From the NCBI RefSeq assembly GCF_001698205.1, contig NZ_CP016591.1, positions 2,542,001 to 2,606,000 of the forward strand: 64,000 nucleotides of DNA. The letters run 5' to 3'. The translations under genes and the position numbers were made by a program. Each line of letters begins with the position of its first letter. The first letter of the stretch is position 1. The notes beneath the pieces are model-generated. The model was not told the DNA's origin, searched no databases, and saw only the letters and a program-made list of their open reading frames with translations. Positions 1 to 64,000 of the stretch are shown here, piece by piece. This stretch comes from Tsuneonella dongtanensis. GTDB lineage: Bacteria > Pseudomonadota > Alphaproteobacteria > Sphingomonadales > Sphingomonadaceae.

Positions 1-119
1 GCGTCGATGACATCGTCGCGCAGGGCATAGACCGCGGCGTTGTACCAGTCGTACGGCTTGGCCGCGCGCTCGTTCTTGCCCACCCGATGCCGCAGTACCC
101 TGACTATCCGCTGTTCCAT
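1..119 (-). CDS. glgP: Glycogen/alpha-glucan phosphorylase, N-terminal fragment
   Basis: Only the first 39 codons lie in the window; the frame is open to base 1. It starts at ATG (complement of 117-119). The fragment contains a VGKN stretch followed by a DWYNAAVYALRDDVID-like block, which resembles the N-terminal region of glycogen/maltodextrin phosphorylases, where the segment reads roughly GKD...RDWY.A.A.A.RD. These PLP enzymes release glucose-1-phosphate from alpha-glucans. The gene faces away from malQ, which acts on the same substrates, and this supports the call. The catalytic and PLP-binding parts are outside the window, so the family assignment rests on a short similarity and on context. 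Confidence 0.6.
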   Translation of the reverse strand, partial: MEQRIVRVLRHRVGKNERAAKPYDWYNAAVYALRDDVID

Positions 120-146
120 GTCTAGTTGGCCGCCCCTGTTGTTGCA

Positions 147-163
147 GGCCGCGCGAAGCGGCC
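147..163. other. GC-rich hairpin between glgP and malQ
   Basis: GGCCGC (147-152) and GCGGCC (158-163) form a perfect 6-bp stem around the loop GCGAA. It lies in the divergent spacer between the two glucan genes. It has no T-run, so it is not a canonical terminator. No clear promoter hexamers were found in this 180-base spacer. Confidence 0.35.
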
Positions 164-301
164 AGTCGTTGCCTTTGCGTACGCCCCATGGACCATTCGG
201 CTCATCCGGGTTGGCCGAGTGTGGACCGAATGTCGACTCGCATACGATTGCGCTATGCTGCACTGCATCAAAAACAGTTGCCAGCGTTGCTTTCCCGGTC
301 G

Positions 302-2305
302 ATGCAGAAGCATCGCCATTTTCCAATCCCTTGCCGAGACGAGGAAACAATCGAGCCGTTGCATCAACTTGCCGCAGACTGCGGCATCGCCCGCGAGTGG
401 CGTGACGTCGACGGTCGTTCGCACGTTGTGCCGGATTCCACGCTGGAAGCGATCGTCGAAGCCTTGGGGCACGATCCGCTTGAGGATCCGCGTAGCCGGA
501 ATCGGGAAACGGACAGGCTCGCCCCGATGCTCGTCGCCGATATCGGGGAGAGCCTGGCACTGCCTTTCTTGCCGGAAGGCGTCGCAGCGACCGCCGAGGA
601 CGGCCGGATCGTCGAACTCAGGACGGAGGGCGCATCGCTCGTCGCTCCCGGGGAGCCGGGTTACTACGACCTCGACTTCGGCAGCGAGCGGTGTCGTCTG
701 GCCGTCGCACCGCATCGCGCTCCCGGTTTCCGGTCCCGCGGCATGTGGGGTGCCGCCGTACAGATCCCCGCCCTGCGGACACCGGCCGATGGGCCCTTCG
801 GCGACTTCGCCGACCTCGCGGCGGCGGTTCCGCACTTTTCTGCCCAAGGCGCTGCGGCATTGGCGATCAATCCGGTCCATGCGCTCTTTCCGGGAGAGGG
901 GCGCAATTTCAGCCCCTATTCGCCGTCGAGCCGGCTGTTTCTCAACGGCGCGATGGCGAACCCGTCTCTCGCGGGCCTGCCGCCCTTCCCGCAAGCTCGC
1001 GGCGAGCAGCTGATCGACTGGCAAGCGGCCCTGCCGCAGCGGCTCCGGCACCTTCGGGACGTGTTCGACACGCTCGAACCCGAAGCCGTCACGCGCGTTT
1101 TGTCAGACCCTGGTTCCCAAGACGCGACCCTGCGGCGCCATGCGCTGTTCGACGCGCTCTATTGCCATTTCGATAGTGACGGGACCGGCGGCTTCCACGA
1201 CTGGCCCGTCGCTTATCGCGATCCGGGATCGCCGCAGGTTGCCGCATTTGCCGCAGCTCATGCTCGAGAGCTGGACTTTCACCTGTTCGTCCAGTGGCTT
1301 GCGCGCGCAGGACTAGCGGCCTGCCAAGCCGCCACGGTCGAAAACGGCATGGCCGTCGGGCTCATCGCGGACCTTGCGGTCGGTGTGCACCCCGGGGGTA
1401 GCGATTGCTGGAGCCTCGGACCGGCGATGTTGGCGGGGCTCAGTGTCGGTGCGCCGCCCGACCCGCTCGGACCGCAAGGTCAGAACTGGCACCTCAGCCA
1501 GTTCTCTCCCCAAGGCTTGAAGCGCACCGGGTATGCGCCGTTCATCTCCATGCTCCGCGCCGGCTTTGCGGCGGGCGGCGGGCTCCGCGTCGACCATGCG
1601 TTCGGCCTCGAGCGGTTGTGGGTCATCCCGTCCGGTGGGGGCGCGACCGATGGAGCGTACCTGTCCTATCCGCGGCACGATCTCGTCAGGTTGCTGACGC
1701 TCGAAGCCTACCGGGCGCAGTCGGTGGTCATCGCGGAGAACCTCGGCACCGCGCCCTTCGGATTTGCCGAGTACATCGCCGACCGCGGCCTGATGGGCAT
1801 GGACGTGCTGTGGTTCCAGCGTGCCGCAGACCATGGATTCATCGGCGCGCACGACTATTCCCCCGACAGCGTCGCGATGAGCGGTACGCACGATACGCCC
1901 ACCGTCGCAGGCTGGTGGAGCGGGCGCGACCTTGACTGGGCCGAGCGCTGCGGTCGCCTGCCACCGGGGATCGACAACGACCAGGCGAACGCGATCCGCG
2001 ACTGGGACAGGGGGCTCCTGTGGTCGACCGTCGGCCGCACAGGCGCCAGACCGGCACCCGAGCAACCGTCGGACGCGGTCGATGCCGTGATCGCGCACAT
2101 AGCATCATCGCCCTCTCCGCTGGCGATCGTGCCGCTCGAAGATCTGATCGGTGACGAGGAACAGCCCAATCTTCCAGGCACGGTCACCGAGCATCCCAAC
2201 TGGCGGCGGCGGCTACACGAACCGATCGGCGCAGTGCTTCAAGAACCGACTGTTGCCGCGCGAGCCGCGACCCTTTCGGCCCGGTCTCCAGCGCCTGAGA
2301 CCTGA
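302..2305 (+). CDS. malQ: 4-alpha-glucanotransferase (amylomaltase, GH77)
   Basis: A GH77 disproportionating enzyme that moves alpha-1,4-glucan segments between maltodextrins in the cytoplasm. The three acidic catalytic motifs are visible in order: GGLRVDHAFG (nucleophile Asp), VIAENLG (acid/base Glu) and GTHDTPTVAGWW (transition-state Asp). With the ATG at 302 the protein has 667 residues, within the family range. The frame stays open upstream to 188, but that extension is arginine-rich and unlike the family, so 302 (M-Q-K-H-R) is preferred; no strong ribosome binding site settles it. The gene lies divergent from the phosphorylase gene, which points to a shared glycogen/maltodextrin role. 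Confidence 0.9.
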   Translation: MQKHRHFPIPCRDEETIEPLHQLAADCGIAREWRDVDGRSHVVPDSTLEAIVEALGHDPLEDPRSRNRETDRLAPMLVADIGESLALPFLPEGVAATAEDGRIVELRTEGASLVAPGEPGYYDLDFGSERCRLAVAPHRAPGFRSRGMWGAAVQIPALRTPADGPFGDFADLAAAVPHFSAQGAAALAINPVHALFPGEGRNFSPYSPSSRLFLNGAMANPSLAGLPPFPQARGEQLIDWQAALPQRLRHLRDVFDTLEPEAVTRVLSDPGSQDATLRRHALFDALYCHFDSDGTGGFHDWPVAYRDPGSPQVAAFAAAHARELDFHLFVQWLARAGLAACQAATVENGMAVGLIADLAVGVHPGGSDCWSLGPAMLAGLSVGAPPDPLGPQGQNWHLSQFSPQGLKRTGYAPFISMLRAGFAAGGGLRVDHAFGLERLWVIPSGGGATDGAYLSYPRHDLVRLLTLEAYRAQSVVIAENLGTAPFGFAEYIADRGLMGMDVLWFQRAADHGFIGAHDYSPDSVAMSGTHDTPTVAGWWSGRDLDWAERCGRLPPGIDNDQANAIRDWDRGLLWSTVGRTGARPAPEQPSDAVDAVIAHIASSPSPLAIVPLEDLIGDEEQPNLPGTVTEHPNWRRRLHEPIGAVLQEPTVAARAATLSARSPAPET

Positions 2306-2408
2306 CCCCGGCGGCAAACTTTAGGGTCGCAAAGGCCTTTTGCCATCGAAACCTCGGACGGGCTATGCCATCGGGCCGGCAACCGCTTTACGAGTGACCG
2401 CTTTCTCC

Positions 2409-3323
2409 ATGTCGTCCCCGCTTACCCACCTCCAGCGCCTCGAGGCCGAGAGCATCCACATCATGCGCGAGGTGGTGGCCGAGGCGGAGCGCCCGGTCAT
2501 GCTCTACTCGATCGGCAAGGACAGCGCCGTCATGCTGCACCTTGCTAGAAAAGCGTTTTTCCCCGCGCCGCCGCCCTTTCCCCTGCTTCACGTCGACACG
2601 ACCTGGAAGTTCAAGGACATGTACGCCCTGCGCGAAAAGGCCGCGCGTGAGGCGGGCATGGAGCTGCTGGTCCATCGCAATCCCGAGGCCGAGGCGCAGG
2701 GGATCAATCCCTTCGATCACGGCCCGCTCCATACCGACATGTGGAAGACGCAAGGCCTCAAGCAGGCGCTCGACCACCATGGCTTCGATGCGGCTTTCGG
2801 CGGCGCCCGGCGCGACGAGGAAAAGAGCCGCGCGAAGGAGCGCATCTTCAGCTTCCGTACCGCCAGCCACGCATGGGACCCGAAGAACCAGCGCCCCGAA
2901 CTGTGGAACCTCTACAACGCGAAGAAGCGGAAGGGTGAGAGCATCCGCGTCTTCCCGCTGTCGAACTGGACCGAGCTCGACATCTGGCAGTACATCATGG
3001 CCGAGGGCATCGAGATCGTACCGCTCTATTTCTCCGCCCGCCGACCGACCTACGAACACGAAGGCGGGCTGTTCATGGCCGACGACATCGAACGGCTCGA
3101 ACGCGTTCTCGGCCGCCGCCCGGAAATCACCGAACGGTCAATCCGCTTCCGCACGCTCGGGTGCTTCCCGCTGACCGGAGCGGTCGAAAGCGAGGCCAGG
3201 ACCCTGTCCGAAGTCGTGCAGGAGATGTTGCTCACCACCACCAGCGAGCGGCAGGGCCGGGTCATCGACAAGGATGGCGGTGACGCGTCGATGGAGAAGA
3301 AGAAGCAGGAGGGCTACTTCTGA
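2409..3323 (+). CDS. cysD: Sulfate adenylyltransferase subunit 2 (CysD)
   Basis: The small ATP-sulfurylase subunit, which makes adenosine 5'-phosphosulfate (APS) from sulfate and ATP together with the CysN GTPase. Near the start an [20 protein letters not shown] segment gives the PP-loop (SxGKDS) nucleotide site, followed by HVDTTWKF and [16 protein letters not shown], which are typical of CysD. The ATG at 2409 gives 304 residues, close to the 302 of the E. coli protein; the frame extends to 2340 but that leader is not family-like. The stop overlaps the next start (TGATG), so translational coupling with cysNC is likely. Confidence 0.95.
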
Positions 3324-5242
3324 TGAGCGGCCCCGCCTACCGGACCGAAGCGATCGTCGCGGAGGACATCGACGCCTATCTCGACGCCCACCAGCACAAG
3401 ACGATGCTGCGGTTTATCACGTGCGGCAGCGTCGACGACGGCAAGTCCACGCTGATCGGGCGCCTGCTCTACGACAGCAAGATGATCTTCGAGGACCAGC
3501 TCGCCGCACTGGAAAACGACAGCAAGCGGGTCGGCACGCAGGGACAAGACATTGATTTCGCTCTGCTTGTCGACGGCCTGGCGGCAGAGCGCGAGCAGGG
3601 CATCACCATCGATGTCGCATATCGGTTCTTCGCCACCGAAAAACGCAAGTTCATCGTCGCCGATTGCCCGGGACACGAGCAGTACACGCGCAACATGGTC
3701 ACCGGAGCCTCCACCGCCGACCTCGCGTTGATCCTGATCGACGCGCGCAAGGGCGTGCTCGTCCAGACCCGGCGGCACAGCTACCTGTGTCACCTGCTGG
3801 GCATCCGGAACATCGTCCTGGCCGTCAACAAGATGGATCTCGTCGCCTATTCGCGTGATGAATTCGACAGGATCGTCACCGAATATAGCCATTTCGCCAA
3901 GAGCATCGGTATCGAGAGCTTCACCGCGATGCCGATCTCCGGCTTCAAAGGCGACAATATCACCGCGCTATCGACGAACACACCCTGGTACACCGGTCCG
4001 ACGCTGGTCGAGCACCTTGAAACCGTCGAGGTCGACAGTGCGCGCCATGCGGAGAGTCCGCTGCGCATGCCCGTGCAGTGGGTCAACCGCCCCAACCTCG
4101 ACTTTCGCGGATTTGCCGGTCTGATCGCGAGCGGCTCGGTCAAGCCGGGCGACGCGATCCGCGTGCTGCCTTCGGGCAAGACCAGCACGGTCAAGTCGAT
4201 CGTCGCATTCGGCGGGGACCTCGAAAGCGCGCAGGCGGGGCAATCGGTCACGCTGACGCTCGAGGACGAGGTCGACTGTTCGCGCGGCAGCGTGATCGCA
4301 GCAGCCGATGCGCCGCCCGAGGTATCCGACCAGTTCGAAGCCACCATCGTCTGGCTCGACGACGAAGCACTGCTTCCCGGGCGCGGTTACTGGCTGAAAC
4401 TGGCGACCCAGACGGTCACCGCCACCATCGCCGAGCCGAAATACGAGATCAACGTCAACGACCCGTCCGGCGCGGGGGCCCATCTCGCCGCCAGTACGCT
4501 CGATTTGAACGCGATCGGCGTCGCCGAGGTGACCACCGACCGGCCCATCGTGTTCGAGCCCTACGAGCAGAATCGCGCGCTCGGCGGGTTTATCCTGATC
4601 GACAAGGTCAGCAACCGCACGGTCGGCGCGGGCATGCTCCATTTCAGCCTGCGCCGCGCGCAGAACGTGCACTGGCAGGCGACGAGCGTCGGCCGCGAGG
4701 ACCACGCCGCGCTCAAAAACCAGAAACCGCTGGTGCTGTGGTTCACCGGGCTTTCGGGTTCGGGCAAGTCGACCATCGCCGACGCGGTCGAGAAGCGGCT
4801 CAACCTCATGAACCGCCACACCTTCCTGCTCGACGGGGACAACGTGCGCCACGGGCTCAACAAGGACCTGGGCTTCACCGAGGCCGACCGGATCGAGAAC
4901 ATCCGTCGGATCGGCGAGGTGGCGAAACTGATGGCCGACGCCGGCCTCATCGTGCTCACCGCCTTCATCAGCCCGTTCCGCGCGGAGCGCCAGATGGTCC
5001 GCGACATGCTGCCCGAGGGCGAGTTCGTCGAGATCTTCGTCGACACCCCGCTCGAAGTCGCCGAAGCGCGCGACGTCAAGGGGCTCTACAGGAAGGCGCG
5101 CGAAGGCAAGCTCAAGAACTTTACCGGCATCGACAGCCCCTACGAGCCGCCCGAGAACCCCGACATCGTGGTGAACACGGTCGAGACCAGCCCGGACGAA
5201 GCGGCCGAAGCGATCATCCGCAAGCTGCTTCCGCTGCGATGA
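3323..5242 (+). CDS. cysNC: Bifunctional sulfate adenylyltransferase subunit 1 / adenylylsulfate kinase (CysN-CysC fusion)
   Basis: A 639-residue fusion. The N-terminal EF-Tu-like GTPase has G1 GSVDDGKST (about residues 35-43), G3 [12 protein letters not shown] and G4 NKMD, and drives APS formation with CysD. The C-terminal APS kinase begins near residue 470 with the P-loop GLSGSGKST and has [15 protein letters not shown], and makes PAPS from APS. Fusions of this type (NodQ/CysNC) are common in alphaproteobacteria. The start codon overlaps the cysD stop by one base. Both halves keep their key motifs, so a complete sulfate-to-PAPS route is encoded by two adjacent genes. Confidence 0.96.
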
Positions 5243-5252
5243 GGCCGCCGCG

Positions 5253-5984
5253 ATGAACGATGCCCAGCTCGCCGCACACCTCGCCGCCGACGCCGGACGC
5301 ATCCTGCTCGAAGTGCGCGACAGCGGGAAACATCACGGCAAGGACCTGGGCCGCGCAGGCGATGCCGAGGCGAACGCGGTGCTCGTAGCTGCCCTGCGCG
5401 ACCTCCGCCCGGATGACGGGCTGCTGTCCGAAGAGGAAAAGGACAACCCGGCGCGGCTTTCCAGGAAGCGCGTGTGGATCGTCGACCCGGTCGACGGCAC
5501 CCGTGAATACGGCGAAGGCCGTACGGACTGGGCCGTGCACGTCGCGCTGGCGATCGATGGCCGGGCCGAAATCGGCGCGGTCGCCCTGCCCGGTCTCGGC
5601 CTCGTGCTCCGCAGCGACGAGCCGGGCGAACTGCCGCCCGCCGACCCTCGCCCACGCATGGTCGTCAGCCGGACCCGGCCGGCGAAGGAAGCCGTGGCGG
5701 TGTGCGAGGCGCTTGGCGGCGAACTGCTCCCGATGGGGAGCGCCGGGGCCAAGGCGATGGCGATCGTCCGCGGCGAGGCTGAAATCTACCTTCACACCGG
5801 CGGCCAGTACGAATGGGACAGCTGCGCCCCTGTCGCCGTGGCGCGGGCCCACGGCCTGCATTGTTCGCGCGTCGACGGTTCTCCGCTGATCTACAACCGG
5901 GCCGACACCTACATGCCCGACCTGCTGATCTGCCGCCCCGAATGGGCCGAGCGCGTGCTGGCCGAGGTCGCCCGACTTGCCTGA
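5253..5984 (+). CDS. cysQ: 3'(2'),5'-bisphosphate nucleotidase (CysQ)
   Basis: An inositol-monophosphatase-fold enzyme of 243 residues that hydrolyses PAP, the by-product of PAPS use, to AMP. The metal-binding signature is visible as LLSEEE followed by [13 protein letters not shown], and a later [18 protein letters not shown] segment is the second family motif. It starts 10 bases after the cysNC stop, so it belongs to the same transcription unit and would remove or recycle the nucleotide left after PAPS consumption. The 3' end overlaps purU by 8 bases. Confidence 0.92.
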
Positions 5985-6831
5985 CGAACTGGTCCTGCGC
6001 CTGTCGTGCCCGGATCGCTCCGGCATCGTCGCGCGCGTGTCGAGCTACCTCGCGGCCGCGGGCTGCAACATCCTCGACGCCCAGCAGTTCGAGGATCGGC
6101 TCGGCAACCGCTTCTTCATGCGCGTCGTGTTCGATCCTGCCGATGGCTCTGCGAGCGAGTTGCGCGAAGGATTCGCCCCGATCGCGGCGGAATACGGCAT
6201 GGACTGGGACCTGCGCGACCGGTCCGCGCCGCCCAAGGTCATCATCCTCGTTTCGAAGTTCGATCACTGCCTGGTCGACCTGCTCTACCGCAAGCGCATC
6301 GGCGAGATCGACATGGACATCGTCGCCGTGATCTCGAACCATCCTGCCGATCCCGACCATCCGCTGATCACCCCCGGCATCCCGTTCCATCACTTGCCGG
6401 TCACGCCGGGCACCAAGCCGGAGCAGGAAGCGCAGGTCCGCGCGATCATCGAGGAGACCGGGGCCGACCTCGTGGTCCTCGCCCGCTACATGCAGATCCT
6501 GTCGGACGACATGGCACGGTTCCTGTCGGGCCGGTGCATCAACATCCACCACAGCTTCCTGCCCGGGTTCAAGGGCGCCAAGCCCTATCACCAGGCCTAC
6601 GAGCGGGGCGTGAAGATGATCGGCGCGACGAGCCACTATGTCACCGCCGACCTCGATGAAGGCCCCATCATCGCGCAGGACGTCGAGGCGATCAGCCACC
6701 GCGACACTCCCGAAGACCTCGTGGCCAAGGGTCGCGACGTCGAACGGCGCGTCCTCGCCCGGGCGGTCAGGATGCACCTCGAAGGCCGCGTGTTCCTCAA
6801 CGGCAGCCGCACGGTCGTTTTCGCGAGCTGA
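5977..6831 (+). CDS. purU: Formyltetrahydrofolate deformylase (PurU)
   Basis: It hydrolyses 10-formyl-THF to THF and formate. An N-terminal ACT domain (residues about 1-80, starting [20 protein letters not shown]) precedes a formyltransferase-fold catalytic domain with [20 protein letters not shown] and [20 protein letters not shown], typical of PurU. The length of 284 residues fits the family. The start appears to be TTG at 5977, inside the last codons of cysQ, because no ATG lies in frame near the beginning of the ACT domain. Linkage of purU to a sulfate-activation operon is not usual; the shared logic is unclear. Confidence 0.92.
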
Positions 6832-6842
6832 TCTTCGCCCGC

Positions 6843-8372
6843 TCAGTTCGTCTGGCGCGGGGCGTCGATCGTCAGTTCGAACGGCCCGAGCGGCATTTCG
6901 GCCTGGTCGAACACGTTGCAGATCGGTGCCGCGTCCCAGCAATAGCGCACGAGCACGGGGCGCGATCCGTCGGGGACCGCAACCACGATGCCCTCCGACG
7001 AGAAACGTGCATCGGCGAAGCTGCAACTGGTGCCCGCGGCATCCTCGCACAGCATGAACGGCCCCGGACGTCCCCATGAGGCTGCAAGGAGAGGCCCCTT
7101 CGCCGAAGATATGGAAATCTCGACCCCGTCGCCGACGCGGAGCGCGGACACGGCCTCGGGAGGTCGATATGCCTCCGGCTTGCCATAGGCCAGCTTGAGC
7201 AATGCTGCGCCAGCGCGCTGTCCCACGGGCCTTTTCATCGTCGGATGGATGTCGAGCCGTTCGCTTACGTCGGTGGTCACGACCAGCTCGGTGGCCGGAT
7301 CGTCGCGCGCGACCTGCCTCTGGGCTTCCCTGACAGCGGCCCAGTCGTCGTTGTCGGCTTTACCGGCAAGCTTGCCGAAGCCCGCAAGCTGAACGACCAC
7401 GAACGGGACCTTCGCCCCCAGCCGGCCACGCCAGCCGGCGATCAGGGCTTCGAGCAGGCCGCGATAACTCACGGTGGTTTCGGCGTTGTTCGCTTCGTTT
7501 TCGCCCTGGTACCAGATCACGCCCGCCACCCGTGTCGGGCCGAGCGGGGCGATCATGCCGTTGAAGAGGTTGGCATACCCCTCCTTCCCCTTGCGGGTCC
7601 GGGCCGGGTTGGGGCGCGATTCCCACAGGTCGTTCAGGGTCGCGCCATACCTGGCCTGCGCCGCTTCCGGATCGCGGCGAAATGCATCGAGCACGGCAAG
7701 CTGCTCGTCCATCCCGCCGGCCCTCGCGATCCCTTCATAGGGCAGCCACGCCCTGATCGGCGTGCCGCCCCACGCCGAAGCGATCAGGCCCACCGGAACC
7801 CGCTCGCTCCTGGCGATCTCACGTCCCGTAAACAGGCAGACGGCCGAAAAGTCGGCCCAGCCGTCCGAAGCCTTCTTCCACTTCGCGTCCTTGCCGAAGC
7901 GGGCTCGTTCGACCTGCGCACTGGCCTCGGGCACGGTGAGCAAGCGGATCCGCTGGTCGACTGGCATCCGGCGATCTTCCGGACGCAGCGCCGAGGCTGA
8001 CATCTTCCATGCCATGTTCGACTGGCCCGAACACAGCAGGACCTCGCCGATCGCGATATCGGCAACCTCGAATTGGCCGCCCGCTTTCGACACCGAGAGC
8101 GTCAGGCCGTCCGCTGCCTCGCGGGAAGGAAGCTCCAGTCGCCAGGTACCGTCCGGGCGGACCGTGGCCGTGCCCGTGTCGTCGCCCAGCCTGGCCGTGA
8201 CCTCGGTTCCGGGCCGGCCCGTGCCCCAGACCGGTATCGCCTGTCCTCGCTGAAGGACCATGCCGTCCGAAAACGGCGCGCCGATGGAGAAACTCCCGTC
8301 CTGCGCCGACGCCGGGACTGCCAGCAGAGCACTCGCGCCGAGTGCGAGCAGCGCCGACAGGATTCGGACCAT
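6843..8372 (-). CDS. Secreted sialate O-acetylesterase-family esterase
   Basis: A 509-residue protein with a clear signal peptide (MVRILSALLALGASALLAVP, cleavage likely after ASA). A beta-sandwich segment (GAPFSDGMVLQRGQAIPVWG) is followed by the SGNH/SASA hydrolase part: LCSGQSNMAWKM supplies the nucleophile Ser block and VIWYQGENEANN the second conserved block. The family removes acetyl groups from sialic acids or plant polysaccharides; the actual substrate cannot be read. ATG at 8372 has a GAGG ribosome binding site about 7 bases upstream; a TTG two codons earlier is less likely. No glycan-degradation genes lie next to it. Confidence 0.85.
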   Translation of the reverse strand: MVRILSALLALGASALLAVPASAQDGSFSIGAPFSDGMVLQRGQAIPVWGTGRPGTEVTARLGDDTGTATVRPDGTWRLELPSREAADGLTLSVSKAGGQFEVADIAIGEVLLCSGQSNMAWKMSASALRPEDRRMPVDQRIRLLTVPEASAQVERARFGKDAKWKKASDGWADFSAVCLFTGREIARSERVPVGLIASAWGGTPIRAWLPYEGIARAGGMDEQLAVLDAFRRDPEAAQARYGATLNDLWESRPNPARTRKGKEGYANLFNGMIAPLGPTRVAGVIWYQGENEANNAETTVSYRGLLEALIAGWRGRLGAKVPFVVVQLAGFGKLAGKADNDDWAAVREAQRQVARDDPATELVVTTDVSERLDIHPTMKRPVGQRAGAALLKLAYGKPEAYRPPEAVSALRVGDGVEISISSAKGPLLAASWGRPGPFMLCEDAAGTSCSFADARFSSEGIVVAVPDGSRPVLVRYCWDAAPICNVFDQAEMPLGPFELTIDAPRQTN

Positions 8373-8612
8373 GGGCAACCCCTCGTTTCGACGCGATCCT
8401 GGGAAACAGTTGTGCTTCCCGGACGGTGGCTATCCGTCACGCGTTATGCACCTCCGCACGGGATGGTCCACTCAAGATTCCATCCGCTTGCATGGGCCGC
8501 GCACCATGCCGCCCGCGCCCGGATACACCGATGAGGCCCGCGCGATTGGAGGTTAGCCGGAGGCGATCGGTCTCCAAAGGCTCTGACCGCCCCCCAACAA
8601 AGGTGGTTGAAG

Positions 8613-8649
8613 TGGAAGCGGAAGAGGGGCTTAAACTCCCGACACGCGG
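8613..8649 (-). pseudogene. Decayed 3' half of a tRNA-Met gene (candidate attachment-site copy)
   Basis: These 37 bases match the 3' end of the intact tRNA-Met gene (9851-9887) at 31 of 37 positions, in the same orientation and starting with the same CCA end. The T-loop is damaged (TTTAAGC against TTCGAGT) and no anticodon arm or 5' half follows, so no tRNA can form. The geometry, a partial copy of the tRNA 3' end lying downstream of the intact gene, is what tRNA-targeted integration leaves behind. The stop of the DUF3500 gene is only 9 bases away. Confidence 0.8.
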
Positions 8650-8658
8650 CCCAACTGC

Positions 8659-9783
8659 CTACCGGCCATGCGCCTCATCGTAGTGGCGCTTTAGCCAGTC
8701 TGCCCCGTAATCATTCGACGGGTCGCGCAGGATCGAGTGAACGTGATTGAACTGACCGTCACCCGAACTCTCCCGGATGTAGTCGATCACCACCGACGGA
8801 CCCTGCACGCGAAACATGTACCGTCCACTCGGCGCATCGGTCGGTCCCCACCAAGCAAAACGCAAAGTTTCAAGGCCATCGGCTTCGATTGTGTCACGCT
8901 GGCGTGCCGCCGCTTCGTCCGACGCATCACCGAGATATTCGTTGAGCAGCCCCTGCAACATATTTCGCTGGAGGGGATCGAGTTCGGAAGCCTTGATACC
9001 GAACTGCACCTTGTGGCTGTCCTGATTGCCTGGCCCTGCGAAGAGTTCGGCATCGACTTCGCCGGAAACAACTGCCCTCTTCAACTGCTCGGCATCAAGC
9101 GATCCCAGCAGAGCGAGCGCCCGATCCGCTTCGTGCTGTAATAGCCGCCAACCGGCGTAGCGCCCTTGCGGCACCACTTGGGGATTGGCACCGAGAAACA
9201 TCGGCGTGAAAGCGATCTTGCCGCCAGACACGGTGAAGGTGGCAGCGAAATGGTGCCCGGTCACAAGCCAGCCCCAGTCACTGTCGCCCGGATTGCCGAA
9301 GATTTTGACGAAGAATTTCTCCGTGTCATAATTTTCGGCGAAGGCGAGTCCTTGCGCCTTGGGCGGGTCGCCGTCCGGCATTGCTGCAAGCGTCCCTTCG
9401 ACGATTCCCCGAAGCACATCCTCGTGCCACATGATGGTGGCAGTTTTCAGATAGCCTTGGCTCGAAAGAGCCGCCGCCATCATCGCATGAAAGGCCACTC
9501 GCTGCGCGCTTGTCATGTCGGCCACCGACAAGCCCGAGCGCGGAGCCATGCTTACCGGCAGGTTCGACCAACTGGTGCGGGAACGGGTATCGTCGAGGTC
9601 GCCCAGGACGCTCGCTCGCTGCGCCTCGTCGAGGCTCGCGATGAATACCGTCGTCGCATCTCGCATCGCACGAACCCGCGCGTCTTCGAGCGAAGCTCCG
9701 GGCGAGACATGGCCGGAAACGGGAGTGGTGGAAGCCACTGCCAGAAGAGCGGCAACGGCGATGGGTATCGTCAAGGCTTTCAT
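8659..9783 (-). CDS. Secreted DUF3500-family protein
   Basis: A 374-residue protein with a signal peptide (MKALTIPIAVAALLAVASTT). The body shows the pattern of DUF3500 proteins: an MWHEDVLRGIVEGTLA-like region, then DWGWLVTGHHFAATFTVSGG, and a C-terminal HVHSILRDPSNDYGADWL block. The function of the family is unknown. Several conserved His, Asp and Trp residues (GHH, HVHS) would suit a metal or haem site, but this is conjecture. ATG at 9783 is preferred over the adjacent GTG because a GAGGGG box lies 6 bases upstream. It is the only gene between the intact tRNA-Met and its partial copy. Confidence 0.8.
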   Translation of the reverse strand: MKALTIPIAVAALLAVASTTPVSGHVSPGASLEDARVRAMRDATTVFIASLDEAQRASVLGDLDDTRSRTSWSNLPVSMAPRSGLSVADMTSAQRVAFHAMMAAALSSQGYLKTATIMWHEDVLRGIVEGTLAAMPDGDPPKAQGLAFAENYDTEKFFVKIFGNPGDSDWGWLVTGHHFAATFTVSGGKIAFTPMFLGANPQVVPQGRYAGWRLLQHEADRALALLGSLDAEQLKRAVVSGEVDAELFAGPGNQDSHKVQFGIKASELDPLQRNMLQGLLNEYLGDASDEAAARQRDTIEADGLETLRFAWWGPTDAPSGRYMFRVQGPSVVIDYIRESSGDGQFNHVHSILRDPSNDYGADWLKRHYDEAHGR

Positions 9784-9807
9784 CACTGACCCCTCGGACC
9801 CGTGAAG

Positions 9808-9836
9808 AGCCTAGGACAACTGGCCGCGGCTGACAA
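9808..9836 (-). promoter_or_regulatory. Candidate sigma70 promoter of the DUF3500 gene
   Basis: On the minus strand TTGTCA (complement of 9831-9836) and TAGGCT (complement of 9808-9813) are separated by 17 bases, about 25 bases before the ATG at 9783. The -35 box matches consensus at 5 of 6 bases and the -10 box at 3 of 6. It sits between the tRNA 3' end and the gene, so the islet would carry its own promoter. Confidence 0.4.
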
Positions 9837-9850
9837 ATGAGGAAACGCGA

Positions 9851-9927
9851 TGGTAGCGGAGGAGGGACTCGAACCCCCGACACGCGGATTATGATTCCGC
9901 TGCTCTAACCGGCTGAGCTACTCCGCC
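9851..9927 (-). tRNA. tRNA-Met (anticodon CAT)
   Basis: A complete 77-base cloverleaf on the minus strand: acceptor GGCGGAG pairs with CTCCGCT (closed by a G-U at 1-72), the D-arm contains AGCTCAGCCGGTTAGAGC, the anticodon stem-loop GCGGA-ATCATAA-TCCGC reads CAT, and the T-arm is GGGGG-TTCGAGT-CCCTC. The CCA end is encoded. CAT can belong to elongator Met, initiator Met or lysidine-modified Ile; the elongator-like body and the paired acceptor end favour elongator Met, but tRNA-Ile2 is not strictly excluded. Confidence 0.93.
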
Positions 9928-9994
9928 CCAAGGGCTGGCCCGGCGCGTCGGGGCGCGGGGCAGGCGGCGCATTTAGGGCCGGGTCCGGGCCGGG

Positions 9995-10687
9995 TCAACC
10001 GGTCAAATCGCACCCGCAAGCGAAGGCCTGCGATCCCGCCGCGGCCTCGTTCATGCGCGCGATCTTGGTGGCGAGCGCGCGGTTGATCGCCCGGTCGAAG
10101 GCGGCGCCGATCTCGGGCGCGGCTTCCGCCATCTGGGCAAGCGCAGCGCGATCGACGACCGCGAGCCGCATGGAATTGGTCACCGTGACCGCGGTACTCG
10201 CGGGCTGGCCCGTGGCGATGCTCATGTCGCCGAGGAAGTCGCCCTCGCCGCACACCCCGACCAGCCGCCCGTCGAGCTCGATCCCGGCCGCGCCCGACGC
10301 GACGTAGATCAGCGGGGGCTGCGGCTGCCCCTGGCGGATCAGGACCTCGCCGGGTTCGACGTCGCGCCATTCGAGCAGGCCGACCAGCCGCTTCTGCTTG
10401 GCGGGATCGTCGACCCGCAGGATGTCCTCGAGCAGAGCGCGCTCCTCCGCCCGCATCGCTCCGAACCGGGAGCGCTGGACGAGCAGCACGAACTGCACGC
10501 CGGCCGCAACCGTGAACAGAGCGGACCAGAGCAGCGCTGCCCCGCCGACACCCGAGAGGATGCAGTATGCCACCGCTGCCATGCCCGCGCCGAACGCGAG
10601 CCCGCGAACGGTTCGCGGCGATTTCATCACCATCGCTGCGACGAGCAGCGCACCGGCCAGATGAAGCAGCAGTTCGGTCGGTTGCAT
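9995..10687 (-). CDS. Membrane protein with Crp-type cyclic-nucleotide-binding fold (Popeye-like layout)
   Basis: About 230 residues. Three hydrophobic segments occupy roughly residues 4-65 (LLLHLAGALLVAAMVM, GLAFGAGMAAVAYCIL, LLWSALFTVAAGVQFVLLV). A cNMP-binding-like domain follows (about 95-205) with LEWRDVEPGEVLIRQGQ and VCGEGDFLGDMSIATG. The layout resembles Popeye-type proteins. The phosphate-binding cassette lacks the classic Glu and Arg of CRP (FLGDMS...PASTAV in place of FGE..L...RSA), so nucleotide binding may be altered or lost. No DNA-binding domain is present. ATG at 10687 puts the first membrane segment right at the N-terminus; an upstream open frame is arginine-rich and rejected. 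Confidence 0.75.
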   Translation of the reverse strand: MQPTELLLHLAGALLVAAMVMKSPRTVRGLAFGAGMAAVAYCILSGVGGAALLWSALFTVAAGVQFVLLVQRSRFGAMRAEERALLEDILRVDDPAKQKRLVGLLEWRDVEPGEVLIRQGQPQPPLIYVASGAAGIELDGRLVGVCGEGDFLGDMSIATGQPASTAVTVTNSMRLAVVDRAALAQMAEAAPEIGAAFDRAINRALATKIARMNEAAAGSQAFACGCDLTG

Positions 10688-10697
10688 GCGCGGTTTC

Positions 10698-11237
10698 CTA
10701 TCGTCCCCGGGAGGTCGCATTACCGCGAAATGCCCAGAATTGCACCGTTTCCCACGGTCCACCCAGATATCGGTGGAGCGCCAGCCCGCGGAAGGCGAAC
10801 GCGCGGGGTTCGATCCGGTCCGCCAGCGCTGCCTGGAGCGCCTTGGCCTCGTCCGGCGAAACCTTGTTCTGGATGGTGACGTGAAGCCGCGGCGCATGCG
10901 AATCCTGCGGAGTGAGCATGCCGTGGAACCGTTCGGCGAGCCGTTCGCGCAAGGCCAGCATGGCAGGACTGGCGATCCGCAGCGCGGTGCCCCGCCCCAG
11001 GCTCATCACGCCCTCCAGCCTAGCCTCCACGGGTGCAGACCGTGCCTCGGCTGCGAGCGCCTCGCGCACCTCGTCCTCGATCATCGGCGGCAGCGCGTGG
11101 AACAGCGTGACATGCGCCTTCAGGAAATTGCGCTCGGGCGGGAAATGCGCCTTGCGCAGCTGGTCGGCGCGCGATTGCAGCGCCTCCGGCAATTCGGCTG
11201 TGACGATCAGGGGGGCGCTGGAGCGGAGGTCGGACAT
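10698..11237 (-). CDS. 2'-5' RNA ligase family (2H phosphoesterase) protein
   Basis: A 179-residue protein with two HxT motifs, AHVTLFHALP near residue 43 and LHVTIQNKV near residue 125, which define 2H phosphoesterases. Relatives open or close 2',5' or cyclic phosphodiester bonds in RNA or small nucleotides; the substrate is not predictable. ATG at 11237 (MSDLR) is taken because the family homology begins just after it, although the frame is open further upstream. It stops 10 bases before the cNMP-fold gene, so the two may be co-transcribed; whether they are functionally linked is unknown. Confidence 0.8.
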   Translation of the reverse strand: MSDLRSSAPLIVTAELPEALQSRADQLRKAHFPPERNFLKAHVTLFHALPPMIEDEVREALAAEARSAPVEARLEGVMSLGRGTALRIASPAMLALRERLAERFHGMLTPQDSHAPRLHVTIQNKVSPDEAKALQAALADRIEPRAFAFRGLALHRYLGGPWETVQFWAFRGNATSRGR

Positions 11238-11300
11238 CGGACGCTTGCCCTTACGCGCGGTGAGGCGCACCTTTCCAGCCGCAATCAGCGGGAGGGGCAG

Positions 11301-13244
11301 ATGAGGATCACGATTGCCGCACTCGGGCTCGGGCTCGTCGCGGCGGGGCTCGCGGGCAGCGCCGAGGGCAAGCCCGCCAGCGAGGCGACTTTGGCGGCCC
11401 AGCGTGACGCCGCAGCCGCGCTTCCCGCCGACGATGGCACCGACGCGGCCTTCGCGGAGCGCGGGTTCATCGCGACGCGTGCCGATCCGATCATCCGCGC
11501 CGCCGACGGCCGGCCGATCCTGAACCTCGACGCGTACGGCTTCGTGAAGGGCCCGGCGCCCGCCAGCGTCCACCCCAGCCTGTGGCGGCACGCATCGCTT
11601 CTCGCGCGGCACGGCCTGTTCCAGGTCACCGACGGCGTCTGGCAGGTGCGCGGCTTCGACCTGTCGAACATGACCGTGATCGCGGCCAAGACCGGCTGGA
11701 TTCTGGTCGACCCGCTGACCACGCGCGAAGCTGCCGCCGCCGCCCTCGCGCTGGTCAACGAGCACCTGGGCCCGCGGCCCGTCAGCGCGGTCATCTACAG
11801 CCACAGTCACGGCGATCACTACGGCGGGGTTCGCGGCGTCGTCGACGAGAAGGACGTTACCGCCGGCAAGGTCGCCATCCTCGCGCCCGAACACTTCACG
11901 CAGGAGGCGGCGTCTGAGAACATCATGGCCGGCGCGGCGATGGGACGGCGCGCCACGTTCCAGTTCGCCACTGCGCTGGCACCGGGCGTCGAAGGCCAGA
12001 TGACCAGCGGGATCGGCCCCGCGCTGTCTGCCGGCGAAATCACGCTGATCGCCCCGACCGACACGATCAGGCGGACGGGCGAGACCCGCGTCGTCGACGG
12101 CGTGCCACTCGAATTCCAGATGGCCTCGGGGTCAGAGGCGCCATCCGAGATGAACGTGTGGATCGCGCCGGCGCGCACGTTCCTCGCCGCCGAGATCGCG
12201 ACCTGCACGTTTCACAACATCCTCACCCCGCGCGGTGCGAAGGTGCGCGATGCCCACGCCTGGGCCGGCTTCCTCGACGAAGCGCTCCAACGCTACGCGC
12301 CCAAGAGCGACACGCTGATCGCCAGCCACTGCTGGCCCCGCTTCGGACAGGGCGATCTGACCGCGTTTCTTGCCGCCCACCGCGACAATTACCGGTACCT
12401 GCACGACCAGACGGTCCGGCGCATGAACAAGGGCGCGACGATGGCGGAAATCGCCGAGGACGTCGTGCAGCCGCCCGCCCTGGCGCAAACCTGGGCCAAC
12501 CGCGGCTACTACGGAACCTACCGCCACAACGCCAAGGCGATCTACCAGCATTACCTCGGCTGGTACGACGGCGTGCCGGCGCGGCTCGACGAACTGCCCC
12601 CGGTGACGCGGGCCCAGCGGTATGTCGCGGCGATGGGCGGCGCGAAGAAGGTGCTGGCCCTCGCCCGCAAGGCCTTCGCCGCCGGCGACTATCGCTGGTC
12701 GAGCGACCTCGGCGACAAGCTCGTCTTCGCCGATCCGGCCAACAAGGCGGCGCGCGAGCTGCTCGCCGACAGCTACGAGCAGCAGGGATACCAGGCGGAA
12801 AGCGCGATCTGGCGGAACCAGTTCCTGAGCGCCGCGCAGGAGCTGCGCATGGGTGTCCCGACCGTCTCCCGCGCCAGCCAGAGCGCCGACCTGATCGCCG
12901 CCGTCCCCACACGCCTGTTGTTCGATTCGGCGGCCAGCCGCTATGATCCCAGCAAGCTCGGCCGGCCGCGCGCCGCGGTGACGTTCGTGTTCCCCGAACG
13001 CAGCGAAAGTGCGAGCCTCGACGCCAACGCAACCACCCTGTTCGCCCGTGAAGGCGCCGCCGGTGAAAGCGAAGCGACTGTCACCGGGCCTCGGAGGCTG
13101 GTACTCGGACTGCTGTTCCTGAAGGTGCCGCTGGCCCAGCTCGAAGCCGCCGGGCTCAAGGTGACGGGGGATCGCGCTGCGGTCGAGGCTATCGCGGGCG
13201 CGCTGGACGCGATCCCCGGACCCTTCCCGATCGCCGAGCCCTAG
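11301..13244 (+). CDS. Secreted alkyl/aryl-sulfatase of the SdsA1 metallo-beta-lactamase type
   Basis: A 647-residue protein with an N-terminal signal segment (RITIAALGLGLVAAGLAG). The metallo-beta-lactamase motif YSHSHGDHYGGV supplies HxHxDH at residues 168-173. After it come a helical dimerisation region (NRGYYGTYRHNAKAIYQHYLGWYDG) and a C-terminal SCP2-like domain, which is the order in Pseudomonas SdsA1. Such enzymes hydrolyse primary alkyl sulfates such as SDS to alcohol and sulfate in the periplasm. ATG at 11301 follows a GGAGGGG box by 4 bases. It starts 63 bases from the divergent 2H gene. Released sulfate could feed the cys genes, but the two loci are 6 kb apart and the link is speculative. 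Confidence 0.9.
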   Translation: MRITIAALGLGLVAAGLAGSAEGKPASEATLAAQRDAAAALPADDGTDAAFAERGFIATRADPIIRAADGRPILNLDAYGFVKGPAPASVHPSLWRHASLLARHGLFQVTDGVWQVRGFDLSNMTVIAAKTGWILVDPLTTREAAAAALALVNEHLGPRPVSAVIYSHSHGDHYGGVRGVVDEKDVTAGKVAILAPEHFTQEAASENIMAGAAMGRRATFQFATALAPGVEGQMTSGIGPALSAGEITLIAPTDTIRRTGETRVVDGVPLEFQMASGSEAPSEMNVWIAPARTFLAAEIATCTFHNILTPRGAKVRDAHAWAGFLDEALQRYAPKSDTLIASHCWPRFGQGDLTAFLAAHRDNYRYLHDQTVRRMNKGATMAEIAEDVVQPPALAQTWANRGYYGTYRHNAKAIYQHYLGWYDGVPARLDELPPVTRAQRYVAAMGGAKKVLALARKAFAAGDYRWSSDLGDKLVFADPANKAARELLADSYEQQGYQAESAIWRNQFLSAAQELRMGVPTVSRASQSADLIAAVPTRLLFDSAASRYDPSKLGRPRAAVTFVFPERSESASLDANATTLFAREGAAGESEATVTGPRRLVLGLLFLKVPLAQLEAAGLKVTGDRAAVEAIAGALDAIPGPFPIAEP

Positions 13245-13253
13245 ACCCCGGGA

Positions 13254-14216
13254 TCAGTCGAGTTCCCCGCGCGCGCGGCGAATCTCGAACCAGCGCTTCA
13301 CGTTGGCGTTGTGCTCGGCAAGCGTCGCGGCGAAGACATGCCCGCCCTTGCCGTTGGCGACCATGAACAGCGCTTCCGTCTTGGCCGGGTTCAGGACCGC
13401 GGCGATGCTTTCGCGCCCCGGATTGGTGATCGGCCCGTTGGGCAGCCCGCTCATGGTATAGGTATTGTAGCCGTTGACCGCGGCGATCTCGCTTTGGCGA
13501 ATGCGGCGCCCCAAAGGCTTGCCCTTGGTGATGGGGTAGATGATCGTCGGGTCGGCCTGCAGCGGCATGCCTGTCTTCACCCGGTTCGAATAGAGCCCGG
13601 CGACCATCCGGCGCTCGCTGGCAACGCCCGTCTCCTTCTCGACGATCGAGGCGAGCGTGATGGTCTCCTCGGGGCTGGAAACGGCAATGCCCGGCGAGCG
13701 CTTCGACCACGCTTCGGCAAGATAGTTGGTCATCGCCGCCTGCATCCGCGCGAGAACCGCGGTGCGCGCCTCGCCGCGTTCGAAATCGTAGGTGTCCGGC
13801 AGGACGGAGCCCTCTTCCGGCACCGGGATGGGCCCGGTGAGGAGCGGTTCGGCCATGAGGCGCTCGTGGACCATGATCGAGGGCAGGCCTTCGGGAATGG
13901 TCACGAAGCGGCGGATCACCTGGCCGTGCTGGAGCGTGTCGAGGATGGATGCCGGGCTCGCGCCCGCCGGCAACGCGAATTCGCCGCGCTGCACCGGGTC
14001 CCCGCTGCCGAGGATCTTCGCACGGAGGAGAAACGCGTCGGCCGACGCGATCAGCCTTTCTTCCTCGAGCTTACGCGCCACGCTCGTCAGCGTCGCGCCG
14101 TCTGGCACGGTGAACGCGGTTTCCTTTTCGACGTTTGCCGAACCGTACCAGCCAAGGGCAAACCACCCGAACGCCAGCGCTGCGACGAGCGCGGCGAGGA
14201 TGACGATGCGTTTCAC
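13254..14216 (-). CDS. mltG: Endolytic transglycosylase MltG
   Basis: A 320-residue inner-membrane YceG/MltG protein that cuts nascent glycan strands and sets peptidoglycan strand length. One N-terminal membrane helix (VILAALVAALAFGWFALGWY) leads into a LysM-like subdomain and the catalytic domain with ITLASIVEKETG (catalytic Glu in the EKE segment), LQADPTIIYPITKGK and NTYTMSGLPNGPITNPG. The start is GTG, 1 base after the fabF stop, so translation is coupled to fabF. The acpP-fabF-mltG order is common in bacteria. Confidence 0.95.
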   Translation of the reverse strand: MKRIVILAALVAALAFGWFALGWYGSANVEKETAFTVPDGATLTSVARKLEEERLIASADAFLLRAKILGSGDPVQRGEFALPAGASPASILDTLQHGQVIRRFVTIPEGLPSIMVHERLMAEPLLTGPIPVPEEGSVLPDTYDFERGEARTAVLARMQAAMTNYLAEAWSKRSPGIAVSSPEETITLASIVEKETGVASERRMVAGLYSNRVKTGMPLQADPTIIYPITKGKPLGRRIRQSEIAAVNGYNTYTMSGLPNGPITNPGRESIAAVLNPAKTEALFMVANGKGGHVFAATLAEHNANVKRWFEIRRARGELD

Positions 14217-14217
14217 G

Positions 14218-15477
14218 TCAGTCGACTTTCTTGAAGATCACGCTCGCGTTGGTGCCGCCGAAGCCGAAGCTGTTGCTGAGCGCCGCCTCGACCTCGCGCT
14301 TGCGCGCATGGTGCGGAACGAGGTCAACCCCCTCGGTGCCTTCGTCGGGATCGTCGAGGTTGAGCGTCGGCGGCACGACCTGGTCGCGGATCGCCAGCAC
14401 GCAGAAAATCGCCTCGACCGCACCGGCGCCGCCGAGCAGGTGGCCGATGGCGCTCTTGGTCGAGGACATCGACGCGCCCGACAAGTCGTCGCCCAGCACG
14501 CGCTTCACCGCGGCGAGTTCGATCGTGTCGGCCATCGTGCTGGTGCCGTGCGCGTTGACGTAGTCGATGTCGCCCGGCCCCATCTCTGCCTTGCGCAACG
14601 CCATGCGCATGGCGAGTTCGGCGCCCTTGCCCTCGGGATGCGGCGCGGTGACGTGGTAGGCGTCGCCCGACAGGCCGTAGCCGACGACCTCGGCATAGAT
14701 CTTCGCGCCGCGCGCCTTGGCGTGCTCATATTCCTCGAGCACCATGACGCCCGCGCCCTCGCCCATGACGAATCCGTCGCGGCCCTTGTCATAGGGGCGG
14801 CTGGCGCGGGTCGGATCGTCATTCATGCTCATGTTGAGCGCCTTGGCCTGCGCGAAGCCGGCGATGCCGATGGGGTTGATCGTGCTCTCCGCGCCGCCCG
14901 CGACCATGATGTCGGCGTCGCCGTCCTTGATCATACGCGCCGCGTCGCCGATCGAGTGCGCGCCGGTGCTGCACGCGGTCACGACCGAGTGGTTCGGCCC
15001 CATCAGGCCGTACTTGATCGAGACCTGCCCGCTGGTGAGGTTGATCAGCCGCCCGTGGACAAAATGCGGGGACACGCGGCCCGGGCCCTTTTCGGCCAGC
15101 ACGAGCGATTCGCTCTCGATTCCCGGCAGGCCGCCGATGCCCGACCCGATCGAAACGCCCGCGCGCTCCTTATCCTCGTCGGTCATGTTCTCGAGGCCAG
15201 CGTCCTCGATCGCCTGCCCGGCAGCGTCGATGGCGTAGACGATGAACGGATCGACCTGGCGCTGGACCTTGAAGTCGACGCGCTTGTTGGGATCGAAGCC
15301 CCAGGGGTGGTCGGCCGGCTTCACCTCGCCGGCGATCTTGGCCTTCTGGTCGCTCACGTCGAAGCGGGTGATCGGGCCGATCCCGCTCTTGCCCGCGATG
15401 AGGTTGGACCATGTCGTCTCGACGTCCGCCCCCAGCGGGGTGACGAGGCCCAATCCGGTTACGACCACTCGGCGCAT
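14218..15477 (-). CDS. fabF: Beta-ketoacyl-ACP synthase II (FabF)
   Basis: A 419-residue condensing enzyme that elongates acyl-ACP with malonyl-ACP. The catalytic Cys lies in VVTACSTGAHSIG, the two His in NAHGTSTMADTIE and SAIGHLLGGAGAVEAI, and the C-terminal NSFGFGGTNASVIF is a family hallmark. ATG at 15477 has GGAGAG a few bases upstream. It follows acpP with a 98-base spacer that holds hairpins, and its stop precedes the mltG start by one base. Confidence 0.97.
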   Translation of the reverse strand: MRRVVVTGLGLVTPLGADVETTWSNLIAGKSGIGPITRFDVSDQKAKIAGEVKPADHPWGFDPNKRVDFKVQRQVDPFIVYAIDAAGQAIEDAGLENMTDEDKERAGVSIGSGIGGLPGIESESLVLAEKGPGRVSPHFVHGRLINLTSGQVSIKYGLMGPNHSVVTACSTGAHSIGDAARMIKDGDADIMVAGGAESTINPIGIAGFAQAKALNMSMNDDPTRASRPYDKGRDGFVMGEGAGVMVLEEYEHAKARGAKIYAEVVGYGLSGDAYHVTAPHPEGKGAELAMRMALRKAEMGPGDIDYVNAHGTSTMADTIELAAVKRVLGDDLSGASMSSTKSAIGHLLGGAGAVEAIFCVLAIRDQVVPPTLNLDDPDEGTEGVDLVPHHARKREVEAALSNSFGFGGTNASVIFKKVD

Positions 15478-15534
15478 ATGACTCTCCGTAAACGCAACAG
15501 GCCCGGCCCCGCGAAGGGTCGAGCCTGTCTATGC

Positions 15535-15567
15535 CCCGCCGACTTGCCGTCAGGCGAGCGCGGCGGG
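15535..15567 (-). other. Nested hairpin in the acpP-fabF spacer
   Basis: CCCGCCG (15535-15541) pairs with CGGCGGG (15561-15567), and inside it CTTGCC (15543-15548) pairs with GGCGAG (15553-15558) around GTCA. It lies right after acpP in the reading direction. There is no T-run; it could act as a weak attenuator or mRNA stabiliser that raises acpP over fabF, which is inferred only. Confidence 0.4.
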
Positions 15568-15575
15568 ATGGGCGA

Positions 15576-15812
15576 TCAGCCCTTGTGCTCTTCGATGTAC
15601 TTGGTCGCGTCGCCGACGGTGGCGATCTTCTCGGCCGCATCGTCGGGGATTTCGACGCCGAATTCCTCTTCGAACGCCATGACCAGCTCGACGATGTCGA
15701 GGCTGTCCGCACCGAGATCGTCGATGAAGCTCGCGTCCTGGGTGACCTTGTCGGCCTCGACGCCGAGGTGTTCGACTACGATCTTCTGCACGCGGTCGGC
15801 GGTATCGCTCAT
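15576..15812 (-). CDS. acpP: Acyl carrier protein
   Basis: A 78-residue acidic protein with the phosphopantetheine attachment motif [20 protein letters not shown] (Ser in DSL, near residue 37). It carries the growing acyl chain for FabF and FabZ. ATG at 15812 is preceded by an AGAGGG box; the open frame continues upstream, but ACP homology starts at [12 protein letters not shown]. It is the first gene of acpP-fabF-mltG. Confidence 0.97.
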
Positions 15813-15962
15813 GTGGGTGCCCTCTTGAATTGGGGGATGGAAGTTGCCTGTCGCCCTAATGAACGGCGCGCGGGTGCGCAAGTGCCGCGCGGCGCACTCC
15901 CCGCCGGAGGGTACCGCCAGCCTGGGCCAACAGCATTCTTTCGCGCCGATCCTGTCATTGGC

Positions 15963-15988
15963 GGAACGAAGCGACTCCAGCGCGCGTT
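15963..15988 (+). promoter_or_regulatory. EcfG-type general stress promoter
   Basis: GGAAC (15963-15967) and CGTT (15985-15988) are separated by 17 bases, matching the GGAAC-N16/17-CGTT consensus of alphaproteobacterial EcfG sigma factors. Transcription would begin about 25 bases before the ATG at 16022, and a GGAG box lies in that leader. The downstream gene belongs to a family linked to stress, so control by the PhyR-NepR-EcfG cascade is likely, though not shown. Confidence 0.7.
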
Positions 15989-16021
15989 TATCCTGCAACC
16001 AACAGTTTCAGGAGTTTACCA

Positions 16022-16453
16022 ATGGCCACCACCATCTTCAAATCGCTCGTCGACACCACCTTCGATTCGGTCGACGGCTACCGCAAGGCAGCCGAGAAAG
16101 CCGACAGCGCCCAGCTCAAGAGCGCACTCGCGGGCCGTCTCGAAGCGCGCCAGCAGACGCTCGAGGCCCTTAACGCCGAGCTGCAGCGCCAGGGCGACGA
16201 ACTCGTTACCAAGGGCACGATGACCGGCGCGGCGCACCGCCTGTGGGCCGACATCACCGACGTCTTCGAGAAGGGCGACGAGGCTGCGGCCGAGCGCGTC
16301 GAGGAAGGCGAAGACTACCTCAAGAACAAGTTCGAGGAAGCGCTCGAGCACGCCGACCTGCACGAGCAGGAGCGCGCCGTGGTGCAACAGTGCTACGCCG
16401 AGATCTGCGAAGGCGAACGCTTCGGCGACATGATCGAGAAGCAGTACGACTGA
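16022..16453 (+). CDS. PA2169-family four-helix-bundle protein (DUF2383)
   Basis: A 143-residue soluble, acidic, all-helical protein without signal peptide or membrane segment. Segments such as TTFDSVDGYRKAAEKADS, RQQTLEALNAELQRQG, and a C-terminal half with EEGEDYLKNKFEEALEH fit the ferritin-like DUF2383/PA2169 family. Its biochemical role is unknown; relatives are associated with stress and stationary phase. It is monocistronic: an EcfG-type promoter precedes it and a strong terminator follows 23 bases after the stop. Confidence 0.85.
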   Translation: MATTIFKSLVDTTFDSVDGYRKAAEKADSAQLKSALAGRLEARQQTLEALNAELQRQGDELVTKGTMTGAAHRLWADITDVFEKGDEAAAERVEEGEDYLKNKFEEALEHADLHEQERAVVQQCYAEICEGERFGDMIEKQYD

Positions 16454-16475
16454 TCGGTCGAACCTGACACGACGG

Positions 16476-16505
16476 AAGGGCGCGGAGCGATCCGCGCCCT
16501 TTTTT
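16476..16505 (+). terminator. Rho-independent terminator of the PA2169-family gene
   Basis: AAGGGCGCGGA (16476-16486) and TCCGCGCCCTT (16491-16501) form an 11-bp stem around the tetraloop GCGA, followed by a T-run to 16505. This is the clearest intrinsic terminator in the window. Confidence 0.92.
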
Positions 16506-16668
16506 GTTGTTTGACAAGCGCAAGGGGATGACCGCGCCAGTGCTCGATGACAGCCAGCCCGCATAGCGGTGCCCGAAGGCCGTGAATGTAGCGCAGGTCC
16601 TCGGGCAAGACAGGCAAATCCGCTTGATGTGCAGGTGGGGCGCACCTATCGATGCCGACGGGGGGCAG

Positions 16669-17418
16669 ATGTTCCGGACAGTGCGCGATCGCGTGGTAGG
16701 ATGGCATACCGGCCTGCGCGCGCGCGGCACGCTCAGTCTGTTTGCGTTCGAATTCTTTGTAGTTGTGCTGGGGGTGCTGGCCGCGCAAGCGGTGCAAAGC
16801 TGGGTTCAGGACCGCGAGCAGCGTCTGCATGCCGAAGCGGAGCAGGCGCGGCTCGAACAGGGCTTCATACAAAGCCGACAATCCGCACAGGTCTGGCGTG
16901 CGGCGCTGCCCTGTTTACGCGATCGAGTACGCGAAGTGATGCGTATCGCCGGCTCCGGCGCCTTGCTGGACAATGCGCAAAGCCGCCGGCCAAAATTGGT
17001 GCAGAGCACGTACCCCGGCGTCTCCCCCGAAACCAGCCGCCTGATCGAACAGAGGATCGGTCCGCAGCAGACCGGTATTCTTCTCGCCACCCAAGCCCGT
17101 TTCGACACGGTCAAATTGGCCGCGGACGAGATTCGCGTCGAGTGGGAAATGTTCCGTCTGCTCGATCCCGATTTCGGTCAGACAGGCTCCGCCGACCGCG
17201 CTGCAGTGCGTGCCTCCGGCGCGGCAATTCTTAACTCTCTGCGCACGATTGAAGTCGTGCTGGACGCGATCGAGGATCAGGCGCGCCTGACGGACGTGCG
17301 CCCTAATATACCTTTCGATCGCCAGGTGGGCCTCATGCCCGTGCGCAATTGCGATGAAATCTGGGCCCAGGGCGCCGCATACCGGACGATCGAACCAGGT
17401 GAACCATCGCCCTATTGA
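16669..17418 (+). CDS. Hypothetical single-pass membrane protein
   Basis: About 249 residues from ATG 16669, which follows a GGGGGG-rich box. One N-terminal membrane helix (LFAFEFFVVVLGVLAAQAVQSW, about residues 22-43) is followed by a charged helical stretch (DREQRLHAEAEQARLEQG) and a periplasmic domain with a few Cys (LPCLRDRV, VRNCDEIW). The layout, a hydrophobic VVVLGVL-type helix then a Trp and a charged coil, resembles DUF6090-like proteins. No function can be assigned. Its 3' end faces aspS with a 10-base gap. Confidence 0.7.
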   Translation: MFRTVRDRVVGWHTGLRARGTLSLFAFEFFVVVLGVLAAQAVQSWVQDREQRLHAEAEQARLEQGFIQSRQSAQVWRAALPCLRDRVREVMRIAGSGALLDNAQSRRPKLVQSTYPGVSPETSRLIEQRIGPQQTGILLATQARFDTVKLAADEIRVEWEMFRLLDPDFGQTGSADRAAVRASGAAILNSLRTIEVVLDAIEDQARLTDVRPNIPFDRQVGLMPVRNCDEIWAQGAAYRTIEPGEPSPY

Positions 17419-17428
17419 AATTGCCCCG

Positions 17429-19291
17429 CTACTGGTTTTCGCCCGGATCCTCGTCCCGGTCGGTGGCGGTGCCATTCATGTCGGTCGATTCTCCCGCGGG
17501 TGCTTTCGAGACCGCTTCGCGCGCCTTGGCATCGAGTTGAATGCTCACGTCGCGCAGCTGACGGTTTGACACCACGCTCGGCGCGCCCATCATCAGGTCC
17601 TGCGCGCGCTGGTTCAACGGGAAGGCGATGACCTCGCGGATGTTGGGCTCGTCGGCGAGCAGCATGACGATGCGGTCGATGCCGGGGGCCGAGCCGCCGT
17701 GCGGCGGCGCACCGAGCTTGAACGCCTCGATCATGCCGCTGAAGTTCGCGTCCACGTCGGCCTTCGTGTAACCGGCGATCTCGAACGCCTTGTACATGAT
17801 CTCAGGCTTGTGGTTCCGGATTGCACCCGACGACAGCTCGTAGCCGTTGCAGACGATGTCGTACTGCCAGGCGAGGACGTCGAGCGGATCCTTGGTCTCA
17901 AGCGCCTCCATCTCGCCCTGCGGCATCGAGAAGGGATTGTGGCTGAAATCGACCTTCTTCGCGTCCTCGTCGTACTCGAACATCGGGAAGTCGACGATCC
18001 AGCAGAAGTCGAAGCGGTCGTCGGGAATGAGGCCCAGTTCCTCGCCCACGCGGGTGCGCGCGGCACCGGCGAGCTTGACCGCATCCTTTTCCTTGCCCGC
18101 GGCGAAGAACAGGCCGTCGTTTTCGCCCAGGCCCAGTTCGGCATAGAGCGCTTCCATGCCCTCGGTGCCGTGGTTCTTGGCGATCGGGCCGCCGAACTCG
18201 CCCTGCTTGCGGGTGACGTAGCCGAGACCCGCGAAGCCTTCGCGGCGCGCCCAGTCGTTCATGTCGTCGAAGAACTTGCGGCTCTTGTCCGCGGTGGCGG
18301 GCGCAGGAATCGCGCGGACCACGCCGCCGGTGCCGACGATCTTCTCGAACAGCCCGAAGCCGCTCTGCGTGAAATGGCTCGAGACGTCCGCGATGATCAG
18401 GGGATTGCGCAGGTCCGGCTTGTCGCTGCCGTACTTGAGCATCGCCTCGCGATAGGGGATGCGCGGGAAGCTGCCCGCCGGGGTCACGCTCTTGCCGCCC
18501 GAGAACTCCTCGAACACGCCCGCGAGCACCGGCTCGATGGCGTTGAATACGTCTTCCTGCGTCACGAAGCTCATCTCGAAGTCGAGCTGGTAGAATTCGG
18601 GGCTGCGGTCAGCGCGCAGGTCCTCGTCGCGGAAGCACGGGGCGATCTGGAAATAGCGGTCGAAACCCGCGACCATCAGCAGCTGCTTGAACATCTGCGG
18701 CGCCTGCGGGAGCGCGTAGAACCGGCCCGGGTGCAGGCGGCTGGGCACGAGGTAGTCGCGCGCGCCCTCCGGCGACGACGCACCGAGGATCGGGGTCTGG
18801 AACTCGGTGAAGCCCTGGTCGATCATCCGCCGCCGCAGCGAAGCGATAACGTTGGAGCGCAGCACGATGTTGGCGTGCACGCGCTCGCGCCGCAGGTCGA
18901 CGAAGCGGTACTTGAGGCGCGTTTCCTCGGGGTAATCTTCCGCCGAATTGACGATCAGCGGCAGGTCGCTGGCGGTCGATTGCACGGTCACACGCTGCGC
19001 GAAGACCTCGATCTCGCCGGTCGGCAGGTTCGGGTTGACCGCCGCGTCGGCGCGCGCCTTCACCGTGCCGTCGATCGTGACGACCGATTCCAGCCGCAGC
19101 TTTTCCAGTACCGGCAACGCCGGGCTGTCGCTGTCCGCCACCACCTGGGTAATGCCGTAGTGGTCGCGCAGGTCGACGAACAGCACTCCGCCGTGGTCGC
19201 GCTTGTTGTGCACCCAGCCCGACAGGCGGACGGTCTCACCGACGTCGCCCTTGGTCAGGGCACCGCAACTGTGGGTACGATAGGCGTGCAT
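17429..19291 (-). CDS. aspS: Aspartyl-tRNA synthetase
   Basis: A 620-residue class II synthetase. The N-terminal OB fold has [20 protein letters not shown]; the catalytic core shows [38 protein letters not shown] (motif 2) and [19 protein letters not shown] (motif 3); the bacterial GAD insertion lies between. It is longer than the usual ~590 residues because of a polar acidic tail after the QLRDVSIQ block ([20 protein letters not shown]). In alphaproteobacteria this enzyme is often non-discriminating and works with GatCAB; that cannot be judged here. ATG at 19291 has a GGAAAG box upstream. Confidence 0.97.
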
Positions 19292-19447
19292 CTAAATTCT
19301 TTCCATTTTCGGCTGTATGGCGCTAGGGGCGCGGCGCGCGCGCTTCCCTAGGCGGAAACGACGCGCGCTAACAGGGGAACCACGGTGCTTTGTCAAGGCA
19401 TCCGGCGTTCCCGTGGGCGGCACTCCGCCCCAGAAACGAAAAGAACG

Positions 19448-20641
19448 ATGAAGATACACGACCTGATTACCACGACCGCCGCGCTCTCCGAATTGTGCGA
19501 GCGCCTTGCGAAATCCGATTTCGTCACGGTCGACACCGAATTCATGCGCGAGAACACCTACTGGCCCGAACTGTGCCTGGTGCAGATCGCCAATACCGAG
19601 GAGGCTGCGGCGATCGACCCGCTGGCCGACGGGATCGACCTTGCTCCCCTGCTCGACCTGCTGTGCGAGAACGAGGACGTGCTGAAGGTCTTCCATGCAG
19701 GCGGGCAGGACGTGGAGATCGTCTACAACCTGACCGGCAAGACCCCGCACCCCATCTTCGACACCCAGATCGCGATGATGGCGATCAGCCAGTCCGAGCA
19801 GATCGGCTACGCCAACCTCGTCGAAAGCTGGCTGGGCTTCACCGTCGACAAGGGCGCGCGGTTCACCGACTGGAGTCGCCGGCCGCTGACCGACCGCCAG
19901 ATCGAATACGCGATCGGCGACGTCACCCACCTGTCGGTGATCTTCCCGCGCATCCTCAAGAAGCTGTTCAAGACCGGTCGCGGCGTCTGGCTCGATGCCG
20001 AGATGGACCGGCTTGCCGATCCGGCGAATTACGCCAACGACGCGGGCGAGGCATGGCAGCGCATCCGCGCGCCCAGCCGCAATGCGACCGTGCTCGGCCG
20101 GCTCAAGGCGCTCGCCGCATGGCGCGAGCAGGAAGCGCAGCACAAGAACATCCCGCGCGGCCGGATCATGCGCGACGAGACGCTCGCCGACATCGCCAGC
20201 CATCCGCCCAAGGCGCAGGCCGATCTCGTCAAGGTTCGCGGGCTCTCCGCGGCCTGGCGGGACAACGACATCGGCAAGCGCCTGATGAAGTGCCTCGAAA
20301 AGGCCGAGCCGCTTTCCGCCGACGAGATGCCCGACAAGCCCAAACGCGGCGCGCCGCTGGGCAAGGAAGGCGTGCTCGTCGCCGACCTGCTCAAGCTCCT
20401 GCTCAAGATCCGCAGCCGCGAGATCGACGTCGCCGCGCGCCTTCTCACCCGCAGCGACGAGATGGAGGCGCTCGCCGCCGGAGTGCGCGACCTGCCGGTG
20501 CTGCAGGGCTGGCGCTACGAAGTGTTCGGCAAGGACGCGCTCGAACTCGTCGAGGGCAAGCTCGGCTTCGGGGTCGAGAAGGGCCGGCTCAAGATGACGC
20601 GGATCGAGGTTCCGGCGGAGGAGGCCATCGCGGCCGAGTGA
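19448..20641 (+). CDS. rnd: Ribonuclease D
   Basis: A 397-residue 3'-5' exoribonuclease acting in tRNA 3' maturation. The DEDD-y exonuclease motifs are visible: VDTEFMREN (Asp, Glu), FHAGGQDVEIV (Asp) and YAIGDVTHL (Tyr...Asp). An HRDC domain follows, with AWREQEAQHKNIPRGRIMRD (about residue 220), and a second helical domain to the end. ATG at 19448 (MKIHDLITT) is preferred over an upstream in-frame extension to 19385. It is divergent from aspS across 156 bases. Confidence 0.95.
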   Translation: MKIHDLITTTAALSELCERLAKSDFVTVDTEFMRENTYWPELCLVQIANTEEAAAIDPLADGIDLAPLLDLLCENEDVLKVFHAGGQDVEIVYNLTGKTPHPIFDTQIAMMAISQSEQIGYANLVESWLGFTVDKGARFTDWSRRPLTDRQIEYAIGDVTHLSVIFPRILKKLFKTGRGVWLDAEMDRLADPANYANDAGEAWQRIRAPSRNATVLGRLKALAAWREQEAQHKNIPRGRIMRDETLADIASHPPKAQADLVKVRGLSAAWRDNDIGKRLMKCLEKAEPLSADEMPDKPKRGAPLGKEGVLVADLLKLLLKIRSREIDVAARLLTRSDEMEALAAGVRDLPVLQGWRYEVFGKDALELVEGKLGFGVEKGRLKMTRIEVPAEEAIAAE

Positions 20642-20653
20642 CCTGCATTGTGC

Positions 20654-20678
20654 GGAAGGATCGGTATCGCCATCCGTT
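20654..20678 (+). promoter_or_regulatory. Possible EcfG-like promoter of the toxin-antitoxin pair
   Basis: GGAAG (20654-20658) and CGTT (20675-20678) are separated by 16 bases. One base differs from the GGAAC consensus, so this is only a candidate. It lies about 36 bases before the antitoxin ATG and just after the rnd stop. Confidence 0.25.
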
Positions 20679-20714
20679 CTCGCTTTTCCCCCATCTGGTG
20701 TTAAAAGCACAGAG

Positions 20715-20894
20715 ATGAACGCGCCGCGCAACATTTTCGGGAAACCGAGCGAGGACGCCGTCCTGCATTCCGACGCGCGGGCGCGTGCCGACGCCGCCAC
20801 CGGTCGGACGGTTCCGAACGCGGAGGTGGCCGCGTGGCTTGAAAAAGTCGGGACGCCCGAAGAAGGGCCAATGCCGCGTAGATGGCTGAAGTAG
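20715..20894 (+). CDS. Short type II antitoxin (ParD/RelB-like)
   Basis: A 59-residue ORF that reads M-N-A-P-R-N-I-F-G-K at the start and contains GRTVPNAEVAAWLEKVGTPE, the toxin-binding motif (G+.v....V..WL...GT..E) found at the C-terminus of RelB/ParD-like antitoxins. It overlaps the toxin start by 13 bases, the usual arrangement of coupled TA genes. No ribbon-helix-helix DNA-binding part is visible upstream of the motif, so autoregulation may be weak or absent. The upstream GAG ribosome box is poor. The call rests on motif and context. Confidence 0.7.
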   Translation: MNAPRNIFGKPSEDAVLHSDARARADAATGRTVPNAEVAAWLEKVGTPEEGPMPRRWLK

Positions 20895-21157
20895 TCTGGA
20901 CGCGCGAAGCGCTCTCCAATCTCGACCTCATCGTTTCGTACATCCACCAGTTCGATCCTGAAGCCGCCCAACGCTTCGCGCGGGCGTTGACCGATTCCGC
21001 GGCCAGCCTTGGGGAGTTTCCCGACCGCGGCAGGCCGTCGGGCAACGGCACACGCGAGTTGCCGATCGTGCCGCCCTATGTCATCCGGTACGAAAGCGAC
21101 GGCGGCATTGCGACCATCCTCAGCATCCGTCACGGGCGCCAAAGCGGCGACGACTGA
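20882..21157 (+). CDS. RelE/ParE-family toxin
   Basis: A 91-residue protein of the ParE type: MAEVVWTREALSNLDLIVSY at the start, AAQRFARALTDSAASLGEFP in the middle and YVIRYESDGGIATILSIRHG at the end, matching the helix-helix-sheet layout and the C-terminal IRHG signature. Relatives poison gyrase (ParE) or cleave mRNA (RelE); the ParE branch looks closer, though this is a judgement by eye. Its start lies inside the antitoxin frame. oxyR starts 13 bases after its stop, so read-through into oxyR is possible. Confidence 0.82.
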   Translation: MAEVVWTREALSNLDLIVSYIHQFDPEAAQRFARALTDSAASLGEFPDRGRPSGNGTRELPIVPPYVIRYESDGGIATILSIRHGRQSGDD

Positions 21158-21170
21158 GAGCGCACGGTTT

Positions 21171-22067
21171 ATGACCACCTACCTCCCCACGATCAAGCAG
21201 CTCCAGTACCTCGTCGCGCTGCACGAGCATGGCCACTTCGGCCGCGCGGCCGATGCCAGTTTCGTATCGCAGTCCACCCTTTCCGCGGGCCTGCGCGAGC
21301 TCGAATCGCTGCTCGGGGTGACGCTGGTCGAGCGCAGCCGCCGGGTTGTGCGCTTCACGCCGCTGGGTGAGCAGGTCGTCGCCAAGGCGCACCGGCTGCT
21401 GCGCGAAGCGGAGGAGATCAGCGAGCTCGTCCAGGCGAGCGGCAAGCCGCTGGCGGGCGAACTGCGCATGAGCGTGATCCCCACGATCGCTCCGTTCCTG
21501 CTGCCGCGCATCCTCCCGCGCCTGCGCCGCGAGCGCCCTTCCCTCAAGCTGTTTCTGCGCGAAGAAACGAGCGACCACGCGGTCGAAAGCCTGCACCACG
21601 GCCGCGCCGATTGCGTGCTGCTCGCCCTGCCCTTCGCGACCGGCGAGGTCGAAAGCGCACACATCGCGGACGACCGGCTGTTCGTCGCCTTTCCCAAGAA
21701 CGACCCGCGCGATCCCCCGGCGGAGATTCCGCCGTCGATGATCGACGAGGGCCGCCTGCTGCTGCTCGAAGACGGCCACTGCCTGCGCGACCACGCGCTG
21801 GCCGCCTGCAACCGCCCCGAGCTGCGCGCCAGCGCAACGATGATCGGCACGTCGCTCCACACGCTGGTGCAGATGGTCGACAACGGCCTCGGCCTGACGA
21901 TGCTGCCCGAAATGGCGATCGACGCGGGCATCCTCCACGAAACCGAGGTCGTCGCACGCCCTCTGAAGGGCAAGGCACCCACCCGCGAGATCGCGCTGAT
22001 CTGGCGCAAGAATTCGCCGCGAGCGGACGAGTTCAGGCTGTTGGCGGAAGAGCTGCGGGCGGGATAG
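21171..22067 (+). CDS. oxyR: Hydrogen-peroxide-sensing LysR regulator OxyR
   Basis: A 298-residue LysR-type regulator. The winged helix (about residues 1-60: LQYLVALHEHGHFGRAADAS, VSQSTLSAGLRELE) is followed by an effector domain with LLLLEDGHCLRDHALAAC, in which Cys204 and Cys213 are nine residues apart, as are the redox-active Cys199/Cys208 of E. coli OxyR. It should therefore sense peroxide by disulfide formation and control catalase/peroxidase genes, none of which lies in the window. It sits 13 bases behind the TA toxin with no obvious promoter of its own in the gap. Confidence 0.93.
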   Translation: MTTYLPTIKQLQYLVALHEHGHFGRAADASFVSQSTLSAGLRELESLLGVTLVERSRRVVRFTPLGEQVVAKAHRLLREAEEISELVQASGKPLAGELRMSVIPTIAPFLLPRILPRLRRERPSLKLFLREETSDHAVESLHHGRADCVLLALPFATGEVESAHIADDRLFVAFPKNDPRDPPAEIPPSMIDEGRLLLLEDGHCLRDHALAACNRPELRASATMIGTSLHTLVQMVDNGLGLTMLPEMAIDAGILHETEVVARPLKGKAPTREIALIWRKNSPRADEFRLLAEELRAG

Positions 22068-22123
22068 CAGGGGTGATTGGTTGCGACCCCTCAGCGTTCA
22101 CATAGCGAGATTCGACCCGATTT

Positions 22124-22291
22124 TTACGGATTGCGCGCCTCGGGTGCAGAGTTTGACGCATGTGCGGTGCGGAAATGGTCGGCGAGCGCTAGTCGCTTGG
22201 CCGCAACAATCTCCATGCCGTTGAGCCAATGGCGCTCGGCTGCCAACTCTATATCGTCGGCGGGGCCGTCGACCTCTGATTCGATTGTCAT
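22124..22291 (-). CDS. Small hypothetical protein (55 aa)
   Basis: A short ORF, M-T-I-E-S-E-V-D-G-P to E-A-R-N-P, acidic in its first half and with an IVAAKRLALADHFRTAH helix in the second. An AAAGGA box lies 5-6 bases before the ATG, which is the main support. It has no recognisable family. The opposite strand also has an open frame here (22077-22328), but its composition is less protein-like. Confidence 0.4.
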   Translation of the reverse strand: MTIESEVDGPADDIELAAERHWLNGMEIVAAKRLALADHFRTAHASNSAPEARNP

Positions 22292-22356
22292 GGCATTCCT
22301 TTGGCTTGAGCCAGAACGGTTTTTATGACCGGGCTCCTCGGCGGGATCGTTCGATA

Positions 22357-22794
22357 CTATGGACGCACGACCGATGGTCCGGCTTTTGTTGTCGCGTAGT
22401 CCGCCTCAGCCCGCGTCATTTGCGCCCTGCCGTCTTCGATACGCCTCAAAGCGGCTGATCTTGTTGCAGAGGCGTCACTGATCTTCTGCTCTGCTTCGGC
22501 AAGCTGCTCGCGAGCCCGATCCAGGTCTCGCTCGGCCTCGGCTCGGTTACGATCGCTTTTTTCGATAGCTTTCCTGGCATCTTGGACGGTGCTCTGTCCT
22601 TCGGTCCAGGCGGTCCCGTAGGCGCCGATCTTGGCACCTCGGTCGGAAAGTCGCTCGCCTGTATTCCTCGACGGGTTGTCCGTGGCGCAAGCAGTCAAGG
22701 ACAGTGAGAGGCCGATCGCCATGCAGGCGATCTTCCATGCAACCGGCTTTCGCTCGGCTGAGGGGATGATGTTATTGATCGAGGCTTGAAACAT
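22357..22794 (-). CDS. Coiled-coil lipoprotein
   Basis: A 145-residue protein with a lipoprotein signal: after a polar, Lys-containing N-region the helix ACMAIGLSLSLTAC ends in the lipobox LTAC (Cys near residue 36). The mature part is a charged helix (QDARKAIEKSDRNRAEAERD, RAREQLAEAEQKISDAS) that would form a coiled coil. A periplasmic spacer or envelope-tethering role would fit but is not shown. ATG at 22794 has an AAGGGAG box 8 bases upstream, which decides the start although the signal N-region is long. Confidence 0.75.
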   Translation of the reverse strand: MFQASINNIIPSAERKPVAWKIACMAIGLSLSLTACATDNPSRNTGERLSDRGAKIGAYGTAWTEGQSTVQDARKAIEKSDRNRAEAERDLDRAREQLAEAEQKISDASATRSAALRRIEDGRAQMTRAEADYATTKAGPSVVRP

Positions 22795-23090
22795 GATGCA
22801 GCTCCCTTGGTAAGCGGGAGCCCGGCTGTCTCTCGGTCGGCGGCGCTTACGAAAACGTTGCCATGCCGATGAATTCTAGATGGGAGCGCAATGCGCAAAT
22901 GCAATCAATATTATAATAAATTCAGTAGCTGCCTTGTTTATTATGTCTTCTCCTACCATCTAAAAGTCAGCTACCAGTCGCGATCGACGGTCCCGAGAGT
23001 ATTTTTCCTCTCCCTTCTTTCTTTTTCGCCTCTTAGCCCGCGCACAAGCGGTCGCTATTGATCGTCTGCGCGAGACTGAAGGAGTTTTTC
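22795..23090. other. AT-rich divergent spacer between the lipoprotein and cold-shock-like genes
   Basis: A 296-base stretch without a convincing gene. Its middle (about 22898-22975) is strongly AT-rich, for example CAATCAATATTATAATAAATT, against the GC-rich surroundings. It is followed by a pyrimidine-rich tract (about 22996-23030, CTCTCCCTTCTTTCTTTTTC). It must hold both divergent promoters and a long leader for the cold-shock-like gene; no hexamer pair was good enough to place. Confidence 0.6.
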
Positions 23091-23345
23091 ATGACCCATT
23101 TTGGCAAGATCAAGAGCTACGACGCCGGTAAGGGCAGCGGCACGATCGCACCCGAAAAGGGCGGAGACGCGCTCACGTTCCAGAAGTCTGACCTTCAGCA
23201 AGAAGCCGCCGAACCGAAGCAGGGTCAGCGTTTCGGCTACGAGACGAACCAGGCCAGCGGCGGCGACATGTGCGCCACGAACCTGCGTCAGCAGGAGCAG
23301 GGCGATAATTTCCAACGGGATCAGGCCAGCAACCAGCAGGGCTGA
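23091..23345 (+). CDS. Degenerate cold-shock-domain protein
   Basis: An 84-residue protein that aligns with CspA: HFGKIKSYDAGKGSGTIAPE corresponds to the first strands, GGDALTFQKSDLQ to the RNP2 region and GQRFGYETNQASGGDMCATN to the end. RNP1 is KGSGTI where typical Csp proteins have KGFGFI, and the VFVH of RNP2 is replaced by ALTF, so most of the aromatic nucleic-acid-stacking surface is lost. A glutamine-rich tail (RQQEQGDNFQRDQASNQQG) follows. ATG at 23091 has a GGAG box; the frame extends upstream but without homology. Confidence 0.75.
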   Translation: MTHFGKIKSYDAGKGSGTIAPEKGGDALTFQKSDLQQEAAEPKQGQRFGYETNQASGGDMCATNLRQQEQGDNFQRDQASNQQG

Positions 23346-23356
23346 TCCACCGGCTG

Positions 23357-23384
23357 CCCGGACGTGCGCAAATGCACGTTCGGG
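23357..23384 (+). terminator. Hairpin, probable terminator between convergent genes
   Basis: CCCGGACGTGC (23357-23367) pairs with GCACGTTCGGG (23374-23384) over 11 bp with one G-U, loop GCAAAT. It lies between the convergent cold-shock-like gene and pgsA. The T-run is missing on both strands, so termination is plausible but not certain. Confidence 0.55.
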
Positions 23385-23394
23385 TAACCGCTCC

Positions 23395-24000
23395 TCAGTC
23401 CATGTGCTTGAGGCCGACCCGCAGGTAGTCCCAGCCGGTCACCAGCGTCAGCGCTGCCGCGGCCCACAGGCTGCCGAGACCGACGAGGTGGATCCACTGA
23501 TCGGCCAGCGGCCCGCAGTCGTACCTGACCACGCAAGGCGCGCCGTGCACCGCTCCGCCGAGGATCAGCGCGCCCAGGCTCACGAGTTGGAATGTCGTCT
23601 TCCACTTCGCGAGTTTCGATACCGGCACCGAGACCTGCAGCGGCCCGAGGAATTCGCGCAGGCCGCTCACCGCGATCTCGCGCATGAGGATGATGAGGCC
23701 GGCGATCACGTGCAGGTCGCCCACATAGGGACCGCGCATGTATCCTTGCGCCGCGAGGACGAGGATGACCGCGGCGACCATGATCTTGTCGGCGATCGGG
23801 TCGAGAAACTGGCCGAGCTTGCTGACCGTCCCCTGAGCGCGGGCAAGATAGCCGTCGAGGTAATCGGTAAAGCCGATCACGCAGTAGAGGACGAAGCCGA
23901 GCCCGTACCCGAAGCGCCAATCAGGCCACCACAGGAGGAACGCCAGCAGCGGAACCGCGAAGATGCGGCTGAGCGTCAGCAGATTGGGCAACGTCAGCAT
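23395..24000 (-). CDS. pgsA: CDP-diacylglycerol--glycerol-3-phosphate 3-phosphatidyltransferase
   Basis: A 201-residue membrane enzyme that makes phosphatidylglycerol-phosphate from CDP-diacylglycerol. The CDP-alcohol phosphotransferase signature D-x2-D-G-x2-A-R-x8-G-x3-D-x3-D is complete in DYLDGYLARAQGTVSKLGQF followed by LDPIADK. Several membrane helices flank it, and the N-terminal MLTLPNLLTLSRI is typical of PgsA. It uses the CDP-diacylglycerol made by CdsA, encoded at 48.5-49.3 kb. Confidence 0.95.
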   Translation of the reverse strand: MLTLPNLLTLSRIFAVPLLAFLLWWPDWRFGYGLGFVLYCVIGFTDYLDGYLARAQGTVSKLGQFLDPIADKIMVAAVILVLAAQGYMRGPYVGDLHVIAGLIILMREIAVSGLREFLGPLQVSVPVSKLAKWKTTFQLVSLGALILGGAVHGAPCVVRYDCGPLADQWIHLVGLGSLWAAAALTLVTGWDYLRVGLKHMD

Positions 24001-24107
24001 CGCGTGCCTCTAGCCCAGCATTCGCCGGTGCAAAAGCGCCCTTTGTCCTTGCCGCTCTCGCGCAAGCCGCTAGACGCGGGACTGGAGAGGCTGGCGACAG
24101 GACCTGC

Positions 24108-25418
24108 ATGACCGTTTCAACGCACATGCTGCGCCGCCGACGCTTCCTGCCGCTGTTCGTCACCCAGTTGCTCGGGGCCTTCAACGACAATCTCTACAAG
24201 ACCGCGATGGTGCTCTTCGTCGTGTACGAGGTGTACCGGTCGGAGGAAGCGGGCGGCGTTTTCAGCGCGGTGGCCAGCCTGGTCTTCATCCTACCGTTCT
24301 TCATCCTGTCGGCGCTCGCCGGGCAACTCGCCGACATGCGCGACAAGGCCAGGATCATCCGCATCGTCAAGGCCGCGGAGATCGCGATCATGATCGTCGG
24401 CGCGACCGGACTCGTGCTCGCGTGGCGGGGCATCGCGGTCGATCTGGTCGCCGTGCCGCTGCTCATGCTCGCGCTGTTCGCGATGGGCGTGCATTCCACC
24501 TTCTTCGGCCCGATCAAGTACGCGATCCTGCCCCAGCACCTGCGCGAAAACGAAGTGCTCGCGGGCACCGGACTGGTCGAGGCCGGAACATACATCGCGA
24601 TCCTGGGCGGCACGATCCTTGCCGGCTGGATACCGGTCGAGTTCGCTGCCGTCGGCGTGGTCCTGACCGCAGTGGTCGGCTACCTTGCGGGTCGGCAGGT
24701 GCCGCCCGCCCCTGCGCAGGGCGAGGTCGAGCCGCTCGACTTTCACATGCTGCGCAGTTCGATCGCACTGGTCCGCAACACCAGCCACGACCGCCGCGTC
24801 TTCCTCGCGATCATGGCCATCAGCTTCTTCTGGACTATCGGGGCGGTGCTGTTCATTCAGTTCCCGCCGCTCGCCAAGCACGTGCTGACCGCAAGCCGGG
24901 AAGTCGCCAGCCTGTTCCTCGTGATCTTCTCGATCGGGGTCGCGATCGGCTCGGTTTCGGTCAACGCCCTGCTCAAGGGCACGGTCTCGGCACGGTATTC
25001 ACCGGTTTCGGTGATCTGCATGGGCCTGTTCGTGCTGGCGTTCTACCTCGTATGCCGGACCTGGGTGCCGGAAACCGACGGAACGCTGCTGAACGTCAGC
25101 GAATTCGTCTCGCACGCGATGGCCATCCCGCTCCTGCTGAGTCTCCTCGGGATCGCGGTCGCCGGCGGCATGTTCGTGGTGCCGCTCTACGCCTTCCTGA
25201 CGACGTTCGTGCCCAAGACGCAAACGGCCCGGACGATCGCTGCCAACAACATCGTCAACTCGGGGGCGATGGTGATCGGATCGCTGATCGCGACCGGGCT
25301 CAGCGCGTTCGGCCTCGACCTGGTCCACCACTTGCTGCTGACCGCGGCGATGTGCCTTTTCTCGGCCTGGCTGGGGCTCTTGCTGCTGCGCGCCGAAAGG
25401 GCCGCGCTGGCGGGCTAG
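24108..25418 (+). CDS. MFS transporter, lysophospholipid transporter LplT-like
   Basis: A 436-residue protein with about 12 hydrophobic segments. The start RRRRFLPLFVTQLLGAFNDN followed by LYKTAMVLF, and GVHSTFFGPIKYAILPQHL in the first half, are characteristic of the LplT group, which flips lysophospholipids across the inner membrane for re-acylation. In many proteobacteria this module is fused to, or adjacent to, an acyltransferase/acyl-ACP synthetase (Aas); neither is present here, so the partner must lie elsewhere or the substrate may differ. It is divergent from pgsA. Confidence 0.82.
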   Translation: MTVSTHMLRRRRFLPLFVTQLLGAFNDNLYKTAMVLFVVYEVYRSEEAGGVFSAVASLVFILPFFILSALAGQLADMRDKARIIRIVKAAEIAIMIVGATGLVLAWRGIAVDLVAVPLLMLALFAMGVHSTFFGPIKYAILPQHLRENEVLAGTGLVEAGTYIAILGGTILAGWIPVEFAAVGVVLTAVVGYLAGRQVPPAPAQGEVEPLDFHMLRSSIALVRNTSHDRRVFLAIMAISFFWTIGAVLFIQFPPLAKHVLTASREVASLFLVIFSIGVAIGSVSVNALLKGTVSARYSPVSVICMGLFVLAFYLVCRTWVPETDGTLLNVSEFVSHAMAIPLLLSLLGIAVAGGMFVVPLYAFLTTFVPKTQTARTIAANNIVNSGAMVIGSLIATGLSAFGLDLVHHLLLTAAMCLFSAWLGLLLLRAERAALAG

Positions 25419-25606
25419 ACGATGAAGATCGCGACTGCGGCGAGGCAGGCAAAGTAGGCGCCCGCGAATCCGAAGACATCGTCGCGGCTGATCGCCCACG
25501 AAGATCGCCCGAGGACGATCCTTACGCCGCGACAGACGTGGGGGGGAAGCGAAGCGCGGAAGGAGTTCCGGGCCTGTTCGTCGGAGAGTACGAGTGAGCG
25601 TCGCAT
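25415..25606 (-). CDS. Small hypothetical membrane protein (63 aa)
   Basis: The protein starts MRRSLVLSDEQARNSFRASL, has a basic central part and ends with one membrane helix, VFGFAGAYFACLAAVAIFIV, at the very C-terminus, a tail-anchored layout. ATG at 25606 is chosen because it begins the compact protein-like part; no strong ribosome box is seen. Its last 4 bases overlap the end of the convergent MFS gene. No family is recognised. Confidence 0.5.
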   Translation of the reverse strand: MRRSLVLSDEQARNSFRASLPPHVCRGVRIVLGRSSWAISRDDVFGFAGAYFACLAAVAIFIV

Positions 25607-25707
25607 GGTGAAGCGCTTAACAGGGCGTAAACCATTGCGCTCCCGCCATTTCCGGCCTGTCGCGCGGTGGGACATTAAGGCTGTTCGTTGACGACGGCGC
25701 TCAGCCG

Positions 25708-26133
25708 TCAGCGGGTCTCTTTCGGGCTGCTCGCAAGCTTCATGATGTACGCCCACTCTTCCGGGCGCACCTCGGCTACCGAAAGCCGCGACAGCTTCAG
25801 CAGTTCGATGTCCGCGAGCGCGGGGTCGGCCTTGATCTCCGCCAGCGTCACGGGACGTGCGAGCTTTTCGACCGGCCTGACCTTCACCGCCGCCCATTTG
25901 CCGGTATCGTCGGTCGGGTCGGGAAGACCGGCCGCGCTGATCTCGACCACGCCGACGATCTCCTTGCCGATGTTCGAATGGTAGAAGAACGCCCGGTCGC
26001 CCACCTCCATCGCCTGAAGGTTGTTGCGCGCGCGATAGTTGCGAACCCCGTCCCAGGTGCCCTCGCCTTCGGTGACGAGGTCGTCCCAGCTGTAGGCATC
26101 GGGTTCGGATTTCATCAGCCAGAAGCGCGGCAC
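25708..26133 (-). CDS. EVE-domain protein
   Basis: A 141-residue single-domain protein: FWLMKSEPDAYSWDDL, WDGVRNYRARNNLQAMEVGD and AFFYHSNIGKEIVGVVEI are the conserved EVE segments. EVE domains are PUA-like and bind modified bases in DNA or RNA; standalone bacterial copies have been connected to restriction or RNA modification, and no such genes are adjacent here. The start is GTG at 26133 with a GAGGAT box upstream. Confidence 0.9.
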   Translation of the reverse strand: MPRFWLMKSEPDAYSWDDLVTEGEGTWDGVRNYRARNNLQAMEVGDRAFFYHSNIGKEIVGVVEISAAGLPDPTDDTGKWAAVKVRPVEKLARPVTLAEIKADPALADIELLKLSRLSVAEVRPEEWAYIMKLASSPKETR

Positions 26134-26233
26134 GGTCGATCCTCGTAGTCATGGGGGCGGGCGCAAGTCGATCTTAACCCGATTTTCAGCCTCATAGGCG
26201 ATAGGCGACGGTTCGCAACAGCGGGGGGCGGGG

Positions 26234-27901
26234 TTGCCGAAGGGCGTCGTCAAGGACAACTCGAAAGCAGGCGGGGAAAAGGCGCTGGAACGCGCCGAAC
26301 GCGATCTCGTCGCGCTCGGCATCGCGGTTGCGGCGATCCTGCTGTTCGTGGGAACGGGCGGCATGGTGTTGCCGCAAGTCGTACGCTCGTGGATGGGCGT
26401 CGGCGCTGCGCCCGACCCGATTCTCGTCAACGCGCTCCTGCTCAACATCGCGCTCGTGATCTTCGGTTGGCGACGGTACGCCGAACTGACCCAGGAAATC
26501 GCCGAACGCCGCAAGGCAGAGGAGCTCGCCAGGCAACTGGCCGAAACCGATCCGCTGACCGGTAGCCTCAACCGCCGCAGCATCGGAGCAGCCACCGAGA
26601 AACTGCTGTCGGTCGCGCACGCCGAGGGCCGCGCGGTCGCCTTCGTCATGGTCGACCTCGACAACTTCAAGACCATCAACGATCTCAACGGTCACCAGGC
26701 GGGCGACCTGCTGCTCTCGACGACCGCAGACCGCATCCGGGCGCTTCTTCCCCGCGACTCGCTGCTTGCGCGACTGGGTGGCGACGAGTTCGCCTGCGTA
26801 ATTCCCTACGACCCGCGCTTCCCCGACAGGATCGACCAGTTCGCCTGCCAGCTCATCGAGCGCGCCGGAGAGCCCTTCGACTACGACGGGTTGGTCCTAG
26901 AGATCACGGTATCGGTCGGCATCACGAGCAACCTGGACACAGGAGCGGAGGCGATCGAGGAGGGCAGCGCGCAGGCGTTGATCCACCGCGCCGACATCGC
27001 GATGTACCACGCCAAGAAGCAGGGCAAGAACCGCTATTTCTGGTTCGAAGAGCCGATGGAAAGCGAACTGCGTTTCCGCAGCGAACTCGAAACCGGAATT
27101 CGTCGCGGCGTCGCGCGCGGGGAATTCGTACCCTACTACGAACAGCAGATCGACCTCGAGACCGGTGCGCTTTCAGGCTTCGAAATGCTCGCGCGCTGGC
27201 AGTCACCGACCCTCGGCCTCGTCAGTCCCGAAGTCTTCATCCCTGTCGCCGAGGAGATCGGCGTGATCGCCGAACTCAGCGAGCAGCTCATCGACAGGGC
27301 GCTCGCCGACGCCAGCGAATGGGACCCCCGGCTCTCGCTCTCCGTCAATATCTCCCCCGTGCAGCTCCGCGACCCCTGGTTTGCGCAGAAAATCCTCAAG
27401 CTTCTGGTCAAGCACAACTTCCCGCCGCACCGGCTCGACATCGAGATCACCGAGAGCTGCCTGCACGAGAACATCGGTGTCGTTCGCTCGATCATTACCA
27501 GCCTCAAGAACCAGGGTGTGACGATCAGCCTCGACGATTTCGGCACCGGCTTTTCCAGCCTCTCGCAGCTGCGCACGCTTCCGTTCGACCGCCTCAAGAT
27601 CGACCGCAGCTTCGTTTCCGAGATCGGCAGCGCCGATGAAAGCGACAAGCTCGTTCGCGCGATCGTTTCGCTGGGCGACGGTCTCGACTTGCCGATCACC
27701 GCCGAAGGTATCGAGGACACCGAGATACTGCGCAAGCTGCGTACGATGGGTCAACTGAAAGGCCAGGGCTATTACTACGGCCGGCCCGAAGCCATCGACG
27801 CGGTACGGTCGAGGCTCGATTCGGCGGGCCTGCTGGCAAAGCGCGAAGCCACGACCAAGAGCGATCCGCCGTCCAGGGCCAAGCAACGCAAGACCGGCTG
27901 A
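26234..27901 (+). CDS. Membrane GGDEF-EAL protein (c-di-GMP turnover)
   Basis: 555 residues. Two membrane helices (about 24-48 and 62-80) precede a short helix (RRKAEELARQLAETD), a GGDEF domain with the intact motif RLGGDEF near residue 180 and an EAL domain from about 290. In the EAL domain the signature reads GFEMLARW rather than EAL, but the metal and catalytic residues appear complete: NISPVQL, IEITES, DDFGTGFSSL, KIDRSFV, TAEGIED and GQGYYYGRP. Both synthesis and breakdown of c-di-GMP are thus possible. No sensor domain other than the membrane part is seen. The start is TTG at 26234 behind a G-rich box. Confidence 0.92.
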   Translation: MPKGVVKDNSKAGGEKALERAERDLVALGIAVAAILLFVGTGGMVLPQVVRSWMGVGAAPDPILVNALLLNIALVIFGWRRYAELTQEIAERRKAEELARQLAETDPLTGSLNRRSIGAATEKLLSVAHAEGRAVAFVMVDLDNFKTINDLNGHQAGDLLLSTTADRIRALLPRDSLLARLGGDEFACVIPYDPRFPDRIDQFACQLIERAGEPFDYDGLVLEITVSVGITSNLDTGAEAIEEGSAQALIHRADIAMYHAKKQGKNRYFWFEEPMESELRFRSELETGIRRGVARGEFVPYYEQQIDLETGALSGFEMLARWQSPTLGLVSPEVFIPVAEEIGVIAELSEQLIDRALADASEWDPRLSLSVNISPVQLRDPWFAQKILKLLVKHNFPPHRLDIEITESCLHENIGVVRSIITSLKNQGVTISLDDFGTGFSSLSQLRTLPFDRLKIDRSFVSEIGSADESDKLVRAIVSLGDGLDLPITAEGIEDTEILRKLRTMGQLKGQGYYYGRPEAIDAVRSRLDSAGLLAKREATTKSDPPSRAKQRKTG

Positions 27902-27952
27902 GGCGCAGGCCACTGGACGTAAGGCCCGCCCCCGCATAGAGCCCAGCCCGCG

Positions 27953-28765
27953 ATGCGGGTTCCCTTCATCAAGATGCACGGCCTCGGCAACGACTTCGTT
28001 GTCCTGGATGCGCGCAGCGAGGCCTTGCCGCCGATCGGGCCGGCGACGGTTGCGGCGCTCGCCGACCGGCGGACGGGCATCGGCTGCGACCAGCTCATCC
28101 TGCTCGAGCCCGCCGACACGGCGGATTTCCGCATGCGCATCTTCAATTCCGACGGCAGCGAAGTGGAAGCCTGCGGCAATGCCAGCCGCGCCGTCGCTCT
28201 GCTGCATGGCAGAGCCGCGCAGGTCGAAACGGCCGGGGGACTGATCGCCGTCGAGCCGACCGGGTGCGGCGCGCGGATCGACATGGGCGTCCCGCGCTTC
28301 GAGTGGGATGCATTGCCCCTGGCCTACGCGATGGACACCCTGTCGATGCCGGTCGGATGGGACGGGCTGGAGGCGCCCGCTGCCGTCAATGTCGGCAATC
28401 CCCACGTCGTCTTCTTCGTGCCCGACGCGGAAGGGGTACCGCTCGATCGGCTGGGGCCCGAGATCGAGCGCGATCCGCTGTTCCCGGAGCGGGTCAACGT
28501 CAACGTGGCGCAAGTGACCGGCCCCGCCTCGCTCCATCTCAGGGTGTGGGAACGCGGTGCCGGCCTGACGCGGGCTTGTGGCACCGGAGCCTGCGCAACC
28601 ACCGTGGCCGCGATCCGCCGCGGCCTTATCGAGGGCCGCGCGGCGACGGTGCACCTTCCCGGCGGCCCGCTGGAAATCGAATGGAGCGCGGACAATCGCG
28701 TGCTGATGACCGGGCCCGCTGCCGAATCCTTTCGCGGCACCTTCGACTGGGGCGACTTCGCGTGA
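27953..28765 (+). CDS. dapF: Diaminopimelate epimerase
   Basis: A 270-residue racemase that converts LL- to meso-diaminopimelate for lysine and peptidoglycan. The two active-site Cys motifs are present: VEACGNASRAVALLHG and TRACGTGACATTVAA, with the N-terminal KMHGLGNDFVVLDAR. It heads a run of four tightly overlapping genes, dapF-mtaB-ftsY-yciB. Confidence 0.96.
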   Translation: MRVPFIKMHGLGNDFVVLDARSEALPPIGPATVAALADRRTGIGCDQLILLEPADTADFRMRIFNSDGSEVEACGNASRAVALLHGRAAQVETAGGLIAVEPTGCGARIDMGVPRFEWDALPLAYAMDTLSMPVGWDGLEAPAAVNVGNPHVVFFVPDAEGVPLDRLGPEIERDPLFPERVNVNVAQVTGPASLHLRVWERGAGLTRACGTGACATTVAAIRRGLIEGRAATVHLPGGPLEIEWSADNRVLMTGPAAESFRGTFDWGDFA

Positions 28766-29934
28766 GCGCGGAAGTGGTATCGCTCGGATGCCGGATGAAC
28801 CTGGCCGAAAGCGAGCGCATTCGCACCATGCTCTCGAGCGAGCCGGACACCGTCGTGGTCAACTCGTGCGCGGTCACCGCGGAGGCGGTGCGCCAGACGC
28901 GGCAGGCCATCCGCCGCGCCCGCCGCGCGAGGCCGGACGCGCGCCTGCTGGTGACCGGATGCGCGGCCGAGATCGAGCGCGATGCGCTTGCGGCCATGCC
29001 CGAGGTCGATGGCCTCATCGCCAACGCCGCGAAGCTCGATCCGCGCGCCTGGAACGTGCCTTCGCCCGGGCAAGGCGTCATGTCGCGCCACTCGCGCGGC
29101 TTCGTCGCGGTCCAAAACGGCTGCGACCACGCCTGCACCTTCTGCGTGATCCCGCAGGGCCGCGGCGCCAGCCGGTCTCTTCCCGTTGCCGCCGTGCTGC
29201 GCGCGGTCGAGACGGACCTTGCCCGCGGCGCAGGCGAAGTCGTGTTGACGGGCATCGACCTGACGAGCTGGGGCGCCGACCTTCCCGGCACGCCGCGCCT
29301 CGGGTCGTTGGTGGAGGCGATCCTTTCCGCGTTCCCGGGCCTTGCGCGCCTGCGACTGTCGTCGGTCGACGGGATCGAGATCGACCCGCTGCTCGAAGAC
29401 CTGATCGCTGGCGAGCCGCGCCTGATGCCGCACCTGCATCTGTCGCTCCAGCATGGCCACGATCTGATCCTGAAACGCATGAAGCGCCGCCATTCGCGCG
29501 CCGATGCCGTCGCGCTGGCAACCCGCCTCAGGGACCGGCGCCCCGACATCGCTGTGGGCGCAGACCTCATCGCCGGTTTCCCCACGGAGACGGACGAGCA
29601 TCATGCGGCCAACCTGTCGATCGTTCGCGAACTCGGCATCGTGCACGGCCACGTCTTTCCCTACTCGGTCCGGCCCGGCACTCCGGCAGCACGCATGCCG
29701 CAGGTGCCAAAGGCCATCATCCGGGAACGCGCGGCCGAATTGCGGGCGGCTGTCGCGAGCGAACGCGCGGCATGGCTGGAAGCCCAGCTCGGCCGCCCCC
29801 TCGAGGTGCTCGCCGAACGCGACGGCACCGGCCACGCCCCGAACTTCGCCCGCGTCCGTCTGCCCGCAGCAACTCCCGCGGGCACCGTCCTCACCATTAT
29901 TCCCACCCGTATCGAGGAAGGCCTGCTCGTATGA
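28762..29934 (+). CDS. mtaB: tRNA t6A37 methylthiotransferase MtaB
   Basis: A 390-residue radical-SAM enzyme that adds a methylthio group to t6A37 of tRNA. The N-terminal UPF0004 domain has SLGCRMNLAESE, VVNSCAVTAEAVRQ and VTGCAAE with the three cluster Cys; the radical-SAM site is QNGCDHACTFCVIPQGRG near residue 125. The start is GTG at 28762, overlapping the dapF stop (GTGA), and the end overlaps ftsY by 4 bases. The MtaB rather than MiaB subgroup is chosen from overall look and from the dapF-mtaB-ftsY order common in alphaproteobacteria. Confidence 0.93.
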   Translation: MSAEVVSLGCRMNLAESERIRTMLSSEPDTVVVNSCAVTAEAVRQTRQAIRRARRARPDARLLVTGCAAEIERDALAAMPEVDGLIANAAKLDPRAWNVPSPGQGVMSRHSRGFVAVQNGCDHACTFCVIPQGRGASRSLPVAAVLRAVETDLARGAGEVVLTGIDLTSWGADLPGTPRLGSLVEAILSAFPGLARLRLSSVDGIEIDPLLEDLIAGEPRLMPHLHLSLQHGHDLILKRMKRRHSRADAVALATRLRDRRPDIAVGADLIAGFPTETDEHHAANLSIVRELGIVHGHVFPYSVRPGTPAARMPQVPKAIIRERAAELRAAVASERAAWLEAQLGRPLEVLAERDGTGHAPNFARVRLPAATPAGTVLTIIPTRIEEGLLV

Positions 29935-30854
29935 GCGAACTGACCTGGGCGGAGCGCCTGTTCGGCGGATTCCGCAAGACGTCCGAAAAGCTCAGCGAGA
30001 ACCTTACCGGCGTCGTCGGGACGGCGAAGCTCGACGATGCCACGCTCGACGATGTCGAGGATGCGCTGATCGTATCTGACCTCGGCCCCGCGGCCGCCCG
30101 CCGCATCCGCGACAAGCTCGCTGAAAAGCGCTTCGGGCTCGGCGTCACCGAGCGCGAGCTCAAGGAGGCCGTGGCCGAAGAGATCGCGGCGATCCTGCGT
30201 CCCGTCGCCAGGCCGCTCGAGATCACGGCATTCCCGCGCCCGCAGGTCATCCTCGTCATCGGCGTCAACGGCAGCGGCAAGACCACGACGATCGCCAAGC
30301 TGGCGCACTGGCTGCAGGAAGACGACTACGGCGTGATGCTCGCCGCCGGCGACACCTTTCGCGCAGCTGCGATCGGCCAGCTGGCCACATGGGCCGGACG
30401 GGTCGGCGTGCCTATCGTCAAGGGCCCCGAGGGCGGCGACCCGGCCTCGATCGTGTTCGACGCGGTCAAGGAAGCGACCGCCGCCGGGATCGACGCGCTG
30501 ATCGTCGACACCGCCGGTCGCCTCCAGAACAAGCGCGAATTGATGGAGGAACTGGCCAAGATCCGCCGCGTGCTCGGCCGCCTCAACCCCGAAGCGCCGC
30601 ACGACGTGATCCTCGTGCTCGACGCCACCAACGGCCAGAACGCGCTTTCCCAGATCGAAATCTTCAAGGAGGTTGCCGGAGTGACCGGTCTCGTGATGAC
30701 CAAGCTCGACGGCACGGCGCGCGGCGGCGTCCTGGTCGCCGCGGCCGAGCAGTTCGGCCTGCCGATCCACGCGATCGGCGTCGGCGAGAAGATCGACGAC
30801 CTGCGTCCGTTCGATCCGGACCTCGTCGCGCGCGTGATCGCGGGAGTGGCGTGA
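29931..30854 (+). CDS. ftsY: Signal recognition particle receptor FtsY
   Basis: A 307-residue SRP GTPase that docks ribosome-nascent-chain complexes at the membrane. The NG domain shows GVNGSGKTTTIAKLA (G1), AGDTFRAAAIGQL, DTAGRLQNK (G3), TKLDGTARGG (G4) and a C-terminal GVGEKIDDLRPFDPDLVAR. The acidic A domain is almost absent: only about 30 residues precede the N domain, as in other short alphaproteobacterial FtsY proteins. Confidence 0.96.
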   Translation: MSELTWAERLFGGFRKTSEKLSENLTGVVGTAKLDDATLDDVEDALIVSDLGPAAARRIRDKLAEKRFGLGVTERELKEAVAEEIAAILRPVARPLEITAFPRPQVILVIGVNGSGKTTTIAKLAHWLQEDDYGVMLAAGDTFRAAAIGQLATWAGRVGVPIVKGPEGGDPASIVFDAVKEATAAGIDALIVDTAGRLQNKRELMEELAKIRRVLGRLNPEAPHDVILVLDATNGQNALSQIEIFKEVAGVTGLVMTKLDGTARGGVLVAAAEQFGLPIHAIGVGEKIDDLRPFDPDLVARVIAGVA

Positions 30855-31492
30855 TGAGCGAAGCCAAGAAGCGCTCGTCCGGCTGGCTCAACGTCGCGAT
30901 CGACTACGGGCCGATCCTCGTCTTCTTCCTCGTCTATCGCTGGTCGAAGCCGGAAGACGCCACCCCGTCGAGCGAGATCTTCGCGGTGGTCCAGAGTACG
31001 GGCGCCTTCATCGTCGCGTCGATCATTGCGCTCGCGTTCTCGAAGTGGAAACTCGGCAAGGTTTCGCCGATGCTCATGCTGTCCACCGCGCTCGTCGTGG
31101 GGTTTGGCGCGCTGACGATCTGGCTGCGGGACGAACGCTTCATCCAACTGAAGCCCACGATCATCTACGTGATGTTCGCGGTGCTGCTGATCGGCGGCTG
31201 GCTGCGCGGCAAGGCACTACTCCAGATCCTGCTCGAGGCGGCATTCGAAGGGCTGGACCGCGAGGGATGGCTCAAGCTGAGCCGCAACTGGGGCCTGTTC
31301 TTCCTTTTCCTCGCCGCGCTCAACGAAGTGCTCCGGCAACAGCTCAGCTTCGGCGACTGGCTGTGGGCCAAGCTGTGGGTGTTCATGCCCCTCAGCTTCC
31401 TGTTCACCTTCACCCAGATTCCCATGCTGCTGCGGCACGGCCTCGCGGCGGAGGGACTGAAGGAAGAAGAGACCACTCCTCCACCGCCGTGA
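30854..31492 (+). CDS. yciB: Inner-membrane septation protein A (YciB/IspA family)
   Basis: A 212-residue protein with about five to six membrane helices. WLNVAIDYGPILVFFLVYRW, KPTIIYVMFAVLLIGGW and GLFFLFLAALNEVLRQQLSF are family landmarks. Members affect cell-envelope synthesis and division, with no defined chemistry. Its ATG overlaps the ftsY stop by one base, so it is the last gene of the dapF operon. Confidence 0.9.
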   Translation: MSEAKKRSSGWLNVAIDYGPILVFFLVYRWSKPEDATPSSEIFAVVQSTGAFIVASIIALAFSKWKLGKVSPMLMLSTALVVGFGALTIWLRDERFIQLKPTIIYVMFAVLLIGGWLRGKALLQILLEAAFEGLDREGWLKLSRNWGLFFLFLAALNEVLRQQLSFGDWLWAKLWVFMPLSFLFTFTQIPMLLRHGLAAEGLKEEETTPPPP

Positions 31493-31569
31493 AACGCCCG
31501 GATATTGCCAAGGCGCCCGCTTAGGACTTAACCTTTGTTGTGGTCGCGCAACGTCTGGGGGGAACGTCA

Positions 31570-32145
31570 ATGGCCAAGCTCTTCGGGAATCTGCATCTGG
31601 TGCTGGGGATCGGCCTCGCGCTGGCAATCGTCGTCATGATCGCGTTTGCACCGGGCGGTGCGCCGATCGATCTCAACTCGATCTCGCGCTGGCTGCACCT
31701 GTTCTTCGGGGTGCTGTGGATCGGCCTGCTCTATTATCTGAATTTCGTCCAGGTACCGACGATGCCGGCCATTCCGGCAGAGCAGAAGGGCGCCATCACC
31801 GGACATATCGCACCCAAGGTGCTGTTCTTCTTCCGCTGGGCGGCGGCGCTGACCGTATTGACCGGGCTCATCATCGCCCATGCCAGCGGCTATCTGGTCG
31901 AAGCGCTCACCTTCGCAGGCGAAGGCAATGTCGACCTGATCGGAGTCGGCATGTGGCTGGCGCTGATCATGGCGTTCAACGTATGGTTCATCATCTGGCC
32001 GGCCCAGAAGCGGGTGCTCGGCATCGTCAGCGCGACCGACGAGCAGAAGGCTGCCGCCGCGCCCCGCGCGCTGATAGCGAGCCGGACGAACGTACTGCTC
32101 TCGCTGCCGATGATGTGGGCGATGGTCAGCGCCAACCTGGGCTGA
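31570..32145 (+). CDS. Urate hydroxylase PuuD-like membrane protein
   Basis: 191 residues with about five membrane helices. ISRWLHLFFGVLWIGLLYYL contains the His and Trp typical of the PuuD N-terminal membrane module, and FNVWFIIWPAQKRVLGIV is the second conserved block. In full PuuD a C-terminal cytochrome c domain takes part in urate oxidation; here it is missing, so catalysis would need a separate cytochrome or the protein does something else. ATG at 31570 follows a GGGGGGA box. A perfect palindrome terminates the convergent pair downstream. Confidence 0.7.
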   Translation: MAKLFGNLHLVLGIGLALAIVVMIAFAPGGAPIDLNSISRWLHLFFGVLWIGLLYYLNFVQVPTMPAIPAEQKGAITGHIAPKVLFFFRWAAALTVLTGLIIAHASGYLVEALTFAGEGNVDLIGVGMWLALIMAFNVWFIIWPAQKRVLGIVSATDEQKAAAAPRALIASRTNVLLSLPMMWAMVSANLG

Positions 32146-32167
32146 CGCGTTCGTGGTGCGACAGGCG

Positions 32168-32189
32168 CGGCGCTCCCCGGGGAGCGCCG
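32168..32189. terminator. Perfect 22-bp palindrome, likely bidirectional terminator
   Basis: CGGCGCTCCCC followed directly by its exact complement GGGGAGCGCCG (32168-32189) lies between the convergent stops at 32145 and 32194. Flanking GACA (32160-32163) and TGTC (32190-32193) can extend the stem past a bulge. There is no T-run. Position and strength suggest termination on both strands. Confidence 0.6.
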
Positions 32190-32193
32190 TGTC

Positions 32194-32394
32194 CTATTCC
32201 ACGTACTGGTTGAGCTTGCCCATCAGCGCGCCGATCCGCTCGGCGGCTTCGGTAAAGGTCTGCACGTCGTCGCGGCGGTTGTTGCCGCGCGCTTCCTTGG
32301 CAGCCTCGATATACCCTTCCTGGTCGGCTTCGAGCGCATCGACCAGCATCTCGATCTCATCCGTGGTCAGTGAAAGCTTGATCGTCTCGGACAC
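32194..32394 (-). CDS. Small conserved hypothetical protein downstream of kup
   Basis: A 66-residue helical, acidic protein: LSLTTDEIEMLVDALEADQE, then a basic patch GNNRRDD and a last helix TFTEAAERIGALMGKLNQYV. The start is GTG at 32394 with a GAGGAG box that overlaps the kup stop codon, so translation is coupled to kup and the reading frame is probably real. A role in potassium uptake control would fit the coupling but is not shown. Confidence 0.7.
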   Translation of the reverse strand: MSETIKLSLTTDEIEMLVDALEADQEGYIEAAKEARGNNRRDDVQTFTEAAERIGALMGKLNQYVE

Positions 32395-32403
32395 GTAAAC
32401 TCC

Positions 32404-34326
32404 TCAGATTTCGACTTGGCTGCCCAGCTCTACCACACGGTTGGTCGGCAGCCGGAAAAACTCCATCGCCGTCGCCGAGTTGCGCAGCATCCAGGCAAAC
32501 AGCTTTTCGCGCCATAGCGCCATTCCGGGCTTCTTGCTGGCAATGAGCGTCTGGCGGCTCAGGAAGAAGCTCGTCTGCATCATATCGAACATCCCGCCGC
32601 ATTCGCCGGTTTCCGCAAGCGCAGCCGGCACGTCGGTTTCCTGCATGAAGCCATAGTGCAGGATGACGCGGAAGATCCCGTCGCCCACCGAGTGGATCTC
32701 GAACCGCTCCGCCGCATCGACATAGGGCACCCCGGCGATCTGCACCGTCAGGATCACCACCCGCTCGTGCAGCACCTTGTTGTGCTTGATGTTGTGGAGC
32801 AGCGCGCTCGGGACTCCGCCGGTGGCAGAGGCCATGAAGATCGCGGTGCCCGGCACCCGGGTCGCGGAATTGCGGGCGCTCTTGGCGAAGATCGCGATCG
32901 GCAGGGCGACTTCGCTCATCCGGTCGCGCATGAGCTTGCGGCCCCGAGCCCAGGTGGTCAGCAGCGTGAAGGCGATCGCGCCGACGAGCAGCGGGAACCA
33001 GCCACCGCTCGGCACCTTGGGCAGGTTGGCCGCGAAGAAGGAGCCGTCGACGAGGAAGAACAGGCCGACAAGCGGCAGCGCCATCCACAGCTTCCAGCGC
33101 CACACCGCGAGGAACAGGACCGCCATGAGACAGGTGTCGATGAACATCGCCCCGGTCACGGCGATGCCGTAGGCGCTGGCGAGGTTCGACGAATTGCGGA
33201 ACGTCAGCACCAGCAGGACGACGGCGATCATCAGCACCCAGTTCACGAACGGGATGTAGATCTGGCCGTGCTGGGTCTCGCTGGTGTGAAGGATCGAGAG
33301 GCGCGGTACGAAGCCCAGCTGGATGGCCTGCTGGGTCACCGAGAACGCCCCGGTGATCACCGCCTGGCTGGCGATGAAGGTCGCGCACGTCGCCAGCAGC
33401 ACGAGCGGCAGGCGGAAGCTCTCGCTCGCCATCACGAAGAACGGGTTCTTGATCGCCTCGGCGGCGGCCGCAGCCTCAAGGTTCATGATCATCGCCGCTT
33501 GGCCGAAATAGTTGAGCAGCAGGCATGGCATGACGAAACCGAACCAGCCGATGCGCAGCGGCCCACGGCCGAAATGTCCCATGTCCGAATAGAGCGCTTC
33601 CGCCCCGGTGACCGCCAGCACGACCGAGCCCAGCGCAAGGAATGCCAGCCACCTGTCGGTGATGAAGAACTGGATCGCGTACCAGGGGTTGAGCGCCGCC
33701 AGCACCCCGGGGTTCTCGACGATGTGCATCAGCCCCAGCGCAGCAAGCGTCGTGAAATAGGTCAGCATGATCGGCGCGAAGAGCTTGCCAATCGTTCCGG
33801 TGCCGCGTTTCTGCAGCAGGAACAGCGCAATCAGTAGCGTGAGCGCGATGGGAATGACGAAGGGAGCGAGGCTCGCCTCCACAGTCGTCAGCCCCTCGAC
33901 CGCGGACAGCACCGAGACTGCGGGCGTGATCATGCTGTCGCCGTAGAAGAGCGCAGTCGCGAACACGCCCAGCATGACGGCGATCCAGCCGCGGTTCGTA
34001 CCGCCGATCTTCTGCGAGATCAGGGCCACGAGGGCGAGCGTGCCCCCCTGCCCCCGGTTGTCCGCATTCATCAGGATCGTCACGTACTGCAGCGAGACGA
34101 TGATGGTCATCGACCAGAAGATCAGGCTGACCACCCCCATGAGATGGAGCGTGTCGAGCGCCAGCGGGTGATGCCCCGCGAAGGTTTCGCGAAAGGCATA
34201 GATCGGGCTCGTACCGATATCGCCGAACACGATGCCGACCGCACCCACCGCGAGTTTGATCTTGGCGCTGGCGGTCTTGTCACCGTCCGCACCATGTGCC
34301 GCCTGGCTCATCGAGGCTGGGTCCAT
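32404..34326 (-). CDS. kup: Low-affinity potassium transporter Kup
   Basis: About 640 residues; a K+/H+ symporter of the KUP/HAK/KT family with some 12 membrane helices. [20 protein letters not shown] at the start of the first helix and [16 protein letters not shown] are family signatures; the cytoplasmic C-terminal domain ends in [20 protein letters not shown]. The start is uncertain: ATG 34326 (MDPASM) is reported, ATG 34311 (MSQAA) is equally possible, and an in-frame extension to 34371 is less likely; none has a strong ribosome box. Confidence 0.95.
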
Positions 34327-34380
34327 GTCATGAAGGCGGCGGCGCTTAGCACCGCCGAAAGGCCCCCGCAATCGCGGACG

Positions 34381-35010
34381 TCATGGGGTGCCGGTCTGGG
34401 CGATAAGCTCGTCGAGCCGCTCGAGCCGTTCCTGCAAGCCCTCGCGCCAGGCGGCATCCGCCGGCGCCTTCTCGAGCATCTCCGCCCACAACTGGCGGGC
34501 CTGCATCAGGCGTCCGCTGCGAATGAGCGCCACGCCCAGGAAAAAACCGGGACCCGGCTGTCCCGGATCGGCCCGCTCAGCCGTCTCGTACGCATAGACC
34601 GCGGCCGGCGTCAGTTGCCCGTCGGCATGTTCCATCAGCGCATTCGCGAGGGCGAGTCGCGCTTCGGGATCGTCGGGGGACTTGGCAAGCGACGCTCGGA
34701 GGATGCCGGCCGCATCCGAAAACTGGCCGCGCCGCGCGAAACCATCGGCCACTGTGACGTAGTTGCTCGGCGGCGCCGGCCCGTAGATGGCCCGGCGCGC
34801 TTCCACCAGTTCCGTCCCTTCCCTGGCCGCGCCGGCTGCCGACGACTTGGGCGCGCCGGACTGTCCCGGCGAGCCCTGGAGCGCATAGCCGGCCAGGCCG
34901 AACATCAGCGCCGCACCCAGCAGCGACCACCCGGTCCGCGGCAGGCGCAAGACGATGACCGCAAGGCCGAAGGCCGCGACGGCGAGCAGGAGGATGGGAA
35001 TGAAGTTCAT
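34381..35010 (-). CDS. ccmI: TPR cytochrome c biogenesis protein, CcmI/CycH-like
   Basis: A 209-residue protein with two N-terminal membrane segments (IPILLLAVAAFGLAVIVL, LLGAALMFGLAGYALQG) and a periplasmic TPR region (about 85-200: VTVADGFARRGQFSDAAGIL, DPEARLALANALMEHADGQL). CcmI chaperones apocytochrome c to the haem-ligation complex. It is shorter than the classic ~400-residue CcmI, so only the TPR part and membrane anchor are clear. The ATG has a GGAGGAAGG box and overlaps the ccmH stop by 4 bases. Last gene of the ccm operon. Confidence 0.82.
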   Translation of the reverse strand: MNFIPILLLAVAAFGLAVIVLRLPRTGWSLLGAALMFGLAGYALQGSPGQSGAPKSSAAGAAREGTELVEARRAIYGPAPPSNYVTVADGFARRGQFSDAAGILRASLAKSPDDPEARLALANALMEHADGQLTPAAVYAYETAERADPGQPGPGFFLGVALIRSGRLMQARQLWAEMLEKAPADAAWREGLQERLERLDELIAQTGTP

Positions 35011-35411
35011 GCCTTCCTCCGGAACCGGCGCCATAGCAGCAGGCCGGCGATCACCAGCAGAACGAGCGGCCCGGCGTAGAGCGGCCACGTCAACCGGCTG
35101 ACAACGGGCGCATAGCTGACGTAATCACCGTAGCGTTCCATCATCCATTCGCGGATCGCTTCGGGGTCCTCCCCCGCGGCGATACGGATGCGGACCTGGT
35201 GGCGCATGTCGCCCGCCATGGGCGCGTCGCTGTCGGCGATCGACTGGCTCTGGCACTTGAGGCAGCGCAGCTCTTCCATCAGGCCGCGCGCCCGCGCCTC
35301 GAGACCCGGGTCCTCGAGCTGCTTGTAGGCATAGGGCGCGGGCGGCATCGAATCCTGCGCCGCGAGCGGCAGCGAGAGGAGCGCGAGCAGCAGGGCGATC
35401 AGAGCCTTCAC
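35007..35411 (-). CDS. ccmH: Cytochrome c maturation protein CcmH (CycL)
   Basis: A 134-residue thiol oxidoreductase. A signal peptide (LIALLLALLSLPLAAQ) is followed by the LRCLKCQSQSIADSDAPMA segment, whose CxxC reduces apocytochrome c before haem attachment, and by one C-terminal membrane helix (LYAGPLVLLVIAGLLLW). The start is GTG at 35411, overlapping the ccmG stop; the end overlaps ccmI. Length and motif are normal for the short CcmH form. Confidence 0.94.
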   Translation of the reverse strand: MKALIALLLALLSLPLAAQDSMPPAPYAYKQLEDPGLEARARGLMEELRCLKCQSQSIADSDAPMAGDMRHQVRIRIAAGEDPEAIREWMMERYGDYVSYAPVVSRLTWPLYAGPLVLLVIAGLLLWRRFRRKA

Positions 35412-35938
35412 GCCCCCGCCTCGCGCAGTTTGCCGAGCAGGAGCGGTACGTGTTCCGCACGGATGTCGCCGATGTGCTGGTACCGGATCACGCCCTGGCC
35501 ATCGACCACGAAAGTCTCGGGAACGCCCGAACTGCCGATCGACAGCTGCAGCTCGCTCATATCGTCGGCGCCGATGCGTTCGAACGGGTTGCCGTATCGG
35601 GCGAGGAACGCCGCGACGTCCTCCGGCCGGTCGCGGATCGCCACGCCCACGATAGGCGCGCCCTGGGCCTGCAGGGTCGCCAGCTGCGGCGCCTCGGCCG
35701 CGCAAGGTACGCACCAGCTCGCCCAGACGTTCAGCAGCTTGGGGCGACCGTCCTTGAGGTCGGCGAGCGAGAGTCCGGGACGGTCGGGACTGGCAGCGCG
35801 CATCTCGAATGCCGGCATCGGCTTGCCGATCATCGCGGATTCCACGAACTCCGCCTTGGGCTGTGTCAGCTGGTAGCCCGCGACCCCGACGAACGCCGCG
35901 AACAGCGCCAGCGGCAGGAAGAAGCGCCAGCCCTTCAT
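35408..35938 (-). CDS. ccmG: Thiol:disulfide interchange protein CcmG/DsbE
   Basis: A 176-residue membrane-anchored thioredoxin-like protein in the periplasm that keeps CcmH or apocytochrome c reduced. An N-terminal anchor (FFLPLALFAAFVGVAGYQL) is followed by NVWASWCVPCAAEAP with the active WCVPC site, and by GVPETFVVDGQGVIRYQHIG with the cis-Pro. ATG at 35938 overlaps the ccmF stop by 4 bases. Confidence 0.95.
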   Translation of the reverse strand: MKGWRFFLPLALFAAFVGVAGYQLTQPKAEFVESAMIGKPMPAFEMRAASPDRPGLSLADLKDGRPKLLNVWASWCVPCAAEAPQLATLQAQGAPIVGVAIRDRPEDVAAFLARYGNPFERIGADDMSELQLSIGSSGVPETFVVDGQGVIRYQHIGDIRAEHVPLLLGKLREAGA

Positions 35939-37878
35939 TGCGCCAGATCCATGCGGCGTTCGCCCGCCTTGCGCTGAACGTAGCGCCGCCGAAGGTCCTC
36001 GCGCACGCGCCCGACGAGGGCCAGCAATCCGCCAAGCGCGACCATGAGCCCGCCGTACCAGATCAGCGTCACGAAGGGCTTCCACCACAGCCGCACCTGC
36101 CAGCGCTCGCCATCGGCCGCCTTGCCCAGCACGGCATAGAGCTGGCCGTTCCAGCGCGTGACCAGCGCGCTTTCGGTGGTTTCCTGCGGCGGCGACCAGA
36201 AGCTGCGCGCCTGGGGGTGCAATTCGGTGAGGGAGCCGCCTCCGTAGCTCGCCAGCATCACGCCTTCGAGCGCGGTCCAGTTCGGTCCCGCAACCGGGTC
36301 GACCGCAGCCAGCGTGACCTGCCACGGCCCGACCGAGGCGCTTTCGCCCACCTTGACCGCGGCGAGCTTCTCTTCGGAAAAGGCGCTTTCGCTCGCCATG
36401 CCCAGAAGCGCGACGGCCACGCCGAGGTGCGCGATCACCATGCCCCATGTTGCCAGAGGCAGACGCCTGACGTTCCGGCCGCGCAGCGGCAAAAGGCTCG
36501 CGATGGCGAGACCGATGCCGAGCGCCAGGCCGATCGTCGGCAGGACGCCCGCACCAAGGAGGATCGCCAACAGCAGCCCGGCAAGGACGCCGACGAAGCC
36601 CACCGCCGCCAGCTTGTTGATCCGAGCCAGCCGATCGCCGCGCCAGCGCAGCAGCGGTCCGACCATCATGACGAGGAGCATGGGAACCACGAACACCGCG
36701 CCCACCGGGTCGAAATACGGCGGACCGACCGAAACCCGCACGCCCATGGCTTCGGTGAGGAGCGGGTAGAGGGTGCCGAGCAGGACGACGCCGAGGATCG
36801 CCGAAAGCAGCACATTGTTGACCACCAGGGCGCCTTCGCGGCTGACGGCCGAGAACTTCTCGCCTTCGGCCACCGAGCCCGCGCGCAAGCCGAAGACGGC
36901 CAGCGCACCGCCGATGTAGATTGCCAGCAGGGCCAGGATGAAACTGCCCCGTTCCGGGTCCACCGCGAATGCGTGCACGCTCGTGAGGATGCCCGAGCGT
37001 ACGAGGAACGTGCCGATCATGCTCATCGAGAAGGCAACCACGCCCAGCATGATCGTCCACGCTCTCAGCGCGTCGCGTGCAGCGAGGACCGACGCGGAGT
37101 GGAGCAGCGCGGTCGCCGCGAGCCACGGCATCAGCGAGGCGTTCTCGACCGGGTCCCAGAACCACCAGCCGCCCCAGCCCAGTTCGTAATAGGCCCAGTA
37201 GCTGCCGGCGGTGATTCCGACGGTGAGGAATATCCACGCTCCCAGCACCCAGGGGCGCATCGCACGGGCGAATTCCGGGGTGACCTGGCGCGTGAGCAGT
37301 GCCCCGACCGCGAAGCTGAAAGCCACCGACAGCCCGACATAGCCGAGGTAGAGCGTGGGCGGATGGAAGGCGAGGCCGATGTCCTGCAGCAGCGGGTTGA
37401 GGCCGTTCCCCTCTACCGCCGGTACCGGGAGCCGCTCGAACGGATTGGAGCTGAACAGAAGGAAGGCGTAGAACCCGAGCGCGACGAAGCCCTGCGCGGC
37501 CAGCGTCGCCTGCATGGTGCGTTCGGGCAAGCGGCGCTCCACGAAGGCGATCAGGGCACCCGCGGCGCTCATCACCGTCACCCAGAGCAGCATCGACCCT
37601 TCGTGATTGCCCCACGACCCGGCCAGCTTGAAGATGAGCGGCTTGTCCGAGTGCGAGTTCATCGCAACGAGCTTCACCGACAGGTCGGTGCGCACGAAGA
37701 GCCAGACCAGCATCAGGAACGAGAATACGCACAGGATGCCCTGCACTACGGCCGCCGGTCGCACCAAAGCGGCGAGGTCGCCTTCACCTTGCCGGACCGC
37801 GAGGAATCCGGCGACGAGCTGCAATGCGGCGAGCGCCGCGGCCAACCAGAGGGCCGCCAGACCGAGTTCGGCGATCAT
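35935..37878 (-). CDS. ccmF: Haem lyase subunit CcmF
   Basis: A 647-residue membrane protein with about 15 helices that joins haem to apocytochrome c together with CcmH and CcmI. The tryptophan-rich WWD motif is WGGWWFWDPVENASLMPWL (near residue 235), and the flanking His ligands lie in AFHPPTLYLGY and LLHSASVL; PLIFKLAGSWGNHEGSMLLW is another landmark. It is followed 13 bases after ccmE in reading order, and overlaps ccmG. Confidence 0.97.
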   Translation of the reverse strand: MIAELGLAALWLAAALAALQLVAGFLAVRQGEGDLAALVRPAAVVQGILCVFSFLMLVWLFVRTDLSVKLVAMNSHSDKPLIFKLAGSWGNHEGSMLLWVTVMSAAGALIAFVERRLPERTMQATLAAQGFVALGFYAFLLFSSNPFERLPVPAVEGNGLNPLLQDIGLAFHPPTLYLGYVGLSVAFSFAVGALLTRQVTPEFARAMRPWVLGAWIFLTVGITAGSYWAYYELGWGGWWFWDPVENASLMPWLAATALLHSASVLAARDALRAWTIMLGVVAFSMSMIGTFLVRSGILTSVHAFAVDPERGSFILALLAIYIGGALAVFGLRAGSVAEGEKFSAVSREGALVVNNVLLSAILGVVLLGTLYPLLTEAMGVRVSVGPPYFDPVGAVFVVPMLLVMMVGPLLRWRGDRLARINKLAAVGFVGVLAGLLLAILLGAGVLPTIGLALGIGLAIASLLPLRGRNVRRLPLATWGMVIAHLGVAVALLGMASESAFSEEKLAAVKVGESASVGPWQVTLAAVDPVAGPNWTALEGVMLASYGGGSLTELHPQARSFWSPPQETTESALVTRWNGQLYAVLGKAADGERWQVRLWWKPFVTLIWYGGLMVALGGLLALVGRVREDLRRRYVQRKAGERRMDLAQ

Positions 37879-37891
37879 TGTCCGATAGCGA

Positions 37892-38350
37892 TCATTGGGT
37901 GGTTTCGGCCACCACGGCCTTCTTGTGCGCGTCGTTCATTTCCTGGAGCTCGCGCGGCACGTAGTTTTCGTCATGCTTGGCGAGGAGGGTATCGGCCACG
38001 AAGGTCCCGTCCGCCTGCAAGCGCCCTTCCGCGACGACGCCGGACTCCTCCACGAAAAGGTCGGGCACGATTCCCGAATAACGCACCGGCACGAGAGCCT
38101 TGCCGTCCCCGACGACGAAGTCGATCGTTACCCCGTCTTCCCTCGTCCTGATCGAATTCGCCTGGACCATTCCCCCCAGCCGCACGGCCTGCCCCGGCGC
38201 GGGCGGATCGCTCGCGATCTGGCTGGGAACGTAGAAATAGCTCGCCTGGTTGCGCAGCGCCCAGGCAGCGATCACTCCCGCCGCGACCAACGCGACGAGC
38301 GCGATGATCACGAGTACGAGCCGCTGGTGCTTCGCCTTGACTGCGCTCAC
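37892..38350 (-). CDS. ccmE: Haem chaperone CcmE
   Basis: A 152-residue periplasmic haem chaperone with an N-terminal anchor (LVLVIIALVALVAAGVIAAW) and an OB-fold domain. The His that binds haem covalently lies in AKHDENYVPRE near residue 128, and the Tyr four residues on is also present. The start is GTG at 38350, overlapping the ccmD stop (GTGA). Confidence 0.95.
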   Translation of the reverse strand: MSAVKAKHQRLVLVIIALVALVAAGVIAAWALRNQASYFYVPSQIASDPPAPGQAVRLGGMVQANSIRTREDGVTIDFVVGDGKALVPVRYSGIVPDLFVEESGVVAEGRLQADGTFVADTLLAKHDENYVPRELQEMNDAHKKAVVAETTQ

Positions 38351-38484
38351 TGCCGTCCCTTTTCCCGATTGCGTTCGGACTTGCGCATCGCAAGCCAGCT
38401 CCATCCGACCAGCACGAGCGTCGCGCCGATGCCGAGCGCATAGGCCGCGATCACGAATGGCCAGGGGTCCAGCGCCTCGCGCAT
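38347..38484 (-). CDS. ccmD: Haem exporter accessory protein CcmD
   Basis: A 45-residue single-helix protein: EALDPWPFVIAAYALGIGAT, then LVLVGWSWLAMRKSERNREK. Position between ccmC and ccmE, size and the one helix with a basic C-terminal tail identify it. CcmD stabilises the CcmABCE complex that loads haem on CcmE. The ATG overlaps the last base of the ccmC stop. Confidence 0.88.
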   Translation of the reverse strand: MREALDPWPFVIAAYALGIGATLVLVGWSWLAMRKSERNREKGRQ

Positions 38485-39206
38485 CAGGCGGCCTCGCGCG
38501 CGCGGCGCCGCATACGGGCTTCCGCCTGCGCTTCCGCAAGCAGTGCGCGCATCCGCATCAGGACCACCGCACCGAAGATCAGTGAAAAGCCGAGCGTTGC
38601 GATCAGCAAGGGCCAGAGGAACGCCGGTGCCATGGCCGATCCGCCGGTCGTGATGCTCGGCGGCTGGTGGATCGAGGACCACCACAGCACGGAGTAATGG
38701 ATGATCGGCACGTTGATCACCCCGACGAGGCCGAAGATCGCCGGGATACGCGACGATCCACCCTCGCGTGCGGTCGCACCGGCGAGCGCCATGTAGCCGA
38801 AATAGAGGAACAGGAGGACGAGCATGCTGGTCAGGCGGCCGTCCCATTCCCACCACGTGCCCCACGCGGGCCGCCCCCAAAGCGATCCGGTAGCGAGGCA
38901 CAGCGCGGTGAATACCGCCCCCGGCAGGGCCGCGGCGCGCCCGGCAATGGCGGCCAGCGGGTGACGCCAGACGATCTCCGCCAGGCTTGCGCCGGCGATC
39001 GCGGTCCAGCCGGCCATGCCCAGCCAGGCCGAAGGTACGTGGATGAAGAGTATGCGGACCGTTTCGCCCTGCAGCCGCTCGGCGGGGGCAAACAACAGGC
39101 CCCACGCCAGCGCGCCTCCCGCGAGCGCCAATCCCAGAGCGAGAAGCCAGGGGGTCAGCGGGCGAGCGATGCGGAGAAAGCGCGTGGGATTGGCGAAACC
39201 GTGCAT
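38484..39206 (-). CDS. ccmC: Haem transporter subunit CcmC
   Basis: A 240-residue membrane protein with six helices and the WWD motif WGTWWEWDGRLTSMLVLLFL (near residue 115), flanked by the His ligands in LFIHVPSAWLGM and IIHYSVLWWSS. It presents haem to CcmE. It is the first gene of the operon ccmC-D-E-F-G-H-I. The ATP-binding pair ccmA-ccmB is not upstream, where a leucine-dehydrogenase-like gene ends 65 bases away, so those genes must lie elsewhere. Confidence 0.96.
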   Translation of the reverse strand: MHGFANPTRFLRIARPLTPWLLALGLALAGGALAWGLLFAPAERLQGETVRILFIHVPSAWLGMAGWTAIAGASLAEIVWRHPLAAIAGRAAALPGAVFTALCLATGSLWGRPAWGTWWEWDGRLTSMLVLLFLYFGYMALAGATAREGGSSRIPAIFGLVGVINVPIIHYSVLWWSSIHQPPSITTGGSAMAPAFLWPLLIATLGFSLIFGAVVLMRMRALLAEAQAEARMRRRAREAA

Positions 39207-39270
39207 CGGATAACCGTCGGCATCGCTTTGGCAGTCCCTGCCGCGCGCGGCAAGGGTCCGCAGGACGGAT

Positions 39271-40335
39271 TTACCGGCCGATCAGCTTTTGCGCCATGCG
39301 GTCGGCAACCTGGTCGGCAGACACGCCCGTGCGATCGCTCTCTTCCCAGATCGTCCGCAGCCGGTCAGGGATCTGCGCGAGCCGCTTGCGGACCTCGTTG
39401 ATGTCGCAAGGTTCGCCCTTGGTCCGGCACAGATACTCGAGCGTCACGGAGATGATGCCGCCCGCGTTGATCACGTAATCGGGAGCATAGAGGATGCCGC
39501 GCTCGGCCAGCAGCTTGCCATGTTCGGCCCGGGCGAGCTGGTTGTTCGCACCCCCGGCGACGATCGGGCAATCGAGCGCCGCGATGCCTGCCTCGTCCAG
39601 GATCGCACCGAGCGCGTTCGGGCTGAACACGTCGCACGAAACCGACATGATCTGTTCGGGGCTCACCGCTTCCCCGTCGACTTCGCGGGCGAGCGCCGCG
39701 GCGCGCGATTCGTCGACGTCGGCGACTACGAGCCGGGCACCGTCCTTGTGGAGCAAGCGGGCGACGCCGCCGCCGACGCTTCCGGTGCCCTGCACCGCGA
39801 CCCGAACGCCCTTGAGGCTGTCCTTGCCGAGCTTGTACGCGACCGCGGCCTTGATGCCGTGGTAGATCCCCATGGCCGTGAAGGGACCGGGATCGCCGCC
39901 AGCCTGTCCTTCGCCCACCGGCAGGCCCGACACGAATTGGGTCCGCTTCGACACGGCGACCATGTCGGCCTCGCTGATGCCGACGTCCTCGGCGGTGACG
40001 TAGCGTCCACCGAGCGCATCGACCGCATCCGCAAACGCGGCGAGCAACTCCGGAGTCTTGGTGCGCGCCTTGTCGGCCAGGATCACGGCCTTGCCGCCGC
40101 CCATCGGCAGGCCGGCCATGGCGTTCTTGTAGCTCATGCCGCGCGACAGGCGCAGTGCGTCGCGCAGGCCGTCTGCCGGGTCCGCATAATGCCAGAAGCG
40201 GGTGCCGCCGGCGCCGGGGCCGAGGTGCGTCGAATGCAGCGCGATGATCGCGGTCAGGCCCGACTTGCGGTCGCGCACGAACTGCACGAGCTCGTGGTCG
40301 TCAAAATCGGCATGGGTCCAGAAAGCCGTCATCAT
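39271..40335 (-). CDS. Glu/Leu/Phe/Val dehydrogenase family, leucine dehydrogenase-like
   Basis: A 354-residue NAD-dependent amino-acid dehydrogenase. GPGAGGTRFWHYADPADGLR and MSYKNAMAGLPMGGGKAVIL contain the glycine-rich substrate site and the two catalytic Lys; VAVQGTGSVGGGVARLL is the Rossmann motif. Leucine dehydrogenases have this length and these motifs; valine or phenylalanine activity is not excluded. It would feed branched-chain keto acids from amino acids. ATG at 40335 begins the homology; the frame runs on into the tRNA-His gene upstream, which is meaningless. Confidence 0.88.
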   Translation of the reverse strand: MMTAFWTHADFDDHELVQFVRDRKSGLTAIIALHSTHLGPGAGGTRFWHYADPADGLRDALRLSRGMSYKNAMAGLPMGGGKAVILADKARTKTPELLAAFADAVDALGGRYVTAEDVGISEADMVAVSKRTQFVSGLPVGEGQAGGDPGPFTAMGIYHGIKAAVAYKLGKDSLKGVRVAVQGTGSVGGGVARLLHKDGARLVVADVDESRAAALAREVDGEAVSPEQIMSVSCDVFSPNALGAILDEAGIAALDCPIVAGGANNQLARAEHGKLLAERGILYAPDYVINAGGIISVTLEYLCRTKGEPCDINEVRKRLAQIPDRLRTIWEESDRTGVSADQVADRMAQKLIGR

Positions 40336-40381
40336 TCGCCCCGCAGTCCGCTGGAATCGCTCGGCAATGTCAGGGGGAAAA

Positions 40382-40459
40382 TGGGGCGATCGACGGGATC
40401 CGAACCCGCGACCTCCGGTACCACAAACCGGCGCTCTAACCAACTGAGCTACGATCGCC
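40382..40459 (-). tRNA. tRNA-His (anticodon GTG)
   Basis: A 78-base cloverleaf on the minus strand with the eight-base acceptor of tRNA-His: GGCGATCG including the extra G-1 pairs with CGATCGCC including C73, and CCA is encoded. The anticodon arm CCGGT-TTGTGGT-ACCGG gives GTG. Having G-1 in the gene sets it apart from the alphaproteobacterial groups that have lost it. Confidence 0.95.
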
Positions 40460-40638
40460 ACATGCCCCCGGCATGCCGTGAAGCGGGGGCCATGAGAGCC
40501 GCTCGGGCCGCCGTCAAGGCGGTTCCCGCACGGGCGAGCGCCTGTTGCACAAGGCCTGCGGATTTGGAAGCGAAAACTGCGCGAGGCTCTTGACGGCGTA
40601 ATATTGTTTCGCGGGCTCGGTTCGCCTATCCACGAACC

Positions 40639-41271
40639 ATGGTCGCCCCCGGCGAATCCTCACGCGAAATCCTCCTCGAGCGGAGCGGGATGCAGCGCGC
40701 CCCGTTCCCAAAGCTCGAACTGTTCCAGCTACGCGGTTTCCTGTCGCCAGGCCTGTCTACACGCCTGATCGAGCTGATCGATGCGGGGCGCAGGCCATCC
40801 ACGATCGCCGATCCCAACGGCGACGTGTATTTCCGGACCAGCGAAACGTGCGACCTCGACGCCGCGGAACCGGCCGTGATGGAGCTTGAAACCCTGCTGT
40901 TCGACCTCAACCGGATCGACCCGGCCTATGGAGAGCCGGTTCAGGGCCAGCGCTATGCCATCGGCCAAGAGTTCAAGGCCCATACCGATTACTTCGAACC
41001 GGGGGGCGCGGACTTCGAAAGATATTGCTCGGTCGCGGGACAACGCACGTGGACGTTCATGATCTACCTCAACGATGTCGAGGCAGGCGGCGGAACCCGG
41101 TTCGGCGTGCCGAAGAAGATCATCCAGCCCGAGATCGGCAAGCTGCTCGCCTGGAACAACCGACGTCCCGACGGCAGCCCCAACCCCAGCACGCTCCATC
41201 ACGGGATGAAGGTGAGGAAGGGCGTGAAGTACGTAATCACGAAGTGGTATCGCGAGAAGCCGTGGGGATGA
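40639..41271 (+). CDS. 2OG-Fe(II) oxygenase, prolyl 4-hydroxylase type
   Basis: About 210 residues, double-stranded beta-helix. The iron ligands are in FKAHTDYFEPGG (HxD) and STLHHGMKVRKGVKYVITKW (distal His, with the Lys that binds 2-oxoglutarate). RTWTFMIYLNDVEAGGGTRF is the core strand pair. The protein substrate is unknown. ATG 40639 gives the longest form, but ATG 40690 (MQRAPFPK) has a better GGAG box upstream and could be the true start, giving 193 residues. It overlaps the MOSC gene by 4 bases. Confidence 0.9.
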   Translation: MVAPGESSREILLERSGMQRAPFPKLELFQLRGFLSPGLSTRLIELIDAGRRPSTIADPNGDVYFRTSETCDLDAAEPAVMELETLLFDLNRIDPAYGEPVQGQRYAIGQEFKAHTDYFEPGGADFERYCSVAGQRTWTFMIYLNDVEAGGGTRFGVPKKIIQPEIGKLLAWNNRRPDGSPNPSTLHHGMKVRKGVKYVITKWYREKPWG

Positions 41272-41810
41272 GCACGGGGCGGGTCGTGGGGCTGGCACGA
41301 AGCGACGGGCACCGCTTTTCCAAGCAGCCCTGCGAAGCGCTCGAACTTGTCGCCGGGCTTGGCGTCGCGGGCGATGCCCATGCGGGATCGACGGTCCAGC
41401 ATCTTTCACGGGTGCGCAAGGACCCCAACCAGCCCAACCTGCGCCAAGTGCACCTGATCCACGCCGAACTGTTCGATGAGCTGGCGGAAACGGGGTTCGC
41501 GCTGTCTTGCGGCGATCTCGGCGAGAACGTGCTGACGCGTGGCTTGAACCTGCTTGATTTGCCGACCGGAACGCTGCTCCACATTGGCAGCGCGGTGATC
41601 CGGGTGACGGGTCTGCGCAATCCGTGCGCCCAGATCGAGGCCTTCAGGCCGGGTCTTCTCTCGCACATGGTCCGCAAGCGCAGCGACGGGTCGCTGGAGC
41701 GCCGCTGCGGGATCATGGGAATAGTGGAAGTTGAAGGCGCACTCCGTGTCGGGGATCTGATCGGGGTCGAGTTGCCCGAAGGAGTGCGACGCCCGCTCGA
41801 GCCGGTCTGA
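41268..41810 (+). CDS. MOSC-domain protein
   Basis: A 180-residue single MOSC domain. VAGDAHAGSTVQHLSRVRKD and ALSCGDLGENVLTRGLNLLD are the conserved blocks, and VTGLRNPCAQIEAFRPGLL contains the conserved Cys thought to carry sulfur in MOSC proteins. Relatives such as YiiM are molybdenum-cofactor-dependent reductase partners or Moco-sulfur carriers. The ATG lies in the stop region of the oxygenase gene (ATGA), so both are probably translated together; a functional link is unknown. Confidence 0.88.
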   Translation: MSTGRVVGLARSDGHRFSKQPCEALELVAGLGVAGDAHAGSTVQHLSRVRKDPNQPNLRQVHLIHAELFDELAETGFALSCGDLGENVLTRGLNLLDLPTGTLLHIGSAVIRVTGLRNPCAQIEAFRPGLLSHMVRKRSDGSLERRCGIMGIVEVEGALRVGDLIGVELPEGVRRPLEPV

Positions 41811-41820
41811 CAAACGAAAA

Positions 41821-41842
41821 GGGCGGCCCCGCGGGACCGCCC
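41821..41842 (-). terminator. Terminator between MOSC gene and rpmE
   Basis: GGGCGG (41821-41826) pairs with CCGCCC (41837-41842), with three further inner pairs after a mismatch. On the minus strand the stem is followed by TTTTCG, so it best terminates rpmE; on the plus strand only TCTT follows. Confidence 0.75.
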
Positions 41843-41867
41843 TCTTGGATGCGAAGATGCAGCCGGC

Positions 41868-42092
41868 TTACTTCTTGAGCGTGAGCCCGCCGAAGCGCTG
41901 GTTGAACTTGGCCACGCGGCCGCCTTCCTGAAGCTGCTGCTTGCCGCCGGTCCAGGCCGGGTGGCTCGTCGGGTCGATGTCGAGCGCGAGCGTGTCGCCC
42001 TCGGCGCCCCAGGTCGAGCGGGTCTGGAACTCGGTACCGTCGGTCATCTTGACGGTGATCATGTGGTAGTCGGGGTGACCTTCGGTCTTCAT
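41868..42092 (-). CDS. rpmE: 50S ribosomal protein L31
   Basis: A 74-residue ribosomal protein: [39 protein letters not shown] and the end [11 protein letters not shown]. The zinc-binding Cys residues of the C+ form are absent, so this is a zinc-independent L31. It is monocistronic with its own terminator. Confidence 0.95.
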
Positions 42093-42189
42093 CGCGTGTC
42101 TCCGTAGCCTCGGAACGGTTCCGACCGGTCCAGCTGTGGTGGGAAAGCGGGGCCGTTAGCGGCGCCTCGCCCGAAATGCAAGGATTCGC

Positions 42190-42669
42190 TCAATCCTTCG
42201 GCGGATCGGCAATCATCGCGGTGAACTCAACTTCGCAGGTCGTGTTGCCGTCCACGCTCGCGCGGCCCTTGAACTTGCAGACGCGGCTCGACTTGCGGGT
42301 GAATTCCACCTCGAGGTCGAGCAGGCAGCCGGGCTCCACGGGCGCGCGGAACTTGGCGTTCTCGATCGCCATGAAGATGACGAGCTTGCCGGTGCCGGCG
42401 AGTTCGAAGGTTTCGATGCCGAGCACGCCCGCGGCCTGCGCCAGCGCCTCGATCTGGAGCACGCCGGGCATGATCGGCCGGCCCGGGAAGTGCCCCTGGA
42501 AGAACTGCTCGTTCATCGAGACAGCCTTCACCGCGTGAATCCGTGTCCCGAGTTCGATCGATCTGACGCGATCGACGAGGAGCAGCGGATAACGGTGCGG
42601 CAGGGCCTTGAGCACCTTGAGGATATCGTACGCCCCCGTTTCCGGAGTGGCTGCGGATTCCTCGCTCAT
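42190..42669 (-). CDS. fabZ: 3-hydroxyacyl-ACP dehydratase FabZ
   Basis: A 159-residue hot-dog-fold enzyme that dehydrates 3-hydroxyacyl-ACP. The catalytic His is in [13 protein letters not shown] and the Glu/Asp block in [20 protein letters not shown]. It lies 23 bases after skp. In most Gram-negative bacteria lpxD precedes it and lpxA and lpxB follow; all three are missing here. Confidence 0.96.
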
Positions 42670-42692
42670 CGGCCCTGCCCCCGTTTCAGGTG

Positions 42693-43367
42693 TCAGCGGC
42701 TGCTGGCGGCCGGCGGAGTGGTCGGCGCAGCCTGGCCGTTGGCGGCCGCTGCGGCTTCCTGCTGCGCACGAACCTGGCGCGGAACCCAGCCCTGCGGCGG
42801 GACGAGCTGCGCGCTCGGGAGAAGCACGTTGAGCTCGTTCAGCACGTCCTGCGTCATGTTGTAGGCCGCGTCGGCATAGAGCACCGCACCCTGCGTGGGG
42901 TCGAGGATCAACTGCACGTTCTTCTTCTTCGCTGCATTCTGGACAGCGGTGTCGAGCTTGTCCTCGATCTGCTCGGTGACATAAGCCTGGCTCAGCGCGA
43001 TCGGCTGGACGAGCTGCTGAAGCTCCTGCTGACCCGACTGCTGGATCTGCTGAATCGCCGCGGCCTGCTGCTGCAGCGCGGGGTTGTTCGGGTTCGCCTG
43101 GCGATCGGTGTTGAACTTGGTCACCAGCGGCTGGAGCTGCGCGGCGATCGCGGCGCGGCGGGCCTCGGCCTGGTCGAGCTGCGGCTTGTAGGTGACCGGG
43201 CGCTGCTGTTCGGCGACCTTGTAGGCGTTCGAGTTCGCGACGACGGCCGGCAGGCTTACGACGCCGATACCCTTGACCACCTGCGCGGCGGCGGGGGCGG
43301 CGGCGATCGGCGAAAGCGCGGCGAACGCGATGCCCGCTGCGAGCAGGCTCTTGCGAATGATAGTCAT
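42693..43367 (-). CDS. skp: OmpH/Skp-family periplasmic chaperone
   Basis: A 224-residue protein with a signal peptide ([20 protein letters not shown]) and a long Gln/Ala-rich helical region ([40 protein letters not shown]) corresponding to the tentacles of Skp, ending in an Ala/Pro-rich tail. It holds unfolded outer-membrane proteins for BamA. It is longer than the 161-residue E. coli Skp. Its ATG shares one base with the bamA stop. Confidence 0.88.
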
Positions 43368-46066
43368 CAGAATTGTGTTCCTACGTTGAAGGTGAAGCGC
43401 TTGGTGTCGTCACCCGGCTGCTTCAAGAGCACTTGAGCAAAATCGATCCTGAACGGACCGAATGGCGAGTTCCAGTTGACGCCGATGCCGACGGACACGC
43501 GCGGCTTCGGGGAGTCGCCCAGGAAAACCTCGGTGAAGGGAGGCACGTTGTTGAGCAAAGGCGTGTTCGCCGTGCCGCCCGGTGCGGTCGGGCTCGTGAC
43601 GATGGTCGTCGTGGTCGTGCCGTCCGCGTTCGTGACCGTCTGGGAGAAGAGCGGGTTGCCGTTCACGTCGCGCTGCGGGAAATTGCATCCGGTCGGGAAG
43701 GTACAGTCGCGCACCAGATCTTGCGGATCGCGGAAATTGCTGCCCCACAGGGCGCCCACATCGACGAATACGGATGGGCGCAGGCCCAATTCCTTGACCC
43801 CGCTGCCGAGCGGAATCTCGATCTCGGCCCGGCCCAGGTAGTAGAAGTTGCCGCCAAGCGCGTCGTCGGACACCCGCTCCCGATCGGTGATGACCAGCGG
43901 GTTGGGGTTGTTGACGTCCGGACTGTCGGGATCGGCGATGATCGGCTGGCGCAGCACGCGCGGGCCAACGCCGCGAATGTCGAAACCGCGGATCTGCGGT
44001 TCGCCGAGGAAGAAGCGGTCGGTCAGCTGGACCCGTCCACCGCTCAGCGCCTTGATAGCGCCGCCCTCGCCCTGGACCGAGAAGATGAAGCCGCTGCCGA
44101 GCGGCCAGTATTGCGCAGCGCGGGCGCGCAAGCGACCATACTTGACCGATCCGCCGAGGCCGGCGAACTCGCCGGTGAGGGAGAAAGACCGGCCGCGCGT
44201 CGGGCGCAGGCGGCTGTCGAGCGTATCGTAGGCGAACGTCAGCCCGAGGATCGAACTGGTGCGGCTGCCGACCGCCTCGCACAGGTACCGCCCGGCAAGA
44301 AGCGGGTCGCACGTCAGGTTCGGCGGGCTGAGCCGGTCCGAGAAGAATTGGTTCTCGTCGAGCGACACGTCGTCGAAGTTGAGCGTGTAGCTGCCGATGA
44401 GCGAGGTGTACTCGGACAGCGGCACGCCGAGCCGCAGCTGGGCACCGGTCGTCGTCTGCTGGAAGGTCGTGTTGCGATCGTTGTTGAGGTAGTTGAAGCT
44501 GTTCAGATCGCGGCGATAGATGTCGACACCGGCCGAGATATTGCGGTCGAAGACATAGGGCTCCGAGAAGCTCAGGTTCGCGCTCTTCGAGTAGCGCGAG
44601 TAGTTGACGCCCGCGCCGACCGTCTGGCCGCGGCCGCGGAAGTTGCGCTGCTGGATAGAGGCGGCAAGAATGAAGCTCTCGATCGACGAGAAGCCGGCCG
44701 ACAGCTGGAGCTGGCCGGTCGCCTGCTCCTCCACGTTCGCCTCGAGCGCGATCCGGTCGGGCGTCGTGCCTTCCTTCTGCGAAACCTCGAAGTTCTCCTG
44801 GAAGAATCCCAGCGACTTGATCCGGTTCTCGGAACGCTTGACCTGCAACGAGTTGAACGCGTCGCCTTCGACGAGGCGGAATTCGCGCCGGATCACCTTG
44901 TCCTGGGTCAGCGTGTTGCCGTTGACGTCGATTCGCTCGACATAGACGCGGGGCGCCTCGCGCATGACGAAGGTGACCGACATCGTCAGGTCTTCCTTGT
45001 TCCGGCGGAACTGCGGTTCGACCTCCGCGAACGCGTAGCCGAACGTCCCGGCCAGTTCCTTGAACTGCTCCGAGGTATCTTCGACCAGCTTCGCGTCGTA
45101 CCATTCGCCGGTCTTCATCGGCAGGTTGCTGGTCAGCGCATCGCTCGAGAAGTCGCGCAGTTCGCTCGTCACCGCGACGTCGCCGAACTTGTAGCGTTCG
45201 CCTTCCTCGACGACGTAGGTGATGATGAAGTCGCGCTTGTCCGGGGTCAGCTCGGCGACGGCCGACACGACGCGGAAATCGGCATAGCCTTCGGTCAGAT
45301 AGAACTGGCGCAGCTTCTGCTGGTCGAATGCAAGGCGATCGGGGTCATAGCTCGTGCGGGACGAGAAGAAGCGCGTGGCGCGCGCCTGCTTGGTCAGCAT
45401 CTCGCTGCGCAACTCGCCGTCGGAGAACGCCTCGTTGCCGATGATGTTGATCTGGCGGACCTTGGATTTGGGTCCCTCGTTGATCTCGAACACGACGTCG
45501 ACGCGGTTCTGGCTGAGCTCGACCATCTTCGGTTCGACCGTGGCGGCAAAGCGGCCTTGGCGCTTGTAGAGCTCGACGATGCGCGCGACGTCGGCGCGGA
45601 CCTTCGAGCGGGTGAAGATCTGGCGCGGAGCAAGCTTGATCTCGGGGAGGATCTTGTCCTCCTTCAGGCGCTTGTTGCCCTCGAGCACGATGCGGTTGAT
45701 GACCGGGTTCTCGACCACGGTGATGACCACGTCGCCACCGTTGTTGACCACACTGGCGCTGGCGAACAGCTCGGTCGCGTAGAGGTCCTTCAGCGCCTGG
45801 TCGGCCGCCGCCTGGGTATAGGTCTGGCCCGGACGCAGCCGGATGTACGAGACGATCGTCGTCGGCTCGAGGCGCTGGGCCCCGCTGACCGCAACCGTGC
45901 GGATCACGTCGGGCTGGGGCGCGGCTTCCGCAGGCGTCTCGGCAGGGGCTTCCTGTGCGGCAACAGCCACCGGCATGCCGGCGAGCATCGTTCCGCAGAG
46001 CAGCGACAGGCCCAGACGTGCCAGACCCGGCCGGTTGGTGGTGCCGGCGATTTCGCTTGCCTTCAT
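43367..46066 (-). CDS. bamA: Outer-membrane protein assembly factor BamA
   Basis: An 899-residue Omp85 protein. A signal peptide ([20 protein letters not shown]) is followed by five POTRA domains (about residues 55-440; for example [60 protein letters not shown]) and a 16-strand barrel with the lid signature [11 protein letters not shown] and a C-terminal FTFNVGTQF ending in Phe. The start ATG 46066 (MKASEIAG) has a GGGAGT box and begins a proper signal peptide; the frame is open further upstream. Confidence 0.96.
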
Positions 46067-46247
46067 TGACGTGGGACTCCCGTCCATAAACCAATACATG
46101 CGCTCAGGTATGCTCCATGCGCCTGTCCGGATTGAGCCGGACGGCGAGTGCGCCGCCCTTGCCCCATACCCGGTCCCCAATCAAGCGGTGGAAGGGCTTT
46201 CATGCCCCATGCGGTAGCTGAACGCGTTCGATCCCTCGGCTGGCCTG

Positions 46248-47381
46248 CTACCGCCCGAAAATTGGCAGCGAGAGCAGGTCGTTGACCGTGACGAACAGCA
46301 TCAGCGCGAGGATTACCGCCACGCCGGCACGGAACGCCATCTCCTGACCGCGCGGACCCACCGGCTTCCGGCGGACAGCCTCTGCCGCGTAGAAAGCCAG
46401 GTGCCCGCCGTCGAGGGCAGGGATTGGCAAGAGGTTGATGAACGCCAAGTTAAGCGAGATCAGCGCGGCGAAGCCGACGAAGGCGACAGGGCCCAGGCTG
46501 AGCTGTTCGCCCGAGAACTTGGCGATCTTGATCGGCCCGCCGAGCTCGTCAACCGAGCGTTCCCCGGTCAGGATCTGCCCGATCCCGGTCAGCATCATGC
46601 GGACGAGGTTGACGCATTCCGTGAACCCGAGGCGCGTCGCCTCGACCGGTCCGACCGGCTCGTAGCGGATAGGGCTGGACCATACCCCGAGACGACCGAC
46701 GCGCGAGGCGTTGCCGAATCTGTCCGTTTCGACCGTGCTGCCGATCGTCAGCGGAATGCGCAGACGTTCGCCCTGACGCTCGACGCCGAGCACGATCGCC
46801 TTGCCGGGGTGCATCAGGACCTGCTCGGTAATGTCGCGGAATTCGCTGACTTCGCGCCCGTCGATAGCGACGATCCGGTCGCCCACGCGAACCCCCGCCG
46901 CCTCCGCAACCGAGCCTGCGGCGAACCGCTGCACCACGTTGGTTTCGCCCGGATCGACCTGCACCGGCTTGCCGATCATCATGAAGAACGCGGCGAATAT
47001 CGCCACCGCCACGATCAGGTTCGTCAGCGGTCCGGCGAGCACGATCAGCGCGCGCTGCCACAACGGCGCATGGTGGAAGCTGCCGTCGCGCTCGGCGGGC
47101 GTCATGGCCGCGATCACATCGGCATCGGGGATGCTCGCGGGGTTCATGTCCCCCTTGAACTGGCAATAGCCCCCCAGCGGCAACGCCGAGAGCTTCCAGC
47201 GTGTCCCACGCTTGTCGGTATATCCGACCAGCTCCTTGCCGAAGCCGACCGAAAACGCCTCGACCCCCACGCCGAACAGGCGCCCCATAATGTAGTGGCC
47301 GAATTCGTGCACGGTCACGAGCGGGCCGAGCAGCAGGACGAATCCGACGAGGTAGAACCAGAAAGGCGGCGATTCGATCAA
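46248..47381 (-). CDS. rseP: Site-2 membrane protease RseP
   Basis: A 377-residue intramembrane zinc metalloprotease. HEFGH in the first helix (LVTVHEFGHYIMGR) and NLLPIPALDGGH near the C-terminus form the active site; a PDZ domain (GSVAEAAGVRVGDRIVAIDG) lies between. It cleaves anti-sigma factors or signal peptide remnants in the membrane. The start is TTG at 47381, one base after the dxr stop. Between it and bamA there are 181 bases that contain a small hairpin (GTCCGG 46125-46130 with CCGGAC 46137-46142) and no gene. Confidence 0.95.
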   Translation of the reverse strand: MIESPPFWFYLVGFVLLLGPLVTVHEFGHYIMGRLFGVGVEAFSVGFGKELVGYTDKRGTRWKLSALPLGGYCQFKGDMNPASIPDADVIAAMTPAERDGSFHHAPLWQRALIVLAGPLTNLIVAVAIFAAFFMMIGKPVQVDPGETNVVQRFAAGSVAEAAGVRVGDRIVAIDGREVSEFRDITEQVLMHPGKAIVLGVERQGERLRIPLTIGSTVETDRFGNASRVGRLGVWSSPIRYEPVGPVEATRLGFTECVNLVRMMLTGIGQILTGERSVDELGGPIKIAKFSGEQLSLGPVAFVGFAALISLNLAFINLLPIPALDGGHLAFYAAEAVRRKPVGPRGQEMAFRAGVAVILALMLFVTVNDLLSLPIFGR

Positions 47382-47382
47382 T

Positions 47383-48534
47383 TCAGGCGAGCTCCATCAT
47401 CTCGGTTGCGCGTGCCCTCGCCTCGCTGTCCACTGCCAGCACTTCGTCGAGCGAAGCGGGGGCCGGCGGTAGTCCGCGCGCGAGCGTGCGTTCCACCGTT
47501 AGCGCAATTCGTGTGAACGCGATCTTGCCGGAAAGAAATGCCGCGACCGCCGATTCGTTGGCCGCGTTGAGCACGGCGGGCGCGGCCCCGCCCGCCTGTG
47601 CCGCCTCGCGCGCGAGGCGCGTGGCGGGAAAGCGGGCCTCGTCGGGTGCTTCAAACGTCAGCGAAGCGATCTGCACGAGATCGAGCGGCGGCATCGGCGT
47701 GTCCATCCTGCGCGGCCAGGCAAGGCAAGACGCGATGGGAACCCGCATGTCGCTGGGCCCGAGCTGCGCCAGCGTCGAACCGTCGCGGTACTCGACCATC
47801 GAGTGGATCACGCTTTGCGGGTGGACGACGATGCCGATCTTCTCGAGGCCGACCGGGAACAGGTGATGGGCCTCGATGAACTCCAGCCCCTTGTTCATCA
47901 TGGTCGCCGAATCGACGCTGATCTTGGCGCCCATGTCCCAGTTGGGGTGCGCGACCGCTTGCGCGGGGGTCGCCGCCGCGAGCTGCGCGTGCGTCCAGGT
48001 ACGGAAGGGCCCTCCGCTGGCGGTCAAGGTGATCTTGCGGACGTCCTCGATCCGGCCGCCCTGGAGGCACTGGAAGATGGCGTTGTGCTCGCTGTCGACC
48101 GGCAGGAGCGTTGCGCCCGTGCGGGCGACCGCGGCGGTCATGACCTCGCCGGCGGAAACCAGTGCTTCCTTGTTGGCGAGCGCGATGGTGCCGCCCTGCT
48201 CGATCGCCGCCATGACCGGGGCAAGGCCCGCGCAGCCGACGATCGCCGCGACGGTCAGATCAGCCCCGCGCGCGGCGGCTTCGACGAGTGCACCAGCGCC
48301 GCCGGCGGTCTCGATCCCGGTGCCCGACAACGAAGCGCGCAGCGCCGGGAGGCAGCTTTCGTCGGCAACCACGGCAAGGTCGACGTCGAACTCCCGCGCC
48401 AGCGCGGCGAGTTCATCCACGTTGCAGTTGGCCGTGAGCGCCACGACTTTCCATCGATCGCGGTTGCGACGAACCAGGTCGAGCGTGGATGCCCCCACCG
48501 AGCCGGTCGCTCCGAGGATGGAGATCGAGCGCAT
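47383..48534 (-). CDS. dxr: 1-deoxy-D-xylulose 5-phosphate reductoisomerase
   Basis: A 383-residue enzyme of the MEP isoprenoid pathway that makes 2-C-methyl-D-erythritol 4-phosphate with NADPH. The nucleotide site is SILGATGSVGASTLDLVRRN; NKEALVSAGE and PVDSEHNAIFQCL hold metal and substrate ligands. Its ATG overlaps the cdsA stop (ATGA). Confidence 0.96.
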   Translation of the reverse strand: MRSISILGATGSVGASTLDLVRRNRDRWKVVALTANCNVDELAALAREFDVDLAVVADESCLPALRASLSGTGIETAGGAGALVEAAARGADLTVAAIVGCAGLAPVMAAIEQGGTIALANKEALVSAGEVMTAAVARTGATLLPVDSEHNAIFQCLQGGRIEDVRKITLTASGGPFRTWTHAQLAAATPAQAVAHPNWDMGAKISVDSATMMNKGLEFIEAHHLFPVGLEKIGIVVHPQSVIHSMVEYRDGSTLAQLGPSDMRVPIASCLAWPRRMDTPMPPLDLVQIASLTFEAPDEARFPATRLAREAAQAGGAAPAVLNAANESAVAAFLSGKIAFTRIALTVERTLARGLPPAPASLDEVLAVDSEARARATEMMELA

Positions 48535-49250
48535 CAGTTGGCCGCTGCCGAGGCGAGCGCACCGACCGCGATCGCGACCGGCAGCATCCCGTCGATCCGG
48601 TCGAATACCCCGCCGTGACCGGGGATGAGCTTCGACGAATCCTTAACGCCGGCGCGGCGCTTCAGCCACGATTCGAAGAAGTCGCCCATCTGCGCGAGGA
48701 CGGCGAGCCCGGCTCCCGTCAGCGCCGCGCCGCCGAGGTTCTCGGCCGACAGCGCAAGGCCCAGATCGAAGCGCGGCCCGACGATCCCGCCGTCGATTGA
48801 GACGACCCACAGGACCACCCACAGTGCAGCCCCGGCCATCCCGCCCACGAGGCCGGCCCAGGTCTTCGAAGGACTGATCGAAGGCGCGATCTTGGGTCCG
48901 CCGATCGCCCGCCCGGCGAAATAGGCGAACGTATCGGTGAACACGGTCACCCCGACGATGAGCACGATGAGGAAGTCGCCCGCGCCGACCAGGACACCGC
49001 CGGCCAGCAGGAAATATATCGCGCCCGCAATGATTGCCGCGAGCCGGTAGCCGATAAACGGGGTCGCTCCGACGACGAGAAGGACGAACTCGACGAACGC
49101 GACGAAGGCGACGATCGCCACGAAAGCATCGAACACCGCACCGCCTATAACGAGCGTGCCGATCGCAAGGGCGAGCATGACCACTGCCGATGCCAGCCGC
49201 ACCGGCAGGTCGCTGTTCTTGCGTTGCGGCGCGGCCTCAGCGTCCGCCAT
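48534..49250 (-). CDS. cdsA: Phosphatidate cytidylyltransferase
   Basis: A 238-residue membrane enzyme that makes CDP-diacylglycerol from phosphatidate and CTP. The signature S-x-L-K-R-x4-K-D-x2-K-x-I-P-G-H-G-G-x-x-D-R-x-D is complete in [20 protein letters not shown] followed by [19 protein letters not shown] is the other motif. ATG at 49250 has a GGGAGAG box and lies inside the end of uppS (14-base overlap). It supplies PssA and PgsA, also encoded in this window. Confidence 0.95.
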
Positions 49251-49920
49251 AGCGTCTCTCCCGTTGCGCGAAGTCCGCAAGCGCCTGCTGAAGGTGTGCA
49301 GGCGTGAAATCTGGCCAGAGCGTATCGACGAACATCATTTCGGCATAGGCGCACTGCCACAGCAGGAAGTTCGACAGCCGCACTTCTCCGCTGGTGCGGA
49401 TCAGCAGGTCCAGTGGCGGCAGCGATGCACTATCGAGATGCCGTTCGATCGCCTCGGCCGTGATCGCACCTTCCGCCGCGGCCTTCCCGGCCGCGCGGGC
49501 GATCTCCTGCTGCGATCCGTAGTTCAGCGCCACGGCCAGCGTCCGCGATCCGCCGGATGTCTTGTCCAACGCGTCTTCGAGCATCGTCACGATGTCGGGC
49601 GCGAGCCCGCGCCAGTCGCCGAGGATGTGGAGTCTGACGTCGTTGGCGACGAATTCGTCAAGGTCGGACCTGATGAATTTCCGCATCAGGTTCATCAGGT
49701 CACCGACCTCGTCCTCCGGACGGCGCCAGTTCTCGGTGCTGAATGCGTAGAGCGTCAGGCACTCGATCGGGGTGTCCTTGAGCGAGCGGACCAGGTTGCG
49801 CACCGCCTCGACACCGCGCTGGTGCCCGAGCGCGCGCGGCATGTGCCGGGCCTTCGCCCAGCGTCCGTTGCCGTCCATGATGATCGCGACGTGACGTGCG
49901 ACTCCGTCTCCGTCCGTCAT
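49237..49920 (-). CDS. uppS: Undecaprenyl (isoprenyl) diphosphate synthase
   Basis: A 227-residue cis-prenyltransferase that makes the C55 carrier lipid for peptidoglycan and polysaccharides. The catalytic Asp is in [27 protein letters not shown] and [20 protein letters not shown] are conserved. ATG 49920 with GGAG 7 bases before it is preferred to the preceding GTG. Confidence 0.96.
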
Positions 49921-49960
49921 CACTCCGCTCCGGCGCCCTGCCTGGAAGGACGGAAAAACC

Positions 49961-50518
49961 TCACTGCGAGAGGATTTCCTTCACCTTCGCCGCGACCACG
50001 GTGTCGGTTTCGGCGACATGGGTGTCGGTGAGTTTCTGAACGTCGTCCTCCGACCGCTTGCGGTCGTCCTCGGAGATGTCCTTCTTCTTCTCGTCGTCCT
50101 TCAGCGCTTCCATGCCGTCGCGGCGGACGTTGCGGATCGCGATCTTGGCCTTCTCGCCGTATTCGCCGGCGAGCTTGGCGAGCTCCTTGCGGCGTTCCTG
50201 CGTCAAGTCCGGCAGCGGCAGACGCAGGGTCTGGCCGTCGATCATCGGATTGAGGCCGAGATTCGCCTTGGCGATGCCTTTCTCGACCGCGGTGAGGTTC
50301 GACTTGTCCCACACCTGCACGCTCAGCATGCGCGGTTCGGGCGCCGAGACGGTCGCCACCTGATTGAGCGGCATCATCGCGCCGTAGACCTCGACCACCA
50401 CCGGATCGAGCAAGCTGGTGTTCGCGCGCCCGGTCCGCAGGCCCGAGAGGTCGCCCTTGAGGCTCTCCACCGCGCCCTTCATCCGCCGCTCGATGTCGGC
50501 CTTGTCGTACTTCGCCAT
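49961..50518 (-). CDS. frr: Ribosome recycling factor
   Basis: A 185-residue factor that splits post-termination ribosomes with EF-G. LSGLRTGRANTSLLDPVVVE, VQVWDKSNLTAVEKGIAKAN and LPLPDLTQERRKELAKLAGE are family landmarks. ATG at 50518 lies 2 bases after the pyrH stop. Confidence 0.97.
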   Translation of the reverse strand: MAKYDKADIERRMKGAVESLKGDLSGLRTGRANTSLLDPVVVEVYGAMMPLNQVATVSAPEPRMLSVQVWDKSNLTAVEKGIAKANLGLNPMIDGQTLRLPLPDLTQERRKELAKLAGEYGEKAKIAIRNVRRDGMEALKDDEKKKDISEDDRKRSEDDVQKLTDTHVAETDTVVAAKVKEILSQ

Positions 50519-50520
50519 GA

Positions 50521-51240
50521 TCAGCTTCCCTGCACTATCGTCTGGACGCCCTCGCCCTTGAGGACTTTGGCGAGATTGCCCTGTTCGCGGATCGAGAAGA
50601 CCACGATAGGGATCCCGTTGTCGCGGCACAGCGCGACGGCCGAGGCATCCATCACCTTGAGATTGTCTGCCAATACCTTGTCGTAAGTGACGGTATCGAA
50701 ACGCTTTGCATCCGGGTTCTTCTTGGGATCGCTGTCGTAGACCCCGTCCACGCTGGTGCCCTTGAAGAGCGCGTCGCACTTCATTTCCGCGGCCCGCAGC
50801 GCCGCTCCGCTGTCGGTCGTGAAATAGGGCGCGCCGACGCCAGCGGCGAAGATCACCACGCGGCCTTTCTCGAGATGCCGTTCGGCGCGGCGACGGATCA
50901 CCGGCTCGCACACCTGGTCCATCTCGATCGCCGACTGGACGCGGGTCTGGACGCCCAGCTGCTCCAGCGCGCTCTGCATCGCCAGTGCGTTCATGACGGT
51001 GGCGAGCATGCCCATGTAATCGGCCTGCGCGCGGTCCATGCCCTGGGCTGCCCCGGCCATGCCGCGGAAGATGTTCCCCCCGCCGATGACCAGGCAGACC
51101 TCGAGGCCGGTGTCCTTGGCCGCCTTCACTTCCTTGGCGAGCTCGGCGACGAAGGAGGGATCGATGCCGAACTGCTGGCCGCCCATGAGCACTTCGCCCG
51201 ACAGCTTCAAAAGAACGCGCTTGTATCTCGGCGTAGCCAC
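50521..51240 (-). CDS. pyrH: UMP kinase
   Basis: A 239-residue amino-acid-kinase-fold enzyme that phosphorylates [36 protein letters not shown] and [12 protein letters not shown] are the conserved blocks. The start is GTG at 51240. In many proteobacteria it directly follows tsf; here two plus-strand genes separate them, and pyrH heads its own operon. Confidence 0.96.
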
Positions 51241-51334
51241 GGGCTGGCGAAATCCCTATTGTTCACGGAGGTGGGGGCTCCCTTAGCGAGCAACCGTCAG
51301 GGGCGCAAAGGGAAAGCCGGGAAGGCGGCCTGTC

Positions 51335-52393
51335 ATGAAACGCAAGGTATCGCTTGCAGCAGCGGTCGTCGTTCTTCTGGGCCTGGTGGTGGCCTTTGCC
51401 TTTCAGGCGCAAATCGGCGGGTGGATCTACGACCGCGCGGTGGGATCCCGGATCGCGGCACCACCGCTCGAAAGCGCATCGGGGCTTGCGGTCGGCCTGT
51501 GCGGAACGGGTTCTCCCATGCCGGGGTCCAACCGCGCCGGAGCGTGCACCGTGGTCCTCGCCGGCTCGCAAGCCATTGTCGTCGATATGGGCGAAGGCGG
51601 TGCCGCCAACCTGACCCGCATGGGCATCGATCCCGGGCGCATCGATGCCGTGCTCCTGACCCATTTCCATTCCGACCACATCGATGGCCTCGGACCGCTC
51701 AACCTGCTCCACTGGACAGGCGTCGCGGACCGGGAGCCGCTTGCGCTCCATGGGCCTCCCGGCGTGGAGCGCGTGGCGGAGGGCTTCAACCTCGCCTACA
51801 CCCATGACCATGGCTACCGCGTGGCCCATCATGGCGAGGCGATCGCACCGCCCGCTGGCGGCACTTTCAGGGCCGTGCCGTTCGAGATGCCTGCCGGACC
51901 GACGGTCGTTTTCCGGAAGGACGGACTGACCGTGACAGCGTTTCCGGTCGACCACCGACCCGTCACGCCCGCTGTCGGCTATCGCTTCGACTACAAGGGG
52001 CGGTCGGTCGTGATCAGCGGCGATACCGCGCAGTCGGTCTCGCTCGAACGCGCCGCCAGGGGCGCAGACCTGCTCGTCCACGAGGCGCTGCAGCCGGTGA
52101 TGGTGTCGTCGCTGACCCGTGCTCTCGACAAGGTGGGCCGCAAGAACACGGCGCAGATCACCCGCGACATCCTCGATTACCACGCGACGCCCGAGCAGGC
52201 GGCCGAGAGCGCGCAGCGCGCAGGCGTCCGGCACCTCGTGCTGACCCACATCGTGCCGCCTCTTCCCAGCCGTCTTTTCTACCCCGCGTTCCTCCGCGAT
52301 GCAGAGGGCCGGTTCGACGGTCCGATCACGGTAGGCGACGACGGGGTGGTTTTCATGCTCCCCGCCGGCAGCAGCGAAGTAACGGTGCGCTAG
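51335..52393 (+). CDS. Secreted or membrane-anchored metallo-beta-lactamase-fold hydrolase
   Basis: 352 residues. An N-terminal membrane segment (LAAAVVVLLGLVVAFAFQAQ) precedes an RNase Z/arylsulfatase-like fold: LCGTGSPMPGSNRAGACTVV at the front, LTHFHSDHIDGLGPLNLL with the HxHxDH zinc site, VVISGDTAQSVSL with the bridging Asp and LVLTHIVPPL with the last His. The exported location argues against tRNA processing and for a small-molecule ester or phosphodiester. It forms a two-gene unit with the metallophosphoesterase, 5 bases downstream. Confidence 0.85.
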   Translation: MKRKVSLAAAVVVLLGLVVAFAFQAQIGGWIYDRAVGSRIAAPPLESASGLAVGLCGTGSPMPGSNRAGACTVVLAGSQAIVVDMGEGGAANLTRMGIDPGRIDAVLLTHFHSDHIDGLGPLNLLHWTGVADREPLALHGPPGVERVAEGFNLAYTHDHGYRVAHHGEAIAPPAGGTFRAVPFEMPAGPTVVFRKDGLTVTAFPVDHRPVTPAVGYRFDYKGRSVVISGDTAQSVSLERAARGADLLVHEALQPVMVSSLTRALDKVGRKNTAQITRDILDYHATPEQAAESAQRAGVRHLVLTHIVPPLPSRLFYPAFLRDAEGRFDGPITVGDDGVVFMLPAGSSEVTVR

Positions 52394-52398
52394 CGGAA

Positions 52399-53283
52399 AT
52401 GCCCTCGGCCCCTCGTAGGCGCGCCTGGTTCAAGCGCGCCGCAATCCTGCTTGTAATCGTTGCTTCCGCCTTCGCGGCAAAGGCCTGGCACGACACGATG
52501 CGCGATCCTGTCGTGAAACGGCTGACGGTCACGCTGCCGATGGTGGAAGGCCCGCGAACGCCCGGCCGGATCGTCCTGTTGACCGACATCCACGTCGCAG
52601 GGCCCGACATGCCGCCTGCGCGGCTCGCGCGGATCGTGCGACAGGTGAATGCGCTGAAACCGGACCTGGTGGTCCTTGCCGGCGATTTCGTGAGCGACAA
52701 GCGCACGGCGACGCGCCACTATTCGACCCGCCAGACGGTGGCCCCACTGGCGTATCTCGACCGGCAGGCGATCAAGCTCGCGGTGCCCGGCAACCACGAC
52801 CACTGGCGCGATGTCGAGGAACTGGAGCGCGAACTGGCGCGGGTGAGCATCGGCGTGCTCCGGAACGATGTGGTCAACGTCGGCGGGCTGCTCGTCGCGG
52901 GGCTCGACGACGATTACACCGGCCAAGCCGACGTGAGAAAGGTCACACGCAAGTTCACGGCCATGGGGCGCGGCGGGCTCGTACTGAGCCATAGCCCCGA
53001 CACATTTCCCCGTCTTCCCGGGTCAACCGGTCTCATGCTCGCCGGTCATACCCACTGTGGGCAGATCGGGTGGCCTTGGGGCGGGTCGCCCGCGCCGATG
53101 TCCGAGTATGGCCAGCGCTATGCCTGCGGCGCCGTGCGAGAGAACGGGAACACGCTCGTGACCAGCGCGGGCCTCGGCACCAGCGTGCTACCCTTCCGCC
53201 TGTTCACTCAGCCCGAGATCTGGCTGATCGAAGTGCGGCCCGCGCCAACGAAAACGGCCGCCGGATCGCTCCGGCGGCCGTAA
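52399..53283 (+). CDS. Membrane-anchored metallophosphoesterase
   Basis: 294 residues with one N-terminal anchor (AAILLVIVASAFAAKAW) and a calcineurin-type fold: LLTDIHVAGPD (DxH), VLAGDFVSD (GD), VPGNHDHW (GNHD) and MLAGHTHCGQIGWPWGG (GHTH). Similarity is to the YkuE/YaeI group, some of which cleave the pyrophosphate of UDP-2,3-diacylglucosamine. Lipid A genes are missing from the window, so that substrate is doubtful. Its last codons double as one arm of the tsf terminator. Confidence 0.87.
   Translation: MPSAPRRRAWFKRAAILLVIVASAFAAKAWHDTMRDPVVKRLTVTLPMVEGPRTPGRIVLLTDIHVAGPDMPPARLARIVRQVNALKPDLVVLAGDFVSDKRTATRHYSTRQTVAPLAYLDRQAIKLAVPGNHDHWRDVEELERELARVSIGVLRNDVVNVGGLLVAGLDDDYTGQADVRKVTRKFTAMGRGGLVLSHSPDTFPRLPGSTGLMLAGHTHCGQIGWPWGGSPAPMSEYGQRYACGAVRENGNTLVTSAGLGTSVLPFRLFTQPEIWLIEVRPAPTKTAAGSLRRP
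53254..53281 (-). terminator. Terminator of tsf, inside the end of the convergent gene
   Basis: ACGGCCGCCGGA (53254-53265) and TCCGGCGGCCGT (53270-53281) make a 12-bp stem with loop TCGC. On the minus strand TTTTCG follows, as expected after tsf (stop at 53305). The stem is also coding sequence for the last residues of the metallophosphoesterase. Confidence 0.85.
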
Positions 53284-53304
53284 TCGGTTTGCTAGCGTCG
53301 AGGA

Positions 53305-54231
53305 TTACCCGGCGACGGCGGCAGCTACTTCGGCCGCGAAGTCGGTCTCTTCCTTCTCGATGCCTTCGCCGAGCTGGAAGCGGACGTAGTCCTTGAGCTC
53401 GATCGGCGCGCCGGCGTCCTTGGCCGCCTTCGCCACGACTTCCGAGATGGGCGTCTTGTTGTCCATCACGAAGACCTGGCTGAGCAGCGCGTTCTCCTTG
53501 GCGAACTTGCTGATCGCGCCGTCGACCATCTTGGCCTGGACTTCGGCGGGCTTGCCCGACTCGGCGGCCTTTTCCGCGGCGATCTTGCGCTCGCGCTCGA
53601 TCACTTCGGCGTCGAGGCCGTCGGCGTTGAGCGCCTGCGGGAACGCAGCGGCGATGTGCATCGCGAGCTGCTTGCCGAGCGCCTCGAGCACACCCTTGTC
53701 GGCGGTCGATTCCAGCGCGACGAGCACGCCGATCTTGCCGAGGTTGGTCGCCTGCGCGTTGTGCATGTAAGGCACGACGACGCCGTCCGAGACCGAAACG
53801 TGCTTGAGACGACGAACCTGCTGGTTCTCGCCGATCGTCGCGACGTTGTCGGTCAGCTTTTCGGCGACGGTGCCGCCGTCGGGATAGCCCGCAGCCTTGA
53901 GCGCCTCGACGTCGGCCGAACCTTCGGACAGCGCGACTTCGGTGACCTTGCGGACGAAGTCCTGGAACTTGTCGTTCTTGGCGACGAAGTCGGTTTCCGA
54001 GTTGACCTCGACCGCCACGCCCTTGGTGCCCGCGACGGCAACGCCGACGAGACCCTCGGCCGCGGTGCGGCTCGACTTCTTGGCGGCCGTGGCGAGGCCC
54101 TTGGCGCGCAGCGCGTCGACCGCGGCCTCGATGTCGCCGTTGGAGGCTTCGAGCGCCTTCTTCGCGTCCATCATGCCCGCGCCGGTCTTCTCGCGCAGGG
54201 CCTTCACGTCGGCAGCGGTGAATGCAGCCAT
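53305..54231 (-). CDS. tsf: Translation elongation factor Ts
   Basis: A 308-residue nucleotide-exchange factor for EF-Tu. The N-terminal UBA-like part [20 protein letters not shown] followed by [16 protein letters not shown], and [20 protein letters not shown] in the core, are diagnostic. It is downstream of rpsB, separated by a hairpin, and has a strong terminator. Confidence 0.97.
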
Positions 54232-54258
54232 GGTATCAATCCTTCTTCAAAATCGGTG

Positions 54259-54289
54259 CGGCGCCGGGATCGTGTTCGTCCCGGCGCCG
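54259..54289 (-). terminator. Hairpin between rpsB and tsf (probable attenuator)
   Basis: CGGCGCCGGGA (54259-54269) pairs perfectly with TCCCGGCGCCG (54279-54289) around a 9-base loop. In reading order it follows the rpsB stop and precedes tsf; CACCGATTTTG comes after the stem. It could reduce tsf expression relative to rpsB, as a weak terminator does in E. coli. Confidence 0.6.
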
Positions 54290-54314
54290 GTATTCGGGAA
54301 ATGCGAAGCGGTGG

Positions 54315-55085
54315 TTACGCTTCGGTAGCGGCTTCGGCGGCAGCGGCCTCGGCGGGCGGCTCGGCCATTTCACCGATATCCGCGCCCGAATCGACAACCG
54401 CCCGGCCCTTGCCGGTCGAGGCCGCTTCAGCAACCGCATCGCAATAGAGACGCACTGCGCGCGCGGCGTCGTCGTTACCCGGGATCGGGAACGCGATGCC
54501 GGTCGGGTCGACGTTCGAATCGAGCACCGCGACGACTGGAATGCCGAGCACGCCGGCTTCCTTGATCGCGAGGTCTTCCTTGTTCGCGTCGATCACGAAC
54601 ATCACGTCGGGGATGCCGCCCATGTCGCGGATGCCGCCGAGCGAAAGCTCGAGCTTGTCCTTCTCGCGGGTGAGCTGGAGGACTTCCTTCTTGGTGAGGC
54701 CCGAAGTGTCGCCCGAAAGCTGTTCCTCAAGGCTCTTGAGGCGCTTGATCGACCCCGAGATCGTCTTCCAGTTGGTCAGCATGCCGCCAAGCCAGCGGTG
54801 GTTGACGAAGTGCTGACCCGAAGCGCGCGCGGCCTGCGCGATCGGCTCCTGCGCCTGGCGCTTGGTGCCGACGAACAGGACCTTGCCGCCCGAGCGGACG
54901 GTGTCCTGGATGAAGTCGAGCGCACGCGCGAACAGCGGCACGGTCTGCGACAGGTCGATGATGTGCACACCGTTGCGGGCGCCGAAGATGTACGGCTTCA
55001 TCCGCGGGTTCCAGCGGTGGGTCTGGTGGCCGAAGTGCGCGCCGGCCTCGATCAATTGCTGCATGGTGACGGTCGGGGCCGCCAT
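54315..55085 (-). CDS. rpsB: 30S ribosomal protein S2
   Basis: A 256-residue ribosomal protein: [59 protein letters not shown] and [20 protein letters not shown] are family blocks. It ends with an Ala/Glu-rich tail. ATG at 55085 has a GGAAAGG box 8 bases away; the open frame continues upstream without homology. Confidence 0.97.
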
Positions 55086-55427
55086 AGGTAATTCCTTTCC
55101 GGTTGAGCCTCTGGAGAGCTGGAACCGTCGCGGAGATCCCGCGGCAGGCACCGGTATGTGGCGCTCTCCATGTGGATTTGCGCGCATCCGAACCCTTGCC
55201 TAGCCGGCGGGATTCGAAGGCGAACGGCGCGGCCCTTAGCGGGACGCGGCGGTAAAATCCAGCCTCATTTCGTCGCTGGAAAAGCGAGTCCTGCCGCGAA
55301 TTGGCTTGACAGAGCGGAACAAAAAGAGAACATTGCCCGAGTCGCGGGAACGTCTCGCGTCTAGGTGTTTTCCACCAGTCGTCCACAGGGTGTCAACATA
55401 CCTGTGCCGCCATGAAGGTACCGTTCG
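55086..55427. other. Divergent spacer between rpsB and a small plus-strand gene
   Basis: 342 bases without a convincing gene. The rpsB promoter must lie here: a TTGACA exists on the minus strand (complement of 55391-55396), but no good -10 follows at the right distance. A plus-strand TTGACA (55306-55311) is listed separately. The part nearest rpsB is GC-rich leader. Confidence 0.5.
55306..55334 (+). promoter_or_regulatory. Candidate sigma70 promoter facing the small gene at 55428
   Basis: A perfect -35 TTGACA (55306-55311) is followed after 17 bases by AACATT (55329-55334), which matches TATAAT at only 3 of 6 positions. It would give a leader of about 85 bases before the ATG at 55428. Confidence 0.3.
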
Positions 55428-55712
55428 ATGACCGCTTTCCTGCTCGTCGCCCTTTTCGCCATCGTCGCTGTCGCCAGCGCGCTCACCCTCGCCGACGCAT
55501 TCCTGCGCGGGCGGAGCGCGCTCCAGCAGCTGCGCGGCGACGTGGGGCGGGCCGCGAACACGCGGCGCGATGGTGTCGCTTTCGTGTGTACTTCCGTCGA
55601 ACCGCGGATGTCCGCGCTGCGTGGCGCCAACTGCGCTTCGCCTAAGGCAGTTCGTTCGGCGCCGCGTCGACCGGTGCCGACTGGACCGCAGCCGTTGCGC
55701 GCTGCCGCCTAA
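55428..55712 (+). CDS. Small hypothetical membrane protein (94 aa)
   Basis: An N-terminal membrane helix (TAFLLVALFAIVAVASALTL) is followed by a basic, Ala/Arg-rich part with two Cys (FVCTSVEP, GANCASP). ATG at 55428 is preceded by GAAGG. Its 3' end overlaps the convergent pssA by 71 bases, and the C-terminal third has the composition of antisense GC-rich sequence, so the true protein may be ordinary only in its first half. No family recognised. Confidence 0.5.
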   Translation: MTAFLLVALFAIVAVASALTLADAFLRGRSALQQLRGDVGRAANTRRDGVAFVCTSVEPRMSALRGANCASPKAVRSAPRRPVPTGPQPLRAAA

Positions 55713-56493
55713 TTCGGGCGTACCGCATAATCGACCACGGCATCGTCGCCAGGTAGACCGCACAGACTGCAACAAGCGTCCACCAAGGCTCCAGCAACAG
55801 CGCTGCGAAGACCATTCCCACGACAGCAATGACAGGCAGCCGGATGTCCCGTCGCGGCCGCATCCGGCCCCAGCTCAGTGTGGCCAGGTTCGAAATCATC
55901 AGGAACGCGACGAGCCCGGTCCAAGGCGCGACAAGCAAGGGATCGCGGAACACCTCGTTGCCGGTCGCCATCCACAGGTAGAGCGGGAGGAAAGCCAGCC
56001 CGGCCCCGACCGGTGCCGGAACGCCCGTCAGGAAGCCCGCGGACTTGTGAGGCTGTTCGCTCACATCGATCTGGGCGTTGAATCGCGCAAGCCGAAGAGC
56101 TCCGGAAATGGCGAAGGCGAGCGCGGCGAACCAGCCGAACCGCGACAGGTCGTTCAGCGACCACAGGAACAGGATGAGTGCGGGTGCCGTCCCGAAGCTC
56201 AGCGAATCCGCGAGGCTGTCGAGCTCCGCGCCGAACCGCGACTGCGCCTTGAGCAGCCGCGCCATGCGTCCGTCGATCCCGTCGAGCACTCCCGCGAGGA
56301 TGACCGCGATGACCGCCTCGGCCCAGCGATCCGACATTGCGAAACGGATACCCGTCAGGCCCGAACACATTGCCGCTGCGGTGATCGCATTCGGCACCAC
56401 CGCGCGCATCGCCAGTCCCCGCGCTCCACCGCGCGGGCGAAGGGGAATTTCGTCCTCGGCCGCTCTGGGGCCGATACGCGGCTGCTCGGTCAT
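55642..56493 (-). CDS. pssA: CDP-diacylglycerol--serine O-phosphatidyltransferase
   Basis: A 283-residue membrane enzyme that makes phosphatidylserine. The CDP-alcohol motif is LDGIDGRMARLLKAQSRFGA followed by ELDSLADSLSFG, complete in D-x2-D-G-x2-A-R-x8-9-G-x3-D-x3-D. NAITAAAMCSGLTGIRFAM precedes it. Its ATG overlaps the psd stop by one base, so PS synthesis and decarboxylation are co-expressed. Confidence 0.95.
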   Translation of the reverse strand: MTEQPRIGPRAAEDEIPLRPRGGARGLAMRAVVPNAITAAAMCSGLTGIRFAMSDRWAEAVIAVILAGVLDGIDGRMARLLKAQSRFGAELDSLADSLSFGTAPALILFLWSLNDLSRFGWFAALAFAISGALRLARFNAQIDVSEQPHKSAGFLTGVPAPVGAGLAFLPLYLWMATGNEVFRDPLLVAPWTGLVAFLMISNLATLSWGRMRPRRDIRLPVIAVVGMVFAALLLEPWWTLVAVCAVYLATMPWSIMRYARIRRQRATAAVQSAPVDAAPNELP

Positions 56494-57242
56494 TACTGGC
56501 TGACGCCCTCGATCAGTTTCTGGGTTCCGGTTTCCGCCAGCACGGTCTCTCCGGCAACGACCGTCTGTCCGAGCACGACCTTGGCGTCGGTTCCTGCCGG
56601 CAGGTATACATCGACCCGGCTGCCGAAGCGGATCAGGCCGACCCGCTGTCCGCCGGCGACGAGGTCGCCCGGCTTGACGAAGGGCACGATCCGCCGCGCG
56701 ATCAGGCCGGCAATCTGGGTAAATCCGACCATGAGCCCGTCGGGACGCTCGACCAGCACATGCTGTCTTTCGTTCTCGTCACTCGCCTTGTCGAGATCGG
56801 CATTCATGAACTTGCCGGGAATGTAGACCACGCGCCGAACCGTGCCGCCGATGGGCGCACGGTTGATGTGCACGTCGAACACCGACATGAAGATCGAAAT
56901 CCGCGTCACCGGTCCCGCAGTGAGGCCCGCACTTCCGCTGCCGTCGTCGACGATCAGTTCCTTCGGCGGTTCGACCTGCGCGATCAGCGACACGAGCCCG
57001 TCCGCGGGCGAAACGATCAGGTTGTCACCCTGCGGCACAACGCGTTCGGGATCGCGGAAAAAGGCGAGAACACCCAGCGTGAGGAATGCGAGCGGCCAAG
57101 CCAGCGTTTCCCATGCGAGCAGTGCGGTGACGAAACTTGCCGCGGCGGTGATGAGAGCGAACTTGCGCCCTTCGGGATGGACCGCCGGCCAGTGCCAATG
57201 CGCGTCCCCCCGGCCTCTGTTATCGAGAATTTCTCCGGCCAT
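56493..57242 (-). CDS. psd: Phosphatidylserine decarboxylase
   Basis: A 249-residue pyruvoyl enzyme that converts phosphatidylserine to phosphatidylethanolamine. [39 protein letters not shown] and the self-cleavage site [12 protein letters not shown] (Ser in FGS becomes the pyruvoyl group) are visible; two hydrophobic segments near residues 28-62 anchor it. It is the short proteobacterial type. Confidence 0.95.
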
Positions 57243-57289
57243 GTCCCGCGACTTAGGTCCTGTATCCGCTCGTCACAAGCGAAACCGCC

Positions 57290-58411
57290 CTACGCCGCCT
57301 TGCGCACGAAAACCGTTCCGGCCGAATAGCCTGCCCCGAACGAGCAGATGAGCCCGACATCGCCGCTCTCGAGATCGTCCGAATGCTTGTGGAATGCGAT
57401 GATCGATCCGGCGCTTGAGGTGTTCGCATAGGTGTCGAGCACGGTGGGGCTTTCGTCCGCGCTTGCTTCGTGTCCCAGCACGCGCTGGGCAATCAGGCGA
57501 TTCATGCCGGCGTTCGCCTGGTGGAGCCACAATCGGCGCAGCGAGGCTGGATCGATGCCAAGACGGTCCGCCTCTTCGCAAATCATCGTGGCGACCATCG
57601 GGACGACTTCCTTGAAAACCTTGCGTCCTTCCTGGACGAACAGCTTGTCCGCTGTGTCGCGCGTTTCGGGCGCGGTCCGGTTGAGGAAGCCGAAGTTGTT
57701 GCGGATGTTGTTCGAGAAGACGGTCTTGAGCTTGGTCCCCAGGATGTCCCAGTGCTCTGCCGGCGCGAGTTCGACATCCTCGACCAAGACAGCGGTCGCA
57801 ACGTCTCCGAAGATGAAGTGACTGTCGCGATCGCGCCAGTTGAGGTGGCCGCTTGTGATCTCGGGGCTGACGACGAGCACGCTCTTCGCATTGCCCGCGC
57901 GAATGTAGTCGGCCGCGGTCTGGATCCCGAAGGTCGCCGAGGAGCACGCGACATTCATGTCGAACCCGAAGCCTTCGATGCCAAGCTCGTGCTGGATTTC
58001 GATCGCCATCGCCGGATAGGCGCGCTGCATGTTCGATGCGGCACACAGCACCGCATCGACGTCGGCCGGGTCACGCCCGGCACGCTCGAGCGCCTGGCGC
58101 GCTGCAGCCACCCCGATCTCGGCCATGATCGACAGCTCGTCGTTCCCGCGTTCGGGCAGTCGTGGGCACATCGTGTCCGGATCGAGCACGCTCGCCTTGT
58201 CGACCACGTGGCGGGCCTGGATTCCGCTCGCCTTTTCGATGAACTCGACTGAACTCGGCTCAAGCGCGGCCATCTCGCCCGCTTCTATGGCAGCCGCGTT
58301 CGCCGCATTGTGGCGCTCGACGAATGCGTTGAAACTCGCGACCAGCTCGGCGTTCGTGATGCTGTCCGCGGGCGTGAAGAGGCCGGTGGCCGAGATGACG
58401 GGGTGATGCAT
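57290..58411 (-). CDS. 3-oxoacyl-ACP synthase III-like condensing enzyme
   Basis: A 373-residue thiolase-fold enzyme with the KAS III triad: Cys in NVACSSATFGIQ, His in LWLHQANAGMNRL and Asn in ANTSSAGSIIAF. It is longer than the ~320-residue FabH, with an insertion between the first strand and the core (FVERHNAANAAAIEAGEMAA). This long subgroup is distinct from the housekeeping FabH and may start chains from an unusual primer; the substrate is unknown. It lies 48 bases upstream of psd on the same strand, so it may share a transcript with the phospholipid genes. Confidence 0.87.
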   Translation of the reverse strand: MHHPVISATGLFTPADSITNAELVASFNAFVERHNAANAAAIEAGEMAALEPSSVEFIEKASGIQARHVVDKASVLDPDTMCPRLPERGNDELSIMAEIGVAAARQALERAGRDPADVDAVLCAASNMQRAYPAMAIEIQHELGIEGFGFDMNVACSSATFGIQTAADYIRAGNAKSVLVVSPEITSGHLNWRDRDSHFIFGDVATAVLVEDVELAPAEHWDILGTKLKTVFSNNIRNNFGFLNRTAPETRDTADKLFVQEGRKVFKEVVPMVATMICEEADRLGIDPASLRRLWLHQANAGMNRLIAQRVLGHEASADESPTVLDTYANTSSAGSIIAFHKHSDDLESGDVGLICSFGAGYSAGTVFVRKAA

Positions 58412-58452
58412 CGCGGCGGATTACGCCCGCGCAGCAACCTCGGCAAGAGACG

Positions 58453-58471
58453 CCGGAAATCCTCTTTCCGG
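58453..58471 (-). terminator. Hairpins downstream of the CHAT gene
   Basis: CCGGAAA (58453-58459) pairs with TTTCCGG (58465-58471) around TCCTC. A second small stem, GGCC (58489-58492) with GGCC (58497-58500), touches the CHAT stop codon. There is no T-run. Together they probably end the beta-helix/CHAT transcript before the KAS III gene. Confidence 0.5.
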
Positions 58472-58499
58472 ACGCTTCGACGGTCGAAGGCCTTTCGGC

Positions 58500-61400
58500 C
58501 TACTTGCCCGTCACGATCGGCTTCGCCCCATCGCCCACGATCACGAAGGCCGCCCAGTAGAACGGGTGGGATGTATCCACGTCGTCCATGAGGCTTTCTT
58601 GCGCCGTCGCCAGAGCCTTGGCGAGCGGCACCTCGCTACCGGCATCGAGCAGTCCGCTGACGAGCCGCTTGGTCGCATCGAAATCGTCGGGCACCGGCCA
58701 GTGGCTCGCAAGCACCGTGCGGGCACCCGCGCCGACGAAGGCACGGACGAGACCGTCGAGCGCGTAGTTGCCGCCGGTCGTCACGCCCGCATCGCGCGAG
58801 GCGCTGACGGTCGCCATACCGGCCGTATCGCAGGCCGACAGGATCACGAGGTCCGCGTCGAGCTTCAGGTCGAAGATCTCGCGGAAGCTGAGGAGGCCGT
58901 CCGAGCCGCTGTCGCCGAATGAGGTGACGAGCGCCGGTCGTGCCGGGCAGCCGCGCCGCGGTGCCGAAACGAGTCCGTGGGTCGCGAAGTGCACGATCTT
59001 GTACTGGTCGAGCGTCTGATCGGACAGCAACGCGCTGTCGGTGAATTGCTCACCGACCCGGACTTCGCTCGCACCGCCTTGCAGACGGCTTTGCGCGAAG
59101 AACAGTTCGTCGGGAGCGATCGGACGATCCCACACCGCCAGCGGCCAATCGCATTCGGTCGCCACGGCGCCGATCGGCCTCGCCTGGACGGGCGCATTGT
59201 TGCCGAGACCAAGGTAATTGCGTGGTGCGTTCGATGGCTGCAGTGCACGGATGTCGAGGAAGCCCCGCGGACTCACCGCGATCGAAACCTTGCGGCCACG
59301 TCCGAGCCAGTCGACCCCTGTGAAGTCGAACTCGTCGGCCTTGGGCTTCTTCATGCGCTCCTGGTAAGCCGTCACCCCGCGGTCCTCGGTGACGAGGATG
59401 TACGGCGGCAACTGCAGCATCGGGCCGTCCGGCTCGAAAATCAGGTGATCGAGCCCCTTTATCTCACTGTCGATCGGTTCGAACAGCTTGAGATAGAGCT
59501 TGCGTGCCGCGACGAGGTCGAACGGGAAGTTGATCGTCTGCCCGCCTTGCACGGTCACCACGCTGTCGCGGATGACCTGCACTTCCTTCTCGAGGTCACG
59601 CACCTTGCCCGGCACCGGGATTACCCTGGCCCCGCTGGCCGTTGTGAAAAGCCCGTAAAGGTCGTCACCTACGACAATGAGCTTGTAGTAGCCCTCGCCT
59701 GCCCTGAGTTCTTTCTGAAGGTCGGCGATCTCGAGCGCTTCGGGCGCCAAGGCCTTGTACCGCGGGAAAGCCGACAGCTGGGAGGTCAGCGCCGCCTGCT
59801 CCTGCTTCATCGTTGCAAGGCTGGATTCCGCAATGCGCAGGTTCTCGATGTCTTGCGGCGTCGGCTCGTCGATGCCCTGCATCCGGCCGATCTCGACTTC
59901 CTGCCGGGCGATCTCGCGGCTCCTGCGTATAGCAAGCCGGAAAAGCGAGGCGGCTTCGTCGTTACCGTCAGACAACTGGCGAGCGAGGATCGCCTGAGTC
60001 TGTGCCACGCCCGGGCGCTCGAGGACCTGCGATGCGCTGAACATGGCAGCCGCCGCATCGCTGTCGCCGGCTTTGGCGAGGAGCGAGAAATAGGGGCTGA
60101 GCAGCGACCGCAGGGTCGGGCCGACGTCGGGAATGCTGGGAGCTTCCTCTACTACGTCCTCGTATATGGAACGGGCGCCGGCCACATCGCCGCCCCGCCC
60201 CAGGAACGCTGCCTTGCGCGCGCGGGCGGCAAGTAGTGCGGGGGAATTGGGATAGGATGCGCCGATGGCCGCAATCGCACTGTCGAAAGCACCCACGGCC
60301 TCGTCGCGCCGCCCTTCCGCCTCGGCGATAAGGGCAAGTTCCATCTGGATTTCGGACCGGAGGAAGCCGGTAGAGACAACGCGGCCGTCGCGTACGCTGT
60401 CGATCTTCTTCGCCGCGTCGTTCAGCAGCACTGTCGCTTCGGCGAGATCACCCACCTGGCGGTGCGCGATGCCGGCGAGCATGAGCGATTGGCCATCGAG
60501 GACTTCCGCCCTCTCCACCGGGGTCAAACCGGGATCGAGCCCGCCGAGGCGCTGAAGGCCGACGTTTTCCCGGTTGATCTGATCGGACAGCGAAGAACTG
60601 ATCAGCCCCTGCCGCAGTGAACTTTCCTCAGGCGTTTCGAGAACCGTGGCGACCGGCTCATTAAGCACCTCGAGCGCGTCGCGCGAACGTCCCTGGTTGA
60701 GAAGGTCGATCGCGCGGTAGTTGCGCAACAGGCGTTGAGTCACGCCGTCGCCGCGCGCGACCTGCCCGGTGGCCTCCTCGAACACCCTCCGGGCACCGTC
60801 GAAATTGCCGAGGTTGGAAAGCTGCAAGCCCTGGTTGGCAAGCGCCTCGGCCAGCCGGGCCGGATTGTCGCGATTACGGTTGGCGGCGGCATCGAAGAAT
60901 TCGGCCGACTCGGCGAACCGGCCCCCGTTGTTGCGGGTGTACCCTTCCTCGACGGCGTCGTCGGCTTCGAGCAGGCCTGCCTGGACCCGTGCGAAGGCCG
61001 CCGGATCGCTTACTTCGGTCGAGGCCACGCGGATTTCGCCCGGTTGCGGCGCGTCGTTGACCACCGACGCCAGCGCAAGGCGGAGCGCCGGATCGTAACC
61101 GGCGAGCCCTTCGACGAGATACGAGGTCCCGCCACGTTCCACCACGTAACGACGGTAGTCGACATTGGCCTTGCCGTCGCGGCATGTGACCGTCTCGACA
61201 GTGCCGACGCCGCTAAGGTCCGTGCGGCCCACTTCACCGCAAGCCAGGTCCGGCACGCCGGGTCCGCGCGGCTCCGCGACGAGCGCGATCGAGCGCCGCA
61301 CCGCGATGACGTTGCCGACCGCACCCGCGGCATCGCGGCAGCTCAAGCGGTATGCCCGGTCGAACATGCCCTTCACGCGCGGATCGCTTGGGGCGTTCTG

Positions 61401-61541
61401 CGCCGTGCATGCTACGCCCGAAGTGCCCACGCGGAAGGAATTGCGGACCGAGAACGGCGTCGAGGTCTGAGCGAGCGACGGCGTCGCAAGCGCCACCGCA
61501 ACGGTGCCGAGTGCGACACCTGCGAGGATCCGGCCGATCAT
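58500..61541 (-). CDS. Secreted TPR-CHAT protein (caspase-like)
   Basis: 1013 residues. A signal peptide (ILAGVALGTVAVALATPSLA) is followed by a domain with several Cys (about 40-125), TPR-like helical repeats (about 180-530; e.g. NPARLAEALANQGLQLSNLG), a coiled coil (about 555-620) and a C-terminal CHAT domain (about 690-1005). The catalytic dyad is intact: His855 in IVHFATHGL and Cys904 in VILSACDTA. CHAT proteases are related to caspases and separase; most known bacterial ones act in the cytoplasm, whereas this one is exported. Its ATG overlaps the stop of the beta-helix gene, so the two proteins are made together. Confidence 0.9.
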   Translation of the reverse strand: MIGRILAGVALGTVAVALATPSLAQTSTPFSVRNSFRVGTSGVACTAQNAPSDPRVKGMFDRAYRLSCRDAAGAVGNVIAVRRSIALVAEPRGPGVPDLACGEVGRTDLSGVGTVETVTCRDGKANVDYRRYVVERGGTSYLVEGLAGYDPALRLALASVVNDAPQPGEIRVASTEVSDPAAFARVQAGLLEADDAVEEGYTRNNGGRFAESAEFFDAAANRNRDNPARLAEALANQGLQLSNLGNFDGARRVFEEATGQVARGDGVTQRLLRNYRAIDLLNQGRSRDALEVLNEPVATVLETPEESSLRQGLISSSLSDQINRENVGLQRLGGLDPGLTPVERAEVLDGQSLMLAGIAHRQVGDLAEATVLLNDAAKKIDSVRDGRVVSTGFLRSEIQMELALIAEAEGRRDEAVGAFDSAIAAIGASYPNSPALLAARARKAAFLGRGGDVAGARSIYEDVVEEAPSIPDVGPTLRSLLSPYFSLLAKAGDSDAAAAMFSASQVLERPGVAQTQAILARQLSDGNDEAASLFRLAIRRSREIARQEVEIGRMQGIDEPTPQDIENLRIAESSLATMKQEQAALTSQLSAFPRYKALAPEALEIADLQKELRAGEGYYKLIVVGDDLYGLFTTASGARVIPVPGKVRDLEKEVQVIRDSVVTVQGGQTINFPFDLVAARKLYLKLFEPIDSEIKGLDHLIFEPDGPMLQLPPYILVTEDRGVTAYQERMKKPKADEFDFTGVDWLGRGRKVSIAVSPRGFLDIRALQPSNAPRNYLGLGNNAPVQARPIGAVATECDWPLAVWDRPIAPDELFFAQSRLQGGASEVRVGEQFTDSALLSDQTLDQYKIVHFATHGLVSAPRRGCPARPALVTSFGDSGSDGLLSFREIFDLKLDADLVILSACDTAGMATVSASRDAGVTTGGNYALDGLVRAFVGAGARTVLASHWPVPDDFDATKRLVSGLLDAGSEVPLAKALATAQESLMDDVDTSHPFYWAAFVIVGDGAKPIVTGK

Positions 61542-64000
61542 TGGTTTTCTCCCCCTGCGTCGTCTTCGTTGACGGCCGACCCCAGCAGGGCAGGGTTGCC
61601 TGCGCCCGAAACGGGCTCGACCACATTGGCATCCGGGTTCAGCGGCCGCGTGTTGATCAGCGGTGCGGGCGGAGCGATCGGCGAGGAGGCGCTTTCGCCC
61701 TCACCCTCTTCCTCCGCGCTTTCGCTTTCGCCGGACGTGTCCTCGCCTTCATCCGCGCTCGCCGCCTCGGGCGCGCTGGGGGCATCCGCAAGGACCGAAG
61801 TGATTGCCAGGGCGATCTCGCTCGAAACCGAAGCGACCGGATCCGTCGCCCCGTTCGCGCAAACGCTGCCCAGGAACAGGCAGCTGTTGAGCTGGCTAGT
61901 GCTGCTGAATCCGGCAAACTGTTCGCTGTCGGGCGTCGGATCGGCCTGGACGAGCGCGAACGCACCCACCCCGGTTGCGGTCCCCGTGCTCGTCCGGAAC
62001 TGACCGTTGATCACGATCTCGACGCCGCCCGTCGGCGGGCTATCCGGAGCAATGACTTCGCTGTTGTCGAACGTCGTCAGGAAGCCGGCCGGGGTCAGGA
62101 CGGTGCCGGTGTTCTGGATGTAGAACGTGTTCCCAGGATAGATTTCCAGCCCGAATGCGTTGAGTACGCCCTCGGGTCGAGCGACGGTCAAGGGCGTATT
62201 GATGTCGGCGATATGGCCGACGTACCGCGGATCGGCGCGCAGTTTGGTGAGGATTTCGTCGCTGGCGACATGAATGTTGTCGGCTTCGATGTAGACCACA
62301 CCGCCGAGGCCGCCCGAACTGTCCGCAAGCTTGATCGAACCTTGTACGGCTTCGAGTTCGACAGTCCCGGACAGCAGTGCCAGCGACGTGGTCGGCGTGA
62401 AACCGGTCCCGCTGATCGCGCCGGAGACCCTCAGGATGCCCGCAGGTACTTCAGTCGCGGTATCACCGGTAGCGAGGATCAAAGTTCCGTCGGCTCCGTA
62501 CAGCTGGTCGCCGGTCACCGTCAGGTTGCCGACCGTCATGTCGGTCGCCTGTGCCGTATCGACACCGACGATCGCGATCTCGCCGGAGCGGATCCGTCCG
62601 AACTCCGCGTTGTCGAGGACGTATCCGGTCTGGGACGAACTTGCCCCGTCGCCGACGAAAACCCCCGCGGAGTTGATCGATTCGAGCAGCACTTCGCCGT
62701 TCGTTGAAAGTGCATCCAGCGAACCGGTCGAGGCGATGACGATGTCGTTAGACAGGATATCGATCTTGCGGGGGGCGCGCCACGCGCCGTTGACCGTCGC
62801 CACGCCGCCGAGATCGAAATCGATGGAGTCGGATGCCGTGATCGCCAGGCCGGTAAGCGAACCGGTGGCGGCACCGAAGATGCTGCCGGTCTGAATCGCG
62901 CCGCCGAAGGTCACCGACCCACCGATCGCCGTCGGCTGGGTTTTGAAGATCGGCAGCGGCCCGGAAGGCCCACGGAACGCCTGGAAGACGTTAGTCGTCG
63001 AAGTGACCATCGACGAGTTGCCGAAGTAGATCGCGCCCGTCGGCGCTGCGATGGAGCCCGTCGTCAGGTTGCCGCCGGTCAGCAGAAGGACGTCACGTCC
63101 GGCAAGATTGCCGGTCGTGATCGCGCCGGTCGTCTGGATTCCCAAGTCGCCCGGTGTCGTGATCGCACCGGTCGTGACGGGGCCGACCGAACTACCGATC
63201 GCCACCTTGCCTGCGGCCGGCCCCGATCCCGTGGTGGTCAGGTTCCCGGTCGATATCGCTCCGCCCGAAACGATGGTGATCCGGTCGTCCGAATCGATGG
63301 CCAAGGTGGTTAGGCCCTGGCCGGCATTCAAGAGCACGTTGACGGCGTCGAGGGCGCCGGTGGAGATCGTGCCGCTGGCCGCGAGGTTCAGAAAGCCACC
63401 GGATGTGATGTTACCGGTGAGAAGCGAACCGTTGATGTTGAGCGCCCACCCGCCCGGGAAAACGAAGTTCGCGTAGGCCAGCAAGTCCTGCCCGGTGTTG
63501 ATGACCGGCGTTGCACCGAGGTTGAACGTACCCAGCGTGGTGGGCCGCATCGCCGGCAGTACGAAATTGCCGGCACTGAGAGACAGCGAACCCGCGTTGA
63601 CGGTCGACGTGTCGAGCGTGACGAGCATCTGTCCGGGGGTGCTGACGCTGAGCGCGCTGGCGATGTTGACGGTCGATTGCGACACGTTGATGTCGAACGG
63701 CTCGGGGGCGACCGTGACCTGCGTTGGTACCGGAACGCCCGTCGTGGTGTCCTGCACCTGCAATACGGTGGCGACGACGTTGGGCGGCAGGTCACCAGCA
63801 GTCGTCATCGAAAGACTGTTCAGCGACACGTCGGACTGGCGGATAAAGAACCCGCGCTCGCTACCGAAGGCTGCGGAATAGAACGATCGTCCGTCCACGG
63901 CGCCGGTGCCACCGATGCCGTCCGCAACGAAGATCAGGTTGTTGGCAGTGAGAGAACCACGCTCGGTCCGCTCGAACCGCTGCGTGACCGCTACACTGAG
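61538..64000 (-). CDS. Haemagglutinin-like beta-helix exoprotein, C-terminal 820 residues
   Basis: The frame is open to the window edge, so the N-terminus (signal and secretion domain) is missing. The visible part is Gly/Thr/Ser-rich with irregular short repeats of the type TTGxI/L (GAITTPGDLGIQTTGAITTG, NLAGRDVLLLTGGNLTTG), typical of right-handed beta-helices in two-partner-secretion adhesins. Near the end a Cys pair (NSCLFLGSVCANG) is followed by an acidic linker (ADEGEDTSGESESAEEEGEG) and a tail PLNPDANVVEPVSGAGNPAL. Arg and Lys are scarce, as usual in secreted beta-helices. It is translationally coupled to the CHAT gene. The partner transporter, if any, lies outside the window. Confidence 0.82.
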   Translation of the reverse strand, partial: LSVAVTQRFERTERGSLTANNLIFVADGIGGTGAVDGRSFYSAAFGSERGFFIRQSDVSLNSLSMTTAGDLPPNVVATVLQVQDTTTGVPVPTQVTVAPEPFDINVSQSTVNIASALSVSTPGQMLVTLDTSTVNAGSLSLSAGNFVLPAMRPTTLGTFNLGATPVINTGQDLLAYANFVFPGGWALNINGSLLTGNITSGGFLNLAASGTISTGALDAVNVLLNAGQGLTTLAIDSDDRITIVSGGAISTGNLTTTGSGPAAGKVAIGSSVGPVTTGAITTPGDLGIQTTGAITTGNLAGRDVLLLTGGNLTTGSIAAPTGAIYFGNSSMVTSTTNVFQAFRGPSGPLPIFKTQPTAIGGSVTFGGAIQTGSIFGAATGSLTGLAITASDSIDFDLGGVATVNGAWRAPRKIDILSNDIVIASTGSLDALSTNGEVLLESINSAGVFVGDGASSSQTGYVLDNAEFGRIRSGEIAIVGVDTAQATDMTVGNLTVTGDQLYGADGTLILATGDTATEVPAGILRVSGAISGTGFTPTTSLALLSGTVELEAVQGSIKLADSSGGLGGVVYIEADNIHVASDEILTKLRADPRYVGHIADINTPLTVARPEGVLNAFGLEIYPGNTFYIQNTGTVLTPAGFLTTFDNSEVIAPDSPPTGGVEIVINGQFRTSTGTATGVGAFALVQADPTPDSEQFAGFSSTSQLNSCLFLGSVCANGATDPVASVSSEIALAITSVLADAPSAPEAASADEGEDTSGESESAEEEGEGESASSPIAPPAPLINTRPLNPDANVVEPVSGAGNPALLGSAVNEDDAGGENQ

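Follow-up and report, generated by a model that had tools for sequence, protein, structure and literature searches.

A two-partner secretion operon of Tsuneonella dongtanensis that encodes an exported TPR-CHAT protein, a candidate protease for the tail of its exoprotein

Introduction

Proteases of the CHAT family are best known from CRISPR systems, gasdermin-type cell death and separase, and for two of their members, Csx29 and separase, protease activity is proven. The two-partner secretion (TPS, type Vb) exoproteins HMW1, HxuA and CdrA are believed to be locked in the pore of TpsB by a disulfide loop at their C-terminus, leaving the end of the protein in the periplasm (PMC5422565, PMC11898600). 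CdrA is released when periplasmic LapG, which is controlled by c-di-GMP, cuts it near the C-terminus (PMC5422565, PMC11898600). The Bordetella exoprotein FhaB, the partner of FhaC, has a periplasmic C-terminal region made of a proline-rich part and the extreme C-terminus; this region is processed by DegP and CtpA, and processing controls FhaB release (PMC8263021). The FhaB proteases DegP, CtpA and SphB1 belong to families other than CHAT and are encoded elsewhere than in the operon, and a 2017 review of TPS systems noted that protease genes are apparently not part of TPS operons (PMC5422565). Here we describe a TPS operon that ends in a gene for an exported TPR-CHAT protein.

Results

The window analyzed in this work is a stretch of 64,000 nucleotides of T. 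dongtanensis (C1:2542001-2606000), and genes running past its end were read on in the same genome (L003). An earlier note on this DNA had described two genes coupled by an ATGA overlap, which is real: the tpsA stop and the start of the CHAT gene share 61538..61541 (-), and the same -4 bp overlap recurs in 23 related loci. The CHAT gene (58500..61541, -) begins with ATG and encodes 1013 aa, as the note had read it. Within the window lie the C-terminal 820 aa of TpsA (61538..64000, -), while the complete tpsA gene (L003:3538-10329, window-equivalent 61538-68329) encodes 2263 aa. The FhaC/ShlB-type transporter that the note had suggested looking for beyond position 64000 is present just before tpsA, with a 1-bp overlap, as a TpsB of 614 aa (window-equivalent 68329-70173, -; POTRA_2 E 5e-10, ShlB E 2e-11). 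The locus is thus a three-gene TPS operon, tpsB-tpsA-CHAT, with overlaps of 1–4 bp between its genes. Downstream of the CHAT gene, after about 90 bp and in the same orientation, lie genes (55642-58411, -) which by eye resemble a ketoacyl-ACP synthase III followed by phosphatidylserine decarboxylase and phosphatidylserine synthase.

TpsA opens with a signal peptide-like sequence followed by a putative TPS domain (window-equivalent 67559-68239, -) which, judged from its profile family, would be too divergent for Pfam. The protein has no match to the Pfam TPS domain (PF05860) and is grouped by profile with other TpsAs, among them that of L044, which has a sub-threshold PF05860 match (1e-4); CHAT-linked TpsAs above the cut-off include those of L090 (8e-29) and L259 (2e-33) and the second TpsA of the same genome (E 9e-12). 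The TTGxI-like repeats reported by the earlier note exceed chance, with seven matches to [IVL]xTGx[ILV] in the window part of TpsA against 0.63 expected and a maximum of four in 2000 shuffles. The folded part of the C-terminal region is predicted with high pLDDT to consist of strands, and Foldseek, run on the C-terminal 400 aa, matched no solved structure with confidence, so that the beta-helix of the note stands here for predicted strands. A Pfam search found no toxin domain in TpsA.

The tails of CHAT-linked TpsAs share an order, i.e., a cysteine pair, an acidic or proline-rich disordered linker and a terminal motif. In the window TpsA the pair is C2150 LFLGSV C2157 (61859..61882, -), and these are the sole cysteines of the mature protein. 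The arrangement N-x-C-x5-7-C was found in 55 of the 62 CHAT-linked TpsAs and was absent from seven, with a median of two cysteines in the whole mature protein. Such an isolated C-terminal pair resembles the anchors of HMW1, HxuA and CdrA, and we propose that it acts as a "cysteine hook" (PMC5422565, PMC11898600); by analogy, the TpsA tail is probably anchored. The linker (61619..61858, -) is acidic and rich in proline and is predicted to be disordered, with pLDDT mostly below 50 in the AlphaFold model. It is followed by the motif EPVSGAGNPALL (61583..61618, -), which starts 26 aa from the C-terminus and scores 27 against a position weight matrix threshold of 7.6. The consensus, (E/D)PV(T/S)(G/S)xGNxxL(W), starts 12-48 aa before the end. 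By leave-one-out scoring it was present in 58 of the 62 linked TpsAs, with no recognizable motif in the other four, and in none of the unlinked TpsAs, a control set of only seven proteins; the best of 810 other C-termini also scored below threshold. Among non-sphingomonad linked TpsAs 7 of 12 fell under the threshold, several being variant forms; TpsA tails of other orders often carry F(S/T)xxGNxxLW, as in L257, where the protein ends FNNCSVPTTSC...FSNTGNEQLW. The motif is a concrete candidate recognition site, and the tail may be cut or sensed by the CHAT protease in a manner that controls release or signaling.

The third protein of the operon starts with MIGRILAGVALGTVAVALATPSLAQ, which reads directly as a type I signal-peptide pattern (aa 1-25, 61467..61541, -) ending in ...ATPSLA before a Q. 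It continues with an N-terminal beta domain (aa 35-146, 61104..61439, -), a TPR/helical-repeat region (aa 180-590, 59772..61004, -) in which the Pfam models TPR_2/TPR_14 match around residues 231-257 and 397-464, and a caspase/separase-like CHAT domain (aa 678-1004, 58530..59510, -; Pfam E 1e-55). The four cysteines of the beta domain (C45, C68, C101, and C120), together with C797 and C865, are invariant in 62 sphingomonad CHAT sequences, which would fit disulfides formed in the periplasm. CHAT orthologues of other alphaproteobacterial orders have clear lipobox starts (L257, L260, L263-L265, L268-L270). It should be noted that a crude signal-peptide scan misfires where ORF starts are called too far upstream (L261, L262, L266), and therefore only clearly readable lipoboxes were counted. 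The signal peptide-like start, or the lipobox in relatives, and the lack of an outer-membrane export partner place the protein most simply in the periplasm. The extracytoplasmic location proposed in the earlier note is therefore retained as regards export, whereas a free surface protease is not what these features suggest. The catalytic residues that the note had named as intact, His855 (HFATHGL; 58977..58979, -) and Cys904 (ILSACDTA; 58830..58832, -), are at those positions and are both invariant in 126 of 126 homologues; a dead protease was rejected on this basis, and the protein is probably active.

The AlphaFold model of the CHAT protein (mean pLDDT 80) shows the same three parts, namely beta domain, helical repeats and CHAT. 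Sequence searches of the PDB with the CHAT part were uninformative, as the profile retrieved TPR proteins only and the single sequence nothing significant, so that a fold search was needed to find relatives. The top solved relatives were the TPR-CHAT protein of Craspase, Csx29 (Z 23-27), and separases (Z 20-23), with alignments that span both the TPR and the CHAT parts. With Csx29 the protein shares the TPR plus CHAT architecture and the His/Cys dyad; Csx29, however, is cytoplasmic and RNA-activated, cuts Csx30 as partner of Cas7-11/gRAMP, and has neither signal peptide nor TPS partner, whereas the protein described here has a signal peptide-like start, sits in a TPS operon and has lipoboxes in its orthologues. 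In separase, too, a CD-clan protease domain comes after helical repeats, but it is eukaryotic and its substrate is cohesin. The best Foldseek E-value (1.6e-10) was obtained for DdvA (PDB 8ROT), a transmembrane protein with a TPR-CHAT-like part which differs in being, by its entry title, an anti-sigma factor; we know of no TPS partner of DdvA. The earlier note had regarded the CHAT proteins studied so far in bacteria as cytoplasmic; DdvA may be a precedent for an extracytoplasmic CHAT-like fold, should its CHAT-like part face that side of the membrane. NCBIfam models gave only one sub-threshold TPR match for the five proteins discussed in this work. No PADLOC model matched the CHAT protein, and its identification with a known defence protein was rejected.

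Conservation of the linkage was analyzed across 100 Sphingomonadaceae genomes in which CHAT proteins were sorted by a full-length profile of the window CHAT class. All 40 CHATs of this class lie in TPS loci, as opposed to 3 of 40 other CHATs. A TpsB gene was found within 20 kb in 39 of the 40 loci, against those 3 of 40 (Fisher p 8e-18), and chance neighborhood was rejected; in the fortieth locus (G020; L049, L116) TpsB is 25 kb off but in the same run of genes, where the very long tpsA gene begins. The three other-class CHATs near TpsB are shorter proteins from two genomes. In G001 and G096 (L038/L114, L075/L115) short CHATs of a different class, 770-830 aa, are separated from a divergent TpsB by about 3.7 kb, and CHAT and TPS may accordingly have paired more than once. 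Among 80 named Sphingomonadales loci TpsA and/or TpsB are found beside CHAT in 73, and the remaining seven are near contig ends. The gene orders in these 80 loci were TpsB-TpsA-CHAT, the type of the window (n = 26), CHAT-E-F-TpsB-TpsA (n = 25, and five more with a doubled F), CHAT-TpsB-TpsA (n = 7), TpsB-TpsA-CHAT-E-F (n = 5), and a few variants. Erythrobacter longus and Novosphingobium fuchskuhlense are among the species with the three-gene operon. In other Alphaproteobacteria TPS genes lie beside CHAT in 15 of the 20 loci examined, and the five loci without them (L271-L273, L275, L276) hold weaker CHAT relatives. The distance matrices of CHAT and TpsB correlate with r 0.85 (permutation maximum 0.20), a value that includes shared species history. 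As judged from sequence, TpsB, TpsA and CHAT are kept together and co-inherited. The earlier note had regarded separation of the two genes in other genomes, or loss of the dyad among orthologues, as evidence against its proposal; the conserved neighborhood and the invariant dyad bring the pair through both of these sequence-based tests. The doubled F gene (CHAT-E-F-F-TpsB-TpsA) occurs in L167, L174, L180, L183, and L187, and in L123 a TpsB-TpsA-CHAT operon runs directly into another TpsB and a large ORF (L123:13295-21507). A second sphingomonad TPR-CHAT group (L057, L060, L062, L067-L070, L073) is without nearby TPS genes; many of its members have signal-peptide-like starts, which end in ...WAPF....

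The pair singled out by the earlier note is real and belongs, beyond what that note could see, to a larger set of genes, since in many relatives two further genes, E and F, are encoded within the TPS-CHAT operon. Pfam identifies CHASE2 and Guanylate_cyc domains in E (about 680 aa), which also contains FTDLEGFT, a motif of class III cyclases; its cyclase domain matches PADLOC Pycsar-cyclase models. By eye, F (about 250 aa) starts with a signal sequence; it has no Pfam match. F also looked similar by eye to FecR proteins, but across 19 members Pfam gave no convincingly recurrent family, and it was therefore left unnamed. In the genome of the window E and F are neighbors at C1:36.4-39.1 kb, distant from the operon. 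F is present in 29 of the 31 genomes with this CHAT class, in one of the 69 others, and in none of the 28 genomes that have TpsB without this CHAT class. Since F tracks the CHAT class, E and F likely belong to the same system even where they are unlinked. Two more CHASE2 proteins of the same genome (L100:6744-8837, L102:6579-8924) are unlinked to TPS or CHAT genes.

Discussion

The best explanation of these data, for which we would put the chances at about even, is that the TpsA tail is hooked in TpsB and that the periplasmic CHAT protein cuts or senses it; cleavage we infer by analogy. TpsA would cross TpsB N-terminus first and fold outside the cell until the disulfide loop near its C-terminus becomes stuck in the pore of TpsB, which would hold the body on the surface and leave the linker and the motif in the periplasm. 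There the TPR-CHAT protein would dock on the motif and, once switched on, would cut TpsA near the hook, such that TpsA is released or reset. E and F would be a regulatory branch that either uses a cyclic nucleotide to inform the cell about the state of TpsA and CHAT or restrains CHAT, as LapD restrains LapG. Csx29 depends on the final 20 residues of the protein that it cuts (PMC10028731), and recognition of a C-terminus would therefore be in character for a TPR-CHAT protein. Together with this whole mechanism, and with the same balance of chances, the locus would be a type Vb secretion operon with a dedicated, operon-encoded and exported caspase-like protease.

The system most like it is CdrA/CdrB with LapG of Pseudomonas aeruginosa, which likewise has a TPS exoprotein with a C-terminal cysteine hook (PMC5422565, PMC11898600). 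In that system the tail is cut by a periplasmic cysteine protease under cyclic nucleotide control, and for both of these a counterpart is proposed here. The layout of hook, flexible linker, docking motif and operon-encoded protease in the right compartment would fit the LapG scheme with CHAT in the place of LapG. The proteases are nevertheless of unrelated families: LapG is transglutaminase-like, whereas Pfam finds only CHAT and TPR in the protease of the operon, which moreover is encoded with the TPS genes. The nucleotide branch would also differ, consisting of a CHASE2 class III cyclase and F and not of c-di-GMP and LapD; the presence of the linked cyclase hints at a different second messenger.

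The conserved neighborhood would fit just as well if CHAT had F, the CHASE2 domain or TpsB as its target. The main rival reading, possible though doubtful, makes TpsA a surface receptor and seeks the substrate of CHAT in exported F or in the CHASE2 part of the cyclase, which lies in the periplasm; on sensing contact or stress TpsA would activate CHAT, and cleavage would switch cyclic nucleotide synthesis. It draws on the domains and FTDLEGFT motif of E, on the tie of F and the CHASE2 cyclase to this CHAT class (29/31 against 1/69 genomes for F), and on the operon orders CEFBA and BACEF, with CHAT accompanied by F and E in other orders as well. On the other hand, a second operon class (C1:882-896 kb; L074; G064) keeps TpsB-TpsA-CHAT without linked E or F, two genomes have CHAT-TPS without F, and signaling alone leaves the TpsA tail motif unexplained. 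We tentatively consider a still broader version, a five-part envelope module of Alphaproteobacteria composed of TpsB, TpsA, exported TPR-CHAT, CHASE2 class III cyclase and exported F, which would signal from the outside in: the periplasmic tail of the anchored exoprotein would report an outside event to a caspase/separase-like protease and from there to a cyclic nucleotide.

It is unlikely that CHAT merely serves TpsA biogenesis, either as a constant trimmer of its C-terminus or as a TPR-based chaperone that keeps it export-competent. The coupling of the genes with a 4-bp overlap would suit such a role, and HMW1C/EtpC provide a precedent for a third TPS gene that encodes a modifier (PMC8151025); the invariant CHAT dyad, however, argues against a role as chaperone only, and constant trimming has no need for a cyclase and F branch. 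A conflict system, in which TpsA would carry a toxic part into other cells or sense phage and CHAT would set off suicide like other CHAT proteins of defence, is very improbable: CHAT and class III cyclase domains are known from defence systems and the cyclase domain of E matches Pycsar models, but CHAT is exported and has no PADLOC match, Pfam shows no toxin domain in TpsA, and its neighbors include no recurrent immunity-like gene.

If the preferred reading, a hooked tail handled by a periplasmic CHAT protein, is right, these loci would be a widespread exception among TPS operons in having their own protease, one of the CHAT family, and would open to direct test what decides whether a TPS adhesin remains on the cell or is released. 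Control of TPS adhesins is itself known; what would be new is control by a dedicated caspase-like protease, and an outside-in signaling module would be newer still. Literature searches, mostly of open-access articles, that combined CHAT with hemagglutinin or with two-partner secretion, or CHASE2 with FecR, retrieved no paper on the pairing of CHAT and TPS. The genome of T. dongtanensis contains just one other CHAT gene (C1:892.7-895.8 kb), which ends a second tpsB-tpsA-CHAT run (L006, L005). This second operon lies near type VI secretion genes, with ORFs that by eye are TssK-, TssL-, and TssM-like (L005 ~12-18.6 kb, C1:898-904.6 kb), and an M23-type peptidase ORF sits between these and the operon.
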